Shown piece by piece: positions 1-64,000 of a DNA stretch of 64,000 nt. Under the pieces are notes generated by a model. The model was not told where the DNA came from. It did not search any database and saw only the letters and a list, made by a program, of their open reading frames with translations. Both the position numbers and the translations under genes were made by a program. Origin of the DNA: Siphonodentalium dalli (lineage: Eukaryota; Mollusca; Scaphopoda; Gadilida; Siphonodentaliidae); contig CP136062.1 of the NCBI GenBank assembly GCA_032622095.1, forward strand, positions 137,472,351 to 137,536,350. The letters run 5' to 3'. Within the stretch, counting starts at the first letter, position 1, and every line of letters begins with the position of its first letter.

Positions 1-35
1 TGGGTAAGGAGTCGATTAATTAGGGCATTGCTGTA
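1..35. repeat. Truncated arm of a TA-flanked hairpin MITE
   Basis: The first 35 bases match the right arm of the hairpin MITE at 20824-20991, sharing GTCGATTAATTAGGGCATT and the CTGTA terminus. The rest lies off the window edge or is lost. This shows the family is multicopy. Confidence 0.7.
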
Positions 36-563
36 TACCACTGAGAACCAGGACGCGTGGCTATACGTGGTTCTGTTAGTGGGATGTCCAGGTTTGAATT
101 TCCAACCCCCCCCCCTGAACCAGATAGAAAATTACATTTTGAAACTGGCTCGATCCTCAAGATTAAAACCTGTTAGTTCAAGTTTCGTTCGTAAACCAGC
201 TAGTGACATCGGTTTGGATTGTTGCTGTTTTACGTCGAAGTCCCTGTATATATCTTTTTATATCGGGGTTTAGCATTGTTGACCGTCTCCCCTGAAATCC
301 ACAATAACAGAAATAAAATGTCACAAATGCATGTGACATTAAAACGGTTTATTACACTCCTATGTGTGATTTCCATTGAAAACGCCGTTAATTAAAAATG
401 TTAATGTCACTAGTGAATTGTGTCATTTCTCGTTACGTCATTGACGTTACGTCGCCTACTGATCTTGTCTGAAATTTAGGTGGTTAATCTTTCTCCACAT
501 CGGGACTTTCATGCATTAATTATGTGTGTTTTAATCATATTATGCGAACCAAATTGATGCAGA
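36..563. other. Non-coding stretch, no gene recognised
   Basis: Only a short open frame without similarity is present. A small piece near 88-120, a TTTGAATTTCCAAC-type segment followed by a C run, resembles the dispersed family at 32.1-32.9 kb. Nothing else is supported. Confidence 0.5.
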
Positions 564-748
564 AGTGTAATAAATAGAGTAATCAATTAGTTCCGAGAAT
601 TACGTTAAATAATTCACTCGAGGTGAGAGACGTTTAGGTAAGAAACTCGTGCGCTAACGCGCACTCGTTTCTTACCGACGTCACTCACATCTCGTGAATT
701 ATTAAACGTAATTCTCGGAACCAATTGATTACTCTCTATTTATTGCAT
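564..748. repeat. Palindromic hairpin element, ~185 bp
   Basis: Two ~85-bp arms pair around a short loop near 650-655. The left arm contains TAATCAATTAGTTCCGAGAA and CGTGCGC; the right arm holds the complements. Arms differ by scattered substitutions, so it is an old foldback MITE. No TSD could be fixed. Confidence 0.75.
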
Positions 749-970
749 ACCAATTCGCTTATTTTTGGCGAAATACACAAAATACAGAAGATTTAAAAAC
801 GTTCAAAATAGAAATTGTAATATCCTTGAACAATTATATACAAACCGATTGCGTCAACAATTAACGTCATTGGCGACGTCAAGTTTAACAGAAAAATATT
901 TTAACTAAATTATGAGTATATAGTATACACAAAAGACACGTTTGTTCAATTAAATAAAATACTATATAGA

Positions 971-1131
971 CAGAACATAATGCGCTTCTTAATCCAGAAC
1001 CTTTTATCGAATGAGTTGCGGATGGCGCAAGGATGTATTTCACGAGAGCGTAGCTCGAGCGAAAGGTAAATATGCGCCGTCCGCAACGAGTTCGATAAAA
1101 GATTCGAGTTTATGATGCAAGTTGTGTTCTG
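971..1131. repeat. Inverted-repeat hairpin, ~160 bp
   Basis: CAGAACATAA at 971 and the segment CTTTTATCGAATGAGTTGCGG are mirrored by CCGCAACGAGTTCGATAAAAG and GTTGTGTTCTG to 1131. The ~30-bp loop contains GAGCGTAGCTCGAGCG. The pattern fits a short MITE; family unknown. Confidence 0.65.
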
Positions 1132-3080
1132 CATTTATTCTGCACCATTGTGTCAGATAAGTTCAGTCCATGACTGTCACATTCATTGATACTTTACTAA
1201 ATATAGCTACCTTTATTGTGATTTAAATCTGATGAATAACCAGTAATTATCGGGGCAGCACCGAAGCGGATTGTTGACTTAATGTACGTCATCTTTCTTG
1301 GCAACAACGTAAACAAGAGTAGTTCCGGCTTGTATTGCACTAGAGGTATACACTAAAATGTATTAAATGACTGGGATTCCGTTGAATACATGTGCCTCAC
1401 GTCAATGGGTGTGGAATATATACAAACCTAAATTTCAGTATATTACAAACTACACAATCTTCAGAGTATGCAATGAATTGTTTATTGACCTCCATCATAT
1501 AATGAGAGTATATGTACACTATTTCAAGTATTTACAAGCAAGATATATGACTATAACACAATATTATGGTATATATAAGTATATATAAATACATGAACGT
1601 AATAAATATAGTACGATAATTAATTGACATGCTTTAATCTCTGATCTCTTGCATTCGCGGCGCCGCGGGTAAAACTCGAACACACGGTATTCGTTTTACA
1701 ATCGAGTCACAACAAAGTCGTGCAACCAGTTCACACACTTGTGTCGCATTTATTCCGTAGAAAATGTTATATTCGCTCTGGACTCCACAATAGTTGCCAA
1801 CTGAAAGTGGTATTGCATTGTGAACAATATATTTTACCAAAATGTTTACAAGAATACGAACTCAATTGACCTCGCGAAGTGACAATGTGTATTAATTAAG
1901 AAGCGGAATCCTAAAATAAGTTTATGTGGTCAAATTCTACTATACACGCCAATGTGCAGTGTATTTATTTCTTTTGTAACTCGACTGTATGTTTTGGTCG
2001 AAATTGTAGTGACATACGTCCAACCTGCTAACCCAGTTTCTAGCTCTGCATGGTATAATTTTCCACGAAACATTTCTTCTCTTAGAACTGTAACGTCAAA
2101 CATGACGTCACTTTTGAACGGCGATCCCTTTTCATTGCCATTTTGGCCAAAAAGTTTCAGTTAAGACTTATTTTTGTTCTATATCTTAAATAAAATTCAG
2201 TATAGTACAATAGGTAGTCATTATATGTCTCTTTCTTCAGTCTGTATCATGACATTAACCAATGCCTTGTGGTTTGACTTCTGAAAGTTTGAGGCGTTAT
2301 ATAGCCCGGATTGCACTGATTGTACCACATTTATTTTGGTGGTACAATTCAGAATATCTAGATTTGTACCACAAAACGACGGTCGTGTCTCCATGGGAAT
2401 ACAGGATACTGACCAATCAGGACGAGCCTTGTATTAAAGTCGTATTAAATGTAAATACAACATCAAGGTTACTCATAATTACGCAGCATATTCGATGCGC
2501 AATTTAACATGAAACTTAGATTATAATTCAGCAGTATGACCGTATGGTGGCATTCTTTCTGATATATAGCATCACTTATTGCTCTGTAGGCTATCGACCA
2601 ACAATTGACTAAAAATCCCGCCACTGGCTCTGGGCGTAACGCCTTCTATCGAAAGATAATTACACGGGGCTCGATTTAAAACAGCATGTTCCCTACAATT
2701 TGACAAGCTATCTGATGTATGTCGAAGGAAACTTGGAATAACCAAATCTTTGGAAATTTCGAACCGAAAGTTGATAGAAAGTATAGGATAATATTCGACT
2801 CGGGTATAAAAACAATAACTTTTACAATACATATACTGTTTGGAAACGGAAACTACTATAGGAAATTCAAACCCATATCCATGTCACCACATCCCTGTCG
2901 AGAACACGGTGGTTATTTACATGGTACTGTGAAGATTGGATAGCCCGGTCTCCGAATAGAAATAAATGTGATCCAGATCCTTATACTTCTGTAAGAGTAT
3001 AAACTAGTGCATGTATACTGGTATTTATCCATCACCTTTGTCCTCTACCATATAGATAAAGGCTGCAAAATAAACCATGG
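1132..3080. other. Intergenic, no gene recognised
   Basis: Only scattered open frames under 90 codons with no recognisable domain. No repeat with a visible partner elsewhere in the window was found here. Confidence 0.5.
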
Positions 3081-3134
3081 CTTTATTTTAGCACGTGCTA
3101 AAATAGCTTTATATTAGTACGTGCTAAAATAAAG
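3081..3134. repeat. Short dyad block around TAGCACGTGCTA
   Basis: TTTTAGCACGTGCTAAAAT is a perfect palindrome. It is followed at once by a second near-copy (ATTAGTACGTGCTAAAAT), and the whole block from CTTTATTTTA to TAAAATAAAG is itself roughly palindromic. It holds CACGTG (E-box-like) cores. Regulatory use is speculative; it may be remnant MITE sequence. Confidence 0.5.
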
Positions 3135-3589
3135 CAAGAACGGCTACAGCTATCATAATAAAGTCACATGCTCAGAACACAGGAGCTTGGAATTTGGTCA
3201 AAACCCCTCTTTTATTGGCGGAACCACCTCCCGGGACCATAGGCCACGGAAGGAACGAAACAAGAAATTGTTGCCACCCATTTTGAACTCAACTGTATTC
3301 CTACAAAAAATATATTTTCACTAAAAACTGTTGGTACCTCTTACACCTTAGATGCCAATCTACAACATTCCATAGGTATATTTGTCCAGTTCTTCGAAAA
3401 CCTCACTTTATTTCGGTAATGTATTGTAAATTCACCAACGAACACAAATCCGCGACATCTCCATCACCTGTTTTAAAATCGAAGTAGCGGAACTAGTACC
3501 GAAATATGCGGAAACTTTAAAACTATGATCCGGAGACGGATAACATAAAAGTACCGTTTATAATTTCGAACATAGCTGCTGATTACATG

Positions 3590-4260
3590 TTTATTACATG
3601 ACCGTATCGATGCACTGATCATCATGAACTTTTTGATGGAAGATAACATTGGCATCTAGATGGGAACGAATCTTTTTGGCCTCATTTGCATAAAAACATG
3701 GCCGCTGGCAGCCATCTTGGATTCAGTGATAATACTAGATAAATCTGAATCAATAACACAGCCTAGAGCCTGTGTCGATGCTCCTATCATCACGAAATTT
3801 TTCATCGATCATGACATTGATATATAGACGGCACAGAGTCATTTTGGGCTTATTTGCATGAAAAACATTGCCGCCAACAGCCATCTTGGATTTCAAAATT
3901 GCATCATTTAGCACGGGCAAGAGGTCGCAGTGTTGGTCCGATCATAGTTAAATTTGTCACGGAGGTTGACATTGACATGTAGATGGGAACGAGTCATTTT
4001 GGTGTGAATTCTCAAAGAAACATGGCCGCCGTCGGATTTCAGCGACAACACCGCATATATAATTAAATCAATAACACTGCCTAGAGCCTAGGCCTATATG
4101 TCGATGCACCGATCATCGTGAAATTGTTCATGGGTCATTACATTGGTATCAAAATGAGAACGAATCATTGCTAGAGACTGTAACATTGGTGCGATCGTCG
4201 TGAAATTAGTCATAGAAACTTGGCCGCCGTCGGATTTCAGCCACTCGTTTCATAGACCAT
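3590..4260 (+). repeat. Degenerate tandem ~150-bp units with a CATGGCCGC..GCCATCTTGG module
   Basis: Four or more decayed units carry a temperature-like chain of landmarks: ATCATGAAATT, GACATTGAC, TAGATGGGAACGAGTCATTTT, then AACATGGCCGC with GCAGCCATCTTGGATTTC. The same module recurs inside the unrelated MITEs at 18217 and 34163, and in part near 40868. No long open frame runs through the units. Confidence 0.65.
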
Positions 4261-4269
4261 GAAAGTTAC

Positions 4270-4730
4270 GCCAATGGGGTCATTGTCACAAGGCTCCGGT
4301 CGCATTCGTAGCCAGTGTAGCCAGCTTATTTCACCGGCGATCACATTCGTAGTCAGCTTTTCTAATTCGTGGTTTATATTGCCCGAAATATGACGTCATC
4401 ACGTTCGTGACTAAAATGTCGACGTCATGCTCCAAAACTGACTTCGTTTATCAATTTATATTGGAATATAATTCGAGCATTCCAACGACATTGATCCGAA
4501 ACATCAGGTTATTAGATGAACTTTATCAAAACTAAATTCAAGTTGTTGTTTATCCATCAACTCAGAAAAATTAGATTAACCTGATCGTGTTCATTGAGGC
4601 TCGCCTGAATATGAAAAGCTGGCTACAAATGTGATCGCCATAAAAAAGCTGGCTACATTTGTGATCGATTAAAAAACCTGGCTACGAATGTGATCGGATC
4701 GCGGAGCCTTCTGACAATGACCCCATTAGC
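4270..4730. mobile_element. Nested MITE, 461 bp, exact 9-bp TSD
   Basis: The termini are GCCAATGGGGTCATTGTCA on the left and the complement of GCTAATGGGGTCATTGTCA on the right, one mismatch in 19. The exact 9-bp duplication GAAAGTTAC flanks both sides (4261-4269 and 4731-4739). Inside each end lie short repeats of the form GATCACATTCGTAGCCAGC, pointing inward. It inserted into the larger 9-bp-TSD element, so it is younger. It is probably the same broad superfamily (Mutator-like), by TSD length only. Confidence 0.85.
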
Positions 4731-5554
4731 GAAAGTTACATTAAATAATGTTTTTAATATGTTTTTGGTATTTTTGATTTTGAGAAAAACAATGCCGATG
4801 GTGGCTAGCTGTCTTGAATTTAAAAATTTAATTTACAATTCACGAGCACAGGCTATATAATCATATGCATAAAGCCATTCTTTGAGAGTTTTGGTGCTGA
4901 TTCGTTACGAGTCACGAGTGACGTATACTATTTATAGATCCTGGTACCGGTACAGTTGACAATACTTATAGTTGCTTATTAAATAAAATTTATGTTAGCG
5001 AGTTTATCACTAACTCAAATTTATAAACTAGTTATTCGGTAAACCGGTTCGCATTACAACTTGCAAACGCACAAATAAAACGTATACTGTAAAGAATACG
5101 CAGGATAATTTTGTGCTCTTACATTAAAGAATCTTATTACATTTTGTTACTGTATTTGGCATATTAATGGCGAGTTTTTGTACCCTACATTGACAATTTT
5201 GAATTTCGCGAAACTAAACACTCGTTCTATATATGCATGGCCAATATCGTTACCTAACTCAAGAAAAATGTCTTCTCTCATCAACTAAGACATATATTTG
5301 TTCGTCAGAACTAGTAAAAAACAGCATTTTATGTGGAAATAATTCAGATATTCTGGCAACGAATCTGCACCAAAACGCACAAAGGAATCGCTTCATGCAT
5401 AGGCATATTATATACCAGGCCTCCCAGTGAGTCTATATATCTTCTTTTTCTTCTACTTCATGATATTCGACCAGTAATTGGGTTGATTACTATTACTATT
5501 ATATGATGGATTGTTTAGGCCTATACAACGGAGCGCGACACAAGCTCATATATA

Positions 5555-5603
5555 TGAGAGAGAGAGAGAGAGAGAGGGGGAGAGAGAGAGAGAGAGAGAG
5601 AGC
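5555..5603. repeat. (GA)n microsatellite
   Basis: About 24 GA dinucleotides broken by a short G run. It lies inside the 3179-6354 element and gives a spurious Arg-Glu repeat open frame. Confidence 0.95.
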
Positions 5604-6497
5604 TAGAGAGTTTTGGTCCCTTTATGACCAATCATTGCAACCAGTAGCATTACAAAGTCAACTAGTACATAGGCCTACCGGTATATAACGAACATAAAAC
5701 AAGAAGAAAAAAACAATACCACGTGGTCGTGCCATAAATAGAAATAAATTATATGTAAAATATTTGTACTAATTACCATTCAGTCAAATGAAGAATATCT
5801 TCTTGGGTAGTCGTCATTTTCATAAGATTATAACAGCAGACACAGAAAAATACATAAATTTTCAGGAAAATGCACAAAACATCAGGATTAGATCTTAAAA
5901 AACGCGCATAGTATGACGCAAACATAAACTGATTTAAGTTTTCTGGCGCCTAAGTTCGAAAACCGCACGCACTTTCAAATATTTTTGAATTTCGCGGGCT
6001 TTAAATTTAGGTTTCGATTTTATTTCGTTCCGACTTTGTTATTCCGGAAAAATGGTTTTGTGCCGTTTGTCATTCCGATTCTAAAACAGGTGATGGAGAT
6101 GTCGCGGATTTGTGTTCGTTGGTGAATTTACAATACATTACCGAAATAAAGTGAGGTTTTCGAAGAACTGGACAAATATACCTATGGTGTAAGAGGTACC
6201 AACAGTTTTTAGTAAAAATATATTTTTTGTAGGAATACAGTTGAGTTCAAAATGGGTGGCAACAATTTCTTGTTTCGTTCCTTCCGTGACCTATGGTCCC
6301 GTGAGGTAGTTCCGCCAATAAAAGAGGGGTTTTGACCAAATTCCAAGCTCCTGTGCTCAGAACTTCAACCGAAAACTTGCAATCGATTTTAATTGTTTCC
6401 TAAAGAATTCCCCATTAATTTCTTATCCCATTTAAACAAATTTAATAGACTTTAACTACTTTTAAACTATGGCGGTGGATAAAAACAATACCCATAA

Positions 6498-6617
6498 AGT
6501 TTGACGAGATACTAGGTTTCGCTCGTATGATTCAGCAAATGGGGAACCTCGTTAAACCTCGGCCCCCATTTGCTGAATCATACTCGCGAAAAAATAAACC
6601 TTATATCTCGTCAAACT
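6498..6617. repeat. Hairpin MITE, ~120 bp
   Basis: AGTTTGACGAGAT and CGTATGATTCAGCAAATGGG at the left are mirrored by CCCATTTGCTGAATCATAC and ATCTCGTCAAACT at the right. The loop is ~20 bp. No TSD is evident. Confidence 0.7.
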
Positions 6618-9600
6618 ATATGGATATTCTATATAAATGTATGTACGGTATACATGTCATTCTGATGACTATCCCCGTAGGGTGCGCTATGTCATCGCTT
6701 TATAAATATCAACATACATGTATGTCCAGGTTTATTATGATTAATATAACATGTATACATGTATAGCATCAGGATGTTGGTCATTTGTGCAATATATTGA
6801 AGGGTTGTGCGTTTATCTTTCAAAGCAAAACATGCACAGGCTTTGAGGGAGAGAACAATGACAAGTGTACTTACAGTGCACTACAACAGCACATATATAC
6901 CCAACCGTTAGACCCAGAGACTTCTATTGGGATATGGCACTAAAACACCTCAATAATAAGTGTATTCCCTCACATATTACATTCATCAATTATTCTGGTG
7001 TCGAATGTCGAGAAATGTTTTTGTCAAAAGACTGACGAAGTGAGTTCACTCTTCCTTTACTAAATACTCATGTTCAGATAATCAGTTTTACAAAGTTTGT
7101 TGTTGAATTTCTTATCTGAACATTTCCCTGCAATCAATGGGACTATACTCCTTCTGTATTCATACTATCTGCTTATTTATCATGAAAACACCTGCAGATG
7201 AATAATATATAATTGCTATGCTATGCTTTATTTCTCTGTAGACATGAATTCACATGCTACGAGAGTATATATTTAAACGGCGCATGTTAATTAAGTGCAA
7301 TATTATACAGATATACAGTGACGGTATGAATGCGTTTAGTCTTTACCATCTGTCATCATTATCATCATCATCATCATCATCAACACCATCATTCGCATAA
7401 TCATCATTATATATATCATTATCACGTCGTCTGCGTTAATGTTTACATATGAGTTAGTCGTTTAAACACTATTTAGTCAATTATTCATCTTGTTCATATA
7501 TGTTATATGGATAATTCATTCGAAAATAACAATAACAGCGACAACAACAACATTATCATCATAGCTATACTAGTATATCATAAAAACAACAGCAATAGCT
7601 TTTATATAACCGATACTGATTTCTGAGATTGAATGCTAACTTTAAGTACAAGCACACATTTCTCAGTTAATCCAATCGACAATATTTTGTTCCAATGCAT
7701 GTATAATTATATAACTGAGGGAGATAATACATTTAGAAAAGAATGTGTTAATATCAACCTGATAAATTCTTGAATGTTTGCATCGGCACCGTTTGGGTGG
7801 AAGTACTACTTAATTTAAAGGTCACCAAAGCGACAAATATAGTTCAGTTAAAGACTCATGTGACGATGTGAACTATCGGCCTATACCGGTATCTAACCGC
7901 CAAGGCACGTCAAGGTTATCAACGTTTTCTGTTTACCGCTCATTTGATCTCGCTACAAGGGTGCCAAGTTACCAATGACAGGATCTGGCTGCATATACCA
8001 GGGTATTCTGTTATAGGGATATGCCCATATGACCAGCATACATGGAGTTTGAACATGTTCACTTTGGGGTGAATCCAGCAATTTTGTGAATTTTGGATAG
8101 TTGACTTTCCTCATTCAATCGACGATCATTCAACAATTAAGTTACTAGACTGGTCGTCAAGAGGGTTAGAACCGGGAGAAATTTGCAATAAAGGTTTCTT
8201 GGTATCATTGTGTGTGGGGAAGTGTTCTGTGTGATTCTGTATATTCAAAATCCGCTAAATGCAAAATTCCCAATTCAACATGGCGTCTATAATGGCACTT
8301 GGTATCGTAAAATACTCATTTGTTTGCGGTAGGTGCACCAAATTCGCAATCAATTGAAGTATACACACCATTGCTTAGTCGTAAACCATACCTGTGGAAT
8401 GTCTGTCAAAAATGACGCCAAAATGGACAAAATGGAATGAAATTGACATTGTGTGCAAAATTGAATAGCTAGTCATACAATAGTCAACACACGTTCGAAT
8501 TATGCGAGGAAGAATGATTGCAGAGTATAAGAAACACTTTTTTATCAGATATACACGAATTCTCACCAATGTATCTCACGAGAGAGCAATCGTAAGCAGA
8601 GTCTCATACAACGGTTAAATCTTGAATTTTGGGCGCCCAGAAACGGAAAAATTATGCAGTTTTATCTCTTCTGTTTATCTTGAACCGTGTGAAATATGTG
8701 TAATTAAACACTTAAACTGGATTTAATAGGGATGTATTGATTATGGGACCTGTTCTGGAAGAAGAAATATATGTACTCAGAGCATTCTCACATTTGAACA
8801 CAATTGTCTACTAAGAAACCGGTTTGGCAGCAGCATGAAAATTATTCTGAAATAAAATGTGCGATGTACAGTCTCTCTGATCTGGTGATATGGGGGGGGG
8901 GGGCTAATCTATGGGAGAGATGAGTGCTTCTTTACAGTATAACAAGCATTGCTACATACGTGTATGGCTTATTCACGGAGAGTGTTGGGCATTATGGAAA
9001 TTAAACTAGTATTACTATAGTATTAATTTATATCGCAATGGTATGGACTTCAGTGTCTGCGTTACATTGAATAATTAATAGTCATCATGCCGACTGAAAC
9101 TGTTGCATGCCCGAAATAAGTATTATGTGTTTTTACTGTGGCCCGCGCCATCCAACGGAATAACGGGTTTAAGTCCACTATGCGCTTAATCCAGAATCAA
9201 ATAAGTCCCAATATGAACCAATGTCAATATTTAGGTCCAATGTGAATCTATCTGCACGAGGATATATTGAAGTAGCATAATCAATATTAGCTCTATATAT
9301 AACAGAATAGGATCTGTCTGCCATGTGCGCACACAGGGGCCGCAGGGTGCTTACGCACAAAGGGGTCGGTGCCTGTTTCAGCTAGTATAGTTATATTTGA
9401 ATTGACATACAAAAACAATTTAACATATTGCGTTTCTGCAGGAGATACATATTTGCCATGGATCTAGCTTATATCACACTGGTACATGTATCCATGGAAT
9501 AACTGGCCACACAGTACACACTGCTATATATTGGGATGATATACTGGTGCACACATCAAAGTCGAATCATCTAGTTTTGCATTCCTCATAACTTTGCCAG

Positions 9601-10285
9601 AAATATATAAGTTTCCATTACTGTAATTATCTAAGCTTTGATGATTGCATAATACTGGCATTTTGTTTAATGCTTTTATCTTTCACGTTGATGGTCGGGG
9701 ACAATTCCACTGGAATCGGAGAAAGAGGGGTTTCAAATGGGCAGGGAGTGTGAAAAAGTCACACACATTCGTTTTGTGAATCCTATTTTTGGACTTTAAA
9801 CAAATCTATCTGTTGTTGTAACGTGTGCTGTATATCAGGTATAAGCACGGTACATGGTGAATCCATATTAATTAGTACGAATACATATCCATTCTCGTTT
9901 TAGTAAATACGTAAACATTAGATCTTAACGGAAAAAATTTTCCATAGCCACCTGTGGCAGAACAATCCACGGGGCGACTGTGGCGGCAAGAGATACATGA
10001 GTTCGAATGGTATAGTTGTGAATTTATGGATGACATGAGCGCATAATGAAAACTGGTTTCCAATGATATACAGCTACCTATATACCAACCAATTACATGG
10101 TGAAAATATACAGTGCTAATAATAATAATGGTACGTTCACATGTAGCTACAAGAAAATATCTGCAAGATAATATCAGATACAATTGTGTCATTACGCCAC
10201 AAGGTGGTGTAAATTGTTTTGGAAATTTTGATTTTCTGTGGTCGACTGGGCGAATGCATTGTGGGAGATTTTTTTTGTACCTTAC
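6618..10285. other. Intergenic, no gene recognised
   Basis: Short open frames only, none with a recognisable domain. It contains an (ATC)n microsatellite at 7349-7412. The G run near 8890 is a low-complexity patch. A segment near 10125-10180 (CACATG..GCTACAAGAAAATATC) resembles repeat ends at 25560, 49120 and 60740. Confidence 0.5.
7349..7412. repeat. (ATC)n microsatellite
   Basis: An interrupted run of ATC/ATT trinucleotides. Confidence 0.9.
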
Positions 10286-10450
10286 TCAATCGTACCGATA
10301 GAATCACGTAGATGCTGAAATTGTAAAGTTAACGCCACCGGTGTATAATATGTTTTTGAAAATATAACTCAATCGTATCGATAGTGTCATGACAGGCTGA
10401 AATTGTAAACTTAAAGTCGCCGGTGTAATAATATGTTGAAAATATAAATA
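10286..10450 (+). repeat. Two-unit ~80-bp tandem duplication
   Basis: ACTCAATCGTACCGATAG through GTGTATAATATG is repeated at once as ACTCAATCGTATCGATAG through GTGTAATAATATG, with the shared middle GCTGAAATTGTAAA. Divergence is moderate. No function is evident. Confidence 0.7.
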
Positions 10451-11264
10451 ATCTGATAGCCTGAAAATAATGTATAACCCATTGGGAGCCCCTGGTGTAG
10501 TGAAGTGAATTATGGGTAATTTTAATTGGAGTGCGCATGTCTGTTGTAGTAACCGCGATCTTTTATTTTCTGTTCATCAAGTCAAAATTGTATCGTATAC
10601 ACAATGTGTTTGCACCGATAGGCCCTATATAACCTATGCTCACGAAAACGAGCAGAGTCGCGATATCTGATAGAATTCCAGGAATCGTACATTCACTTTC
10701 AATAGTATAGATTCTCTAAATCTGCCGCGGAATTCCCAAAATTGTACTTTCATTTTCAATAGGATTTTCCGAATTTTCACTTTCACTTTTCACTTTTACC
10801 TCGCAAAGCGACCTTAGTTGACACAGATATATGGCACACTGGCTGAGTCCATGACAAATAGTTTTATGTAGCATTGCTTCTTTCATTAAATTAAAGCTCA
10901 CCTCGTTAAAAGGCATGTCAATCGTATTTGTTTACAAATTGCATTGGGTGCGACGATCTGCAGTAGGTCCCTATTTGCGGAGGTCACTTTGCGGAATTCC
11001 CCGAATTCGCGGAGGTCCCCTAAAATGGGCGATATGTGTAGATTTTAATTAGGGAACGGGTGCGTATATGTCAATTAATACGTATTTTAAACAAATAACG
11101 ACACGATCATCATAATAGAGGTCTGTTCTATCAATTATATATGCGCCGAGTTCACGTGGTGCAAATCAAACGGCGATAAATATTCTCGTGTGCCAGAAGG
11201 ACTCCTTAAAGTTGTGAATAAGATGAATATTTATTAGATGTTATTTAACAAGTCAATCAAATAA

Positions 11265-11310
11265 TATTATGCATTAGTTAGCGCCTATATTAGCGCTAAC
11301 TAATGAATAA
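11265..11310. repeat. Short palindrome, CATTAGTTAGCGC core
   Basis: CATTAGTTAGCGC and GCGCTAACTAATG pair around a 7-bp loop. The rest of 10.5-11.7 kb is diffuse repeat sequence. Segment 11320-11400 is repeated at 38385-38455, and 11415-11560 is related to the two sides of the element at 49247-50352. Confidence 0.6.
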
Positions 11311-11699
11311 TATTTTATATTATAATTATATTATAATTTATATTTATGGCTAATAATATGATCTTGGTGGCGTTACCATTTCTGACTATGGTTTTCTTGT
11401 ATTTTCTTGCTGCTAAGATTACACCCGTGAGAACGCGGCGGTTTAGATGGCGATTATTGAGCTCAATCAGAAAGTAGTAGTCGTGCTGGTTCAAGTGAAT
11501 TGCGTCCGGTAAACAACCAATAGTCCATATTGGCAATTAATAGCGTTATGACATGTCCAACTGTTGAAATGTATCACCGCGTAGTCGGGTGGGGTGAGGC
11601 ACCCATATGTAGCCACGTTGCTGCTCTCGTGTACACAGCTCTGAAATGTTCATCGCCAAACATGCAACGGCCATTGCATTGATACACCAATAACCACAC

Positions 11700-12861
11700 A
11701 CACATTGCCAAAGAAGTGACGAACGCCTTGAAGATTGACACATTATTATGTTGACGCGCTGCCAGCTCTCGGCAAATACAATAAACTGTTGGTTTCTATC
11801 TTCTACGACATTTGAATTGTTTTCAATATTGCATGAAATAGGATGCAAAATAATACTCAGGCCAAAAAGCTCTCGATCTTCGTTACATGGTTGAAGTACG
11901 CAAATACTGAGTACGTTTCTAATCACACTTGGTCCATCCGAGTACGCAAATACCTGTTCTAATTTCTATTGAAATAGAGGTATGAAAAGTGCATGAAATT
12001 GCATGCAGGATAATAATGCGACCAAAATTGTCGAGCTTCGTTACATGGTTCAAATACGCAAATATCGAGTACGTTTCTAATCACATTTAGTCCATCCAAG
12101 TGTGCAATTACCGAGTACGTTTTAGTCACATTTAGCCACCACCTCCTACGAAAGGGTCCAATATACTTGCCAATATACACCATAAGAGGGCGTAATGGTG
12201 CATGATCTAAGAATGGCAGCAGGTAATGCACTCCTGATATCAACTGAAGATATGGTCTCTCGTGAGGGTTAATTAAAATAGGGTCACACACACACAGAGG
12301 GTTATTTAAAATATGTTCACATGAGGGTAAATTAAAATATGGTCACATGATGGTTAAATAAAATATGGTCCCATGACGGTTAATTAAAACATGGTCCAAT
12401 GAGGGTTAATAAAAATATGGTCCCATGATGGTTAATTAAAATGGTGCCATGATTGTTAACTACAATATGGTCCCATAACTGATCAGGGTTAATTAGTGGT
12501 CCCATAACTGATCAGGGTTAATTAATGGTCCCATGAGGGTTAATACAAATATGGACTCATGGGGTTTAATTGAAATATGGTCCAATGAATGTCAATTAAA
12601 ATATGATAACATGGGGGTTAATTAAAGTTAAAATATGGTCCCATTACGAGAGTTAATTAAAACAAAAAATACGGTGTCATCAGCCTGAGTGTTGATTAAC
12701 TAGGGTCGCATGGGATTAAATAAAATATAGTCACATAAGGGTCAATTAAAATATGGTCCAATGAGTACTAATTAAAATATGCCCCCCATGAGGATTAATT
12801 AAAACAGGCCGGGTCATAGGAGGGTTAATTTCTTAACATTGTTCAATTCATATAACATTCT
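11700..12861 (-). repeat. Dispersed repeat, segment upstream of the LINE insertion
   Basis: This stretch aligns in inverse orientation to 61140-61810. Shared pieces include CAAAGAAGTGACGAACGCC, GACGCGCTGCCAGCTC, GCATGCAGGATAATAATGCG and the repeated ACGTACTCGGTATTTGCG motif. It ends exactly where the LINE begins; the matching continuation resumes at 18999. No open frame is conserved between the copies, so it looks non-coding. Confidence 0.75.
12255..12840 (-). repeat. Minisatellite of ~30-36-bp GGGTTAATTAAAATATGG units
   Basis: About 17 imperfect units carry the core GGTTAATTAAAATATGGTCC plus CATGA. A shorter array of three or four units occurs in the inverted relative at 61170-61290, so the array has grown or shrunk since duplication. 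Confidence 0.85.
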
Positions 12862-13406
12862 GATATAGAATAGAAGAATAGAATAGAATAGAGTTTATTT
12901 ACCAATAAAGGCCCTCAGTGGGTAAGTTACAAAGTGTTATAAGTATAACAAACATATAGTATAGGGTGTAATAGCTAGATATAATCAGATACAAACACAT
13001 AAAGTGACCATGACTGCATAACTAGTGAGAACTTTTATGCCCTTGCTTTGAAGTAAGATCATGGTTGTTAGCAAGTAATCTGAATAAAACGAAAAAATTA
13101 ATTTAAAAAAAAAAAAAAATTTTATACCAAAAGATTTAAATATGTAGCATTTGAGAATGGAGTTAGCTTTTGTGTTTGTATAAAAAGCTAATCTAGTAGC
13201 TATATAGGCCTTGGCTAGGCGTGACGTTGTCCGAGTAGTCGGCAGTCATGGTACAGCATGGGTTAAGTGATAAATAAGTAAGTGACTAGATTCTTGAAAC
13301 ATACTAAATAATGAGAATATAAGAGATAAGTAATATAGTGTGACAATAAGAAAGGTTAAGGTAATTCCATATTTAAAGTTATGGGTATTTAATGTACAGC
13401 CCTGGA

Positions 13407-16400
13407 TTATTGGGATAAAGCAGTTTGTCTAAGTATAAAGCTTTCCTTAATGAAATTGCTAATAATCTTAAGTGAGTGAATGTTTTCAGTTGACATGAGC
13501 CAATGAAATGTTTGCTGGTTACTCAGGTTTGAGAAATATGTACACTGATAAACTATTTCTTTATATAGTTGTTTTCTTGAATTCTGATATCTTGAGCATT
13601 CTGTCAAAAAATTATATTCATTTTCAATTTTATTCTCATTGCATACTTTACATAATCGTAAGGACCGGGTGTTTTTTTGTTTTTTTTGTTTATGTCTGTC
13701 CATCTCTATCCTCAGGTTATGAGCACTAATTCTGAGTTGACACATAGCTTTTCTTGACTCATAGTTATCTAGATTTAAATATTCTTTTTTAAATGTGTTT
13801 TTGTAAGTGAAATATGAGTCCAGTTTGCCCTCCCCATTTGTAAGAAATGAGTCACGAATAGAGTGCCATTCTTTCTTGAACATTTTATACATTTGTTTAT
13901 CAGTAATTCTCAGAACTTGCTCGAGTGGGAGATTTAGAATGGCCTGTTCTCTCATTTTTAGGTTTTGTAATATTGAGGTCATGGTAGAATACCATGTGTT
14001 GATGCCCTTGTTTATGACCTAACTGTGTTGCCCGAAAAGCCTCTTGTAATAGGGGGTTGGCATTATGGTGAAGACGATGTAGATATGTAATGAGATATCT
14101 GACTATTTGAAAATACATTGGGAACCTTCCTAGCTCAAATTGAACTCCTATATTGGGGCTTTTTTTGTTTACTCCCAGAATGAATCTACAGAATCTTATA
14201 TGCGATCGGTCAGCAATGTTGTCCTCATATATTGTACTAAAAGGGTTCGCATTTGTACTAGCTCTTTGAACTGCCTTGTAGTTAGGGTTGTAACATCCCC
14301 AGACTTCTACTCCATAGAGTAGAATTGGTTTGACGGTGTGATCGAATAGGTGTAACATGGTTTCAGGAGAGGCTCTAGAATTTGACATTATTTTACTTAA
14401 TTTAAAAGATGCCTTAAGGGACCTGTTATAAATATCCTGCCTACCGTGTGTGAACAGACCGCTTGATTGAAAAATTAGACCTAGATATTTATATTTTTGG
14501 ACACACTCAATTATACAATTGTTGTAAATGAAGTTTTGTTGGAGAAGATGGCCACCTTTGTTAAAAATAATAATTTTTGTCTTAGTTGTGTTAAGAGTAA
14601 GGCAACAATCATTGCAATATTGTTCAAGTAATTGAAGCTTCTGTTGTAAGCCAGTTGCAGTATGTGACATAAGAATAAGATCATCTGCATACATTAGGCA
14701 TTCAATTTCATTTTCAACTAGTTTTACCTTGTCTTTTGATGATGAGAGATATGAAGGTAGGTCATTAACATATAGGTTGAACAGCAATGGGCTTAATGTG
14801 TCCCCTTGTTTCACACCGATATTTGATGCGAAAGAGTTACTAATACATCCATTTACTTTTACAGATAATTCACCCTTTGAATACATGTTTTTTATTATGT
14901 CGTAGAACTTCCCACTGATATTAGATTTTAAGAGTTTTATGAGTAAGCCCTGATGACTAACGGTATCAAAAGCTTTTCTTAAATCCACAAAACAGCAGAA
15001 TAATTTCCCCCCTTTGTCACCCGTGTATTTATCTATGAGACTTTTCAGAATGAACATGTGATATGCTGTTCTGTAATTTTTTCTGAAACCGGCCTGACTG
15101 TCTGATAACATGTCATGTTGATCGAGGTATTTGGTTAACCGTGTGTTCAAAATCTTGTTAAATGCTTTCCCCAGACATGAATTTATAGTTATTCCTCTAT
15201 AATTATTAGGATCTTTGGGGTCACCTTGTTTAAATATTGGTATGATATACCCTTGGGTCCATTCTTTTGGATAAATTCCATTTGAGTATATTAGATTAAA
15301 CAGTTTGTGATATTATTTGAGAAGATATGGTAGACTGACACCTATGATCTCATTTGATATGGAGTCTAACCCAACAGCTTTGTTGCTCTTGAGAGATTTG
15401 AGACTATTTTCAGTCTCCTCCATGTAGATACGAAAGTCGAGTTCTGAAAAAAAAATTCTCTTTCAAGATTTTCCAGGCATTCCGATATTTGTTTATTTCT
15501 GTCAGAGACAGATGGGTTCATTTGATTGAGGTTCTTAAAATAGGATGCCCAACTGTCCAGTTCAATATTGTTTTCCAACCTGGGTTCCTGACTGCCTTCT
15601 CATATTGAAGAGTTTTGAGTAGTTTCCAGTATTCATTAGGTTTATTCTCTCTAAGATTATCGAGCTTCTGTAGGAGAAGCAATTTATATTTCTTTTTTTT
15701 TACTCGGAGTATTTTTTTATACTGTCGGTAGGATTTGAAATAACTATCACGTTTTGCCTTATTGAAGGGATTTGTTGACATGTCGTTGGCCTTATATTGT
15801 AATGTCTTGCGCCTATCTCTCATTTCACCATCAAACCAATTATTTGTGCGTTTCCGATTGTGGTATTTGGAATTTTTGAACTTTAGTGATATGTTGGCTG
15901 CCTGAATTAAAATATTTTCTAGATCTACTGTTGCTTCGCCAATCTGCTCTGCGGAATAAGTTGATTGTTGAAATTTGTATATTTGTTTTTGGATATTCGG
16001 ACAATGGAGTGCATGCTGGGATGCAGATTTGGAAGTGTTTGACCAGCTAAATTTGCCAGGGGCTGGTTTCTGATGTTCGGTTGAATGTGATTTTGATTTG
16101 ATTTTTCTGAATGTTGTAGATATAATACATTTAAGACTGCAATGACAGTCAGACATTGTAGGTTGGAATGGAGAGACCTGGAAATTTAAAATTTGGTTCA
16201 TTAGCTCCATTGAGACTATCATATAATCCACAACACTCACACCGTTCTGCTTAAAGCAAGTGGGACTACCAATGGCGTCTCCAACAATTCTACCATTTAA
16301 TAATATTAAGCCTTGTGAAACACACATGTCTATCAGTTGTTTACCCTGTTTGTCACTGATTGGGTCAGAATTAGTTCTTATATTAATTTGACTTGAATTG

Positions 16401-17062
16401 TCTGTAAGATCAATCATTTGGTGATCATCGTCATTTTCAACAATGTCAACTCTGTTACCAGTTCGAGAGTTCAAGTCTCCACAAATCATAATGTGACCTT
16501 TCTTTGAATAAGTTTTCGTTATGTCCTCCTCTATTGAACTTAATACATCATAATCGAGCCTACTCTCATAATGTAAATTTGCCGGGATGATGTAAGCTAT
16601 GCAAATATATAAATCTTTTGTTAAATTGAAGAAATGTTTATCAAGTTGGAGCCATTGGTAGTCTACACTGGTGTTCTTCAAAAGGTGTACTCCTTTGGCT
16701 ATGCTGGTACCCAGGCCACCAAAGTATCTACCGTTTGAAGAAATATTCCGACATACTGGGAAATACTTGAAACCGTTTACATTAACACTTTCTTCGGGAC
16801 CTACATGTGTTTCAGTTAGAATGATATTGCAATCATGAATATGTTGAAGGAAATATGGATCATTGTACTTTTTATATGATCCTGATGTTAAACCTCCAAC
16901 ATTCCATGATAGGATTTTCAGCTGACGAGTCAGCTTGTTGGAACAATTGTCACCTGCACTAGTAGTCCTGGTTGTATGGTCAGGTTGAGTAGGAACGTTG
17001 ATGTCTCCTATTGTTTTGTGTGAAACCATTGTTTCTACTAGAGTAGCTTTGGTCGTTTTCAT
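13407..17062 (-). pseudogene. LINE ORF2: endonuclease plus reverse transcriptase, frame-broken
   Basis: The first frame block (17062-15518, 514 codons) opens with an APE-type endonuclease. It shows LKILSWNVGGL, the metal-binding E in ILTETH, GDLNSRTG, VVDYMIV and SDCHCSL. The second block (15150-13900, 416 codons, open back to ~15312) is the reverse transcriptase: FVDLRKAFDTVSH (motif A), GVKQGDTLSPLLFNLY (motif B), and YADDLILMS with the catalytic Asp pair (motif C). The last block (13982-13407) ends in CKVC..NFLTEC, a CCHC-like motif whose His is Asn. Lesions: a frameshift near 15550-15580, another at an A9 run near 15448, an in-frame TAA at 15313-15315, and a frameshift near 14010-14020. 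It would copy LINE RNA at a nicked genomic site; this copy cannot. Confidence 0.93.
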
Positions 17063-17066
17063 TTAT

Positions 17067-18998
17067 CTAGTTCCGTGGATTGCGGTTGTTGTTGTAGTTT
17101 GTCCATCCTTTGATTTGATGTTCATGCTGATGAGTATTGGTTGTGATGCCTAACTGGTCTTTGATTTTAATTGAAATATTAGTGGCGAGAACTATAGCGC
17201 CATGACCAGATAGATGGTACAAGTCATCTTGATTTAAAAGTTGTTGTCTAGGTTGATCCCAATCCCACATGTTTCGATGGTCACATAGTGTAATTTCCTT
17301 TACATTTAGGAAGTCACGTTTCAGTGTTGCATTTACCACGTTGACATTGGCAAGATGTTTTTCGGAATCGCTTCTGGGAGTCGCTAAGGAAATTATTAAT
17401 TTAGTTTTTGGCATTTTATTTTTTACTGTTGATGCCAATGCTCTCACTTTTGGTGCGCAACTTTCAGGATTCGATTTCAGGTCATTTGTGAGAGAATGTA
17501 AGACCAGAATATCTGGATAACTATTTTGGTCTTTGTCTTTGATTAGTTCGTTAAGTTCTTTTGCAGTCTCATCCAGTGTATAAGCTTCTATTTTATGTAG
17601 GTCAAATCTCTGTGACATTTTCTTAGGGTCTATTTTCCGAATGTTAGATGTGCCGATTAAGACAACTTTCGGCTTATGGGTGACAACTTTTCTGTTAGGC
17701 GATGATTTATTCTCTGTTACTAGTTTGCTCTGACTATGGGAGGATAACGGTACATTTTTCCACGGTAAGGTACTTTTATTGTCCTCCTGTGTATGTAGTT
17801 TTAGCTGGATTATCTCATCTTCTTTGCACTTGAGTGTTGTCTTTAGTGACCGTATTCCTTCTTCCAATGTCTTTATCTCCTTATATTGAGTATCGTTTTT
17901 AGACATCAGCAGTTGTATGTCACTGCGAATATTGTTAACCCCTGTGACGTGAGATGATTCCATCTGTTTTATGGAGTCTTTTTGCTGTTTTATAACGGTT
18001 CGCAGTGTTTCAGATTCTAATTCTGTCTCATAACGTAGCTTTTGTAATTCGTGCTCCATATCTCTCTCGGCGTTGTTCCTTGAAGTAGATGTGAGGAGAG
18101 TCTGCATCTTGTCTAATTTGTGTAATATGCAATTTATGTTGGTACGGTGATCCTGTTGTGTGTTTTTTTCTGTTTTTAATGATAAACACTCATTCCGAAA
18201 AAATTTCGAATGCTGCCGGGGGGGGGGGGGGGGGGTCGGAAAAATATTTCAGGCACGTATGGCATTTTTTCCCTTTCGATCATTTTTTGTATCCACCCAC
18301 CCCCACCGCCAATTTTTTTCTCCGTTTTCGGCAGTTTTTTCAGACCATTTTTTGACACCCACCCCCCCCCTTTTAACACTAAAACAGAGATTTGCGGGGG
18401 GAAATTCACTGTATATGAATTTCTGTGCATACTATTTATCATGGATGTTAACATGGACATGTAAATAGGAATGAGTCATTTTGAGGTCATTCGGCCCAAA
18501 AACATGGCTGCCAGCGGCCATCTTGGTTTTCAAAATTTGCAACAAAATACAACACGATAACTGCCTGCAGTCAGTTTACCAGTTATAATTACATTATTTC
18601 TCTCATTCAAAGTGGTTTTGAAGCCCAACTCATTGCCAAAACACTAAAAAACAAGCAGGAAATTTTTTATTTAGTTGCGGAAAAAATTGCTTGTTGGTGG
18701 CTTTGACCACCCACCCACCCCGGCATACGTGCCGGAAATTCCCCCCCCCCCTGATGCTGCTGTAATGTTTTGTTCTAGGGTTGTGAACATACTGGATTGG
18801 ATCTCTGTTAATTTCCTCTCTATGTTATTCTTCATTTCTTCTAAGTCAGAGTGATGTAGGACTTGTGCTGAATCAGATTGTATGTTATTTTGTTGAGAAG
18901 TTTGTGTTTTGCTTTTGAAAATTTAGTCTTTCTCTTGATGGTGTATAGTCCTGTTTTTCTAACAACAAGGGGTTTCTTCGGTTTCGGGGTAGCTTCAG
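17067..18998 (-). pseudogene. LINE ORF1: coiled coil plus SGNH-esterase-like domain, interrupted
   Basis: The intact 3' part (18107-17067, 346 codons from the first Met) has a heptad-rich coiled coil over residues ~10-110. It is followed by an SGNH-hydrolase-like domain from ~145: VLIGTSNIRK (nucleophile block), LHSLTNDL (the N/D block) and DLYHLSGHG (the DxxH block). The frame stays open upstream of that Met to ~18200, so the Met is internal. The N-terminal part lies at 18754-18998, cut off by the 537-bp MITE. Two further frame breaks are seen, one near a T6 run at ~18201 and one near 18860-18890. ORF1 proteins of CR1/L2-type LINEs carry such esterases. ORF2 begins 4 bases after the ORF1 stop. 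Confidence 0.85.
18217..18753 (+). mobile_element. G-run-ended MITE, 537 bp, 7-bp TSD, inside LINE ORF1
   Basis: The left end is C followed by a long G run; the right end is a C run followed by CTG. The subterminal blocks pair (GGCACGTATGGC against GCATACGTGCC). The 7-bp sequence ATGCTGC flanks both sides (18210-18216 and 18754-18760). A second copy at 34163-34708, same strand, has the same ends and its own 7-bp duplication. Inside are TTTCCCTTTCGATCATTTTT and the CATGGCTGCCAGCGGCCATC module. CAGGG-type ends hint at hAT, whose TSDs are normally 8 bp; the superfamily is open. No coding capacity. Confidence 0.85.
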
Positions 18999-19438
18999 GA
19001 TATATGCTGCGTACATAGACATAAAACGGTGTAGACATAAAACGGTGTTTAGAATATAAGGCCACATTGCATGTTAAACAACCATTGTGAAGGGTTAGTG
19101 TTGGAACTTTTCTTAATAACATCTCTAGTCATTATTAGCTCAGATATATTCCGCATACAAAGAAATGAAAAAAACAAGTTTTGAGACGGAGACTAAAGTT
19201 CACTAAACGTCAATATGTACAAACAGCACGAAGGTGTAACGTGTGAATTGGTTAATAATTACAATCCCAATTCATTTAGAATATAACATGCCGATATTTA
19301 TCGCGAAAAAATAAATGAAAAAGTTCAATAAACGATGTTAAATAACATGTTAAAATGTGTTATACCATCCTCAAATCCCCATGCAATATAATAGTAGCTA
19401 GCATTCCGATTTATGTCACGTGAAAATAACAAAGCAGT
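18999..19438 (-). repeat. Dispersed repeat, segment downstream of the LINE insertion
   Basis: It aligns inversely to 60775-61130. Shared pieces include TTGAGACGGAGACTAAAG-like, CGTCAATATGTACAAACAGCACGAAGG and CATCCTCAAATCCCCATGC. It continues the repeat broken at 12861. From ~19395 it instead matches the inverse of 49040-49110 (AGCATTCCGATTTATGTCAC). No coding signal. Confidence 0.75.
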
Positions 19439-19442
19439 TTAA

Positions 19443-19780
19443 CCCTTTACCCAACAGAACGGCCATGTTCCAATGCATTCTCTTATATATGCGAGTCGGC
19501 CATAGGTCTCCTCGCATATATAAGAGTGCATTGGCTTAACACATATTAAAAATGATTTTTAGGCCAATGCATTCTCTTATATATGCGAGGCGACCTATGG
19601 TAGATTCGCATATATAAGAGAATGCATTGAAACAGGGCATAACTGTAACCATCACAATGTGGTCAATAAACCGGTTCCAATGATATCCATATTTGTATGG
19701 TGTTATTGAGACAGACCGAAGATATTTTAGGCTGTTGAAGCTTTATTTGGACGTTTTTGGCCGTTTTGTTGGGTAAAGGG
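19443..19780. mobile_element. TTAA-flanked MITE, piggyBac-like ends, 338 bp
   Basis: The ends are CCCTTTACCCAACA on the left and its complement on the right, each bordered outside by TTAA (19439-19442 and 19781-19784). The related locus at 49040-49110 (minus) has the same flanks joined by a single TTAA at 49061-49064, an empty site. TTAA targets with CCC-starting ends are typical of piggyBac; there is no transposase, so the assignment is inference. The interior is two copies of a 69-bp palindrome (19470-19534 and 19562-19630). Confidence 0.85.
19470..19630. repeat. Two copies of the 69-bp palindrome CAATGCATTCTCTTATATATGCGAG
   Basis: Each unit reads CAATGCATTCTCTTATATAT, GCGAG, a CCATAGGTC-type loop, then the complement. 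It is the same hairpin found three times at 29755-30729. Arms are ~27 bp and almost perfect. Confidence 0.9.
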
Positions 19781-19936
19781 TTAAACAGCAACAGAAACAC
19801 ACAACGCACTATACGGGTTTACACTGTAATTCCCGTTCCAAGTCGGCGCCCACTTCTCATCGTGGCTAACAATCCATGGTTCAATAAAGCATGTCGGCAT
19901 GTGCTGTACACGCCGATCAGACCCCAAATGCTTTAA

Positions 19937-20377
19937 AGGCCCACTTAATTTTCGAATGTCCAGATAACATTGTACACAACATATTCATATTATATACCTT
20001 TTGGAAGAGGAACCAAAAATATATATATTCCACCAGAATATGGAAGAGCTGTAGCCTAGGAGTGTCCACTAAGTGCTAGAGATTGTTAGATTAATTCCAA
20101 GACTCCCCCTTGTCAACCCACAATGCATCAGAATTCAAACTAAGAGATAGAGTTATTCCCCTTCCGTTGAGAATAATAGAGTTTACAGTACAGTCTGGGT
20201 CAAAATTAAGCACCAACAGACCTTGGTACCTTGACAAAACAAAAACAACATGTTCCCAGTTTATTCAACCGGATAAGTTGATAATACAATGTTTTGAAGC
20301 TTCCTCTTTCAAATGGTATATAATATGGAATATGTTGTATATAATGTGATCTGGTGATTCGAAAATTAAGTGGGCCT
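19937..20377. mobile_element. TTAA-flanked inverted-repeat element, 441 bp
   Basis: The ends AGGCCCACTTAATTTTCGAA (left) and its complement (right) are bordered by TTAA at 19933-19936 and 20378-20381. The 33-bp TIRs match with few changes through CCAGAT. TTAA targets occur in piggyBac and Kolobok-type elements; which applies here is open. The ends differ from those of the element at 19443. Confidence 0.75.
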
Positions 20378-20381
20378 TTAA

Positions 20382-20820
20382 GCGATACGTGAATATACAT
20401 CGCGACGAGATGCAACCTATGTTAGACCACACCAATAATTATTGTCAAACTTCGTCACATATTTCTGGTACGAAGTACCAAAATACCCACCTACCTTTCT
20501 ATTAACATCGTTCGGGTACGAAAATATCCAAGTACCATTTTAATCATATTTCACACATTCGCCCATACCCCCATTGACAAGTAAAAAACACGAGTACAGA
20601 AAACACCATAGATGGCGTAATGAGAAAGTGGTCACGTCATTTTGAAATAGGTACACGCCAATGTTATAATTTAATAGCACCATATATGGGGTGACAACAG
20701 TTATTGTGGTTTTGTGGCAAATCCGATAACCTCACCCTCATTGAGACGCCATATGAAATTTTCGATAGTTGTGGATTTGGTTTGGTTAGTGTGGCTGTGG
20801 TGTGTATCACGTTACCAAAC
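20382..20820. other. Non-coding; part of a dispersed repeat
   Basis: Segment 20545-20635 (ATTTCACACATTCGCCCATAC, then ACACCATAGATGGCGTAATG) is repeated inversely at 48945-49012. No gene recognised. Confidence 0.55.
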
Positions 20821-20823
20821 ATA

Positions 20824-20991
20824 CAGTAATGCCCTAATTAATCGACTCCCTAACCACAGCAGAATTATGGGTAACTTTTCAGGATTGAGAGCTTTCCGAT
20901 GAATGGCAACAAGCCATATATCCGACTAAATCCTGAAAAGTTACCCATAATTCTGCTGTGGTTAGGGAGTCGATTAATTAGGGCATTACTG
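20824..20991. mobile_element. TA-flanked hairpin MITE, 168 bp (Tc1/mariner-like ends)
   Basis: The left end is CAGTAATGCCCTAATTAATC and the right end its exact complement, each bordered by TA. The ~65-bp arms also share CCACAGCAGAATTATGGGTA. The ~45-bp loop is unpaired. TA targets and CAGT-type ends fit the Tc1/mariner/pogo group, by ends only. A third arm copy starts the window. Confidence 0.85.
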
Positions 20992-20993
20992 TA

Positions 20994-21568
20994 CAATGGT
21001 GTGGCGGCATGGGGACCCTCCCGCCAACTACGGTCAAATTTATCACCAGTTTTTAATTTTTTCATTTCATACCTGACGCAATATTGCATGTAGTTGGAAA
21101 TTTCACACCAACAACGGGTTGAAATTGTTTTGGAAGTCTGATTTTCCAACATTAATTTGTTTTAGACAAACATTGGAATGTCTTCATACTTTTAGTCAAA
21201 ATATTTGTTTGAAATTTCATATAGGTCCCTCCCTCCCCGATATCCAATCAAAATTCATGTAAAAAAAAGCATGTGAAGTACCAAGCGGGAAATTCAAAGC
21301 CGATGGGATTGTGCAAATTGAGTTATTTTATCTTGGTAGTTTGTCCTGGTTCAAGTGGGGATCAGTTGGAAATCCCACATCCACATCCTCCTACAACGGA
21401 AGTCCTCTGTAGCTACATCCCTACACACATATCCATATAATACTTCGGCGATTATGTCAACCCATCTAAAATGGAATTACGAAGTCAATTGTCGAAACAG
21501 GCGATAATATTCATGGATCATAACTCGAGTGTGAACAGTTACCCGCGTATCCCCTAGATAAACATTAT
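20994..21568. other. Non-coding, dispersed-repeat fragments
   Basis: Segment 21090-21150 (GTAGTTGGAAATTTCACACCAACAA) belongs to the family at 32.1-32.4 and 50.9-51.2 kb. Segment 21495-21535 (ATGGATCATAACTCGAGTG) recurs at 51280-51300, just outside the 9.2-kb palindrome. No gene recognised. Confidence 0.5.
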
Positions 21569-21987
21569 ACAAGAAAACTAAGATGCATGCATCAGGTCGG
21601 CCGTGAACTATCTACCATAGAATTGTTGTAGCTATCGATTATACATTTTGAAACACCTGTCTGTATGTATGTATGTGTGTATGCATGAATGCATGTGTGT
21701 ATGTGTTATAGACTCTAACACTGCTCGAATTTGGTATTAAACGTGTCAACTTGACCTCGCTAATAGGCATGTTTCTGGACCTTGACCGATCCGACTAAAA
21801 ATTTGTGTGTAGGACTACTTCGATCCCGGGAGCAATATGGACGCGTCCAATTTCACGTGGGACCATGTTCTCGAACGTGCTGATATAGGCATGTTTCTGG
21901 ACCAATTGAACAATAGTTTGGCCAGACGCTGTATATACTGGGTACTGTCCAGATGGAGGCGATCACAAAAAAATCCCTAACTAGCCC

Positions 21988-22013
21988 GAACGAAGTCGAG
22001 TACATCAGCTAAT
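21988..22013 (+). repeat. Helitron-like 3' hairpin with CTAA
   Basis: CCCGAACGAAGTCGAG forms a hairpin and is followed by TACATCAGCTAA. In copy B the same site ends in CTAG. A GC-rich hairpin ~10 bases before CTAG is the usual Helitron 3' end; no Rep/helicase gene is present. Confidence 0.5.
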
Positions 22014-22089
22014 CTAATATATATTTTGGACATTCGTCTGTCTGTTTGTCTGTTAGCTATGGCCGGGAAAACTGCCTGACAGATTTGAC

Positions 22090-22480
22090 GAAATTTGATA
22101 CCTAGGGGAAATTATTTCCAGGGAGTATTTTGGACGGGTCAAATCTTGATCCCGACCTGACTTTGATATTCAAAAAGATCAATTCAAGGTCAAATCTGGT
22201 AAAACGGAAGTATTTCAACGAAATTTGATACCTACTGTTACTTTTGTCCCAGGAGTGTTTCGGGTGGGTCAAATCATGACCCTGACCTGATCTTGACATT
22301 CAAAATTGTCAATTCAAGGTCAAATCGGGTAAAGCCGGGCGGATTTCGACGGGTACTTTTGTCGTGACTTTTGTCCGGGGAGTGTTTTGGACGGGTCAAA
22401 TCGTGACCCCGACATGACCTTCATCTTTAAAATAGTCAATTCAAGGTTAAATCGCGCAATTCTCCGAAAATCAGAGGGGA
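22090..22480 (+). repeat. Three tandem ~125-bp units
   Basis: Each unit has GGGAGT-TTTTGGACGGGTCAAATC, a GACCCCGACCTGA-type stretch, TTCAAAAT and GTCAATTCAAGGTCAAATC. The array is also present at 39150-39540. Confidence 0.85.
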
Positions 22481-22488
22481 ACATCCCG

Positions 22489-22514
22489 GACGAAGTCGGG
22501 TCCACCAGCTACTA
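22489..22514 (+). repeat. Helitron-like 3' hairpin with CTAC
   Basis: CCCGGACGAAGTCGGG is a perfect 6-bp stem with a short loop, followed by TCCACCAGCTACT. The mirror site in copy B at 39545-39570 has one stem change. The end is CTAC, not CTRR, so it is a degenerate or variant end. Confidence 0.5.
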
Positions 22515-24035
22515 TTATATATTTCTAGATTTAGTTACAAACTAAATACCTGTATATTGTACAAAGAAATGTTTGACAAATATATCTGTATCAATATTAC
22601 CATGCGGGTCATTAAAATAGATACGACGAAACAAATTTTGACGGGTGCATGTAACAGGTAAATTTTTATATTTCAAATGATGACAGGAATGCGGAAAGTT
22701 GAAGTACCTACGTAATACTGGCTATCCGCATGAAGAGATATACATGTATATAAAAACCAAAATAGAAGATGACTGCTGCCGACAATGTTTTCCAAACAAA
22801 TTCAAAGCATTCGATAGCTCCCATCTAGTTGTCAGCCCGAAGATCAATATGAAGTTTGGTGACTATCAGATGAGGGACATGTCTGTACAGTTGCTAAACA
22901 ATTCAGTCATGCAAAAGAGGATCAAAGAGTAAGATACCAAATTGCTGCCTGTGGTAATGTTTTTTAACGAAATTCGAGAAAATTAGATTACTCTCACGCT
23001 GGTTATCCAGAAGATAATTGTGGAATCTGGTGACGATCGGACAAGGGGTGTCGTCTGTAGGATCAACCAAATTATTTAGCCATAAAAATAGTAAAATTGA
23101 AGATCACCACTGGCAGTGATGTCTTCACAAGGACAGTTTGAGAACAAAATATGGCTCACATCTAGCGGTGACCCAAAATATCCACATGAGAAAAAGTTCT
23201 CCAATAAAAGCTGGCTGCAGGGTGTGCCAATTGATTCAAATTCGATATTTAGCAGGGTGTACTGCTTGTGGCCATGTTTTCCCCGCAAATTTGATAGACT
23301 GATGGACAAAACCACTGAATCCGTTGAATCAATATACATGTATACATTGATTAATTTATATGCATTGTTATACACAGTACTGGTATATAAAGGTACTGAA
23401 AATAACTATATTACTAGTATACATAAAATAAACCATATATCATGGCTATGGGTTCATGACAGCTGAGAACTTGGTGTGAATTAAAGAGTGGTGGTTTCTC
23501 AAGCATATCTAACCCTCCACGTTAGAAACATGCCATTAAATGTCATAAGTATAATCTAGCTTGAGGACAGAAGTGATCCATAAAACCCCCCTTAATTCAA
23601 CCAGGTCCTCGCGCGATGTATGGTCGATCACATGATGATCTAGGGGGATTAGAATTGTTGTATAAAAACAGCACTGCGTGTAAATATAAAATAAAATAGT
23701 GCTACATCTTATTACAGATTATTGCCATATATAATCAGTGATTATACAGACAGTCTGACAAAATAAAGTTTCAGTGACACTCTATCCGAAGAGGGGAATA
23801 ATTTCATCTGTTACAGTCAATGGAGCAATTATGAATCTGGAAAGGTGAAATTTCTAAGTAATACTAGATATCGACATAACGCGATAACATATAACGTAAA
23901 TGCAATATGTATTTTCCTATGAAATTAAAAAAATATTTGATAGCTCTCATCTGATAGATCAATATCAAGATAAATATGAAGTTTGGTGATGATCGGATGA
24001 GTGAAGTGGACTGTGGTCTATGCTAAACGGTTTGG

Positions 24036-24345
24036 TAATGCTTAAAACGATTCTTACCTTAATATTTTTATGTTCACTTTATAAACTTCACTGAGTCATC
24101 TTTGTCATGTATTGAGTTTGATATCTTTTGTTAACAGTTTATAAATTATGTATGTCTCATGTTTGTTATTTTAATTTATGTGTTTATTATCATTAAATAA
24201 AGTTGCATTCCTTAAAAAGATTCTTACCTCAATGTTTTTATGTTCACTTTATAAACTCCACTGAGTCATCTTTGTCATGTATTGAATTTGATATCTTTTG
24301 TTAACAGTTTATAAATTATGTATGTCTCGTGTTCGTTATTATATT
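24036..24345 (+). repeat. Two-unit ~170-bp tandem with AATAAA
   Basis: GATTCTTACCT through GTATGTCTC is repeated. Between the units is CATTAAATAAAGTTGCATTCC, which contains a polyadenylation-type hexamer. Both units are also in copy B (41025-41320). Confidence 0.75.
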
Positions 24346-25063
24346 ATATACACTTTATAGTGTGTTTTCAGAACGAAAAAAAAGAGAATAAAATCAACAA
24401 ATTTGTAAATTTAAAAACAATTCAAACGTTGTTGTATTCCATGTCCCAGCCCGGACATATACACCAAATTTCAATAATATTCATTGAGAAACAATGGACA
24501 AAACGCTATATAACACCCGTATACATATTTATATTCCGAGCCGGACTCATCCTCGGGTACATGTTATAGTAGGTACCGAATTGACACACGTCGACTGGGG
24601 CGAGTTGGCCCTGGGCAATTAGGCCGATTCCGGCACCTTCTATAATTTACCGTATGTTTCCATGTACGCGTAGTTTACTTTAGAAAGTTCCGCAATTAAT
24701 ACCGTAAATAGAGCGACCATATTTGACAGAGAATGCCTCTGTTATTGATTATCAAGTTGCTATACATTAAAAACGACAAATTCACATGCTCGTTCAAGCG
24801 CAGTAGTCTATTTTCCCCATGTTAAAGGACATCCACAAATACTAAATAACGCTAACCTACTGCCGAATGTTTTACACGACAACTGTTAACATATTCGGGC
24901 TGAATTCATCTGACGCGGTATTATTCCTCAAAATAAACAACAAAACCATCGTTACTTGGAAATGTAGTTTGGGCTAACATTTACATAAATCCTCCACATC
25001 ATTTATTCGACACACACGTCAGATGAAAAACAGACATGAAGTAAACGGCCAAATTGGCCGAAA

Positions 25064-25696
25064 TAACCACCATTCAAGGTGATCACATATCACCATAGCC
25101 GTACGAGCGCCTGATCGCATATCACCATAGCCGTACGAGCTCCCAAGTATTCAGGGGGACTGAGACTTTTTGTCCGATGTTGTTTACATTATATATTATT
25201 CATAGCTGTAACACAGTTTTTATAGAATATACCTTGCATATACACAGAAATAAAACCAAATTAACCTTAAATATGTATCATTCGGCCAGAAATGTGAAAA
25301 AATACTGTAATGTGGCCATAATTTTCATGAATTAACATTCAATTTTCAGAAAATAGCCCGAATTTGACCGAAAATATATCCATTTTGAGCTTTCAAAACG
25401 TTTTGGAGCTGCAACACTCCCAGTCCCTCCCATTACATGGCCCGTGCGGCTATATGAATATCACATGCACACTAGCGAGAACATAGCAGTGCACTGTCTC
25501 CCTTGGATATATTCCTTTATTATTTTGTTCATTGGTCAAGTAAGTCATATGGGAATACCTGACATTTTCTTGCACCTACATGTGAACGTGCAATAAGTGA
25601 AGTTTTGTGTAAAGTTTAGTGTAATACATGGAGAGAGGCAAGATACATAACAAAATTGTTATTGATGTTACGGCAATTCGAGGATTGTTCACATAC
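25064..25696 (-). other. First-intron side of the MSP130-like gene; no further exon seen
   Basis: It starts with two ~35-bp tandem units of CATATCACCATAGCCGTACGAGC. Segment 25520-25600 resembles 60700-60765 (GACAAGTAAGTCA..CCTGA.ATTTTCTTGC). Downstream of the splice donor I could not recognise a second exon on the minus strand; it may lie beyond this window. Confidence 0.5.
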
Positions 25697-25916
25697 CAAT
25701 CGCGTACACCAGTTTCTCGTCCGGGTCCACTGCTATCTGCTCCAAAGCACCAGAGTCCAACCAGAACACACCCGCAGTATCGTTATCATAACGTCCAGGT
25801 ATGAATACACTCGAGATAAAATCCAATTCTATCTTTCCGGAGTGTGAAGTAGCAGTAGCAGGCACCAGAGCCAGAGCCAGAAATGTTGAGAACAGTTGGA
25901 CCTTAAACGAGAACAT
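25697..25916 (-). CDS. First exon of an MSP130-like secreted glycoprotein gene (partial)
   Basis: The ATG at 25916-25914 sits in CCACCATGT, a good Kozak context; an upstream in-frame GTG at 25940 is not needed. Residues 1-24 form a signal peptide (MFSFKVQLFSTFLALALVPA). The mature part has FISSVFIPGRY, DNDTAG (an N-glycosylation sequon) and GALEQIAVDPDEKLVYAI. The reading frame then meets G|GTATGT at 25697/25696, a canonical splice donor in phase 1. The pattern 'beta-strand start, then AEQ-x-A-D-x-x-x-x-x-VY-x-x-G' matches, from memory, the N-terminus of mesenchyme-specific cell-surface glycoproteins (MSP130, choice-of-anchor-I type), biomineralisation-associated proteins of sea urchins and molluscs. 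With 73 codons the family call is tentative; that it is an expressed first exon is better supported. Confidence 0.6.
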
Positions 25917-25956
25917 GGTGGATGGGTAAGAGTTGACCACCTACGACGGTTAGTTG

Positions 25957-25998
25957 CACACTGAGATGAGTTTGTTGCGGCACGTTATATACCCCGCC
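25957..25998 (-). promoter_or_regulatory. TATA-box core promoter of the MSP130-like gene
   Basis: On the minus strand GGGCGGGGTATATAACG gives a GC-box-like stretch and a TATATAA box (25991-25985). About 29-30 bases downstream, TCAGTG (A at 25962) fits an initiator. That start gives a 5' UTR of ~45 bases before the ATG. Spacing is canonical for an RNA polymerase II TATA/Inr promoter. Confidence 0.65.
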
Positions 25999-26474
25999 CA
26001 TTGTGATCGGGAATGACACAAGTCACTATTATCACTCATGACCTCCGCTTTTCTTGGTTCTGTGTTATAACCAGCGAGGTGCGACATATCAAATGAGATA
26101 ACAAATTGAATCTATTCCTAATAGGTTGTGTGATATTTAACTTGACGATGGGTATATAGTAGACACTATGTATGCGACTCTGCAATTCAGTTCGTGCACA
26201 CATGGGAACTTATTAGTACAGTCCTCGTTCTGTATAACGGTACCATTTAAAAAAAAATATATAACACTGTGTCTTGGGCTCTTAAGATTTATAATCGAAA
26301 TGGTGTTGTGAGTGTCTTCTTCAGAAAACGTGTTGTGCGGATCCATGTTTTGAAAGAATGTATATATGTGGGAAGCGCAGTCTTAACCCATTCACAGCGA
26401 GAGCTGCGCTGGTGCTGCATGACCTATTGTGTACCAGGCGAGTGCATGTTATGGAATCATATTAGGGCCACTTG
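25999..26474. other. Upstream region of the MSP130-like gene
   Basis: Only short open frames. No repeat with a partner in the window was found. Enhancer content cannot be judged by eye. Confidence 0.45.
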
Positions 26475-26668
26475 CTAATGGCGCTTTCGGCGCGCGCCGA
26501 AAGCGACAAAAAGTGCGCCATTAGTACGGCGCCGAAAGCGCCGAAAGCGACAAAATGTGCGCCATTATCGTTGTTTCGGCGCGCGCCGAAAGCGACAAAA
26601 TGTGTGCGCCGTTAGTAACGCGCCGAAAGCGACGAAAGCGCCGAAAGCGGCAAAATATGCGCCATTAG
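26475..26668. repeat. GC-rich palindromic tandem array (CGCCGAAAGCG units)
   Basis: Three to four ~60-bp units contain TTTCGGCGCGCGCCGAAAGCG, ACAAAATGTGCGCCATTA and GCGCCGAAAGCG. The block is bounded by CTAATGGCGC on the left and GCGCCATTAG on the right. It is a CpG-dense island in otherwise AT-rich DNA, ~500 bp upstream of the MSP130-like promoter. It may be a small inverted-repeat element; no TSD beyond a possible TA. Confidence 0.75.
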
Positions 26669-26850
26669 CGCATGTACAATTAAGTATGTGATCACCCCAG
26701 TGCAGATCGGACATGGCGATATGTATATGTATCAATTTTAAAAGGGAGGGGCTGAAATTTGCTGTAGATAGACCTCTAAATGCTATAATTTTTCATTATT
26801 CAGATTATTGTGGCCGTGTGGTTCTGGTCCCTCCTCTGAGGGCAGTTAAA

Positions 26851-27121
26851 GGTACTCAATCCGATCAGACGGTCCTAAGTTACTGGACAATTTGCGGATG
26901 AAGATGGATAACTATAAAATCTAGTGGTACTTTAGTAATAATACGGACATAGTTTGTTGAACAAATACAAAGTTTTGAGAAATTTGATACCATACATGCA
27001 GTTGGTAGTGGTTATCATTATTTTGTAGAAATGCATCGATTGTGATAATTTACGTGTATTTTGATGAAATATTGTTGTTGTATCTTGGTGGTGTGGGGAC
27101 CGTCTGATCGGATTGAGTACA
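26851..27121. repeat. Inverted repeat pair, GTACTCAATCCGATCAGACGG
   Basis: GTACTCAATCCGATCAGACG plus GTCC at 26851-26874 is mirrored exactly at 27098-27121. The spacer is ~220 bp and lacks coding signal. It could be a TIR pair of a small DNA element; no TSD was seen. Confidence 0.65.
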
Positions 27122-27195
27122 GAAATGAGATGGCAGATCATGTCCAGAGACCGTCCTGGTGTCACCTTTTGTCGACTCTTTTTTAACATCTTGGA

Positions 27196-27310
27196 GTGGC
27201 AGGATAAGATTGGATAGGATAGGATAATTTTATTTACAATATACACACATGGAAAGTACAATTACAAATAAATATAATATTAATAGACTATACATGTATA
27301 TTGTTAGGGT
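27196..27310 (-). mobile_element. 5'-truncated LINE 3' tail with TATCC repeats
   Basis: On the minus strand GTAAATAAAATTATCCTATCC followed by ATCC repeats resembles the 3' end of the LINE at 12868 (AATAAACTC then TATTC repeats). Only the 3' UTR seems to be present; the upstream boundary is uncertain. Confidence 0.55.
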
Positions 27311-28784
27311 GATATAGTCATGACTGGCTGTCTTCCTATCACCCATGAATGTGGTGACAGATTATATGATGTAGATGGCAGAATGAATTTGATTGTTTTT
27401 TTGGGTTATGTTCATCGTGTTACGTTCATCGTGTGCACGCCATCAAATACCATCAACATGAAGAACTATGGAGTACGTAAACTTGGCATTAGATCACACA
27501 ACAGGACACAACGGATACCAGCGTATAACACAATCATCCTGGATTATGACCATCTGTGTCCGTGGACCCGCACCAGCGGGTACTTCAACCGCGAAAATGG
27601 GTACTTTCACAAGAAATTACACCGATCTGTTGATACTCATAAAGTTATCGACAACAATTATTTAAATCCATAATTTGGCGTTTTTGTATGATTTTAACAC
27701 ACGACAAGGACTTTTTCCTGTCAAAGTAATGTACATCTTTCCAAATAGCTTCAGGATGACATGGACATTTGAAAACGGTTGTGATTATATCAATATTTAG
27801 TCAGAATTATTTCCTCAGACTGTAAAATGCTCCAAGTAATCATTTCAAATCATTAGAAAATCACGATTTAAATGGGCCAGAGAATTTCTATCAACGAGAG
27901 ATTATACATCTTCATAATATGTGGTTAATTGTTCTTCTGAGATATCGATTAGCAGTCATTTCAGCGATGTTAACATTGGTACCTTCCTCTATCGCACGGG
28001 ATATGCGTGAACGGATTATCCCGATCGGTGGTATGATCACCGTGTTGGTGATACGCAGGTGACCGGCGTGTTTACGTTGTGGTAGTATACAAGAGACAAG
28101 GGAAAAGATAGCATTTCCGCCGATTTACCATCGCTCGCGCAGAAACTGACAAAATTTAGCCCGTTTATCCTAGCAATGACATCGATGTCGTTACGGATAG
28201 ATCGACGAAGGATGCCTTTTTCAATTAAAACCACAAACGCTCCTCAATTCCATTTATATCCCTATTAAGCATATAATTAGTATTATATTCTACATATTTA
28301 CAACAAATCACATATCAGTATCCAATATTTTTGCTAAAACTGCATGGTTCAAGAATGGAGACATACAGTGGGCCGGCATGAATAGGTCGGTAATTCCCAG
28401 TATTCGGGACTAAAAAAATACTTCGTACGACTCCGGCAACCATCGGGATATTCTTATAAAAAGTAGTCCGTCGGCAATATGTTGATTGTGAATAAACGAG
28501 TCTGATATCGGTAAGCTGATTCGTTGAGAGTGACGATTGAGTAAACACCTACAAGGAGAAAACGTTTGTGATATCACTTGTGACATTCACGAATATTCGT
28601 ATGCAACACACCTCACTGCACATATGCTGCATGGTGGAATCATATATCGCCATAAGCGCAAACAAAGAACAAATTTAAAGATCAGCGGTGATATTAAGTA
28701 TACCATATATTGTATTTCGTTGCGCAATTCGTAAAAGGAACATACATTTTATATCTCAGATCACCAATAGGACTTTAGACGACC
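27311..28784. other. Intergenic, no gene recognised
   Basis: Open frames up to 117 codons at 27320-27673 (plus) show no domain I recognise, no clear start context and no splice logic. I see nothing else supportable. Confidence 0.45.
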
Positions 28785-28888
28785 CATCCATGCATGGCAC
28801 TATATATCAGCTTGACTCCATATATTTGAGCTTTATACAACCTATCCATGGCGCTATATATCAGCTTGACTCCATATATTTGAGCTGA
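28785..28888 (+). repeat. Two ~55-bp tandem units
   Basis: CTATATATCAGCTTGACTCC and ATATATTTGAGC occur twice in a row, each preceded by CCATCCATG- or CTATCCATGG-type sequence. Confidence 0.85.
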
Positions 28889-28974
28889 GACGGTCGTTCA
28901 CATGTCACGCCATTCTAACCGACTTTTCACAAGAACGTAATAACTATTATTAATATTCAAATATTACTCAACAT

Positions 28975-29058
28975 CTGGGGTAATAATGTGAAGCGCTTAT
29001 ATAGGAATCTCGCGGGGATAGGCGCTCTATAACCACAATTATTATTATTTATTATAAT
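28975..29058 (+). mobile_element. SINE/LINE 3' tail: GCGCTTATATAGGAAT .. (ATT)n
   Basis: GTGAAGCGCTTATATAGG, then GGCGCTCTATAACCACAATT, then ATT repeats. This pattern is common at the 3' ends of L2/CR1-mobilised SINEs and LINEs in aquatic animals. No upstream body is recognisable. Confidence 0.55.
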
Positions 29059-29099
29059 AGAATATGCACCGCATAGAATTATCTGATATTGATATATAA

Positions 29100-29500
29100 T
29101 TGCGGATTTTTTTACCATCTAATTATGTACTTGTTCGGGTGGGAGAAACTGATACGTTAGTATCCAGGCACTATGCCAATTGGAGGAATGCAAACATTCT
29201 ACTAACACCGCCGATAATCTGAAGCAAATCGACCATGCCACTCCATAGAAACATCGTCTGAACTACGCTCAATTGTAAATATTTAATTACTACTCGATTC
29301 GGGACGCATCTATCGGCAATAATTTAACGAAAACGACTTCACCATCGAGAGTCACTGCATTTAATTAATACATACTAAAGACGATGTGTGTTGTCAATTT
29401 AGATATACTATTTGTAAAAAATAACTACTTTGAACAAGATTATTCTCCATTTCTATTTGATCACCCTGCCGGAGTGTTTCACATCACTTTAACACTAAAC
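29100..29500 (+). repeat. Dispersed ~390-bp repeat, copy 1
   Basis: It aligns in the same orientation with 33545-33920, including CACTCCATAGAAA, ACATCGTCTGAA, ACGCTCAATTGTA and CCGGAGTGTTTCAC. It is moderately diverged and no open frame is conserved. Confidence 0.75.
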
Positions 29501-29754
29501 CACTGGATCTGGTGCGCTCGATTTCAAGTTCAAAATATATTTCAATAACGTCAATTGTAGTTTTTCTATGTCAGGTATATAGTAACATCACTAAACGTCA
29601 CATCCATACAAGAGAATCGGCTTCACCGTTTTCAAGAAGAGATCAATTTGCAAATCAAATGGTATATCCATGTCCTTGCACTTGTAAATTAGCGAATACA
29701 TATGTGACCCGCCATATCAAATCCAGTCGGAAGTCGGGATTTTTTTTACCCTGT

Positions 29755-29823
29755 GCCAATGCATTCTCTTATATATGCGAGTCGACCATAGGTCGCCTCG
29801 CATATATAAGAGAATGCATTGGC
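29755..29823. repeat. 69-bp palindrome, copy 3
   Basis: GCCAATGCATTCTCTTATAT through the self-complementary loop CGACCATAGGTCG to the mirrored end. Same unit as at 19470 and 19562. Confidence 0.95.
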
Positions 29824-30041
29824 CTAACAATTTTTTATCATTTTTTTAAAATAAATGTTTCTTACAATTTTTAGGACATAAAATAAAAAACATCCATTAC
29901 CCTGCAGGGAGCCCCACACATATATAGAAGCAAATAGAAGAGTGTCGTCTGCTCATATTTGTCTGGGGCTCTGTATGGGTGAAATTATAAAATTGTTAAA
30001 GAATACAAGAAAAAATTATTAAAATTGTAAAAAATTGTTAG

Positions 30042-30110
30042 GCCAATGCATTCTCTTATATATGCGAGGCGACCTATGGTCGACTCGCATATATAAGAGA
30101 ATGCATTGGC
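30042..30110. repeat. 69-bp palindrome, copy 4
   Basis: Same palindrome; loop order CGACCTATGGTCG, i.e. inverse to copy 3. It lies in the internal third end copy. Confidence 0.95.
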
Positions 30111-30660
30111 ACAGGGTAAAAAAATCCCGACTTCCGACTGGATTTGATATGGCGGGTCACATACATATAGGGCGTCTTGTCTTTGATTTTTGTCTAGCAT
30201 TAACAAAATTTCCAGTTTCGTGAAAATAACTCCCAGGTAATCCTATACCTTTTCAATTTCTTGGGCATTTATCATTAATTTTGTACAAGGTTTTCGCCCA
30301 TTTCCAAGCATCAAAAACTTAGTGTTCTTTACATTTAGATTTAGTTTCCAAAAAGATTATGCATCAAAAGTTTTCAGTGCTAATTCCTTGTCTTTCATTG
30401 TATCAGCATAATTTGATATAACTGTTTCGTCAGCGTATATATATATTACAATTAACAATTCCATGTGTATCCCAATCTCAATGAACAGCTCGTTTTAGAC
30501 CCTGGTTTCTAAATTGTTCACGGTTGAGTGAGCAGACGACACTCTTCTATATGCTTCTATATATGTGTGGGGCTCCCTGCAGGGTAATGGGTGTTTTTTA
30601 TTTTATGTCCTAAAAATTGTAAGAAACATTTATTTAAAAAAAATGATAAAAAATTGTTAG

Positions 30661-30729
30661 GCCAATGCATTCTCTTATATATGCGAGGCGACCTATGGTC
30701 GACTCGCATATATAAGAGAATGCATTGGC
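30661..30729. repeat. 69-bp palindrome, copy 5
   Basis: Same palindrome, same orientation as copy 4, in the right arm of the foldback element. Confidence 0.95.
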
Positions 30730-30785
30730 ACAGGGTAAAAAAATCCCGACTTACGACTGGATTTGATATGGCGGGTCACATATAG

Positions 30786-32094
30786 TTGGGATGTGGAGTA
30801 CGGCTTATCAATAAGAATGATTCCGCCGGTGTAGGAAGGTATGTCGTTGTTTTACCATCTGACATTTTCGGGGTCCCACCACCCCAAACCCGCAAACAAA
30901 ATACTTGTTTACACCCCACCGCCCCCTAATTCAACTCCCATGCAAATGACAATAGAACCAGTTTTAACAGCTATGTTTTAAAGGCACGTGCGGCCTTGAT
31001 TGTCGAAAATATTCATATTTGTTCCAAACACCGTAAACAGAAAAACATTAAAACGCATACAGTTCCGTTCATATATACAATGACCATCGCGTAAACAGCA
31101 TGTTATCATAAAGACCTACTATATTTTCCATAAGCAAGAGCCTGATTGTGTTACAGAAGATAGCACAATGCTACTGGCTAATCACACACAAATGGCATAA
31201 ACGCTCTTTATTAGTTCCATATCAGGTATTCACCAACAAAGAACGCTCTTTATGTTTACCATCATAATATAAACAAACAACAGAAAAGTTACTTTTTATG
31301 CTTTTGTTTACATAACAAGGGTCAAACATGTGGCCATAACATACTGTTTATGCGATATTTCTTATGTGTATACGGACAAAGTCTATCTACATGTTGATGT
31401 TCTTTCTGTTTGTGGCGGTTTTTGACGGGTGGAGATATTTTCACAGGATACCCACCGCCAAGGCCAACCGTGTCTTTAATGAAAAAAAGGAAAATGAAAA
31501 AAATCCATGCACACGGCTAAATTGAAATTATAACGCATCGATGTAGTGGACAAATACAGTAACCATTAAGAATTAAGCTGATAGCTACTGCACATACTAG
31601 AACTATAGTATAAGGCATAGGCATCCAATTTTACAAAAACAAATTGTACAGACCCAGTGAGATATAATTTCCCCTGCTGTTATATGAACCGAACATGTTT
31701 GGACTCAGTAACATAAATATGGTGTTTGTGCAGTTATAGTATGTTTTAAACTGTTAGATATATCAGATATAGACAGAAAAGGTCTTTAGTCAAAATTTGC
31801 ATGAGGTTGTAATCACCCACATCGACATATATACCTTCCTGCGATTTTGTTACTACCCCCCCCCCCCCGGCCGGTGGTATGTATTGTTAGCTTCACACAA
31901 CAGTGGCTTGGTAATTGTCTATGTTATTCAAATCTCGCACCAATGTGTGACCCTTGAACAAGGTTGCTCGTATTGTAACTGCTTCGCACCACTCATGTGT
32001 TAAAAGAGTAATCGGTGTGGTGTCGATGGGTATTATATTGCCAGTATGATTAATCCTGATGCGCTATTACTCGATGTACAGACCCAGTGAGATA
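30786..32094. other. Intergenic, no gene recognised
   Basis: A short segment at 31197-31275 (ACGCTCTTTATT twice) resembles 43018-43093. A C run lies at 31856-31868. No coding signal. Confidence 0.45.
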
Positions 32095-32900
32095 TAATCA
32101 GAGACGTGGCGACAGGGGGGTTTGGGTGTGTCTCACCCCCCCCCCCCCGGTGTGTCTCACCCCCCCCCCCCAATTTGGTCAAAATTTTCAACATTTGGAA
32201 ATTTCGTACCTGCCAAAACATTAGTTGGAAATTTCACACCAATAATAGGTTGAAAATGTTCTTGTAGTCTGATTTTCAAACAATTTATTGGGGGGATTAC
32301 TTGTTTTTGGACCAATATTTGCACATTTTCCTATTTTTTGTCAAAATTTTGGACTGAAATTGTCATCAGTTGGAAATTTTCCAACCTTAGGGCGGTGACA
32401 GGTTGGAAATTTCCAACACTTGGAAAGATTGTGTCCTGGTCCTTCCCCCGTGGCAAGCCAAAAACTGCTACTTAATTTAAGAAAACAATATTGTCATACA
32501 TTTGGTCAACATTGTCATTGGAATTGTCATCAGTTGGAAATTTTCCAACTCTAGGAAGGCTTGAGACTAGTCTAGATGCTAGGATTTTGCGATTTTCTTG
32601 TTCAGATTTTAAAAATTTTCGCACCATGGTCGGCCCGGTGTGTCATTGTCCCTCCCCCGTGGCCAATACAAAACTGCTAATTAGTTTAACAAAATAATAT
32701 TTTACTACATTTGGTCAAACTTGTGGACTGAAATGGTCATCAGTTGGAGAATTTTCCAACATGAGGGGGGGGGGGTGAGGTTTGAATTTCCAACACTATA
32801 GGAAAGCTTCAGTTGAGGCCAGTCAAGATGCTAGGATTTGCAATTTTCTTGTATAGTTTACAACCATGGTCAGCCCCGTGTGTCCTGGTCTCTTTCTGTA
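32095..32900 (+). repeat. Dispersed GTTGGAAATTTCCAAC family, copy 1
   Basis: Repeated GTTGGAAATTTTCCAAC palindromes and TAGTTGGAAATTTCACACC occur here. Segment 32100-32440 aligns inversely with 50880-51190 (AGAGACGTGGCGACAGGGGG to GTCATCAGTTGGAAA). Segments 32505-32660 and 32715-32880 are further internal repeats of the CATCAGTTGGA..CTAGGATTT part. Long C runs occur at 32137-32171. Non-coding. Confidence 0.8.
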
Positions 32901-33544
32901 GCCGTGTGCATTTGTCAGGAGTTAGACCACTAGATTATAGGATTTATGCAATTTTTCAGGTTAAAATATCTGAATGTTCTCATACCGGGAATATTGGGTG
33001 AAATGGGCCACTTCTGGAATTATGAAAGGGATCTGAATTTGGCACCTGATGCTAGCCAGAATGGTCCAGAATGAATCCATGTGTACTAAATATTATGCAC
33101 ACAAGAGTTTTCCAATAATCTTGTATTATATCTTGGGAATAATCTATGTTAGTGAATAAGAGGGTAGATTTATATCAATGAGGAGTGTTATGTTTGTGTT
33201 CGGGGTATAATTGTGGAGGGGAACCTAACCAATCAGCTAACTCCCGGATATCCGGAAAGGGCGGATATCTGGTATCGGATAACGGATCAGTGCGGATCTG
33301 GTTGTTTAATTTATATCACATAACTGTTTGAGCTGTAACAATACACCTGACCAGTTTTTCTTCCTGATAATTATCTGATATGGAACAGTGTTTATATATG
33401 GATATAAGAATCAGAATGTCACGTTTTTGCAACCATATAATGACGATGCACATTAATTTGTATGTACCATTTTCGCTACAAAAAAAAACTACTGAAAAAA
33501 AAACAAGTTGAGTTTCAATGAAAGAATAAACTGTTTAAAGACAT

Positions 33545-33925
33545 ATTATGGACTTGTTTGAGTTCGATAAACTTATAAGTTAGTACTCAGGCGCTATGAC
33601 AACCTGGAGAATTTATCATTCTACTAAGATCATCGAAAATTTCAAATGAATCGAACATACCACTCCATAGAAAACATCGTCTGAAATACGCTCAATTGTA
33701 TTTTTTTTCATCTCAATTCGAGACTCGCAACAATCGGCGATAAACTAACGCAAACGATTTCGACATCTAGAGTCATTGCACTTAATTAATATATAAGAAT
33801 GAAAGTGTGTGTTGTCAATTTGGATTAATTTTCGTGAAAAAAATAACTACTTTAAGCAAGATTATTCTCCATATCTATTTGATCACCCTACCGGAGTGTT
33901 TCACGTCATTTTAACAATACAAACA
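33545..33925 (+). repeat. Dispersed ~390-bp repeat, copy 2
   Basis: Partner of 29100-29500. It ends in GATCACCCTACCGGAGTGTT and CATTTTAACA, as copy 1 does. Confidence 0.75.
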
Positions 33926-34162
33926 GTGTTGACTCCCATTAACCCTTTCTGTACTAAATACTATCATGAAATGTTCAGAAAATATTCTACTGCGCTTGTA
34001 CACTATAATTATTTGTAACCAACAGGTTTTTTGTTGGTTTTTCTGCTTGTCCCGTATTTGTAACCAAAGTAGGTAACAATTCGGTTCTTGGTAGCCATAA
34101 TACCAGAACTTTTGGTTACTTGTGTAGAACTTATTTGGAAAGCACCTGATTCGTCGCTCAAT

Positions 34163-34708
34163 CAGGGGGGGGGGGGGGGGGGGGTCGGAATTTTTTTTAG
34201 GCACGTATGGCATTTTTTCCCTTTCGATCATTTTTTGTACCCACCCACCCCCACCGCCAAATTTTGTTCCGTTTTCGGCAGTTTTTTCCGACCATTTTTT
34301 GACACCCACCCCACTTTTAACACTAAAACGGAGATTTGCGGGGGGAAGTTCACTGTAAACAGCTGTATATGAATTTCTGTGCATACTATTTATCATGAAT
34401 GTTAACATGGACATGTAAATAGGAATGAGTCATTTTGAGGTCATTCGGCCAAAAAAACATGGCTGCCAGCGGCCATCTTGTATTTCAAAATTTGCAACAA
34501 AATACAACACGATAACTGCCTGCAGTCAGTTTACCAGTTAGAATTACATTATTTCTCTCATTCAAAGTGGTTTTGAAGCCCAACTCATTGCCAAAACACA
34601 AAAAACACAAGCAGGAAAAATTTTGTTTGGTTGCGGAAAAAATTGCTTGTTGGTGGCTTTGACCAAACGGCATACGTGCCAGAAATTTGTTTTCACCCCT
34701 CCCCCCTG
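34163..34708 (+). mobile_element. G-run-ended MITE, 546 bp, 7-bp TSD, second copy
   Basis: The ends are CAGGGGGG and CCCCCCTG, flanked by the 7-bp sequence GCTCAAT on both sides (34156-34162 and 34709-34715). The body matches 18217-18753 on the same strand, including TTTTCCCTTTCGATCATTTT, the CATGGCTGCCAGCGGCCATC module and CAACACGATAACTGCC. Confidence 0.88.
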
Positions 34709-34715
34709 GCTCAAT

Positions 34716-35033
34716 AACCGATGGCTCTGAAATTTTGTCAGTATTTGTAACCAGAAGGTTCCGAACACGATTATTGGTTCCACGCGGTGAAACCATTCCT
34801 TTAGAGCCAATGGAAGAACCGAATGATTACGTATTGGAACAGACTATATATAGCAGACATTTGTCTATGGGACACGTGGACCAACTATGGCTTGACTACA
34901 GATATATTACCAATTACAAAACAAAACATTCTTGGATATTGATCCACTATTGGAGAGTTATTAAAGGTGGATTATCTCTTTGTAAGCGTGTACTATATAG
35001 TTACAGTGGTACTTAAAATATTAGATCTGAATC
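34716..35033. other. Non-coding stretch
   Basis: An open frame on the plus strand runs through the MITE edge into this stretch without recognisable similarity. Nothing supported. Confidence 0.4.
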
Positions 35034-35338
35034 GAAGACTCCTGTACGGAAATGCTTCTATCGATTAATATTCATTTTACTTCGAATATGTTCTGGTCTA
35101 AAAAGGTGTGTTTTTTTAGCTAACGAACAATAGTGGTTACTGATAACAGAGACCAGAAATAATAATCTGGGACATTTGACGTTCGTTATGTAGCCATAGG
35201 AACAGCCTGATGATCTCTATCGCTATATGGTATCACCCGAAAGGTATGTTATAAAAATAGACAAATAGACGGTCCCAATAACATATTTCAAATAAAATCA
35301 ATATTAATTGATAGAAGCCTTTCCGGACAGGGGTCTTC
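35034..35338. mobile_element. Inverted-repeat MITE, ~305 bp
   Basis: GAAGACTCCTGTACGGAAAT and GCTTCTATCGATTAATATT at the left are mirrored at 35295-35338 with a few changes. The arms are ~45-50 bp. No convincing TSD. Confidence 0.75.
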
Positions 35339-37230
35339 AGTTCATATTTATTATGTTATACCAACGCAACTATTTCAAATTTGTTATTTAAAGAGATAAT
35401 TCATCTTTAAAACCATCTGAATATCAAAACACGAGAGTCTGTTTCACATTCAAATAGTACAAAACTTGAATATAATATAAGGAAAGGCTCGTGATAGGCA
35501 CCAAGGCTGTAGATTAGAGCTATCTCTATTTGGTGTAACAGCAAAACAGCATATGCTTACTATGCATGAGATACACAACATTTTTTTTACCAGACTGAAA
35601 TTTCGGGTTTTCTAGTCAACAGACTAAACCGTACAAGTCATAATGGAAATGGTAAGGAATTATAAAATATTAAGCTCCCCTCAAACCCTCCACCAACTCT
35701 GGCGGACAAGAGTCTGTCAGCCACTATTGTTCTTGTGACATGCGCCACTGTCTCCACTCCACAGTTAAAAAGTAAAAATGACGATGCAGATCAACGTTTG
35801 CCGCTTCTTTAAAATAACTTTTTCGAGAGAAAACAAAAACGCTCTTTAAAAACGTTTATTAAAATGTTTAAAAAAAAAAATTTCATCTCCGTTCTTTAGC
35901 CAATATTAACTTCTTCGAAAAAAAAAAAACTCTTTTTAAAAATATTATTCCTTTTTTAATTTCTGAATTTCTCCGTTAGTTCGTCATTATAATGATACTG
36001 TTGTGCCCGTTTCAGTTCAATATTAAGATTTTCATGCATATAATGTAATTGTGGGCTCGATGGGCGTATACGGTGAACAATAATTTAACTATATATAGAT
36101 GGTAAATAAGCATTAAGGTGCTGTTCACACATATCCGGTTATCTATCTAAGCGGCGAACGCGTTCACCGACGAAAGCTACTGCAGACTGAGTTTACACAT
36201 TGGCCGGCGAATATACGCATACATTCATTTGTCTCCTTTGCTTGTTAATTGTTTCCCCTTTAGTTCTCACTTAAACTGCAATATGATATTGTTGTACACA
36301 TGCAAACATCTAGCCACTTCCTTTTAGAGCTATGGTTGGGAAGTATAGTGAAGTGCAAAATAATTAGAAATGGAAATTCCGAAATTAAGAATATCCAACT
36401 CGAACTTTCAGGTATTTCTCTTGGTAATTTTATAGATATTTAAACAACATTGTTAAATGCCTGTTTGAGTTCCTGGACAATCTGTGAAGTGAGTGTCGCG
36501 TCAAAAGCAGGCCATCAGAATTTATATTAGTGAACGTTTGAATCCATTGAAAAGTGTCATTCCCATTTCTTCCACATAAATGAGCATGCATGTATATGAA
36601 CGCGCACATTTAATTCACTTGAATTCGCAACAAATGTACCATCCACGTGCAGAGTACGTGTGCCTGACACCTCTTAACAACTCTCCGTTGGTTGCGTTGC
36701 ACACCATCATCGGTCAGTATTTATAATAATAGCTTATATAATCAAGGTGCGTGACCGATGAACAGTTTATTAGAGCCAATGAAACTGACACACTGATCCA
36801 TGCTAGTTAATGGACGATTTGGGACCAGCAGAGTTATCGTCGATGACCGGTATTATTACGCCACCGTAGTGTGGTGTTTCTAGCTTTTGGTTTTTTTGAT
36901 ATCGCATGGTCGATCGATAATTCACTGGGTGATTGTACAGGGCGAATGCATTGTGGGGCTTTTATTTATTTATAGAGTTGGAAATTCCGTTTATTTAAAA
37001 GTCGGAACTACGCGACGAGTAGGCCAAGTCCAGTAAAACGGTTCGTTATAGGTGCTGGTTGTTATTGTTATTTTAACGGAATTCTGAGTTGGTCATTCGC
37101 GAAACCAATATATTTTATATTCTATAATTAAAACCGTGGGTATATAATATATGATCCTCTTTATGGATATTGTAGGAAGGTAAATTTAGCTAAAGCGGTG
37201 GGATATCTTGCAAGACAACACATTTCGGTT
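35339..37230. other. Intergenic, no gene recognised
   Basis: A-rich stretches near 35865-35945. A segment near 36935-36960 (GGGCGAATGCATTGTGG) is shared with 10245-10265. No coding signal. Confidence 0.45.
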
Positions 37231-37937
37231 TGCGCTATAACTGCTCAATGTTTTAAGGTGTTACACAGCGTCTGATAAAAAGAGTTCTATCTGGAATATT
37301 CACACAATTTTTTCAGAGAACATGCATAGAGTAAACATAGTCCTATCGGACTATCGTAAAGTAGTTCCGTTTAATTCGGGATTAATTAACCCTCAGACTG
37401 CCGAAACTGCCGACAATAAATTCGCTTGTTTGTGTCCCCCGAAAATCAAACTTGCCTGTTTAGAGGTCCCATTTTCGTGGCTAATGGTGATAGAATCACA
37501 ATTTTTCAGTCAAGTTCATGGATAAATTACATTACACTTAATCGGCTTATGTCCGCGGCCATAAACCTGCGTTTTGATAACAATTTATTTGAGACAAACT
37601 GTTGCGCGGGTATCAGTCGGCGCTTATCGGTTGAAGTTATTATGATCGTGCAGCCTGCACGTGCAACAAGTGTTCAAATACAACAGAAAAAAAATACTAT
37701 GTCAAATAAATAACGTGATCAATGGACAGACACGTTTCATTTCCGTGGGACACGAAAAAGCGAATTTAATGTCGTCAGTTTCGGCAGTCTGAGGGTCTTA
37801 ATTAATCTCCTTTACGATATCCCGATAGGACTATGTTTACTCTTTGTTCTCTGAAAAAAAAATGGTGTGAATATTCCCGATAGAACTATTTTTATCAGAC
37901 GTTTTGTAACACATTAAAACATTGAGCAGTTAGCGCA
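37231..37937. mobile_element. Non-autonomous DNA element with ~195-bp TIRs
   Basis: The left TIR runs from TGCGCTATAACTGCTCAATG through GTCTGATAAAAA, ATAGTCCTATCGGACTATCG and CCTCAGACTGCCGAAACTG. The right TIR (37745-37937) is its inverse. Outside both ends is ATTTCGG (37223-37229 and 37946-37952), but spacing to the TIR differs on the two sides, so a TSD is only possible. The ~320-bp interior is non-coding. Confidence 0.75.
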
Positions 37938-38631
37938 ATTTTCTGAAATTTCGGACTATTTCGTCTATAAAAATACGATGAGCAACTGAAAATGTTTTTC
38001 AACATTCTGGAAGGGGTATATGTCCATGGTATATATGTTTAAAATTTCACGCATAAACTATGACAGATAACAAAGTTATAATTAGTTTTATAGGCCCACC
38101 ATAAATCCCCTATAATAAACGCATGCCTCCGTAAGCACATGGCTTTGCTGTGGATACTTTCGTTCCCAGCATGCATCATTCTCGCTATCGGTAAAATGTC
38201 TATGAACAATGGCTGCATGTGCCATGCACTCTTAGCTTTGATCCGCATTTAGAAGCATTCTGGTGTGGCGAATGAGAAACCTGCAGTAATTTATAAGCCG
38301 TAGTTCATTGTAATAATTTGAAGAATTACTTGTCTTAACGGAATTCTGAGGCGGTCCATTCATGTAACCAATATATTTTATATTATGATTTATATTTATG
38401 ACTAATAATACGATCTTGGTGGCGTTACCATTTCTGACTATGGTTTTCTTGTCTCCCCTGACTAGTATGTATATCGAGCTCTCTTGGAATCAGGGAGCTA
38501 AATGTGTTCCAGAGTCGGGGAGCGAGTACACCGTGGAAAGGTGAAGGTAACTGAATAATGACCTTCACCTGATACATGGGACACGTTATTAAAGGATGAC
38601 ATCGCGTTTAGTTGATTTGTACATCATATAT

Positions 38632-41600
38632 AAACAAGAAAACTAAGATGCATGCATCAGGTCGGCCGTGAACTATCTACCATAGAATTGTTGTAGCTAT
38701 CGATTATACATTTTGAAACACCTGTCTGTATGTATGTATGCGTGAATGCATGTGTGTATGTGCTATAGACTCTAACACTGCTCGAATTTGGTATTTAACG
38801 TGTCAACTTGACCTCGCTCATAGGCATGTTTCTGGACCTTGACCGATCCGACTAAAAATTTGTGTGTAGGACTACTTCGATCCCGGGAGCAATATGGACG
38901 GGTCCAATTTCACGTGGGACCATGTTCTCGAACGTGCTGATATAGGCATGTTTCTGGACCAATTGAACAATAGTTTGGCCAGACGCTGTATATACTGGGT
39001 ACTGTCCAGATGGAGGCGATCACAAAAAAAATCCCTAACTAGCCCGAACGAAGTCGAGTACATCAGCTAGTTTAATATATATTTTGGACATTTGTCTGTC
39101 TGTTTGTCTGTTAGCTATGGCCGGGAAAACTGCCCGACAGATTTGACGAAATTTGATACCTAGGGGAAATTATTTCCAGGGAGTATTTTGGACGGGTCAA
39201 ATCTTGATCCCGACCTGACTTTGACATTCAAAAAGATCAATTCAAGGTCAAATCTGGTAAAACGGAAGTATTTCAACGAAGTTTGATACCTACTGTTACT
39301 TTTGTCCCAGGAGTGTTTCGGGTGGGTCAAATCATGACCCTGACCTGATCTTGACATTCAAAATTGTCAATTCAAGGTCAAATCGGGTATAAAGCCGGGC
39401 GGATTTCGACGGGTACTTTTGTCGTGAATTTTGTCCGGGGAGTGTTTTGGACGGGTCAAATCGTGACCCCGACATGACCTTCACCTTTAAAATAGTCAAT
39501 TCAAGGTTAAATCGCGCATTTCTCCGAAAATCAGAGGGGAACATCCCGGACGAAGTGGGGTCCACGAGCTACTATTATATATTTCTAGATTTAGTTACAA
39601 ACTAAATACCTGTATATTGTACAAAGAAATGTTTGACAAATATATCTGTATCAATATTACCATACGGGTCATTAAAATAGATACGACGAAACAAATTTTG
39701 AAGGGTGCATGTATCAGGTAAATTTTTATATTTCAAATGATGACAGGAATGCAGAAAGTTGAAGTACCTACGTAATACTGGCTATCCGCATGAAGAGATA
39801 TACATGTATATAAAAACCAGATGAGGGATATGTCTGTACAGTTGCTAAACAATTCAATCATGCAAAAGAGGATCAAAGAGTAAGATACCAAATTGCTGCC
39901 TGTGGTAATGTTTTTTAACGAAATTCGGGAAAATTAGATTACTCTCACCCTGGTTATCCAGAAGATAATTGTGGAATCTGATGACGATCGGACAAGGGTG
40001 TCGTCTGTAGGATCAACCAAATTATTTAGCCATAAAAATAGTAAAATTGAAGATCACCGCTGGCAGTGATGTCTTCACAAGGACAGTTTGAGAACAAAAT
40101 ATGGCTCACATCTAGCGGTGACCCAAAATATCCACATAAGAAAAAGTTCTCCAATAAAAGCTGGCTGCAGGGTGCGCCAATTGATTCAAATTCGAAATTT
40201 AGCAGGGTGTACTGCTTGTGGCCATGTTTTCCCCGCAAATTTGATAGACTGATGGACAAAACCACTGAATCCGTTGAATCAATATACATGTATACATGGA
40301 TTAATTTATATGCATTGTTATACACAGTACTGGTATATAAAGGTACTGAAAATAACTATATTACTAGTATACACAAAATAAACCATATATCATGGCTATG
40401 GGTTCTAATATCCGAACATGACAGCTGAGAACTTGGTGTGAATTAAAGAGTGGTGGTTTCTCAAGCATATCTAACCCTCCACGTTAGTAACATGCCATCA
40501 AATGTCATAAGTATAATCTAGCTTGAGGACAGAAGTGATCCATAAAACCCCCCTTAATTCAACCAGGTCCTCGCGCGATGTATGATCGATCACATGATGA
40601 TCTAGGGGGATTAGAATTGATGTATAAAAACAGCACTGCGTGTAAATATAAAATAAAATAGTGCTACATCTTATTACAGATTATTGCCATATATAATCAG
40701 TGATTATACAGACAGTCTGACAAAATAAAGTTTCAGTGACACTCTATCCGAAGAGGGGAATAATTTCATCTGTTACAGTCAATGGAGCAATTATGAATCT
40801 GGAAAGGTGAAATTTCTAAGTAATACTAGATATCGACATGACGCGATAAAATATAACGTAAATGCAATATGGCCGCTGGCGACCATTTTTTCCTATGAAA
40901 TTAAAAAAATATTTGATAGCTCTCATCTGATAGATCAATATCAAGATAAATATGAAGTTTGGTGATGATCGGATGAGTGAAGTGGACTGTGGTCTGTGCT
41001 AAACGGTTTAGTAATGCTTAAAAAGATTCTTACCTTAATATTTTTATGTTCACTTTATAAACTTCACTGAGTCATCTTTGTCATGTATTGAGTTTGATAT
41101 CTTTTGTTAACAGTTTATAAATCATGTATGTCTCATGTTTGTTATTTTAATTTATGTGTTTATTATCATTAAATAAAGTTGCATTCCTTAAAAAGATTCT
41201 TACCGCATTGTTTTTATGTTCACTTTATAAACTCCACTGAGTCATCTTTGTCATGTATTGAATTTGATATCTTTTGTTAACAGTTTATAAATTATGTATG
41301 TCTCGTGTTCGTTATTATATTATATACACTTTATAGTGTGTTTTCAGAACGAAAAAAAATTGAATAAAATCAACAAATTTGTAAATTTAAAAACAATTCA
41401 AACGTTGTTGTATTCCATGTCCCAGCCCGGACAAATTTCAATAATATTCATTGAGAAACAACGGACCAAACGCTATATAACACCCGTATACATCTTTTAT
41501 TCCGAATCGGACTCGGGTACATGTTATAGTAGGTACCGAATTGACACACGTCGACTGGGCGAGTTGGCCATGGGGCGATTAGGCCGATTCCGGCAGATTC

Positions 41601-42023
41601 TATAATTTACCGTATGTATCCGTTTACGCGTAGTTTACTTTAGAAAGTTCCGCAATTAATACCGTAAATAGAGCGACCTTATTTGACAGAGAATGCCTCT
41701 GTTATTGATTATCAAGTTGCTGTACATTAAAAACGACAAATTCACATGCTCGTTCAAGCGCAGTAGGCTATTTTCCCCATGTTAAAGGACATCCACAAAT
41801 ACTAAATAACGCTAACCTACTGCCGAATGTTTGACACGACAACTGTTAACATATTTGGGCTGAATTCATCTGACGCGGTATTATTCCTCAAAATAAACAA
41901 CAAAACCATCGTTACTTGGAAATGTAGTTTGGGCTAACATTTACATAAATCCTCCAGATCAATTATCCGACACACACGTCAGATGAAAAAGTCACATGAA
42001 GTAACCGGCCAAATTGGCCGAAA
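38632..42023 (+). repeat. 3.4-kb direct duplicate, copy B
   Basis: Partner of 21569-25063, same strand. It contains the tandem array at 39150-39540, Helitron-like hairpins at 39040-39070 (ending in CTAG) and 39545-39570, and the AATAAA tandem. Copy B has an extra CAATATGGCCGCTGGCGACCA piece near 40865, related to the GCCATCTTGG module; copy A lacks it. Ends as in copy A; flanks unrelated. Confidence 0.9.
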
Positions 42024-42759
42024 TAATTTAAACTGGTGAATTAATGGGGGAATGGATTTTTGTGAGCGGGAAATTTATTTAACTATGCAGCTGCAGTTCT
42101 GGGTTATTCCAGATCAAATTTGGCTGTGGGATAGCCCTGTCGTACACTTGGGGATTCATTTTTAAAAAGTAAACACATGACCTATGATTTTTCTTGTATT
42201 TTCGTGATCAACTGGTGTCAATCTAGCTGGGTAAACATCACTGGTATGACCTGCAGGCTTCAATTCAGTGAATTTGGCCGAAACGTTAACACTGCATGTC
42301 GCCTATATATGGGAAACCATTTAGTTCAGTGATTCCCTAAGCAAATGAGTAATGGCCAGGCGTGTTCTTCAACAAAGCGATGTTTTATCAAACGCTGCGC
42401 AGCATGATTTTGTTGTGTTATTTGTCTAAAACGACACACTTAGGTATAATTATAAAGCCACGTACAACTATTAAAGCTATATTTGCTAATTCTTTCACGT
42501 TGTATATACAGGGAATATATAGTTCCACGCCGATAAAAACGCGAATTGCTAATATCCGACTGCGGACTGTCTTTATGCACCTTGCCCATTCATGGAAAGA
42601 CATATATACATGTATACATATTGTCGTCTAAGAAAGAAAATTAATTCATAAAATAAAGTGACTCTTGTTTTAAATTTACTCCGCATATCATGTAAAAGCG
42701 ACAGCTGTATTTAAGCCGGAACTTGCGCTGTGTTCGAATTCCTACTATTTATACTCCAA
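42024..42759. other. Intergenic, no gene recognised
   Basis: One 89-codon open frame at 42362-42631 (plus) without recognisable features. Nothing else supported. Confidence 0.4.
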
Positions 42760-43095
42760 CAAATTACTTCCACGCAAATGTACATACAACATGTGAAAAT
42801 AAAGAGCGTTCACTAATACACTATATATTTATATGGTGAAATAATTAAAGAGCGTTTGACTCACTGTTCTGAATTATTTGGGAACTCGAAAATACAAAAA
42901 GCTTGATCAGATGTATAATAAATTTGGTCAATAATTGTTTAGTCTTTTCCGAATTTACGAGGAATGTGTATATATGAGCTAGTATATGTAATATATTTCC
43001 AGTCATAAAGAAGTAAGAGAAACGCTCTTTATTGTACAATGTCAGGAACATACTAAGAACATATGCTCTTTATTGTTTCATAATAAAAACAAATC
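42760..43095. repeat. Degenerate inverted repeat with AATAAAGAGCGTT units
   Basis: AATAAAGAGCGTTCACTAATAC and TTAAAGAGCGTTTGAC at the left are mirrored by ACGCTCTTTATTG and ATGCTCTTTATTG at the right. A related block is at 31197-31275. It fits an old foldback MITE. Confidence 0.55.
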
Positions 43096-44405
43096 CTGAC
43101 ACGATGTATGCGATGACTTGAAGAAGTGTGTTGACGATGTGCTTGTGCACGGTGTCCTTGTATGACGCAAGCCGTTGGTGAATTCAGTTTCAAAGTCTGC
43201 TTTCCGCAGTATATAGTATAATGTTGATATGAAGAAATAAAAACATTAAAGTTATATTATCCTAGTTTCTGAAAAAAAATTCTTATTGTGTTTGCCATAT
43301 TCGCCTTTTTAGTGATGATTATGTCAATGTTAAGCCACCTTTTCTCTAACTTAAATGCGGCTTGCAAATAAATAAGAAAATATTTAGCAATTAATTATTA
43401 CTCAAGATAGAACTGTATAATGTAGATATTTATGAAGTTACATGGACGATGTACCACGCTGTGGTATATATTTGACCCTGCATATTTGTTTTTAACACAA
43501 CTTGCCTCCGACGTGCAAGCTAACTGGTAGCAAGAGTTGAACTATTAGTTGAAACAAGCCCCCGAACCTTTTATCTTGCGATCAGTTTATTATTATAAAG
43601 TAAATTAGATCATAAATAAATCAATTAATTTATAGGCAACATCGGCATTCAAGTTAATAACCACACTGGTGTTGAAACTAAACCCTCACAAATTATGATA
43701 TTAAGTAAATTAGATATCATGGCACACATATAGCATAACTCAATTTCCTTTAGAACTTCCCGATTTTATTTCAAAAACTTACATAAACACTTTCCAACAA
43801 CGCGAATGCGCGCACATAAGTTTATGTATAATGCCATGCATTTGCTAAAAGTGACTTATATAGGTCCTATGGACCGCATGTTAGCCACACATATGTTGCA
43901 TTAATAAATATACTCATGAATACAAATCACAAAAAGAAGATATGCTCTTTATTGGCCTGCTTAGTGGCAATGTAAAGGTCATTGTACCCATATGCACAAG
44001 GGACGATGAAACAATGACAAAATAAAATCAAACGAGCACACTAAAACGTTATCATCGTGCATGATGGATAGCATGAATCCATAAACTCCGTGATAGTAAT
44101 TCATTGGAGTTTTCGGTAGGAACATGGTGGAAACAAGCTTATTTATTTCCAATCCTTTTGATTGTTTATTGCAAAGTCGTTAATTAAGGCGAAACATGCT
44201 ATAACATATATACAATATTTACAATATTTACAATATTTGCTGCAAGTTCGGTAAACCAGAAAACCTCCAACAGTGTCTTCTCATTTTATGCACAAGGAAC
44301 TAACTGTGTTCAGGCACATGCATTATAATTTGTTGTCACCCATGACGGCATGACACCAGATACAGATCTAACTTTACTGCAGAGCGAAGTGCAATCTATA
44401 TATCA
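43096..44405. other. Intergenic, no gene recognised
   Basis: No long open frame, no repeat with a clear partner. A lone TGCTCTTTATTG lies near 43945. Confidence 0.4.
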
Positions 44406-44562
44406 CCCCGTATACGTGGTATCGCAAACCCGGACGGTATCGCCAAACCAGACCATGCGGTTTTGATAAATGAACATATCTTCCCTCAGATGAATCTATA
44501 TATCTCTATTATCTATTATAAATTTAATGGAAATTCCGGCTCATTTCCGATTTTAACATAAA

Positions 44563-44592
44563 CTAGCAGGGTTGCCCGGCGTGGCCCAGGTT
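44563..44592 (-). repeat. Helitron-like 3' end on the minus strand
   Basis: On the minus strand CCTGGGCCACGCCGGG can form a hairpin with a mismatch. It is followed after ~9 bases by CTAG and then T, the expected order at a Helitron 3' end. No 5' TC end or Rep/helicase gene was identified. Confidence 0.5.
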
Positions 44593-44929
44593 AAAGTGGT
44601 GTGAAAACCTCTGCTGTGTATATTTGGTGATGATAGAGGAAACTCTTGCTCAGTGTTACACGTATTCTCATAAATTGTATATCCAAATGACATCACAAAA
44701 CGTCATTCTTATACATGGATTATAAGTAGCACAATAACCCACATTGTCGGAGTGATTGTCATTTTGTTTATCGCGATTAATTCGCCCCACCAATAAAGAA
44801 GTATTTATTTATTTACCGAGTTCTGCTCGTACTTCAGAGTTCAGACGTTATATATTTTTTAATCGCACAGTCGACGAGGTTGACAAAAATAAAAGGCGAC
44901 CATTGGGTTTTAAATAGAGATGTATAAAT

Positions 44930-46335
44930 CAATCTAGTGGGGTTGACTAAGATGTTGAGGTCACCGGGTTACCATATCTCCATGAAGATACAGAACTGTT
45001 AAAGAAACATCCAGGTGATTTAGTGCCCCATCTCTCTCCCCAAACGGCACCAAATTGGCGTTATTAAATCACACGATTAGTTTCCTCGTATCATGGAGAA
45101 GAATGTGTATCAATTTGGTGGAAATCAATGCTAAGAATAGCTTATTGTAATCAATATAGGTGCCCATCTCCGCCTCCGTGCACCCCTGACTCGAACGGCG
45201 CCATAGTATGAAGATGATTATGTATAATTTTTGTCGAAACCGGCGATAAAAATGCTGCCCCTCCCCGTTTTCTGCGACTTACACCAACAGCGTCGATTTA
45301 GAAACTTTTAACCCGCATCCTTATCTTCCTCGTAAAATGTTACACATGTTAGATCACTTTGGTGCTGTCTAGATGATCCCACGTGAAGTGATATAGAACA
45401 TAGACAGACATTCGCAAATATAAGCACCAAATTTGGCCTCTTTAACCCACATGATTTGATTTCACGTATCACTGGAGAAGAACGTGTATGAATTAGGTGG
45501 AAATTGGCGCTAAACAAACTGTTATCAGTTTTGGTGACCACCCATTCCATATCCACGACTCAAGATCGCCACTGTTAAACATCTTTAAACACACAATTAA
45601 GACTCATTATGAAGACGACTATATAAAACATTGGTGGAAATCGGCGACTAAACAAATTCATCAAATTTAGTGTCCCCATCTCTCACCCAAATGGAACCAA
45701 CTTGGCGTCTTTAAATCACACGATTAGATTCCTCATATCATGGAGAAGAATCTGTATCAATTTGGAGGAAATCGGCGCTAAAATATATTTATAAATTTTG
45801 GTGCCCCTCCCCCCCTTCCGTGCACCCCTGACTCGAATAACGCCACTTTTTTTTACAACTTTAGGCCACTCTATTAGACATATGATATCACAGAGATGAT
45901 TATGTATAATTTGGTGGTAATTTGCGACTAAACAAATTCTTATCAGATTTAGTGCCCCTCTCTCTCATCCAAATGGCACTAATTTGGCACCTTTAAATCA
46001 CACGATTAGCTTCTTATATCATGGAGAAGAATGTGTATCAAATTAGTGGAAATCGGCGCTAAACATATTTTTTAGCAAATTTAGCTTCCCTCTTCGCCCC
46101 CCGCCCCTCCATGCATCCTGACTCGAACGGTGCCACTTTTGATATTTCTAGACCACATGCACCATTTGACTCATGATATCATGGAATGATTATGTATAAG
46201 TTTGGTGGCAACCGGCGACTAAACAAATTATTATCAAATGTAGTCCCCCCCCCCCCAACCATCTCTCACCCAAACGGCACAAATGTGTCGTCACACGATT
46301 AAAATCTTCGTATAACGTTACAGACACATGCACCC
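44930..46335 (+). repeat. About five degenerate ~290-bp tandem units
   Basis: Repeating landmarks are CATCTCTC.CCCAAACGGCAC, TTTAAATCACACGATTAG, CATGGAGAAGAATGTGTATC, AATTTGGTGGAAATCGGCG, and GTGCACCCCTGACTCGAA. Unit starts fall near 45020, 45350, 45669, 45951 and 46241. A C-run patch lies at 46243-46257. No frame stays open through a unit. Confidence 0.8.
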
Positions 46336-46469
46336 CTGAGGTATAAGTGCTTCATAATAAACTATCAAATGTTGCACTATCATGACTTGTCACGTGTGCC
46401 ATAATAATACAACAAACGTATTGTGCCATCACGACTCGATACATGTGTTATATAAAATAAACCAACCAC

Positions 46470-46512
46470 CGATTGCGCCATCACGACTCGGTTGGTGATT
46501 ATGATGGCGCAA
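46470..46512. repeat. Short hairpin, ATTGCGCCATCA stem
   Basis: ATTGCGCCATCAC and its near-complement GATGGCGCAAT pair around ~16 bases. GCCATCACGACTCG also occurs just upstream at 46427. A local repeat only. Confidence 0.6.
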
Positions 46513-47104
46513 TAGAAAATATTCGCCTTTGTCACATTCAGGTGTTCAACATTAGGAATGCATCTTACTCAAACCCAACACATTAAGAAGCTGTGCGTCT
46601 TTTCTTTACCATTAAAATCGACAGTTTTATGATACAACAAGAGACCATATATATGCATGTGTATTTCATTGGCCACTTTCAAACCATTAGGCTGCTAGCA
46701 TTTAATTCACCTATACAGTTGAACATCCTGGTGATAGGTCTGCTTTTTCAATGAATACATTAGCAGAAAGACTATAATGAGCTGAAGGTAACATAAACAG
46801 CAAACTAAAAGTGAGAATATTTTTCTTCTCAACTGCTTGCTGTTAACTATGATAAACGAAAGCGATGGTTCATATATTGATAAGTAGTCAGCGAATGAAC
46901 GAATTGGTGGGTAAATACTCCTGATTCGTGTGGACGTACACATGCGTTGTTCGTTGTCTGTTGTACGATGAGAAACAAACATGTTCCCATATCATATATA
47001 CGTGAAAATTACTTTCCCATTCAGTCTGGTTTGGCGATAGCTTCCGGTTTGGCGATACCACGTACAAGGGGCTGCATATATATACATATCTATATATATT
47101 GATA

Positions 47105-48745
47105 ATATTAAAACAATTTTTGACACAAACTGCGATCCAATAAAACTAGGCGATAGTTCTATAAATCACATGTTATTCGCTGATGACCTAGTTTTAATGT
47201 CCGAGAGTCAATCAGGACTTCAAAGATGCCTCGAGGCTCGAACGGCGTGAAGATTTTACACGGGCAAATGAACTAACAATTAATGAAGAAAAAACTAAAT
47301 GCATGATTTTTCGATCTCGAGCTTCAAAACACTTAACAACATTTTCGATAGCAGAAAATAACCTCGAAACGGTTAAGCAATACACATACCTTGGAGTAAA
47401 GTTTACATACACTGGGAAATTCACAGACGCGGTATCGGACCTAACTTCCAAAGGTCGCAAAGCTATGTATGCTCTCAGAAATGCATCCGACAGCACAGCA
47501 CCCCTACCAGTGAGTACATCTATGAAATTATATGAGAAGTTAATCAAGCCAATTGTCTTATACGGAAGTGAAATATGGGGAGTGGAAGCAACGTCTAAGA
47601 ACTACGATAGGCTAGAATGCGAAAAGTTACACATAAAATTCTGCAAAATAGTATTAGGAGTAGGCAAATATGCATCTAACACTGCAGTTAGGACGGAATT
47701 GGGTAGCTATCCACTTTACATCGACGCTATTTGTAGAATGGCCGCATATGCTATTAAAATTTCTAATAATGTTGACAGTAACTTGATCAGAAATGCCGTG
47801 ATTGAACAACGTTCACCCGGCGTTCAGAAATCAATATTCAAAACGACGGCAGCATTTGGGTTAAATATCACCGACGGCACACAAGTTGTCAAGAATCTTA
47901 CTAACTTGAGACAGCAGTTACAATCCAACTATCATAACGACTTTATTTTTAATATGAGCGATGAAGCATCTAAAACAGGGAGTAACAAATTACGGATGTA
48001 TCGCATTTTCAAAACTACTTTTCAAATGGAACCATACTTGCTCAATACCCAATACAATGAAGACAAAATAGCATTCACGAGATTAAGAATAAGTAATCAC
48101 GCCCTAGCGATAGAGCGTGATAGACATTACCAACCCCCGATACCCTTACCAGATAGAGTATGTACCTTTTGTTTCAATACAAAAAAGCAAATAGAGGACG
48201 AAGTTCACTTCATTATGGATTGTCCTCTTTACGCGGCACTGAGATCGGAATTATTTTCCATAATGGGAAATAATTACAAAAATTTCCAACTATTAGACCA
48301 AGAGTATCAATTCATAACTATTCTAGAAAACAGATGTCCTCGCATATGTGCGAAAATCTGCAACATGGTTAAACAATTCTTCCAACTCAGAACAGAACAG
48401 TGTTAAATTATTTCAGATTAATGAGCATAATAGATCTGAGAAACAAACCTTATTGAGATATACATTAATTATGGAATTACATGACATGTATTGTGAAATA
48501 TTATAGGACAGTATGCTTGTACCCACATTGATACACCATTATAGGTAGTACGTGGTAGTACCGTATATATATATTTTTTTCTTTTTCTTATTATGATTGT
48601 ATGTTTAAATGTTATAAGATATAGCATGCTTAATTTCACATGTATGGTTATAATAGTGTTATAACCAGTATAATGTATTACACTGTATAGGGCAACCTAC
48701 CCATGTGGGTGTTATTGCTATTACACATTATTATTATTATTATAC
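47105..48745 (+). mobile_element. 5'-truncated LINE, 3' half, with (ATT)n tail
   Basis: It starts within the reverse transcriptase just before motif C and runs through the C-terminal cysteine motif. The 3' UTR ends in GGGCAACCTACCCATGTGGG, ATTACAC and ATT repeats (48729-48743). Truncation at the 5' end is usual for LINEs. Its tail and sequence differ from the LINE at 12868, so it is a second family. Confidence 0.88.
47113..48406 (+). pseudogene. LINE reverse transcriptase C-terminal part, frameshifted
   Basis: An upstream frame encodes HMLFADDLVLMSESQSGLQ, with motif C FADD at 47176-47187. It shifts frame near 47230-47260. The 367-codon frame from 47303 to 48406 then carries KQYTYLGVKF, the thumb/connection region (IKPIVLYGSEIWG) and LHIKFCKIVLGVGKYASNTA. 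A C-terminal motif CTFC..EDEVHFIMDC, an intact CCHC-type finger, follows at about residues 285-310. Motifs A and B and the endonuclease are missing because of truncation. Conservation of the 367-codon frame suggests a fairly recent copy. Confidence 0.9.
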
Positions 48746-49246
48746 AACAATGTGCTTGTATTGACTAATTGAATCCAGAGATAAAAATCGGTTATCAGCA
48801 TCACCGGCAGCTGTAATTCTTACCCGGCGAAGTATAATCACTCTATTGTTATCGCTAACCGATTAAATCAGATATAATCTTAGCTGGCTAATGTATAAAT
48901 ACCCACTAAGTGTCTATATATCATCACGCCATCTATGTTGTTTTCTAATTACGCCATCTATGGTGTTTTTACTTGTCAGTTGGGGTATGGGCGAATGTGT
49001 GAAATATGAATTCCCGCTTTAACTATTAGCGCACTGCGCACTGTGTGTTTCTATCGTTGTTTAACATGCTTGTTATTTTCACGTGACATAAATCGGAATG
49101 CTATCTACAGTAAGGGCGCGTACACATGAAGCTGCAAGAAAATATCAGGTACAATTGTACTCTGATATTTTCTTGCTGCAAAGATTAGGCCCGTGAGAAA
49201 GCGGCGGGTTAGTTGACGTTGATTGAGCTCAATATGACTAGTGTTA
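48746..49246. repeat. Dispersed-repeat segment; empty site for the 19.4-kb TTAA element
   Basis: Segment 48945-49012 is the inverse of 20548-20635. Segment 49040-49110 is the inverse of the two flanks of the element at 19443-19780, joined here by one TTAA (49061-49064). At 49129-49178 GCAAGAAAATATCAGGTAC and its complement form a hairpin. No gene. Confidence 0.75.
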
Positions 49247-50352
49247 AGGTTGTTCCATACAGGGCGCGAGCGAGCGATTATAACGGCCGTTTTCTAACGT
49301 CCGTAGCAGTTCAAAGCGCGCGATTTTTATGTTCACACCGCAAGCGACCGACTCGCTGACCACGAGGCGATTAGAGCAGTGATTTTATGCTTCGTCGAAT
49401 TGTCGCTTTGTTGCAAACCAGCGAGATAATTGGACGGCTTTCAAATAGGTGTTTACACGACCGTTATTTTTCTATTTGATGACGGCACACTGATTTGTCG
49501 CCGCGATAATGGAGGACTTTAGCGAGAGGCTAATAATCGAAGTACAACGCATGTGTGTCTTATGGCACATGTGTGTCTGTATGACTGTGTATGTATGTAT
49601 GCATGTATGCCATGTGTGGCTGTATGACTGTATGTATCAATGACCAAATAATTAAACCATTTATTTTTGTTATTTTTCGTGACTGAAATTCCACCTTAGA
49701 TTACTATATTCAGTTTATTCCTTGTAAAGAACTAAAATCATGGACCGTATAATCTGCTCCATTGGCTGGTGAATTATATTTTGGTATAATCAGGGAAAAA
49801 TGATGAAGAATATAACGAGGCTAGTTCATTCCAAAAGACGTTGTGGTAAACATGAGACAATGTATTCATCAACTAATAATAATATAAATCTCCATTTGCC
49901 ATGCATACTATATATATATATACCCACAGTTCGGAATACTGAACTTTACATTCTTGTCTACGATATATATGTGTAAGAATTTACACATCATGTGTAAGGC
50001 ATAGGTCTTGATTTTATGCACACCACTGTGTATACATGTGTATAAATTGACCCATGTATTGTGTAAAATATGTTTAAGATAAAACATGAATAATGGTTGT
50101 GTAGCAGGGCTACACGTTGTTTGGAGAAACCCTACAAATTAGTCATAAGTGTGTGGGGTGGGGGTATCCCCTATGTAGCCACCTGACTCCCCTGCAATTA
50201 GCGTACACACAGAATAATAACCTGACTATCGCGCGCGACGAAGCGTTTCAGTCGCTTGCGGTGTGGACATAAAAATCGCGCGCTTTGAACTGCTACGGAC
50301 GTTAGAAAACGGCCGTTACAATCGCTCGCTCGCGCCCGGTGTGGAACAACCT
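49247..50352. mobile_element. TTA-flanked DNA element, ~115-bp TIRs (Harbinger-like), 1.1 kb
   Basis: The ends are AGGTTGTTCCA..GGGCGCGAGCGAGCGATT and the complement. The TIRs continue through AACGGCCGTTTTCTAACGTC and GCGCGCGATTTTTATG with very few changes. TTA lies outside each end (49244-49246 and 50353-50355). Joining the flanks gives a sequence like 11450-11500 (GAGCTCAAT..AGTCGTG..AAGTGAATT). TWA targets fit PIF/Harbinger; there is no transposase, so this is inference. Confidence 0.8.
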
Positions 50353-50875
50353 TTAGTCGTGTTTGTTGAAGTGAATTACTGCGGACAAACAACCTATAGT
50401 ACATATCGAATATTCATAGAGTTATAAAGTGTTATGGAAAATTTAAAATGCCACCTATTTTAACGAGAAGGGAACGCGCCCTCGTCGTTGGAGTAGGGAT
50501 GTGTGTTCAGGGACGCGATGAACTCTGATGTATGTTCTCATTACTTGATATTCCAACCAGTGTAACTAGTTGCACATCTTCCTACTTTTGGTCAAAATGT
50601 TAGTTTGGTTCACCTATGCATACCCTCTATGCATACAGCCCAAATTAAAGTAAAACAACTAAATCAAGGCATGCATGTGAGGTACCAAATTATAAAGCAT
50701 TCCCATATACGCAGAGCTAGGCTTTCCGTTCGGGGGTGTCCACCTTGGGAAATTCTGACTGCACCCTCCCCCTTGAATCAGAATCAGACCAAACACAAGT
50801 TTTCCATAATTCCATTTGCACCCCCTTGCACCTCAGTGCTCTTAGGCCTAATATTAGACCACGGGGGAGGGACCA
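50353..50875. other. Non-coding, dispersed-repeat sequence
   Basis: Segment 50355-50450 continues the repeat related to 11480-11570. The rest shows no recognisable gene. Confidence 0.45.
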
Positions 50876-51190
50876 GGACACAAGCTTTCAAAGTGTTGGA
50901 AATTTCCAACCTGTCACCCCCCTGAGTTTGGTTGGAAAGTTTCCAACTGATGACCATTTCAGACCAAAAAATTTACCAAAAATAGGAAAATATGCAAATA
51001 TTGGTCCAAAAACAATTAATTCCCCCAAGAAATGTTTTGAAAATCAAACTACAAGAACATTTTCAACCTATTGTTGGTGTGAAATTTCCAACTAATGTTG
51101 GCAGGTATGAAATGTCCAACTGTTGAAAATATTGACCAAAGTTGGGGACACACCCAAGCCCCCCCCCCCCTGTCGCCACGTCTCTGTACA
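50876..51190 (-). repeat. Dispersed GTTGGAAATTTCCAAC family, copy 2
   Basis: Inverse of 32100-32440, including the CCCCCCCCCCTGTCGCCACG edge and GTTGGTGTGAAATTTCC. Confidence 0.85.
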
Positions 51191-51445
51191 CACGTATATA
51201 CATGTATATATAATACATCAGCGGTTCTGACAACCAATATAAAAGGAAATACGTAGTATGTTGAAACAGACGATACTATTGATGGATCATAACTCGAGTG
51301 CTTGAATTGTTATGATCATATCCCTGCGAGATTAGTTAACGGATACCGATGGCCCAGAAGTAGTACGTGAGGCTCGTTAGACCCACATCTAAAAATAGAT
51401 TTTTTGGGGTTAAAATTGTTTGTACTAAAATATTCCCACAAAAAA

Positions 51446-51560
51446 AAACTTCCAAAACTTCAAAAATTTCAAAAATTTCAAAAATTTCAAAAACTTCAAA
51501 AATTTCAAAAATTTCAAAAACTTCAAAAGCTTCAAAAATTTCAAAAAACTTCAAAAATTT
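51446..51560. repeat. Left-arm tandem of TTCAAAAACTTCAAAAATTT
   Basis: About ten 9-12-base units. The plus-strand frame gives a Lys-Thr-Ser-Lys-Ile-Ser repeat with no independent evidence of being protein. Mirror at 60346-60504, where units and length differ. Confidence 0.85.
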
Positions 51561-51749
51561 CAATATAATGAAGATGACGAGCAACCAATTTTCGACTGGC
51601 CTGAGGCATTACGTTATGAAATGAATAACGACAGCGGATCAGAATGTGATCATACACGCAATAATAGAAGTTACTTTGATGTTGTTGTTATGAATAGAAT
51701 TTTATCAACCTTACGTATTAACAGTTTATTGAGTTATGCATACATATAG
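51561..51749 (+). CDS. Conserved 63-codon open frame, left arm (unknown)
   Basis: The frame reads through EDDEQPIFDWPEALRYE, then SGSECDHTRNNRSYF, and ends at TAG 51747-51749. It has ordinary amino-acid composition, unlike the low-complexity frames around it. It stays open at the same length in the opposite arm, with Glu changed to Gly once. There is no clear ATG start; it may be the 3' end of a gene whose 5' part lies in the A-rich repeat, or the leftover tail of a lost gene. I do not recognise the family. Confidence 0.35.
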   Translation, partial: QYNEDDEQPIFDWPEALRYEMNNDSGSECDHTRNNRSYFDVVVMNRILSTLRINSLLSYAYI

Positions 51750-52279
51750 TACGTCACTTGGACATTTTATCAGTTTATCACGTGATCACTAAATGTGCCA
51801 ATCGGGTATCCACCGATGCCTGCAATGTATTATTTATAATAATTGGACTCATTGATCTCACGTAAATAATACTCTTAGTTGTTCCAATAAAATAGTTATC
51901 AAATTCGATCACCAATAGATTTGACTGTGGAATATAATGACCTTTAACTTATTTATCGATCTAAAGGGACACTCATTATGAATGAATGTTAACAATACAA
52001 GCGCACGAATGAAGAGCGTTGAACATATACGAAATTACTACACGAATGAATTGAACCTTGAAATTTATATTTCACATCTTACCAACAACAGCTACAGACA
52101 TAGTCATAGTGTTATACTGTCTTGCATGTACACACGCTATGACATCATTAAAGGCGGACAATCCACTCACGGTGTGACAACAGATACAGACATAGGCATA
52201 GTGTTATACAGTCTTCTATGTACCCACATTAAATGTGACACCATTAAAGTACATTGGATGTTAGGTCTATGACTCTTGA

Positions 52280-52745
52280 GTATGCACCAATCAATGAGCA
52301 AATGAGCAAACAAAAATGAGCAAATGAGCAAAAAAATTAGCAAATGAGCAAGAAAATGAGCAAATGAGCAAGAAAATGAGCAATAAAAATGAGCAAATGA
52401 GCAAGAAAATGAGCAAATGAGCAAGAAAATGAGCAAATGAGCAATAAAAATGAGCAAATGAGCAAAAATATGAGCAAATGAGCCAAAAAATGAGCAAATG
52501 AGCAATAAAATGAGCAAAATGAGCAAGAAAATGAGCAAGAAAATGAGCAAATGAGCAAGAAAATGAGCAAATGAGCAAGAAAATTAGCAAATAAGCAATA
52601 AAAATGAGCAAATGAGCAAATAAATGAGCAAATGAGCAAAAAAATGAGCAAATGAGCAAAAAAAATGAGCAAATGAGCAAGAAAATGAGCAAGAAAATGA
52701 GCAATATAAATGAGCAAATGAGCAAGAGGTGAGCAAGTGAGCAAG
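52280..52745. repeat. GAGCAAAT minisatellite, left arm
   Basis: About 45 alternating GAGCAAAT and GAGCAAGAAAAT-type units. The long Leu/Ile/Phe/Cys/Ser open frames on the minus strand are by-products of this repeat. The mirror array at 59264-59621 is ~100 bases shorter, and a short remnant is in the central hinge. Confidence 0.95.
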
Positions 52746-53106
52746 TGATCATGTCGATAATAAAAAGCAGCATTTTATAGATCGAAAAGAAATTTTGTCA
52801 GAATATTGTCATCAACTCAATCAAGATCTCAACGAAACGCATTATTGACATCGATAACTATCATGGTGCATTGGCATTCATGGCCAGACAAATACAATAC
52901 AACCTACCTATCCAAATGTCAATGCAATTATGAGTGATTTCAATATGAGCACTCTATTATATAGATATGTGTAACCTGGTGACATGATGAAATCGATTGT
53001 GATACAAAGCTAAAGTACCGCCCCATAGGGCAGATACATAGCTAAAGTACCGCTCATAGAGCAGAAGCTAAAATACCGCTCTAACGTTGTCTGAATCTAC
53101 AGCCCC

Positions 53107-53228
53107 TTCATTATTATATCCGTGTTTGGTCAGTTTGACCATTTTCTTCATGATCATGGTATGTATGGGTGATGTTTTCATTCGATGCTGGTATTCTATT
53201 AATCGTTCGTAACTTTTGAGAAAGAGGA
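53107..53228 (-). pseudogene. Truncated C-terminal copy of the C2H2 gene, left arm
   Basis: On the minus strand the frame encodes FLKSYERLIEYQHRMKTS, then IMKKMVKLTKHGYNNE, before diverging. This matches residues ~150-190 of the full C2H2 protein at 55150-55785 with a few changes. The zinc finger and acidic part are missing; the 5' side is replaced by an AAC/GTT microsatellite (53228-53263). It is a partial duplication. Confidence 0.8.
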
Positions 53229-53354
53229 ACAACAACAATAACAACAACAACAACAACAACAACCGCCGCCGTAGCGTGACGAGCAAAATGTGATGTTTAC
53301 ACACTTAAGCTCTGGATAAACAATACATATCGCATCTGCAGCAGTCTACTTCAT

Positions 53355-54125
53355 TGTGAATTAAGTCACTCTGGGTTAGTTGACTACATGCATGCACACA
53401 CAACACAGCCGAGGGTTATTGTAATTTAATAAAAATGTCACACCGAGGTACGCCATCTTGATTGCTTTCAAAAATAGTGCAACTTACCTGTTGGTAATTA
53501 CTCATACGAATGAAGAGCGTTTAACTGATACGAAATTACTACACGAATGAACTGAATCTTGACATTTATATTTCACATCTTTCTTAAATGTTCCAACACA
53601 TACAGACATAGACATAGTGTTATACAGTCTTATATGTACACACGCTACGACACCATTAAAGGTGGACAATACACTCACGATGTGACAACATATACAGACA
53701 TAGGCATAGTGTTATACAGTATTCTATGTACCAACGCTATGACATAATTAAAGGGGGGTAATGCACGCACGGTGTGGAATGTTAAAGTGACACGAGGTAA
53801 GGGACGTAATGTAATATTGGTGTGTGAATATTAAAGGAGCACAATGCGCTCTAAAGGGACACACGGCACTCATTATGAATGAATGTTAAAGAAACACAAT
53901 ACACACGCAGTGGGTTAAAGTTAAAAAGACACAGAACAATATTTAAACTTAAAATTTTAGGGCTCTTAATGTACCATTTATGTATCGTTTCTCGCTCTAC
54001 AATCTCCCATCCCCACTTATAGATATATAACGAAGACGAGAATAACATGTTGATGTTTTCATGTTTAAGCTCAGGTATGACTCAAATTGTATCAATGGTA
54101 CATATATGTGCATCTTATCACGTGG
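53355..54125 (-). repeat. Left-arm internal duplicate, outer unit
   Basis: CAGCCGAGGGTTATTGTAATT through GATATATAACGAAGACGAGA recurs ~1.09 kb inward at 54440-55135. A third, shorter relative of its centre (CATAGTGTTATACAGTCTTC, ~90-bp tandem) lies at 52000-52260. Non-coding. Confidence 0.85.
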
Positions 54126-54439
54126 CGATCAAAATGTGATGTTTACACACTTAAGCTCTGAATAAACTATACATATCGCATCTGAATGAATTTCTGGAAT
54201 GTAGGTTAGCCATGCGTTCACAGACACTGGAATACAATAGTCACTGTCTATAGAGAAGTATGACCTTGTACGTAAATAATAAAGCGCGTTATCGAGTCTA
54301 TTCATTCTCAATAATAGATGGTCATTTAGTCAAAACAGTATGGTGTCATTTATCCCCCACATATTGGAGCCACACATTACTTGATGTTCACTTATACAGT
54401 TGTATGTCAATTATCAGTGGAGTGTCAGTGTACTTCATT

Positions 54440-55135
54440 GTGAATTAAATCACTCTGGGTTATTTGACTATAAACTATAAACCTGTTACACCACAGCCGA
54501 GGGTTATTGTAATTTAATGAAAATGTCACACCGATGTACGCCATCTTGATTGCTTTCAAAAATAGTGCAACTTACCTGTTGGTAATTACTCATACGAATG
54601 AAGAGCGTTTAACTGATACGAAATTACTACACGAATAAACTGAGTCTTGACATTTATATTTCACATCTTTCTTAAATGTTCCAACACATACAGACATAGA
54701 CATAGTGTTATACAGTCTTATATGTACACACGCTACGACACCATTAAAGGTGGGCGTTACACTCACGATGTGACAACATATACAGACATAGGCATAGTGT
54801 TATACAGTCTTCTATGTACCAACGCTATGACATAATTAAAGGGGGATAATGCACGCACGGTTTGGAATGTTAAAGTGACACGAGGTGAGGGACGTTATGT
54901 AATATTGGTGTGTGAATATTAAAGGAGCACAATGCGCTCTAAAGGGACACAAGACACTCATTATGAATGAATGTTAACAATACACACGCAGTGGGTGAAA
55001 GTTAAAAAGACACAGAACAATATTTAAACTTCAAATTTTAGGGCTCTTAATGTACCATTTATGTATCGGTTCTCGCTCTACAATCCCCCTCCCCACTTAT
55101 AGATATATAACGAAGACGAGAATAACATGTTGATG
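54440..55135 (-). repeat. Left-arm internal duplicate, inner unit
   Basis: Partner of 53355-54125. It ends just after the stop codon of the C2H2 gene, so the duplicated unit includes that gene's 3' flank. Mirrored at 56855-57560. Confidence 0.85.
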
Positions 55136-55149
55136 AAGTTTATTGAAAT

Positions 55150-55785
55150 TTAATCATTGTCAGAAGCTTCGACCGTTAGATTTATTTCTAGGAGTTTCTT
55201 GAATTTTCTCATCGCTTCATCCGCAGCCCATTCATTATTATATCCGTGTTTGGTCAGTTTGACCATTTTCTTCATGATAGCGTTATGTATGCGGGATGTT
55301 TTCAATCGATGCTGGTATTCTATCAATCGTCTGTAACTTTTGAGAAAGAGAGAAAACTCTGTGTCGACGCGTTCTAGCTGAGCTTTTCCCTCAGCCTCTT
55401 CTCCCGACACGCCCTCTTCTTCCATCAGTTGATCAAACTTATCAGACAATGCTTTCACATCATCGATGACGCGTTTCATCATACTTTTGAATGTGTCCAT
55501 CTCATTGACGCATCGCGCAGCTTTCTTACGGCCGAATACCGATCTACTACCGGCGACAGTATCATCCTCTGAATCTGAAGAGGACGAAGCGGTTCTAGAT
55601 TCTGATGAAGGTGAACGGGGAATGATATCAGATTCGGACGAATCTAGAACCGTTTCTCGGTCATCTGTATCTTTCCCGAAAAAATCTCCATTCGTTCCTG
55701 ACATAATTCCGTGTTTAATCTGTTTATGTCTTTGTAGATTGTAGTTCGTCGATAAAATATTTCCGCATAAATGGCACCCAGGCAT
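55150..55785 (-). CDS. C2H2 zinc-finger protein of the palindromic element, left copy (211 aa)
   Basis: The ATG is at 55785 and the stop at 55150-55152. Residues 4-25 form a single C2H2 finger: CHLCGNILSTNYNLQRHKQ then IKH (Cys-x2-Cys, then His-x4-His). Residues ~38-85 are acidic and Ser-rich (DDRETVLDSSESD, SSSSDSEDD). Residues ~95-140 are a helical, charged region (MKRVIDDVKALSDKFDQLME). Residues 150-200 form a basic helical C-terminus (SYRRLIEYQHRLKTSRIHNA, MVKLTKHGYNNE, MRKFKKLLEI). I recall similar C2H2-plus-basic-tail proteins near Maverick-like elements in invertebrates, but cannot confirm it. A DNA- or genome-binding role is inference. It is transcribed outward from the hinge, divergent from its twin. 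Confidence 0.75.
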   Translation of the reverse strand: MPGCHLCGNILSTNYNLQRHKQIKHGIMSGTNGDFFGKDTDDRETVLDSSESDIIPRSPSSESRTASSSSDSEDDTVAGSRSVFGRKKAARCVNEMDTFKSMMKRVIDDVKALSDKFDQLMEEEGVSGEEAEGKAQLERVDTEFSLFLKSYRRLIEYQHRLKTSRIHNAIMKKMVKLTKHGYNNEWAADEAMRKFKKLLEINLTVEASDND

Positions 55786-56221
55786 TATCGCGAATTATTG
55801 GAATAACGATCACTCTTATATTAACGAAAAGATCGAAAAAGTTCTGTTAAAAAAAAATGGCGCGCGCGGCCCCTTCCCCTTTTTTGGTTCGGATTTTTTT
55901 TGTATGGGGGATCGTACGTATCAAAAGGAAAAGTGCATTCGAGGAGAGGAGAAAAGAGTAAATGAGCAAGAAAAAAGAGCAAATGATCAAGTGGGGGAGT
56001 GGGACAAAGAGCAAATGAGCAACTGAGCACAGGAGCAAGAGTGGAGAACACCAAAACGACCTTAACGTCATCGTTAGCATGTATGAATATAATGTTATCA
56101 AGCGTACATTTTTTTCCAAAAAAGGGGAAGGGGCCGCGCGCGCGCGCCATTTTTTTTTAACAGAACTTTTTCGATCTTTTCGTTAATATAAGAGTGATCG
56201 TTATTCCAATAATTCGCGATA
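55786..56221. promoter_or_regulatory. Divergent central region between the two C2H2 genes
   Basis: The two ATGs (55785 minus and 56222 plus) face apart across 436 bases. The outer ~100 bases on each side are mirror images and contain ATCGAAAAAGTTCTGTT and a GGCGCGCGCGGCCCC block. The unpaired core is 55888-56115. Any promoter must be in the mirrored part or be bidirectional. I see no clear TATA box at the usual spacing. Confidence 0.45.
55888..56115. other. Asymmetric hinge of the palindrome, 228 bp
   Basis: This is the only sequence of the element without a mirror copy. It contains GAGTAAATGAGCAAG, GAGCAAATGATCAAG and GAGCAAATGAGCAACTGAGC, relatives of the arm minisatellite, plus unrelated sequence (TTAACGTCATCGTTAGCATG). 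It is the expected place of the turn-around in a snap-back genome. Confidence 0.75.
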
Positions 56222-56847
56222 ATGCCTGGGTGCCATTTATGCGGAAATATTTTATCGACGAACTACAATCTACAAAGACATAAACAGATTAAACACGGAA
56301 TTATGTCAGGAACGAATGGAGATTTTTTCGGGAAAGATACAGATGACCGAGAAACGGTTCTAGATTCGTCCGAATCTGATATCATTCCCCGTTCACCTTC
56401 ATCAGAATCTAGAACCACTTCGTCCTCTTCAGATTCAGAGGATGATACTGTCGCCGGTAGTAGATCGGTATTCGGCCGTAAGAAAGCTGCGCGATGCGTC
56501 AATGAGATGGACACATTCAAAAGTATGACGAAACGCGTCATCGATGATGTGAAAGCATTGTCTGATAAGTTTGATCAACTGATGGAAGAAGAGGGCGTGT
56601 CGGGAGAAGAGGCTGAGGGAAAAGCTCAGCTAGAACGCGTCGACACAGAGTTTTCTCTCTTTCTCAAAAGTTACAGACGATTGATAGAATACCAGCATCG
56701 ATTGAAAACATCCCGCATACATAACGCTATCATGAAGAAAATGGTCAAACTGACCAAACACGGATATGGGCTGCGGATGAAGCGATGAGAAAATTCAAGA
56801 AACTCCTAGAAATAAATCTAACGGTCGAAGCTTCTGACAATGATTAA
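56222..56847 (+). pseudogene. C2H2 zinc-finger gene, right copy, frameshifted
   Basis: It is the inverse twin of 55150-55785. It starts at ATG 56222 and is almost identical through KMVKLTKHGY (Ala-to-Thr and Met-to-Thr changes noted). Ten bases present in the left copy are missing at ~56768, so the frame ends early at 56788 after 188 codons, losing the last helical segment. The old stop (TAA) is still visible at 56845-56847. The finger and acidic region are intact, so a shortened protein might still be made. Confidence 0.8.
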
Positions 56848-56854
56848 ATTTCAA

Positions 56855-57560
56855 TAAACTTCATCAACATGTTATTCTCGTCTTCGTTATATATCTATAA
56901 GTGGGGAGGGGGATTGTAGAGCGAGAAACGATACATAAATGGTACATTAAGAGCCCTAAAATTTGAAGTTTAAATATTGTTCTGTGTCTTTTTAACTTTC
57001 ACACACTGCGTGTGTATTGTTAACATTCATTCATAATGAGTGTCTTGTGTCCCTTTAGAGCGCATTGTGCTCCTTTAATATTCACACACCAATATTACAT
57101 TACGTCCCTTACCTCGTGTCACTTTAACATTCCAAACCGTGCGTGCATTATCCCCCTTTAATTATGTCATAGCGTTGGTACATAGAAGACTGTATAACAC
57201 TATGCCTATGTCTGTATATGTTGTCACATCGTGAGTGTAACGCCCACCTTTAATGGTGTCGTAGCGTGTGTACATATAAGACTGTATAACACTATGTCTA
57301 TGTCTGTATGTGTTGGAACATTTAAGAAAGATGTGAAATATAAATGTCAAGACTCAGTTTATTCGTGTAGTAATTTCGTATCAGTTAAACGCTCTTCATT
57401 CGTATGAGTAATTACCAACAGGTAAGTTGCACTATTTTTGAAAGCAATCAAGATGGCGTACCTCGGTGTGACATTTTCATTAAATTACAATAACCCTCGG
57501 CTGTGGTGTAACAGGTTTATAGTTTATAGTCAAATAACCCAGAGTGATTTAATTCACAAT
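56855..57560 (+). repeat. Right-arm internal duplicate, inner unit
   Basis: Mirror of 54440-55135. It contains ATCAACATGTTATTCTCGTC and the ~90-bp CATAGTGTTATACAGTC tandem in inverse orientation. Confidence 0.85.
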
Positions 57561-57934
57561 GAAGTACACTGACACTCCACTGATAATTGACATACAACTG
57601 TATAAGTGAACATCAAGTAATGTGTGGCTCCAATATGTGGGGGATAAATGACACCATACTGTTTTGACTAAATGACCATCTATTATTGAGAATGAATAGA
57701 CTCGATAACGCGCTTTATTATTTACGTACAAGGTCATACTTCTCTATAGACAGTGACTATTGTATTCCAGTGTCTGTGAACGCATGGCTAACCTACATTC
57801 CAGAAATTCATTCAGATGCGATATGTATAGTTTATTCAGAGCTTAAGTGTGTAAACATCACATTTTGATCGCCACGTGATAAGATGCACATATATGTACC
57901 ATTGATACAATTTGAGTCATACCTGAGCTTAAAC

Positions 57935-58640
57935 ATGAAAACATCAACATGTTATTCTCGTCTTCGTTATATATCTATAAGTGGGGATGGGAGATTGTAG
58001 AGCGAGAAACGATACATAAATGGTACATTAAGAGCCCTAAAATTTGAAGTTTAAATATTGTTCTGTGTCTTTTTAACTTTCACCCACTGCGTGTGTATTG
58101 TGTTTCTTTAACATTCATTCATAATGAGTGCCGTGTGTCCCTTTAGAGCGCATTGTGCTCCTTTAATATTCACACACCAATATTACATAACGTCCCTTAC
58201 CTCGTGTCACTTTAACATTCCACACCGTGCGTGCATTACCCCCCTTTAATTATGTCATAGCGTTGGTACATAGAATACTGTATAACACTATGCCTATGTC
58301 TGTATATGTTGTCACATCGTGAGTGTATTGTCCACCTTTAATGGTGTCGTAGCGTGTGTACATATAAGACTGTATAACACTATGTCTATGTCTGTATGTC
58401 TTGGAACATTTAAGAAAGATGTGAAATATAAATGTCAAGACTCAGTTCATTCGTGTAGTAATTTCGTATCAGTTAAACGCTCTTCATTCGTAGGAGTAAT
58501 TACCAACAGGTAAGTTGCACTATTTTTTGAAAGCAATCAAGATGGCGTACCTCGTTGTGACATTTTCATTAAATTACAATAACCCTCGGCTGTGTTGTGT
58601 GTGCATGCATGTAGTCAACTAACCCAGAGTGACTTAATTC
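57935..58640 (+). repeat. Right-arm internal duplicate, outer unit
   Basis: Mirror of 53355-54060. Both units share CATAATGAGTGCCGTGTGTC / GTGTCTTGTGTC-type variants, so they are not identical. Confidence 0.85.
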
Positions 58641-58768
58641 ACTATGAAGTAGACTGCTGCAGATGCGATATGTATTGTTTATCCAGAGCTTAAGTGTGTA
58701 AACATCACATTTTGCTCGTCACGCTACGGCGGCGGTTGTTGTTGTTGTTGTTGTTGTTATTGTTGTTG

Positions 58769-58893
58769 TTCCTCTTTCTCAAAAGTTACGAACGATTAAT
58801 AGAATACCAGCATCGAATGAAAACATCACCCATACATAACATGATCATGAAGAAAATGGTCAAACTGACCAAACACGGATATAATAATGAAGG
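58769..58893 (+). pseudogene. Truncated C-terminal copy of the C2H2 gene, right arm
   Basis: Mirror of 53107-53228: FLKSYERLIEYQHRMKTS then IMKKMVKLTKHGYNNE. One difference (Asn for Thr before MIMKK) separates it from the left copy. A GTT microsatellite (58735-58768) precedes it. Its presence in both arms shows it existed before the arms were doubled. Confidence 0.8.
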
Positions 58894-59263
58894 GGCTGTA
58901 GATTCAGACAACGTTAGAGCGGTATTTTAGCTTCTGCTCTATGAGCGGTACTTTAGCTATGTATCTGCCCTATGGGGCGGTACTTTAGCTTTGTATCACA
59001 ATCGATTTCATCATGTCACCAGGTTACACATATCTATATAATAGAGTGCTCATATTGAAATCACTCATAATTGCATTGACATTTGGATAGGTAGGTTGTA
59101 TTGTAGACACACGAATTAAATTTGTCTGGCCATGAATGCCAATGCACCATGATAGTTATCGATGTCAATAATGCGTTTCGTTGAGATCTTGATTGAGTTG
59201 ATGACAATATTCTGACAAAATTTCTTTTCGATCTATAAAATGCTGCTTTTTATTATCGACATG

Positions 59264-59621
59264 ATCACTTGCTCACTTGCTCACCTCTTGCTCATTTGCT
59301 CATTTGTATTGCTCATTTTCTTGCTCATTTTGCTCATTTTCTTGCTCATTTGCTCATTTTCTTGCTCATTTTCTTGCTCATTTGCTCATTTTTTTGCTCA
59401 TTTGCTCATTTTTTTGCTCATTTGCTCATTTTTATTGCTCATTTGCTCATTTTCTTGCTCATTTGCTCATTTTCTTGCTCATTTGCTCATTTTCTTGCTC
59501 ATTTGCTCATTTTTATTGCTCATTTGCTCATTTTCTTGCTCATTTGCTCATTTTCTTGCTCATTTGCTCATTTGCTAATTTTTTTGCTCATTTGCTCATT
59601 TTTTTTGCTCATTTGCTCATT
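59264..59621. repeat. GAGCAAAT minisatellite, right arm
   Basis: Inverse of 52280-52745 (TTGCTCATTTGCTCATTTTC units), ~100 bases shorter. Open frames through it are artefacts of the repeat. Confidence 0.95.
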
Positions 59622-60155
59622 GATTGGTGCATACTCAAGAGTCATAGACCTAACATCCAATGTACTTTAATGGTGTCATAGCGTGGGTACATAGAAGACT
59701 GTATAACACTATGCCTATGTCTGTATCTGTTGTCACACCGTGAGTGGATTGTCCGCCTTTAATGATGTCATAGCGTGTGTACATGCAAGACAGTATAACA
59801 CTATGATTATGTCTGTAGCTGTTGTTGGTAAGATGTGAAATATAAATTTCAAGGTTCAATTCATTCGTGTAGTAATATATGTTCAACGCTCTTCATTCGT
59901 GCGCTTGTATTGTTAACATTCATTCATAATGAGTGTCCCTTTAGATCGATAAATAAGTTAAAGGTCATTATATTCCACAGTCAAATCTATTGGTGATCGA
60001 ATTTGATAACTATTTTATTGGAACAACTAAGAGTATTATTTACGTGAGATCAATGAGTCCAATTATTATAAATAATACATTGCATGCATCGGTGGATACC
60101 CGATTGGCACATTTAGTGATCACGTGATAAACTGATAAAATGTCCAAGTGACGTA

Positions 60156-60344
60156 CTATATGTATGCATAACTCAATAAACTGTTAATACGTAAGGTTGA
60201 TAAAATTCTATTCATAACAACAACATCAAAGTAACTTCTATTATTGCGTGTATGATCACATTCTGATCCGCTGTCGTTATTCATTCCATAACGTAATGCC
60301 TCAGGCCAGTCGAAAATTGGTTGCTCGTCATCTTCATTATATTG
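60156..60344 (-). CDS. Conserved 63-codon open frame, right arm (unknown)
   Basis: Mirror of 51561-51749, same length and same stop (TAG at 60158-60156 on the minus strand), EDDEQPIFDWPEALRYG. As in the left arm, there is no clear start codon. Confidence 0.35.
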   Translation of the reverse strand, partial: QYNEDDEQPIFDWPEALRYGMNNDSGSECDHTRNNRSYFDVVVMNRILSTLRINSLLSYAYI

Positions 60345-60345
60345 A

Positions 60346-60504
60346 AATTTTTGAAGTTTTTGGAAATTTTGGAAATTTTGAAAGTTTTTGAAATTTTAAA
60401 AGTTTTTGAAATTTGTGAAATATTTGAAATTTGTGAAATTTTTGAAATTTTTGAAGTTTTTGAAATTTTTGAAGTTTTTGAAATTTTTGAAGTTTTGGAA
60501 GTTT
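60346..60504. repeat. Right-arm A/T-rich tandem (TTTTTGAAATTTTTGAAG)
   Basis: Mirror of 51446-51560, with more units and more single-base changes, including TGTGAAATATTTGAAATT units not seen in the left arm. Confidence 0.85.
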
Positions 60505-60596
60505 TTTTTTTGGGAATATTTTAGTACAAACAATTTTAACCCCAAAAAATCTATTTTTAGATGTGGGTCTAACGAGCCTCACGTACTACTCCCAGA

Positions 60597-61810
60597 TGGA
60601 GGCAATAAAGAAATATACACCTATCAAGGTGAACACATATCACCAATTGGCGATAAAATATCAGCGCGCTGCCTTCGTCGGATATTTTCCGGTATTATTT
60701 TTTTCATTGGACAAGTAAGTCACATGGGGCATACCTGATATTTTCTTGCTGGCCATGTGTACGCGCCCAAACTGTTATATTGCATGGGGATTTGAGGATG
60801 GTATAAGAAATTTTAGCTTGTTATTTAACATCGTTTAGTGAACTTTTTCATTTATATATAAGATATAAATAGCATGTTATATTTTAAATGAATTTGGATT
60901 GTAATTATTAACCAATTCACACGTTACTCCTTCGTGCTGTTTGTACATATTGACGTTTAGTGAACTTCAGTCTCGGTCTCTAAACTTTTTTTTCATTTCT
61001 TTGTATGCGGAATATATCTGAGCTAGGAATAGAGATTTTATTAACAAAAGTTCCAACACTAACCCTTCACATTGGTTGTTTAACATACAATGGCCTTATT
61101 CTAAACATCGGTGTATGTCTGTGTACGCAACATATATCAGAATGTTATATGAATTGAACAATGTTAAGAGATTCACCCTCATGTTACATGTTTTAATTGA
61201 TCCTCATGGGGTGGGCATATTTTAATTATTCCTCATTGGACCATATTTTAATTGATCCATCATGGGACTACGACTATGGTGTATATTGGCAAGTATATCG
61301 GGCCCTGTCGTAGGAGGTGATGAATAAATGTGATTAAAGCGTACTTGGTAATTGCATACTTGGGTGGACTAAATGTGATCAGAAACTTACTCGGTATTTG
61401 CGGACTTGAACCATGTAACTAAGATCGACAATTTTGGCCGCATTATTATCCTGCATGCAATTTCATGCACTTTTCAGACCTCTATTTCTATAGAAATTAG
61501 AATAGGTATTCGCGTACTCGGATGGACTAAGTGTGGTTAGAAACGTACTCGGTATTTGCGTACTTGAACCATGTAACGAAGATCGAGAGCTTTTTGGCCT
61601 GATTATTATTCTGCATGCTATTTCAAGCACTATTCCTCTATTTCAATAGAAATTAGAACAAATAAAAAAGTAATGATATATGCTTCGATTTAACAATTTA
61701 AATGTCGTAGAAGAGAACCGAGAACCCAACAGTTTAGTGTATTTGCCGCGAGCTGGCAGCGCGTCGACACAATGGCGTTTCAATCATCAAGGCGTTCGTC
61801 ACTTCTTTGG
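60597..61810 (+). repeat. Dispersed repeat, uninterrupted relative of 11.7-12.9 and 19.0-19.4 kb
   Basis: Inverse of the LINE-split repeat. Segment 60775-61130 matches 19390-18999, and 61140-61810 matches 12861-11700 with a shorter minisatellite. The two parts join at 61130-61140 through a single TGATATATG, the LINE empty site. A 120-codon open frame at 61680-62039 runs through it but is not conserved in the other copy. Confidence 0.8.
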
Positions 61811-62090
61811 GAATGAACGATGCAAACAGTATAGTAATTATAATGAAAACGAATTTATGACTGGAGTGAATAATTACCATGTTGTTTGTATCTTTCATAG
61901 ATCACATGAGTGCATTTTTCACACATACATTGCTCAAATTCATTCTTTTGTTGCATATATTATGTTGAGTATAAAAGAAAATGTCCCAGCAATGTCCGGG
62001 TACAGTCCTCCATTAAACAGACTATATACCAGTATATAAATATGTCGATCACACTATGAATATAACTATTCCAAGTCTGCTCGTACTAAA

Positions 62091-62757
62091 ACCAACTAAG
62101 ATATTGTGATAGTTAGATGCTAGTTTTAGACGAGAACGTCCCTATAGGCTTTATGTGACACGAGTTACACCATGCAGGGTTGGTGGCGGCAATTGTAGTC
62201 GATTTTACTCGATTTTACCTAACAAATCAATACCTGATGCTAAAAATATATCGGAAAGAGTGACATCTTATGGTCATACTGGTGTATAATAATCTAACTT
62301 TCATGCTAAATTACACATAGAATATTCCGGTTTAGTAGGACTAACATCGGTTTAGTTACCTTTTAACTGAAAGCCGAAGTGTTCCGTAATGTACTCGGCT
62401 AAGTTCGGCTTCTGTGCCGTCTATCGAGTACAAAATCAATATTGATTAAAACTATTATGTGTTTGTTTTTATTGTAAGTGGTCCTATATTAATTATTAGA
62501 CTTAGTCAAACGTTTCTTACACATCTCGCGATATATTAGCAATTTAAAATTGACAAATTACAGCTTTCAATTGACAACTGATGTGGTTTTCAGAACAAAT
62601 ATCGTGTCTTCTACTGAATAAACCCGTTTATTGTCGCTTATTGTCCTTTATTGTGGTTTTATGTGAGCTGGTCACTATAAGGCGTAACTCATGCCATATT
62701 TAAACCATATCTGGACGTTCTCGTACTAAAACTTGCATCTCACAATATCTTAGCTGG
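62091..62757. mobile_element. Inverted-repeat element, ~670 bp
   Basis: ACCAACTAAGATATTGTGA and AGTTTTAGACGAGAACGTCC on the left are mirrored by GGACGTTCTCGTACTAAAACT and TCACAATATCTTAGCTGGT on the right. The arms are ~55-75 bp and moderately diverged. No TSD fixed; non-coding interior. Confidence 0.7.
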
Positions 62758-64000
62758 TTTGAGTAATGTACTTTTAATTACAGTACAGACGCTTTTGACG
62801 AAACCTTACACCAAACGTATTAATTTCACCTAACCACAACCAGTTATCTTCCTTGTATTTCTCATAACTTTTTTTTTTCAAATATCAACAAGCACAACAG
62901 ATGGAAGTTTATTCTCCAGACAAGATGGCGTCCAATAGGGCAGCAGATTTGAATATGTGTCCCGTTAGTTTGATCTGCATGTTAATACAATCCATCATAT
63001 GGATGATGGGTCGTTTCATATTTTTTTTATAATAACAAGGCTTTGTGTTGACCAGAACACACGGAACTTATAATCCAATATGACAGCGAAATGGCTTCGA
63101 AAAGAAAAATGGGGGAAAACATGTCTGGTAAATTACAAGTGTTAAATGTTATTAACAAGATTCAACTGGTCAATGTTTCTGTTCATTCCAATCTATGTTT
63201 TGTCGCGCATAACGGCGGCTGACATTGAATTTTAAACATATAATCTGAATTGGATATCTGAAGTTCAGAACATAAGGTAATCAGTTGGGTTCTTATCTAG
63301 CGATCACGCGCAGTGTATACAATTTATATAGTGTCGATACAATTACAAATTTATGCGGCGATTAATCACCGTCACGGGTTGCGATCGAAGCACATACTTT
63401 GCATAATACGCGTCCAATCTGAACGCATACATTCAAAATTACATACGTTGGCTAACTTGGCAACCTTGTGCTTCAATTTTTGTGATCTAAGGTCATTTGG
63501 CATGTGTTATCTATATAACGCAAAAAACGAGACAACACCAAAGTACCCGAATCGAAAATATCCGAATCAGCGAAACGATTCGGTGTCGACCTCGAATCAG
63601 GTGCCCGACATCGACATCGAATCGAATCTAGAATATATTCGCAGATCCCTAACTAACAGGTGACCAAAAACCATCGGGATAGCATAAGAAAACGGTCTGG
63701 AGACCATTTATTTGCATTATGGTCCCATAACGTTATCATGTATTGATTGTGGTATAGATTATTTCAATTAAGAGGTTGCACAGGCGGTGCTGGCATACAT
63801 CCAAGATGCCAAATTAGAATATAGCCAGTTAGGAACCCAAATACTAAGGTAGTAGTCATAAAAATAATGGTTAACAAACATTAGCAGAAAAGCCGGTCGT
63901 ACACAAATCATGAACTTCCAACACAAATTTTATTAAGATCCGTATGGTTGAGATATCTGCTCGAACGGAGAGAAAAAAACATTTTCATATAAACAAAGAT
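62758..64000. other. Intergenic, no gene recognised
   Basis: One 116-codon open frame (63313-63663, plus) has no recognisable domain. Segment 63545-63650 has clustered CGAATC and GACATCGA repeats. Nothing further supported. Confidence 0.4.

What the first reader, a model, noticed from the sequence alone, without database searches (positions are those of the whole stretch)
51359..60590. A 9.2-kb palindromic, Polinton-like element integrated as a single snap-back unit
Seen: two ~4.5-kb inverse arms, a 228-bp hinge, 5'-AGTAGTACG ends and an exact CCCAGA 6-bp duplication. Known: Polintons/Mavericks have 5'-AG ends, 6-bp TSDs and protein-primed linear genomes; snap-back palindromes are a known defective form of linear viral DNAs. 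Inference: this is a defective, satellite-like genome of a Maverick/adintovirus, copied as a palindrome before integration and moved in trans. I know of no described class of such palindromic Polinton derivatives.
Basis: partly seen in the sequence, partly recalled or inferred. Interest (0 to 1): 0.92.

Follow-up and report, generated by a model that had tools for sequence, protein, structure and literature searches.

The report
Palindromic satellite of a Polinton element
A 9.2-kb stretch of an animal genome reads nearly the same on both strands because it is one copy of a large family of mirror-image mobile elements that appear to ride on a virus-like transposon (Polinton/Maverick) and to travel ready-made as mirror images.

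Summary
Confirmed and extended. The 9,232-bp palindrome is real: arms of 4,529 and 4,475 bp, 99.0% identical over aligned columns, 228-bp hinge, identical tips, exact CCCAGA duplication. It is one of many: the tip pattern has 40 exact matches in the host genome (control 0). Of 18 other tip-bearing places fetched, 12 have inverted arms of at least 1 kb; 13 of 16 two-tipped elements have exact, different 6-bp duplications. The hinge stands at 31 places (window included), so the palindrome moves ready-made. A full-length Polinton (PolB, integrase, ATPase, protease-like ORF) shares about 960 bp of terminal repeat (94%) with a sister palindrome; the window's arms keep short pieces of it across a common deletion. 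The palindromes read lack PolB and an integrase core but have their own genes: a zinc-finger packaging-type ATPase, or (window) an orphan 211-aa protein matching its C-terminal part. Differences between elements are shared by both arms (908 sites against 26), while changes private to the window element are arm-specific (12 against 0): arms are made alike before insertion, as a hairpin stage predicts. Best reading: palindromic, non-autonomous Polinton satellites. Mobilisation in trans, hairpin replication and packaging are inferred; no full-length element with exactly the window's tip was found.

The parts
51353..51358 (+). left target-site duplication CCCAGA
60591..60596 (+). right target-site duplication CCCAGA
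51359..51376 (+). left tip AGTAGTACGTGAGGCTCG; (AGT)2 end motif
   Evidence: end motif as in PMC8097293 (passage)
60573..60590 (-). right tip, same 18 bases on the - strand
51359..55887 (+). left arm (4,529 bp)
56116..60590 (-). right arm (4,475 bp), 99.0% identical to the left arm over aligned columns
55888..56115 (.). hinge, 228 bp, not palindromic; a 233-base query of it matches at 31 places (window included) at 90% identity or more
55857..55886 (+). G+C-rich inner end of the left arm beside the hinge; pairs with the inner end of the right arm in the predicted single-strand DNA fold (z -7.6)
56116..56151 (-). G+C-rich inner end of the right arm beside the hinge
55150..55785 (-). P0001, intact 211-aa ORF: C2H2-like finger (Pfam below cut-off) plus C-terminal region; matches residues 393-557 of the sister palindromes' zinc-finger ATPase
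56222..56788 (+). second arm's copy of P0001; ORF of 188 aa, frame lost after that
52791..52901 (.). Polinton deletion scar, left arm: pieces of 70 bp (96%) and 41 bp (85%) that lie about 1.6 kb apart in the full-length element (near its ATPase; integrase tail) stand side by side
   Evidence: element offsets 1433-1543
59110..59222 (.). same scar in the right arm: pieces of 43 bp (91%) and 70 bp (96%)
   Evidence: element offsets 7752-7864
51444..51563 (+). 9-base tandem repeat AAAAATTTC near the tip
60342..60506 (-). 9-base tandem repeat near the tip, right arm
52293..52744 (+). 20-base tandem repeat AATGAGCAAATGAGCAAAAA
59268..59621 (-). 20-base tandem repeat, right arm

Best explanation
A non-autonomous, satellite-like derivative of a Polinton/Maverick, belonging to a large family whose transposing unit is itself a near-perfect palindrome. 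Shown: tips, duplications, shared hinge, Polinton scar, a sister palindrome's terminal repeat shared with a PolB/integrase element, own ORFs, arms alike at insertion. Inferred: (1) a resident Polinton supplies PolB and integrase in trans, acting on the tips; (2) protein-primed strand displacement frees a self-complementary strand that snaps back into a half-length hairpin closed by the hinge; (3) mismatch repair, or copying, in that hairpin makes the two arms identical each cycle; (4) copying round the hinge restores the full palindrome, which the helper's integrase inserts with a 6-bp duplication; (5) the zinc-finger ATPase of the sister palindromes, and the window's P0001 related to its C-terminal part, help packaging of palindromes or interfere with packaging of the helper.
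For: Tip pattern: 40 exact matches, control 0; younger tip 31, control 0. TSDs exact in 13 of 16. Inverted arms of at least 1 kb in 12 of 18 other places. Hinge with inner arms shared at 97.3-98.5% by the window and five loci; 31 places; 3 of 3 further hinge copies fetched sit at palindrome centres. Divergent gene pairs: 17 of 17 neighbour pairs under 10 kb for the ATPase, 41 of 42 within 3 kb for P0001; none among 69 PolB loci. Full-length element with PolB, rve plus chromo, PC4, TBP, protease-like ORF, ATPase and 1,062-bp TIR; its TIR matches a young palindrome at 94% over about 960 bp. Scar in the window arms. Arm patterns 908: 11: 15 in 36 pairs, and 11: 0: 0 in the three pairs with the window's hinge; private changes arm-specific in the window, 12 against 0. 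ATPase fold: best PDB matches are packaging NTPase B204, best viral match an A32-like packaging ATPase.
Against: No full-length Polinton with exactly the AGTAGTACG tip was found; the search with mismatches did not complete. The window's tip region matches the full-length element read only at about 75% over some 200 bp. 4 of 18 places (L044, L045, L047, L048) showed no second arm of 1 kb in the stretch fetched; two of these (L047, L048) carry the hinge with one arm (L047 keeps some 57 bases of the other, so looks truncated). L032 and L033 have only short arms. L032 has inverted host flanks and no TSD, as a chromosomal inversion would give. L045 and L046 are one insertion duplicated with its surroundings (1,500-bp flank 99.4%), and hinge places were not tested for independence. 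Pairs with L038 do not show the arm pattern clearly (25: 9: 12). Among ATPase copies dN/dS is 1.2-1.5, so no recent purifying selection is visible. The hairpin step has no direct evidence; between palindrome classes the arm pattern would also follow from separate origins of the palindromes.
Confidence: 0.72

Rival explanations
1. Fold-back-type growth of terminal repeats: an ordinary Polinton derivative whose terminal repeats lengthened by recombination until they nearly met, as in Foldback/Galileo elements; arms are kept alike by gene conversion in the chromosome, and no hairpin replication is needed.
For: Tandem repeats inside the arms, local tandem duplications in L032 and L043, a long non-palindromic centre in L031 (about 1 kb); private changes shared by both arms also exist in some copies (L034 11 shared against 12 arm-specific, L050 10 against 23).
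Against: In the window element 12 private changes are arm-specific and 0 shared, so conversion after insertion is not noticeable there; between elements the arms agree.
Confidence: 0.18
2. Repeated de novo snap-back: each palindrome is folded anew from a one-armed Polinton genome just before it integrates.
For: Arms alike at insertion; several palindrome classes with different centres exist, so palindromes arose or were remodelled more than once; L048 carries the hinge with one arm only in the stretch held.
Against: One hinge at 31 places, in the copies examined mostly at palindrome centres.
Confidence: 0.07
3. Chromosomal inverted duplication or assembly artefact (missed adapters, chimeric reads).
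For: L032 has inverted host flank; L037 and L039 show an inverted copy of the bases next to a tip.
Against: Outer TSDs exact in 13 of 16 elements with 13 different sequences; the arms carry different private changes; hinge shared across chromosomes.
Confidence: 0.03

Closest known systems
Polinton/Maverick transposons (polintoviruses)
   Same: (AGT)2 ends as in one of the two motifs named for vertebrate Mavericks (PMC8097293, passage), 6-bp TSD, long terminal repeats; full-length relative with PolB, rve integrase and ATPase in the same genome
   Different: Palindromic over nearly the whole length; no PolB, integrase core or protease found; own zinc-finger ATPase or P0001 genes, often in both arms. 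The younger AGAAGA end is not one of the two motifs in that passage
Foldback / Galileo elements (recalled)
   Same: Very long inverted repeats with internal tandem repeats, non-autonomous
   Different: Other TSD lengths and no Polinton kinship (recalled); here 6 bp and Polinton kinship
Self-complementary and snap-back defective genomes of linear DNA viruses (adenovirus, AAV; recalled)
   Same: Mirror-image genome that can fold to a half-length hairpin and needs a helper
   Different: Those are by-products of replication (recalled); here a lineage with one inherited hinge at 31 chromosomal places
Virophages, and phage satellites that redirect packaging such as PICIs (recalled)
   Same: Small element that would exploit a larger virus-like helper; sisters carry a packaging-type ATPase
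   Different: Palindromic; no capsid gene recognised; packaging not shown here
Bidnaviruses (recalled)
   Same: Split genome linked to a Polinton-type PolB
   Different: No palindromic whole segments and no integrated family (recalled)

Membership tests
Polinton/Maverick | 5'-AG ends with short tandem end motif such as (AGT)2 | tested here: met
   AGTAGT at both ends; motif as in PMC8097293, passage
Polinton/Maverick | 6-bp target-site duplication | tested here: met
   CCCAGA; exact in 13 of 16 elements
[quoted passage not shown]
   PolB of L053: 0 tblastn hits in the window element and 30 other loci
Polinton/Maverick | RVE integrase | tested here: not met
   Only short matches to the C-terminal part remain
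Polinton/Maverick | packaging ATPase | tested here: not met
   Absent from the window element; present in sister palindromes
Polinton/Maverick | adenovirus-like protease | tested here: not met
   0 hits in the window element and 30 other loci
Polinton/Maverick | capsid proteins | tested here: inconclusive
   No hit of the F54H12.2-like 421-aa protein in the window element, about 20 residues of it in nine other loci; that this protein is a capsid protein was not tested
Non-autonomous derivative of a Polinton | shares terminal repeat or body sequence with a full-length Polinton of the same genome | tested here: met
   about 960 bp at 94% for a sister palindrome; for the window element scar pieces of 41-70 bp at 85-96% and tip region at about 75%
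Non-autonomous derivative of a Polinton | mobilised in trans by Polinton enzymes | not testable with these tools
   inferred from ends and TSDs only
Foldback/Galileo | 9- or 7-bp TSD (recalled) | tested here: not met
   6-bp TSDs
Adintovirus | retrovirus-like integrase with adintovirus capsid genes (recalled) | not tested
   no adintovirus reference was compared

The most novel reading that the evidence does not exclude
A lineage of integrated, palindromic satellite viruses of an animal Polinton: every genome is one long hairpin, replicated through a self-annealed strand that proofreads one arm against the other, and the elements bring their own DNA-binding packaging ATPase (or only its C-terminal finger part, as in the window) to capture or poison the helper's capsids.
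Probability: 0.32. Interest if true: 0.95.

Novelty: new variant of a known kind. Interest (0 to 1): 0.84.

Why it matters
Long near-perfect palindromes are known to be unstable (general knowledge); here they seem to be the inherited form of a successful mobile family. It makes two open questions testable: how Polintons replicate and integrate (a hairpin intermediate would leave its signature in the arms), and whether Polintons package DNA, since parasites that keep packaging-type genes would be indirect evidence for particles. It would also be a satellite system living inside an animal genome.

Tried and rejected
Viral and genome-contig collections: no relatives of the ATPase confirmed. P0001 against 5.8 billion proteins: 0 of 192 candidates at E 0.001. 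Multipartite genome (each palindrome one segment of a split Polinton): considered, since ATPase, P0001 and a PC4-like ORF sit in different palindromes; not taken as main reading because PolB, protease and integrase core were in none of the 31 palindrome-side records searched and a full-length element exists. Arms evolving independently since one palindrome birth: rejected. Selection: P0001 between subfamilies dN/dS 0.37-0.65; within the window type 0.18 and 0.45 on few changes, within the L031 type 1.4-3.1 where defined; ATPase copies 1.2-1.5: weak support only. Host species: not identified; bivalve hits for the ATPase suggest a mollusc, unproven. Literature searches showed no palindromic Polinton in the rows listed. 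I saw listings with abstract starts, and passages of PMC10294476, PMC8097293 and PMC4028283; only open-licence papers are held, so absence from print is not established.
Full report
Observation. The palindrome is there as described: arms 51359-55887 and 56116-60590, 99.0% identical over 4,410 aligned columns with 184 gap bases, hinge of 228 bp, identical 18-base tips and CCCAGA on both outer sides.

Setting. The window lies in an unnamed assembly of 2.23 Gb in 9 contigs, taken here to be an animal genome from its size and the bivalve protein relatives. A tip pattern with a few open positions has 40 exact matches, the window's two included, and its reversed control 0. I fetched 20 loci covering 18 further tip-bearing places. 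12 of 18 have inverted arms of at least 1 kb: L031, L034-L039, L040/41, L042/43, L046, L049, L050. L032, L033 and L048 have shorter ones; L044, L045 and L047 show no such second arm in the stretch held. L045 and L046 share 1,500 bp of outer flank at 99.4% and are one insertion duplicated with its surroundings. Of 16 elements with two outer tips (window, L031-L038, L040/41, L042/43, L046, L049, L050, L051/52 and the full-length L054/55), 13 have exact 6-bp duplications, all different; L035 and L054/55 match in 5 of 6; L032 has none, its host flank being inverted (for L037 the outer right tip was used; L039, with two tips on one strand, was left out).

The palindrome is inherited. A 610-base centre of the window element matches L033 and L046-L049 at 97.3-98.5% in its best piece, and the hinge stands at 31 places at 90% identity or more, the window included (40 of 212 candidates scored; independence of the places not tested). 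In L046-L049 one arm is cut short beside the hinge; L047 keeps about 57 bases of it, L048 none in the stretch held. Three more hinge copies were fetched and all three lie at palindrome centres.

Genes. The window arms carry P0001, 211 aa, intact in the left arm and frame-broken in the right. It has no match among 5.8 billion proteins. Sister palindromes carry a 566-567-aa protein with zinc fingers before and after an A32-like ATPase (PF04665, E 2.3e-7 in L050, above the curated cut-off; in L034 just below it). Its predicted fold (mean pLDDT 69, pTM 0.43) is best matched by packaging NTPase B204 (E 3.9e-7, TM 0.61 by target) and, among viral models, by A32-like packaging ATPases, with adenovirus IVa2 further down. 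Relatives occur in bivalves. P0001 aligns with residues 393-557 of that protein (98.9% probability, E 3.2e-17, single comparison), so it looks like the ATPase's C-terminal finger and helical part on its own. L031, L037 and L039 also carry a PC4-like ORF (weak, E 0.07 and 0.02 for the first two; L039 by similarity). In the host genome the 77 scored ATPase matches (of 5,482 candidates) include 17 neighbour pairs under 10 kb, all divergent. The 150 scored P0001 matches (of 3,778) include 42 pairs within 3 kb, 41 divergent, and 54 within 10 kb, 45 divergent; the other 9 are 4 and 3 same-strand and 2 convergent, among them a tandem array on C1. 69 PolB loci show two neighbour pairs within 20 kb, both same-strand.

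Helper candidate. A younger end type, AGAAGAATAGGGGTCTCG, has 31 exact matches, control 0, forming 11 facing pairs. Two span about 16.5 kb. One (C2:144267904) was read in three pieces and carries PolB (PF03175, E 1.3e-45), PC4, TBP, an adenovirus-protease-like ORF (just under cut-off), an rve integrase with chromodomain, its own 225-aa ATPase, a F54H12.2-like protein and a 1,062-bp terminal repeat. The other holds a PolB match. A third, C1:230257072-230266111, is a palindrome with arms 99.4% alike and two intact ATPase genes; about 960 bp of its arms match the full-length element's terminal repeat at 94%. Five more were sampled at their centres: L056-L059 are palindromic; L060 has a run of N between inverted flanks. 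Of the remaining three, C9:67570558 holds a divergent ATPase pair; two were not read.

Link of the window element to Polintons. Its tips are of the (AGT)2 type named for vertebrate Mavericks (PMC8097293, passage). Both arms hold two short pieces (70 bp at 96%; 41-43 bp at 85-91%) that are 1.6 kb apart in the full-length element and adjacent, within 0-5 bases, in the palindromes listed with both; the lost stretch holds most of the integrase. PolB, protease, TBP and PC4 of the full-length element have no match in the 31 palindrome-side records searched; P0001 has none in the full-length pieces (about 1.1 kb of that element was not fetched). The full-length element's own ATPase is 32% identical to the zinc-finger ATPase.

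Arms. For 36 pairs of elements with four alignable arms, 908 sites unite the two arms of each element, while 11 and 15 unite arms across elements (pairs are not independent). 21 of these 26 come from pairs with L038, where the pattern is unclear (25: 9: 12). In the three pairs sharing the window's hinge (window, L046, L049) the count is 11: 0: 0; this small subset is the one that separates homogenisation from separate origins. Changes private to one element are mostly arm-specific in the window class: window 12 against 0 shared (four stretches; a fifth, overlapping one gave 4 against 0), L046 5 against 0, L049 8 against 2, L036 21 against 1. In the ATPase class, with fewer comparators, shared ones are commoner: L050 23 against 10, L034 12 against 11, L051/52 1 against 20. 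So arms are alike when inserted and drift apart afterwards, and homogenisation belongs mainly to the mobile phase. A self-annealed hairpin with repair would explain this better than conversion in the chromosome. The centres of L050, L035 and L051/52 are CGG-rich inverted repeats, and the window's hinge region folds well beyond shuffles (z -7.6).

Limits. Only best candidates are scored in whole-genome searches, so counts are lower bounds. No full-length element with the window's exact tip was found; the search for it with mismatches did not complete. Mobilisation, hairpin replication and packaging are inferences. No paper describing palindromic Polintons appeared in the searches named in Tried and rejected.

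Noticed in passing
L053:4190-4744 (+): The full-length Polinton carries a TATA-binding-protein gene (PF00352, E 3.1e-32) next to a PC4-like gene (E 9.6e-15), suggesting its own transcription factors.
   Followed up: partly
G000 C1:159746518-159783982: Six same-strand tips about 5.4 kb apart, then a facing tip; a divergent P0001 pair lies in the last unit: looks like head-to-tail half-elements beside a palindrome.
   Followed up: no
L032:1-5971: Element whose host flanks are also inverted (158 bp at 98%), without a TSD; looks like a chromosomal inverted duplication.
   Followed up: partly
L045 and L046 (C8:908491, C4:106703522): The same insertion on two chromosomes with 1,500 bp of shared flank at 99.4%: a duplicated chromosomal stretch.
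   Followed up: partly
L040:3109-6600: A LINE-like block (endonuclease domain by Pfam in 5689-6600, reverse-transcriptase-like ORFs beside it) lies inside a palindromic element.
   Followed up: partly
L060, between about 378 and 2883: Run of N at the centre of a young palindrome (assembly gap or withheld stretch).
   Followed up: no
window 13900-17062 (-): LINE-like ORFs (RVT_1 E 2.1e-28; Exo_endo_phos_2 E 8.2e-6) elsewhere in the window.
   Followed up: no
G000: 69 scored PolB loci, all but one without a stop inside the match, in open frames of 803-1,330 aa (mostly about 952): this genome seems to hold a young Polinton population.
   Followed up: partly
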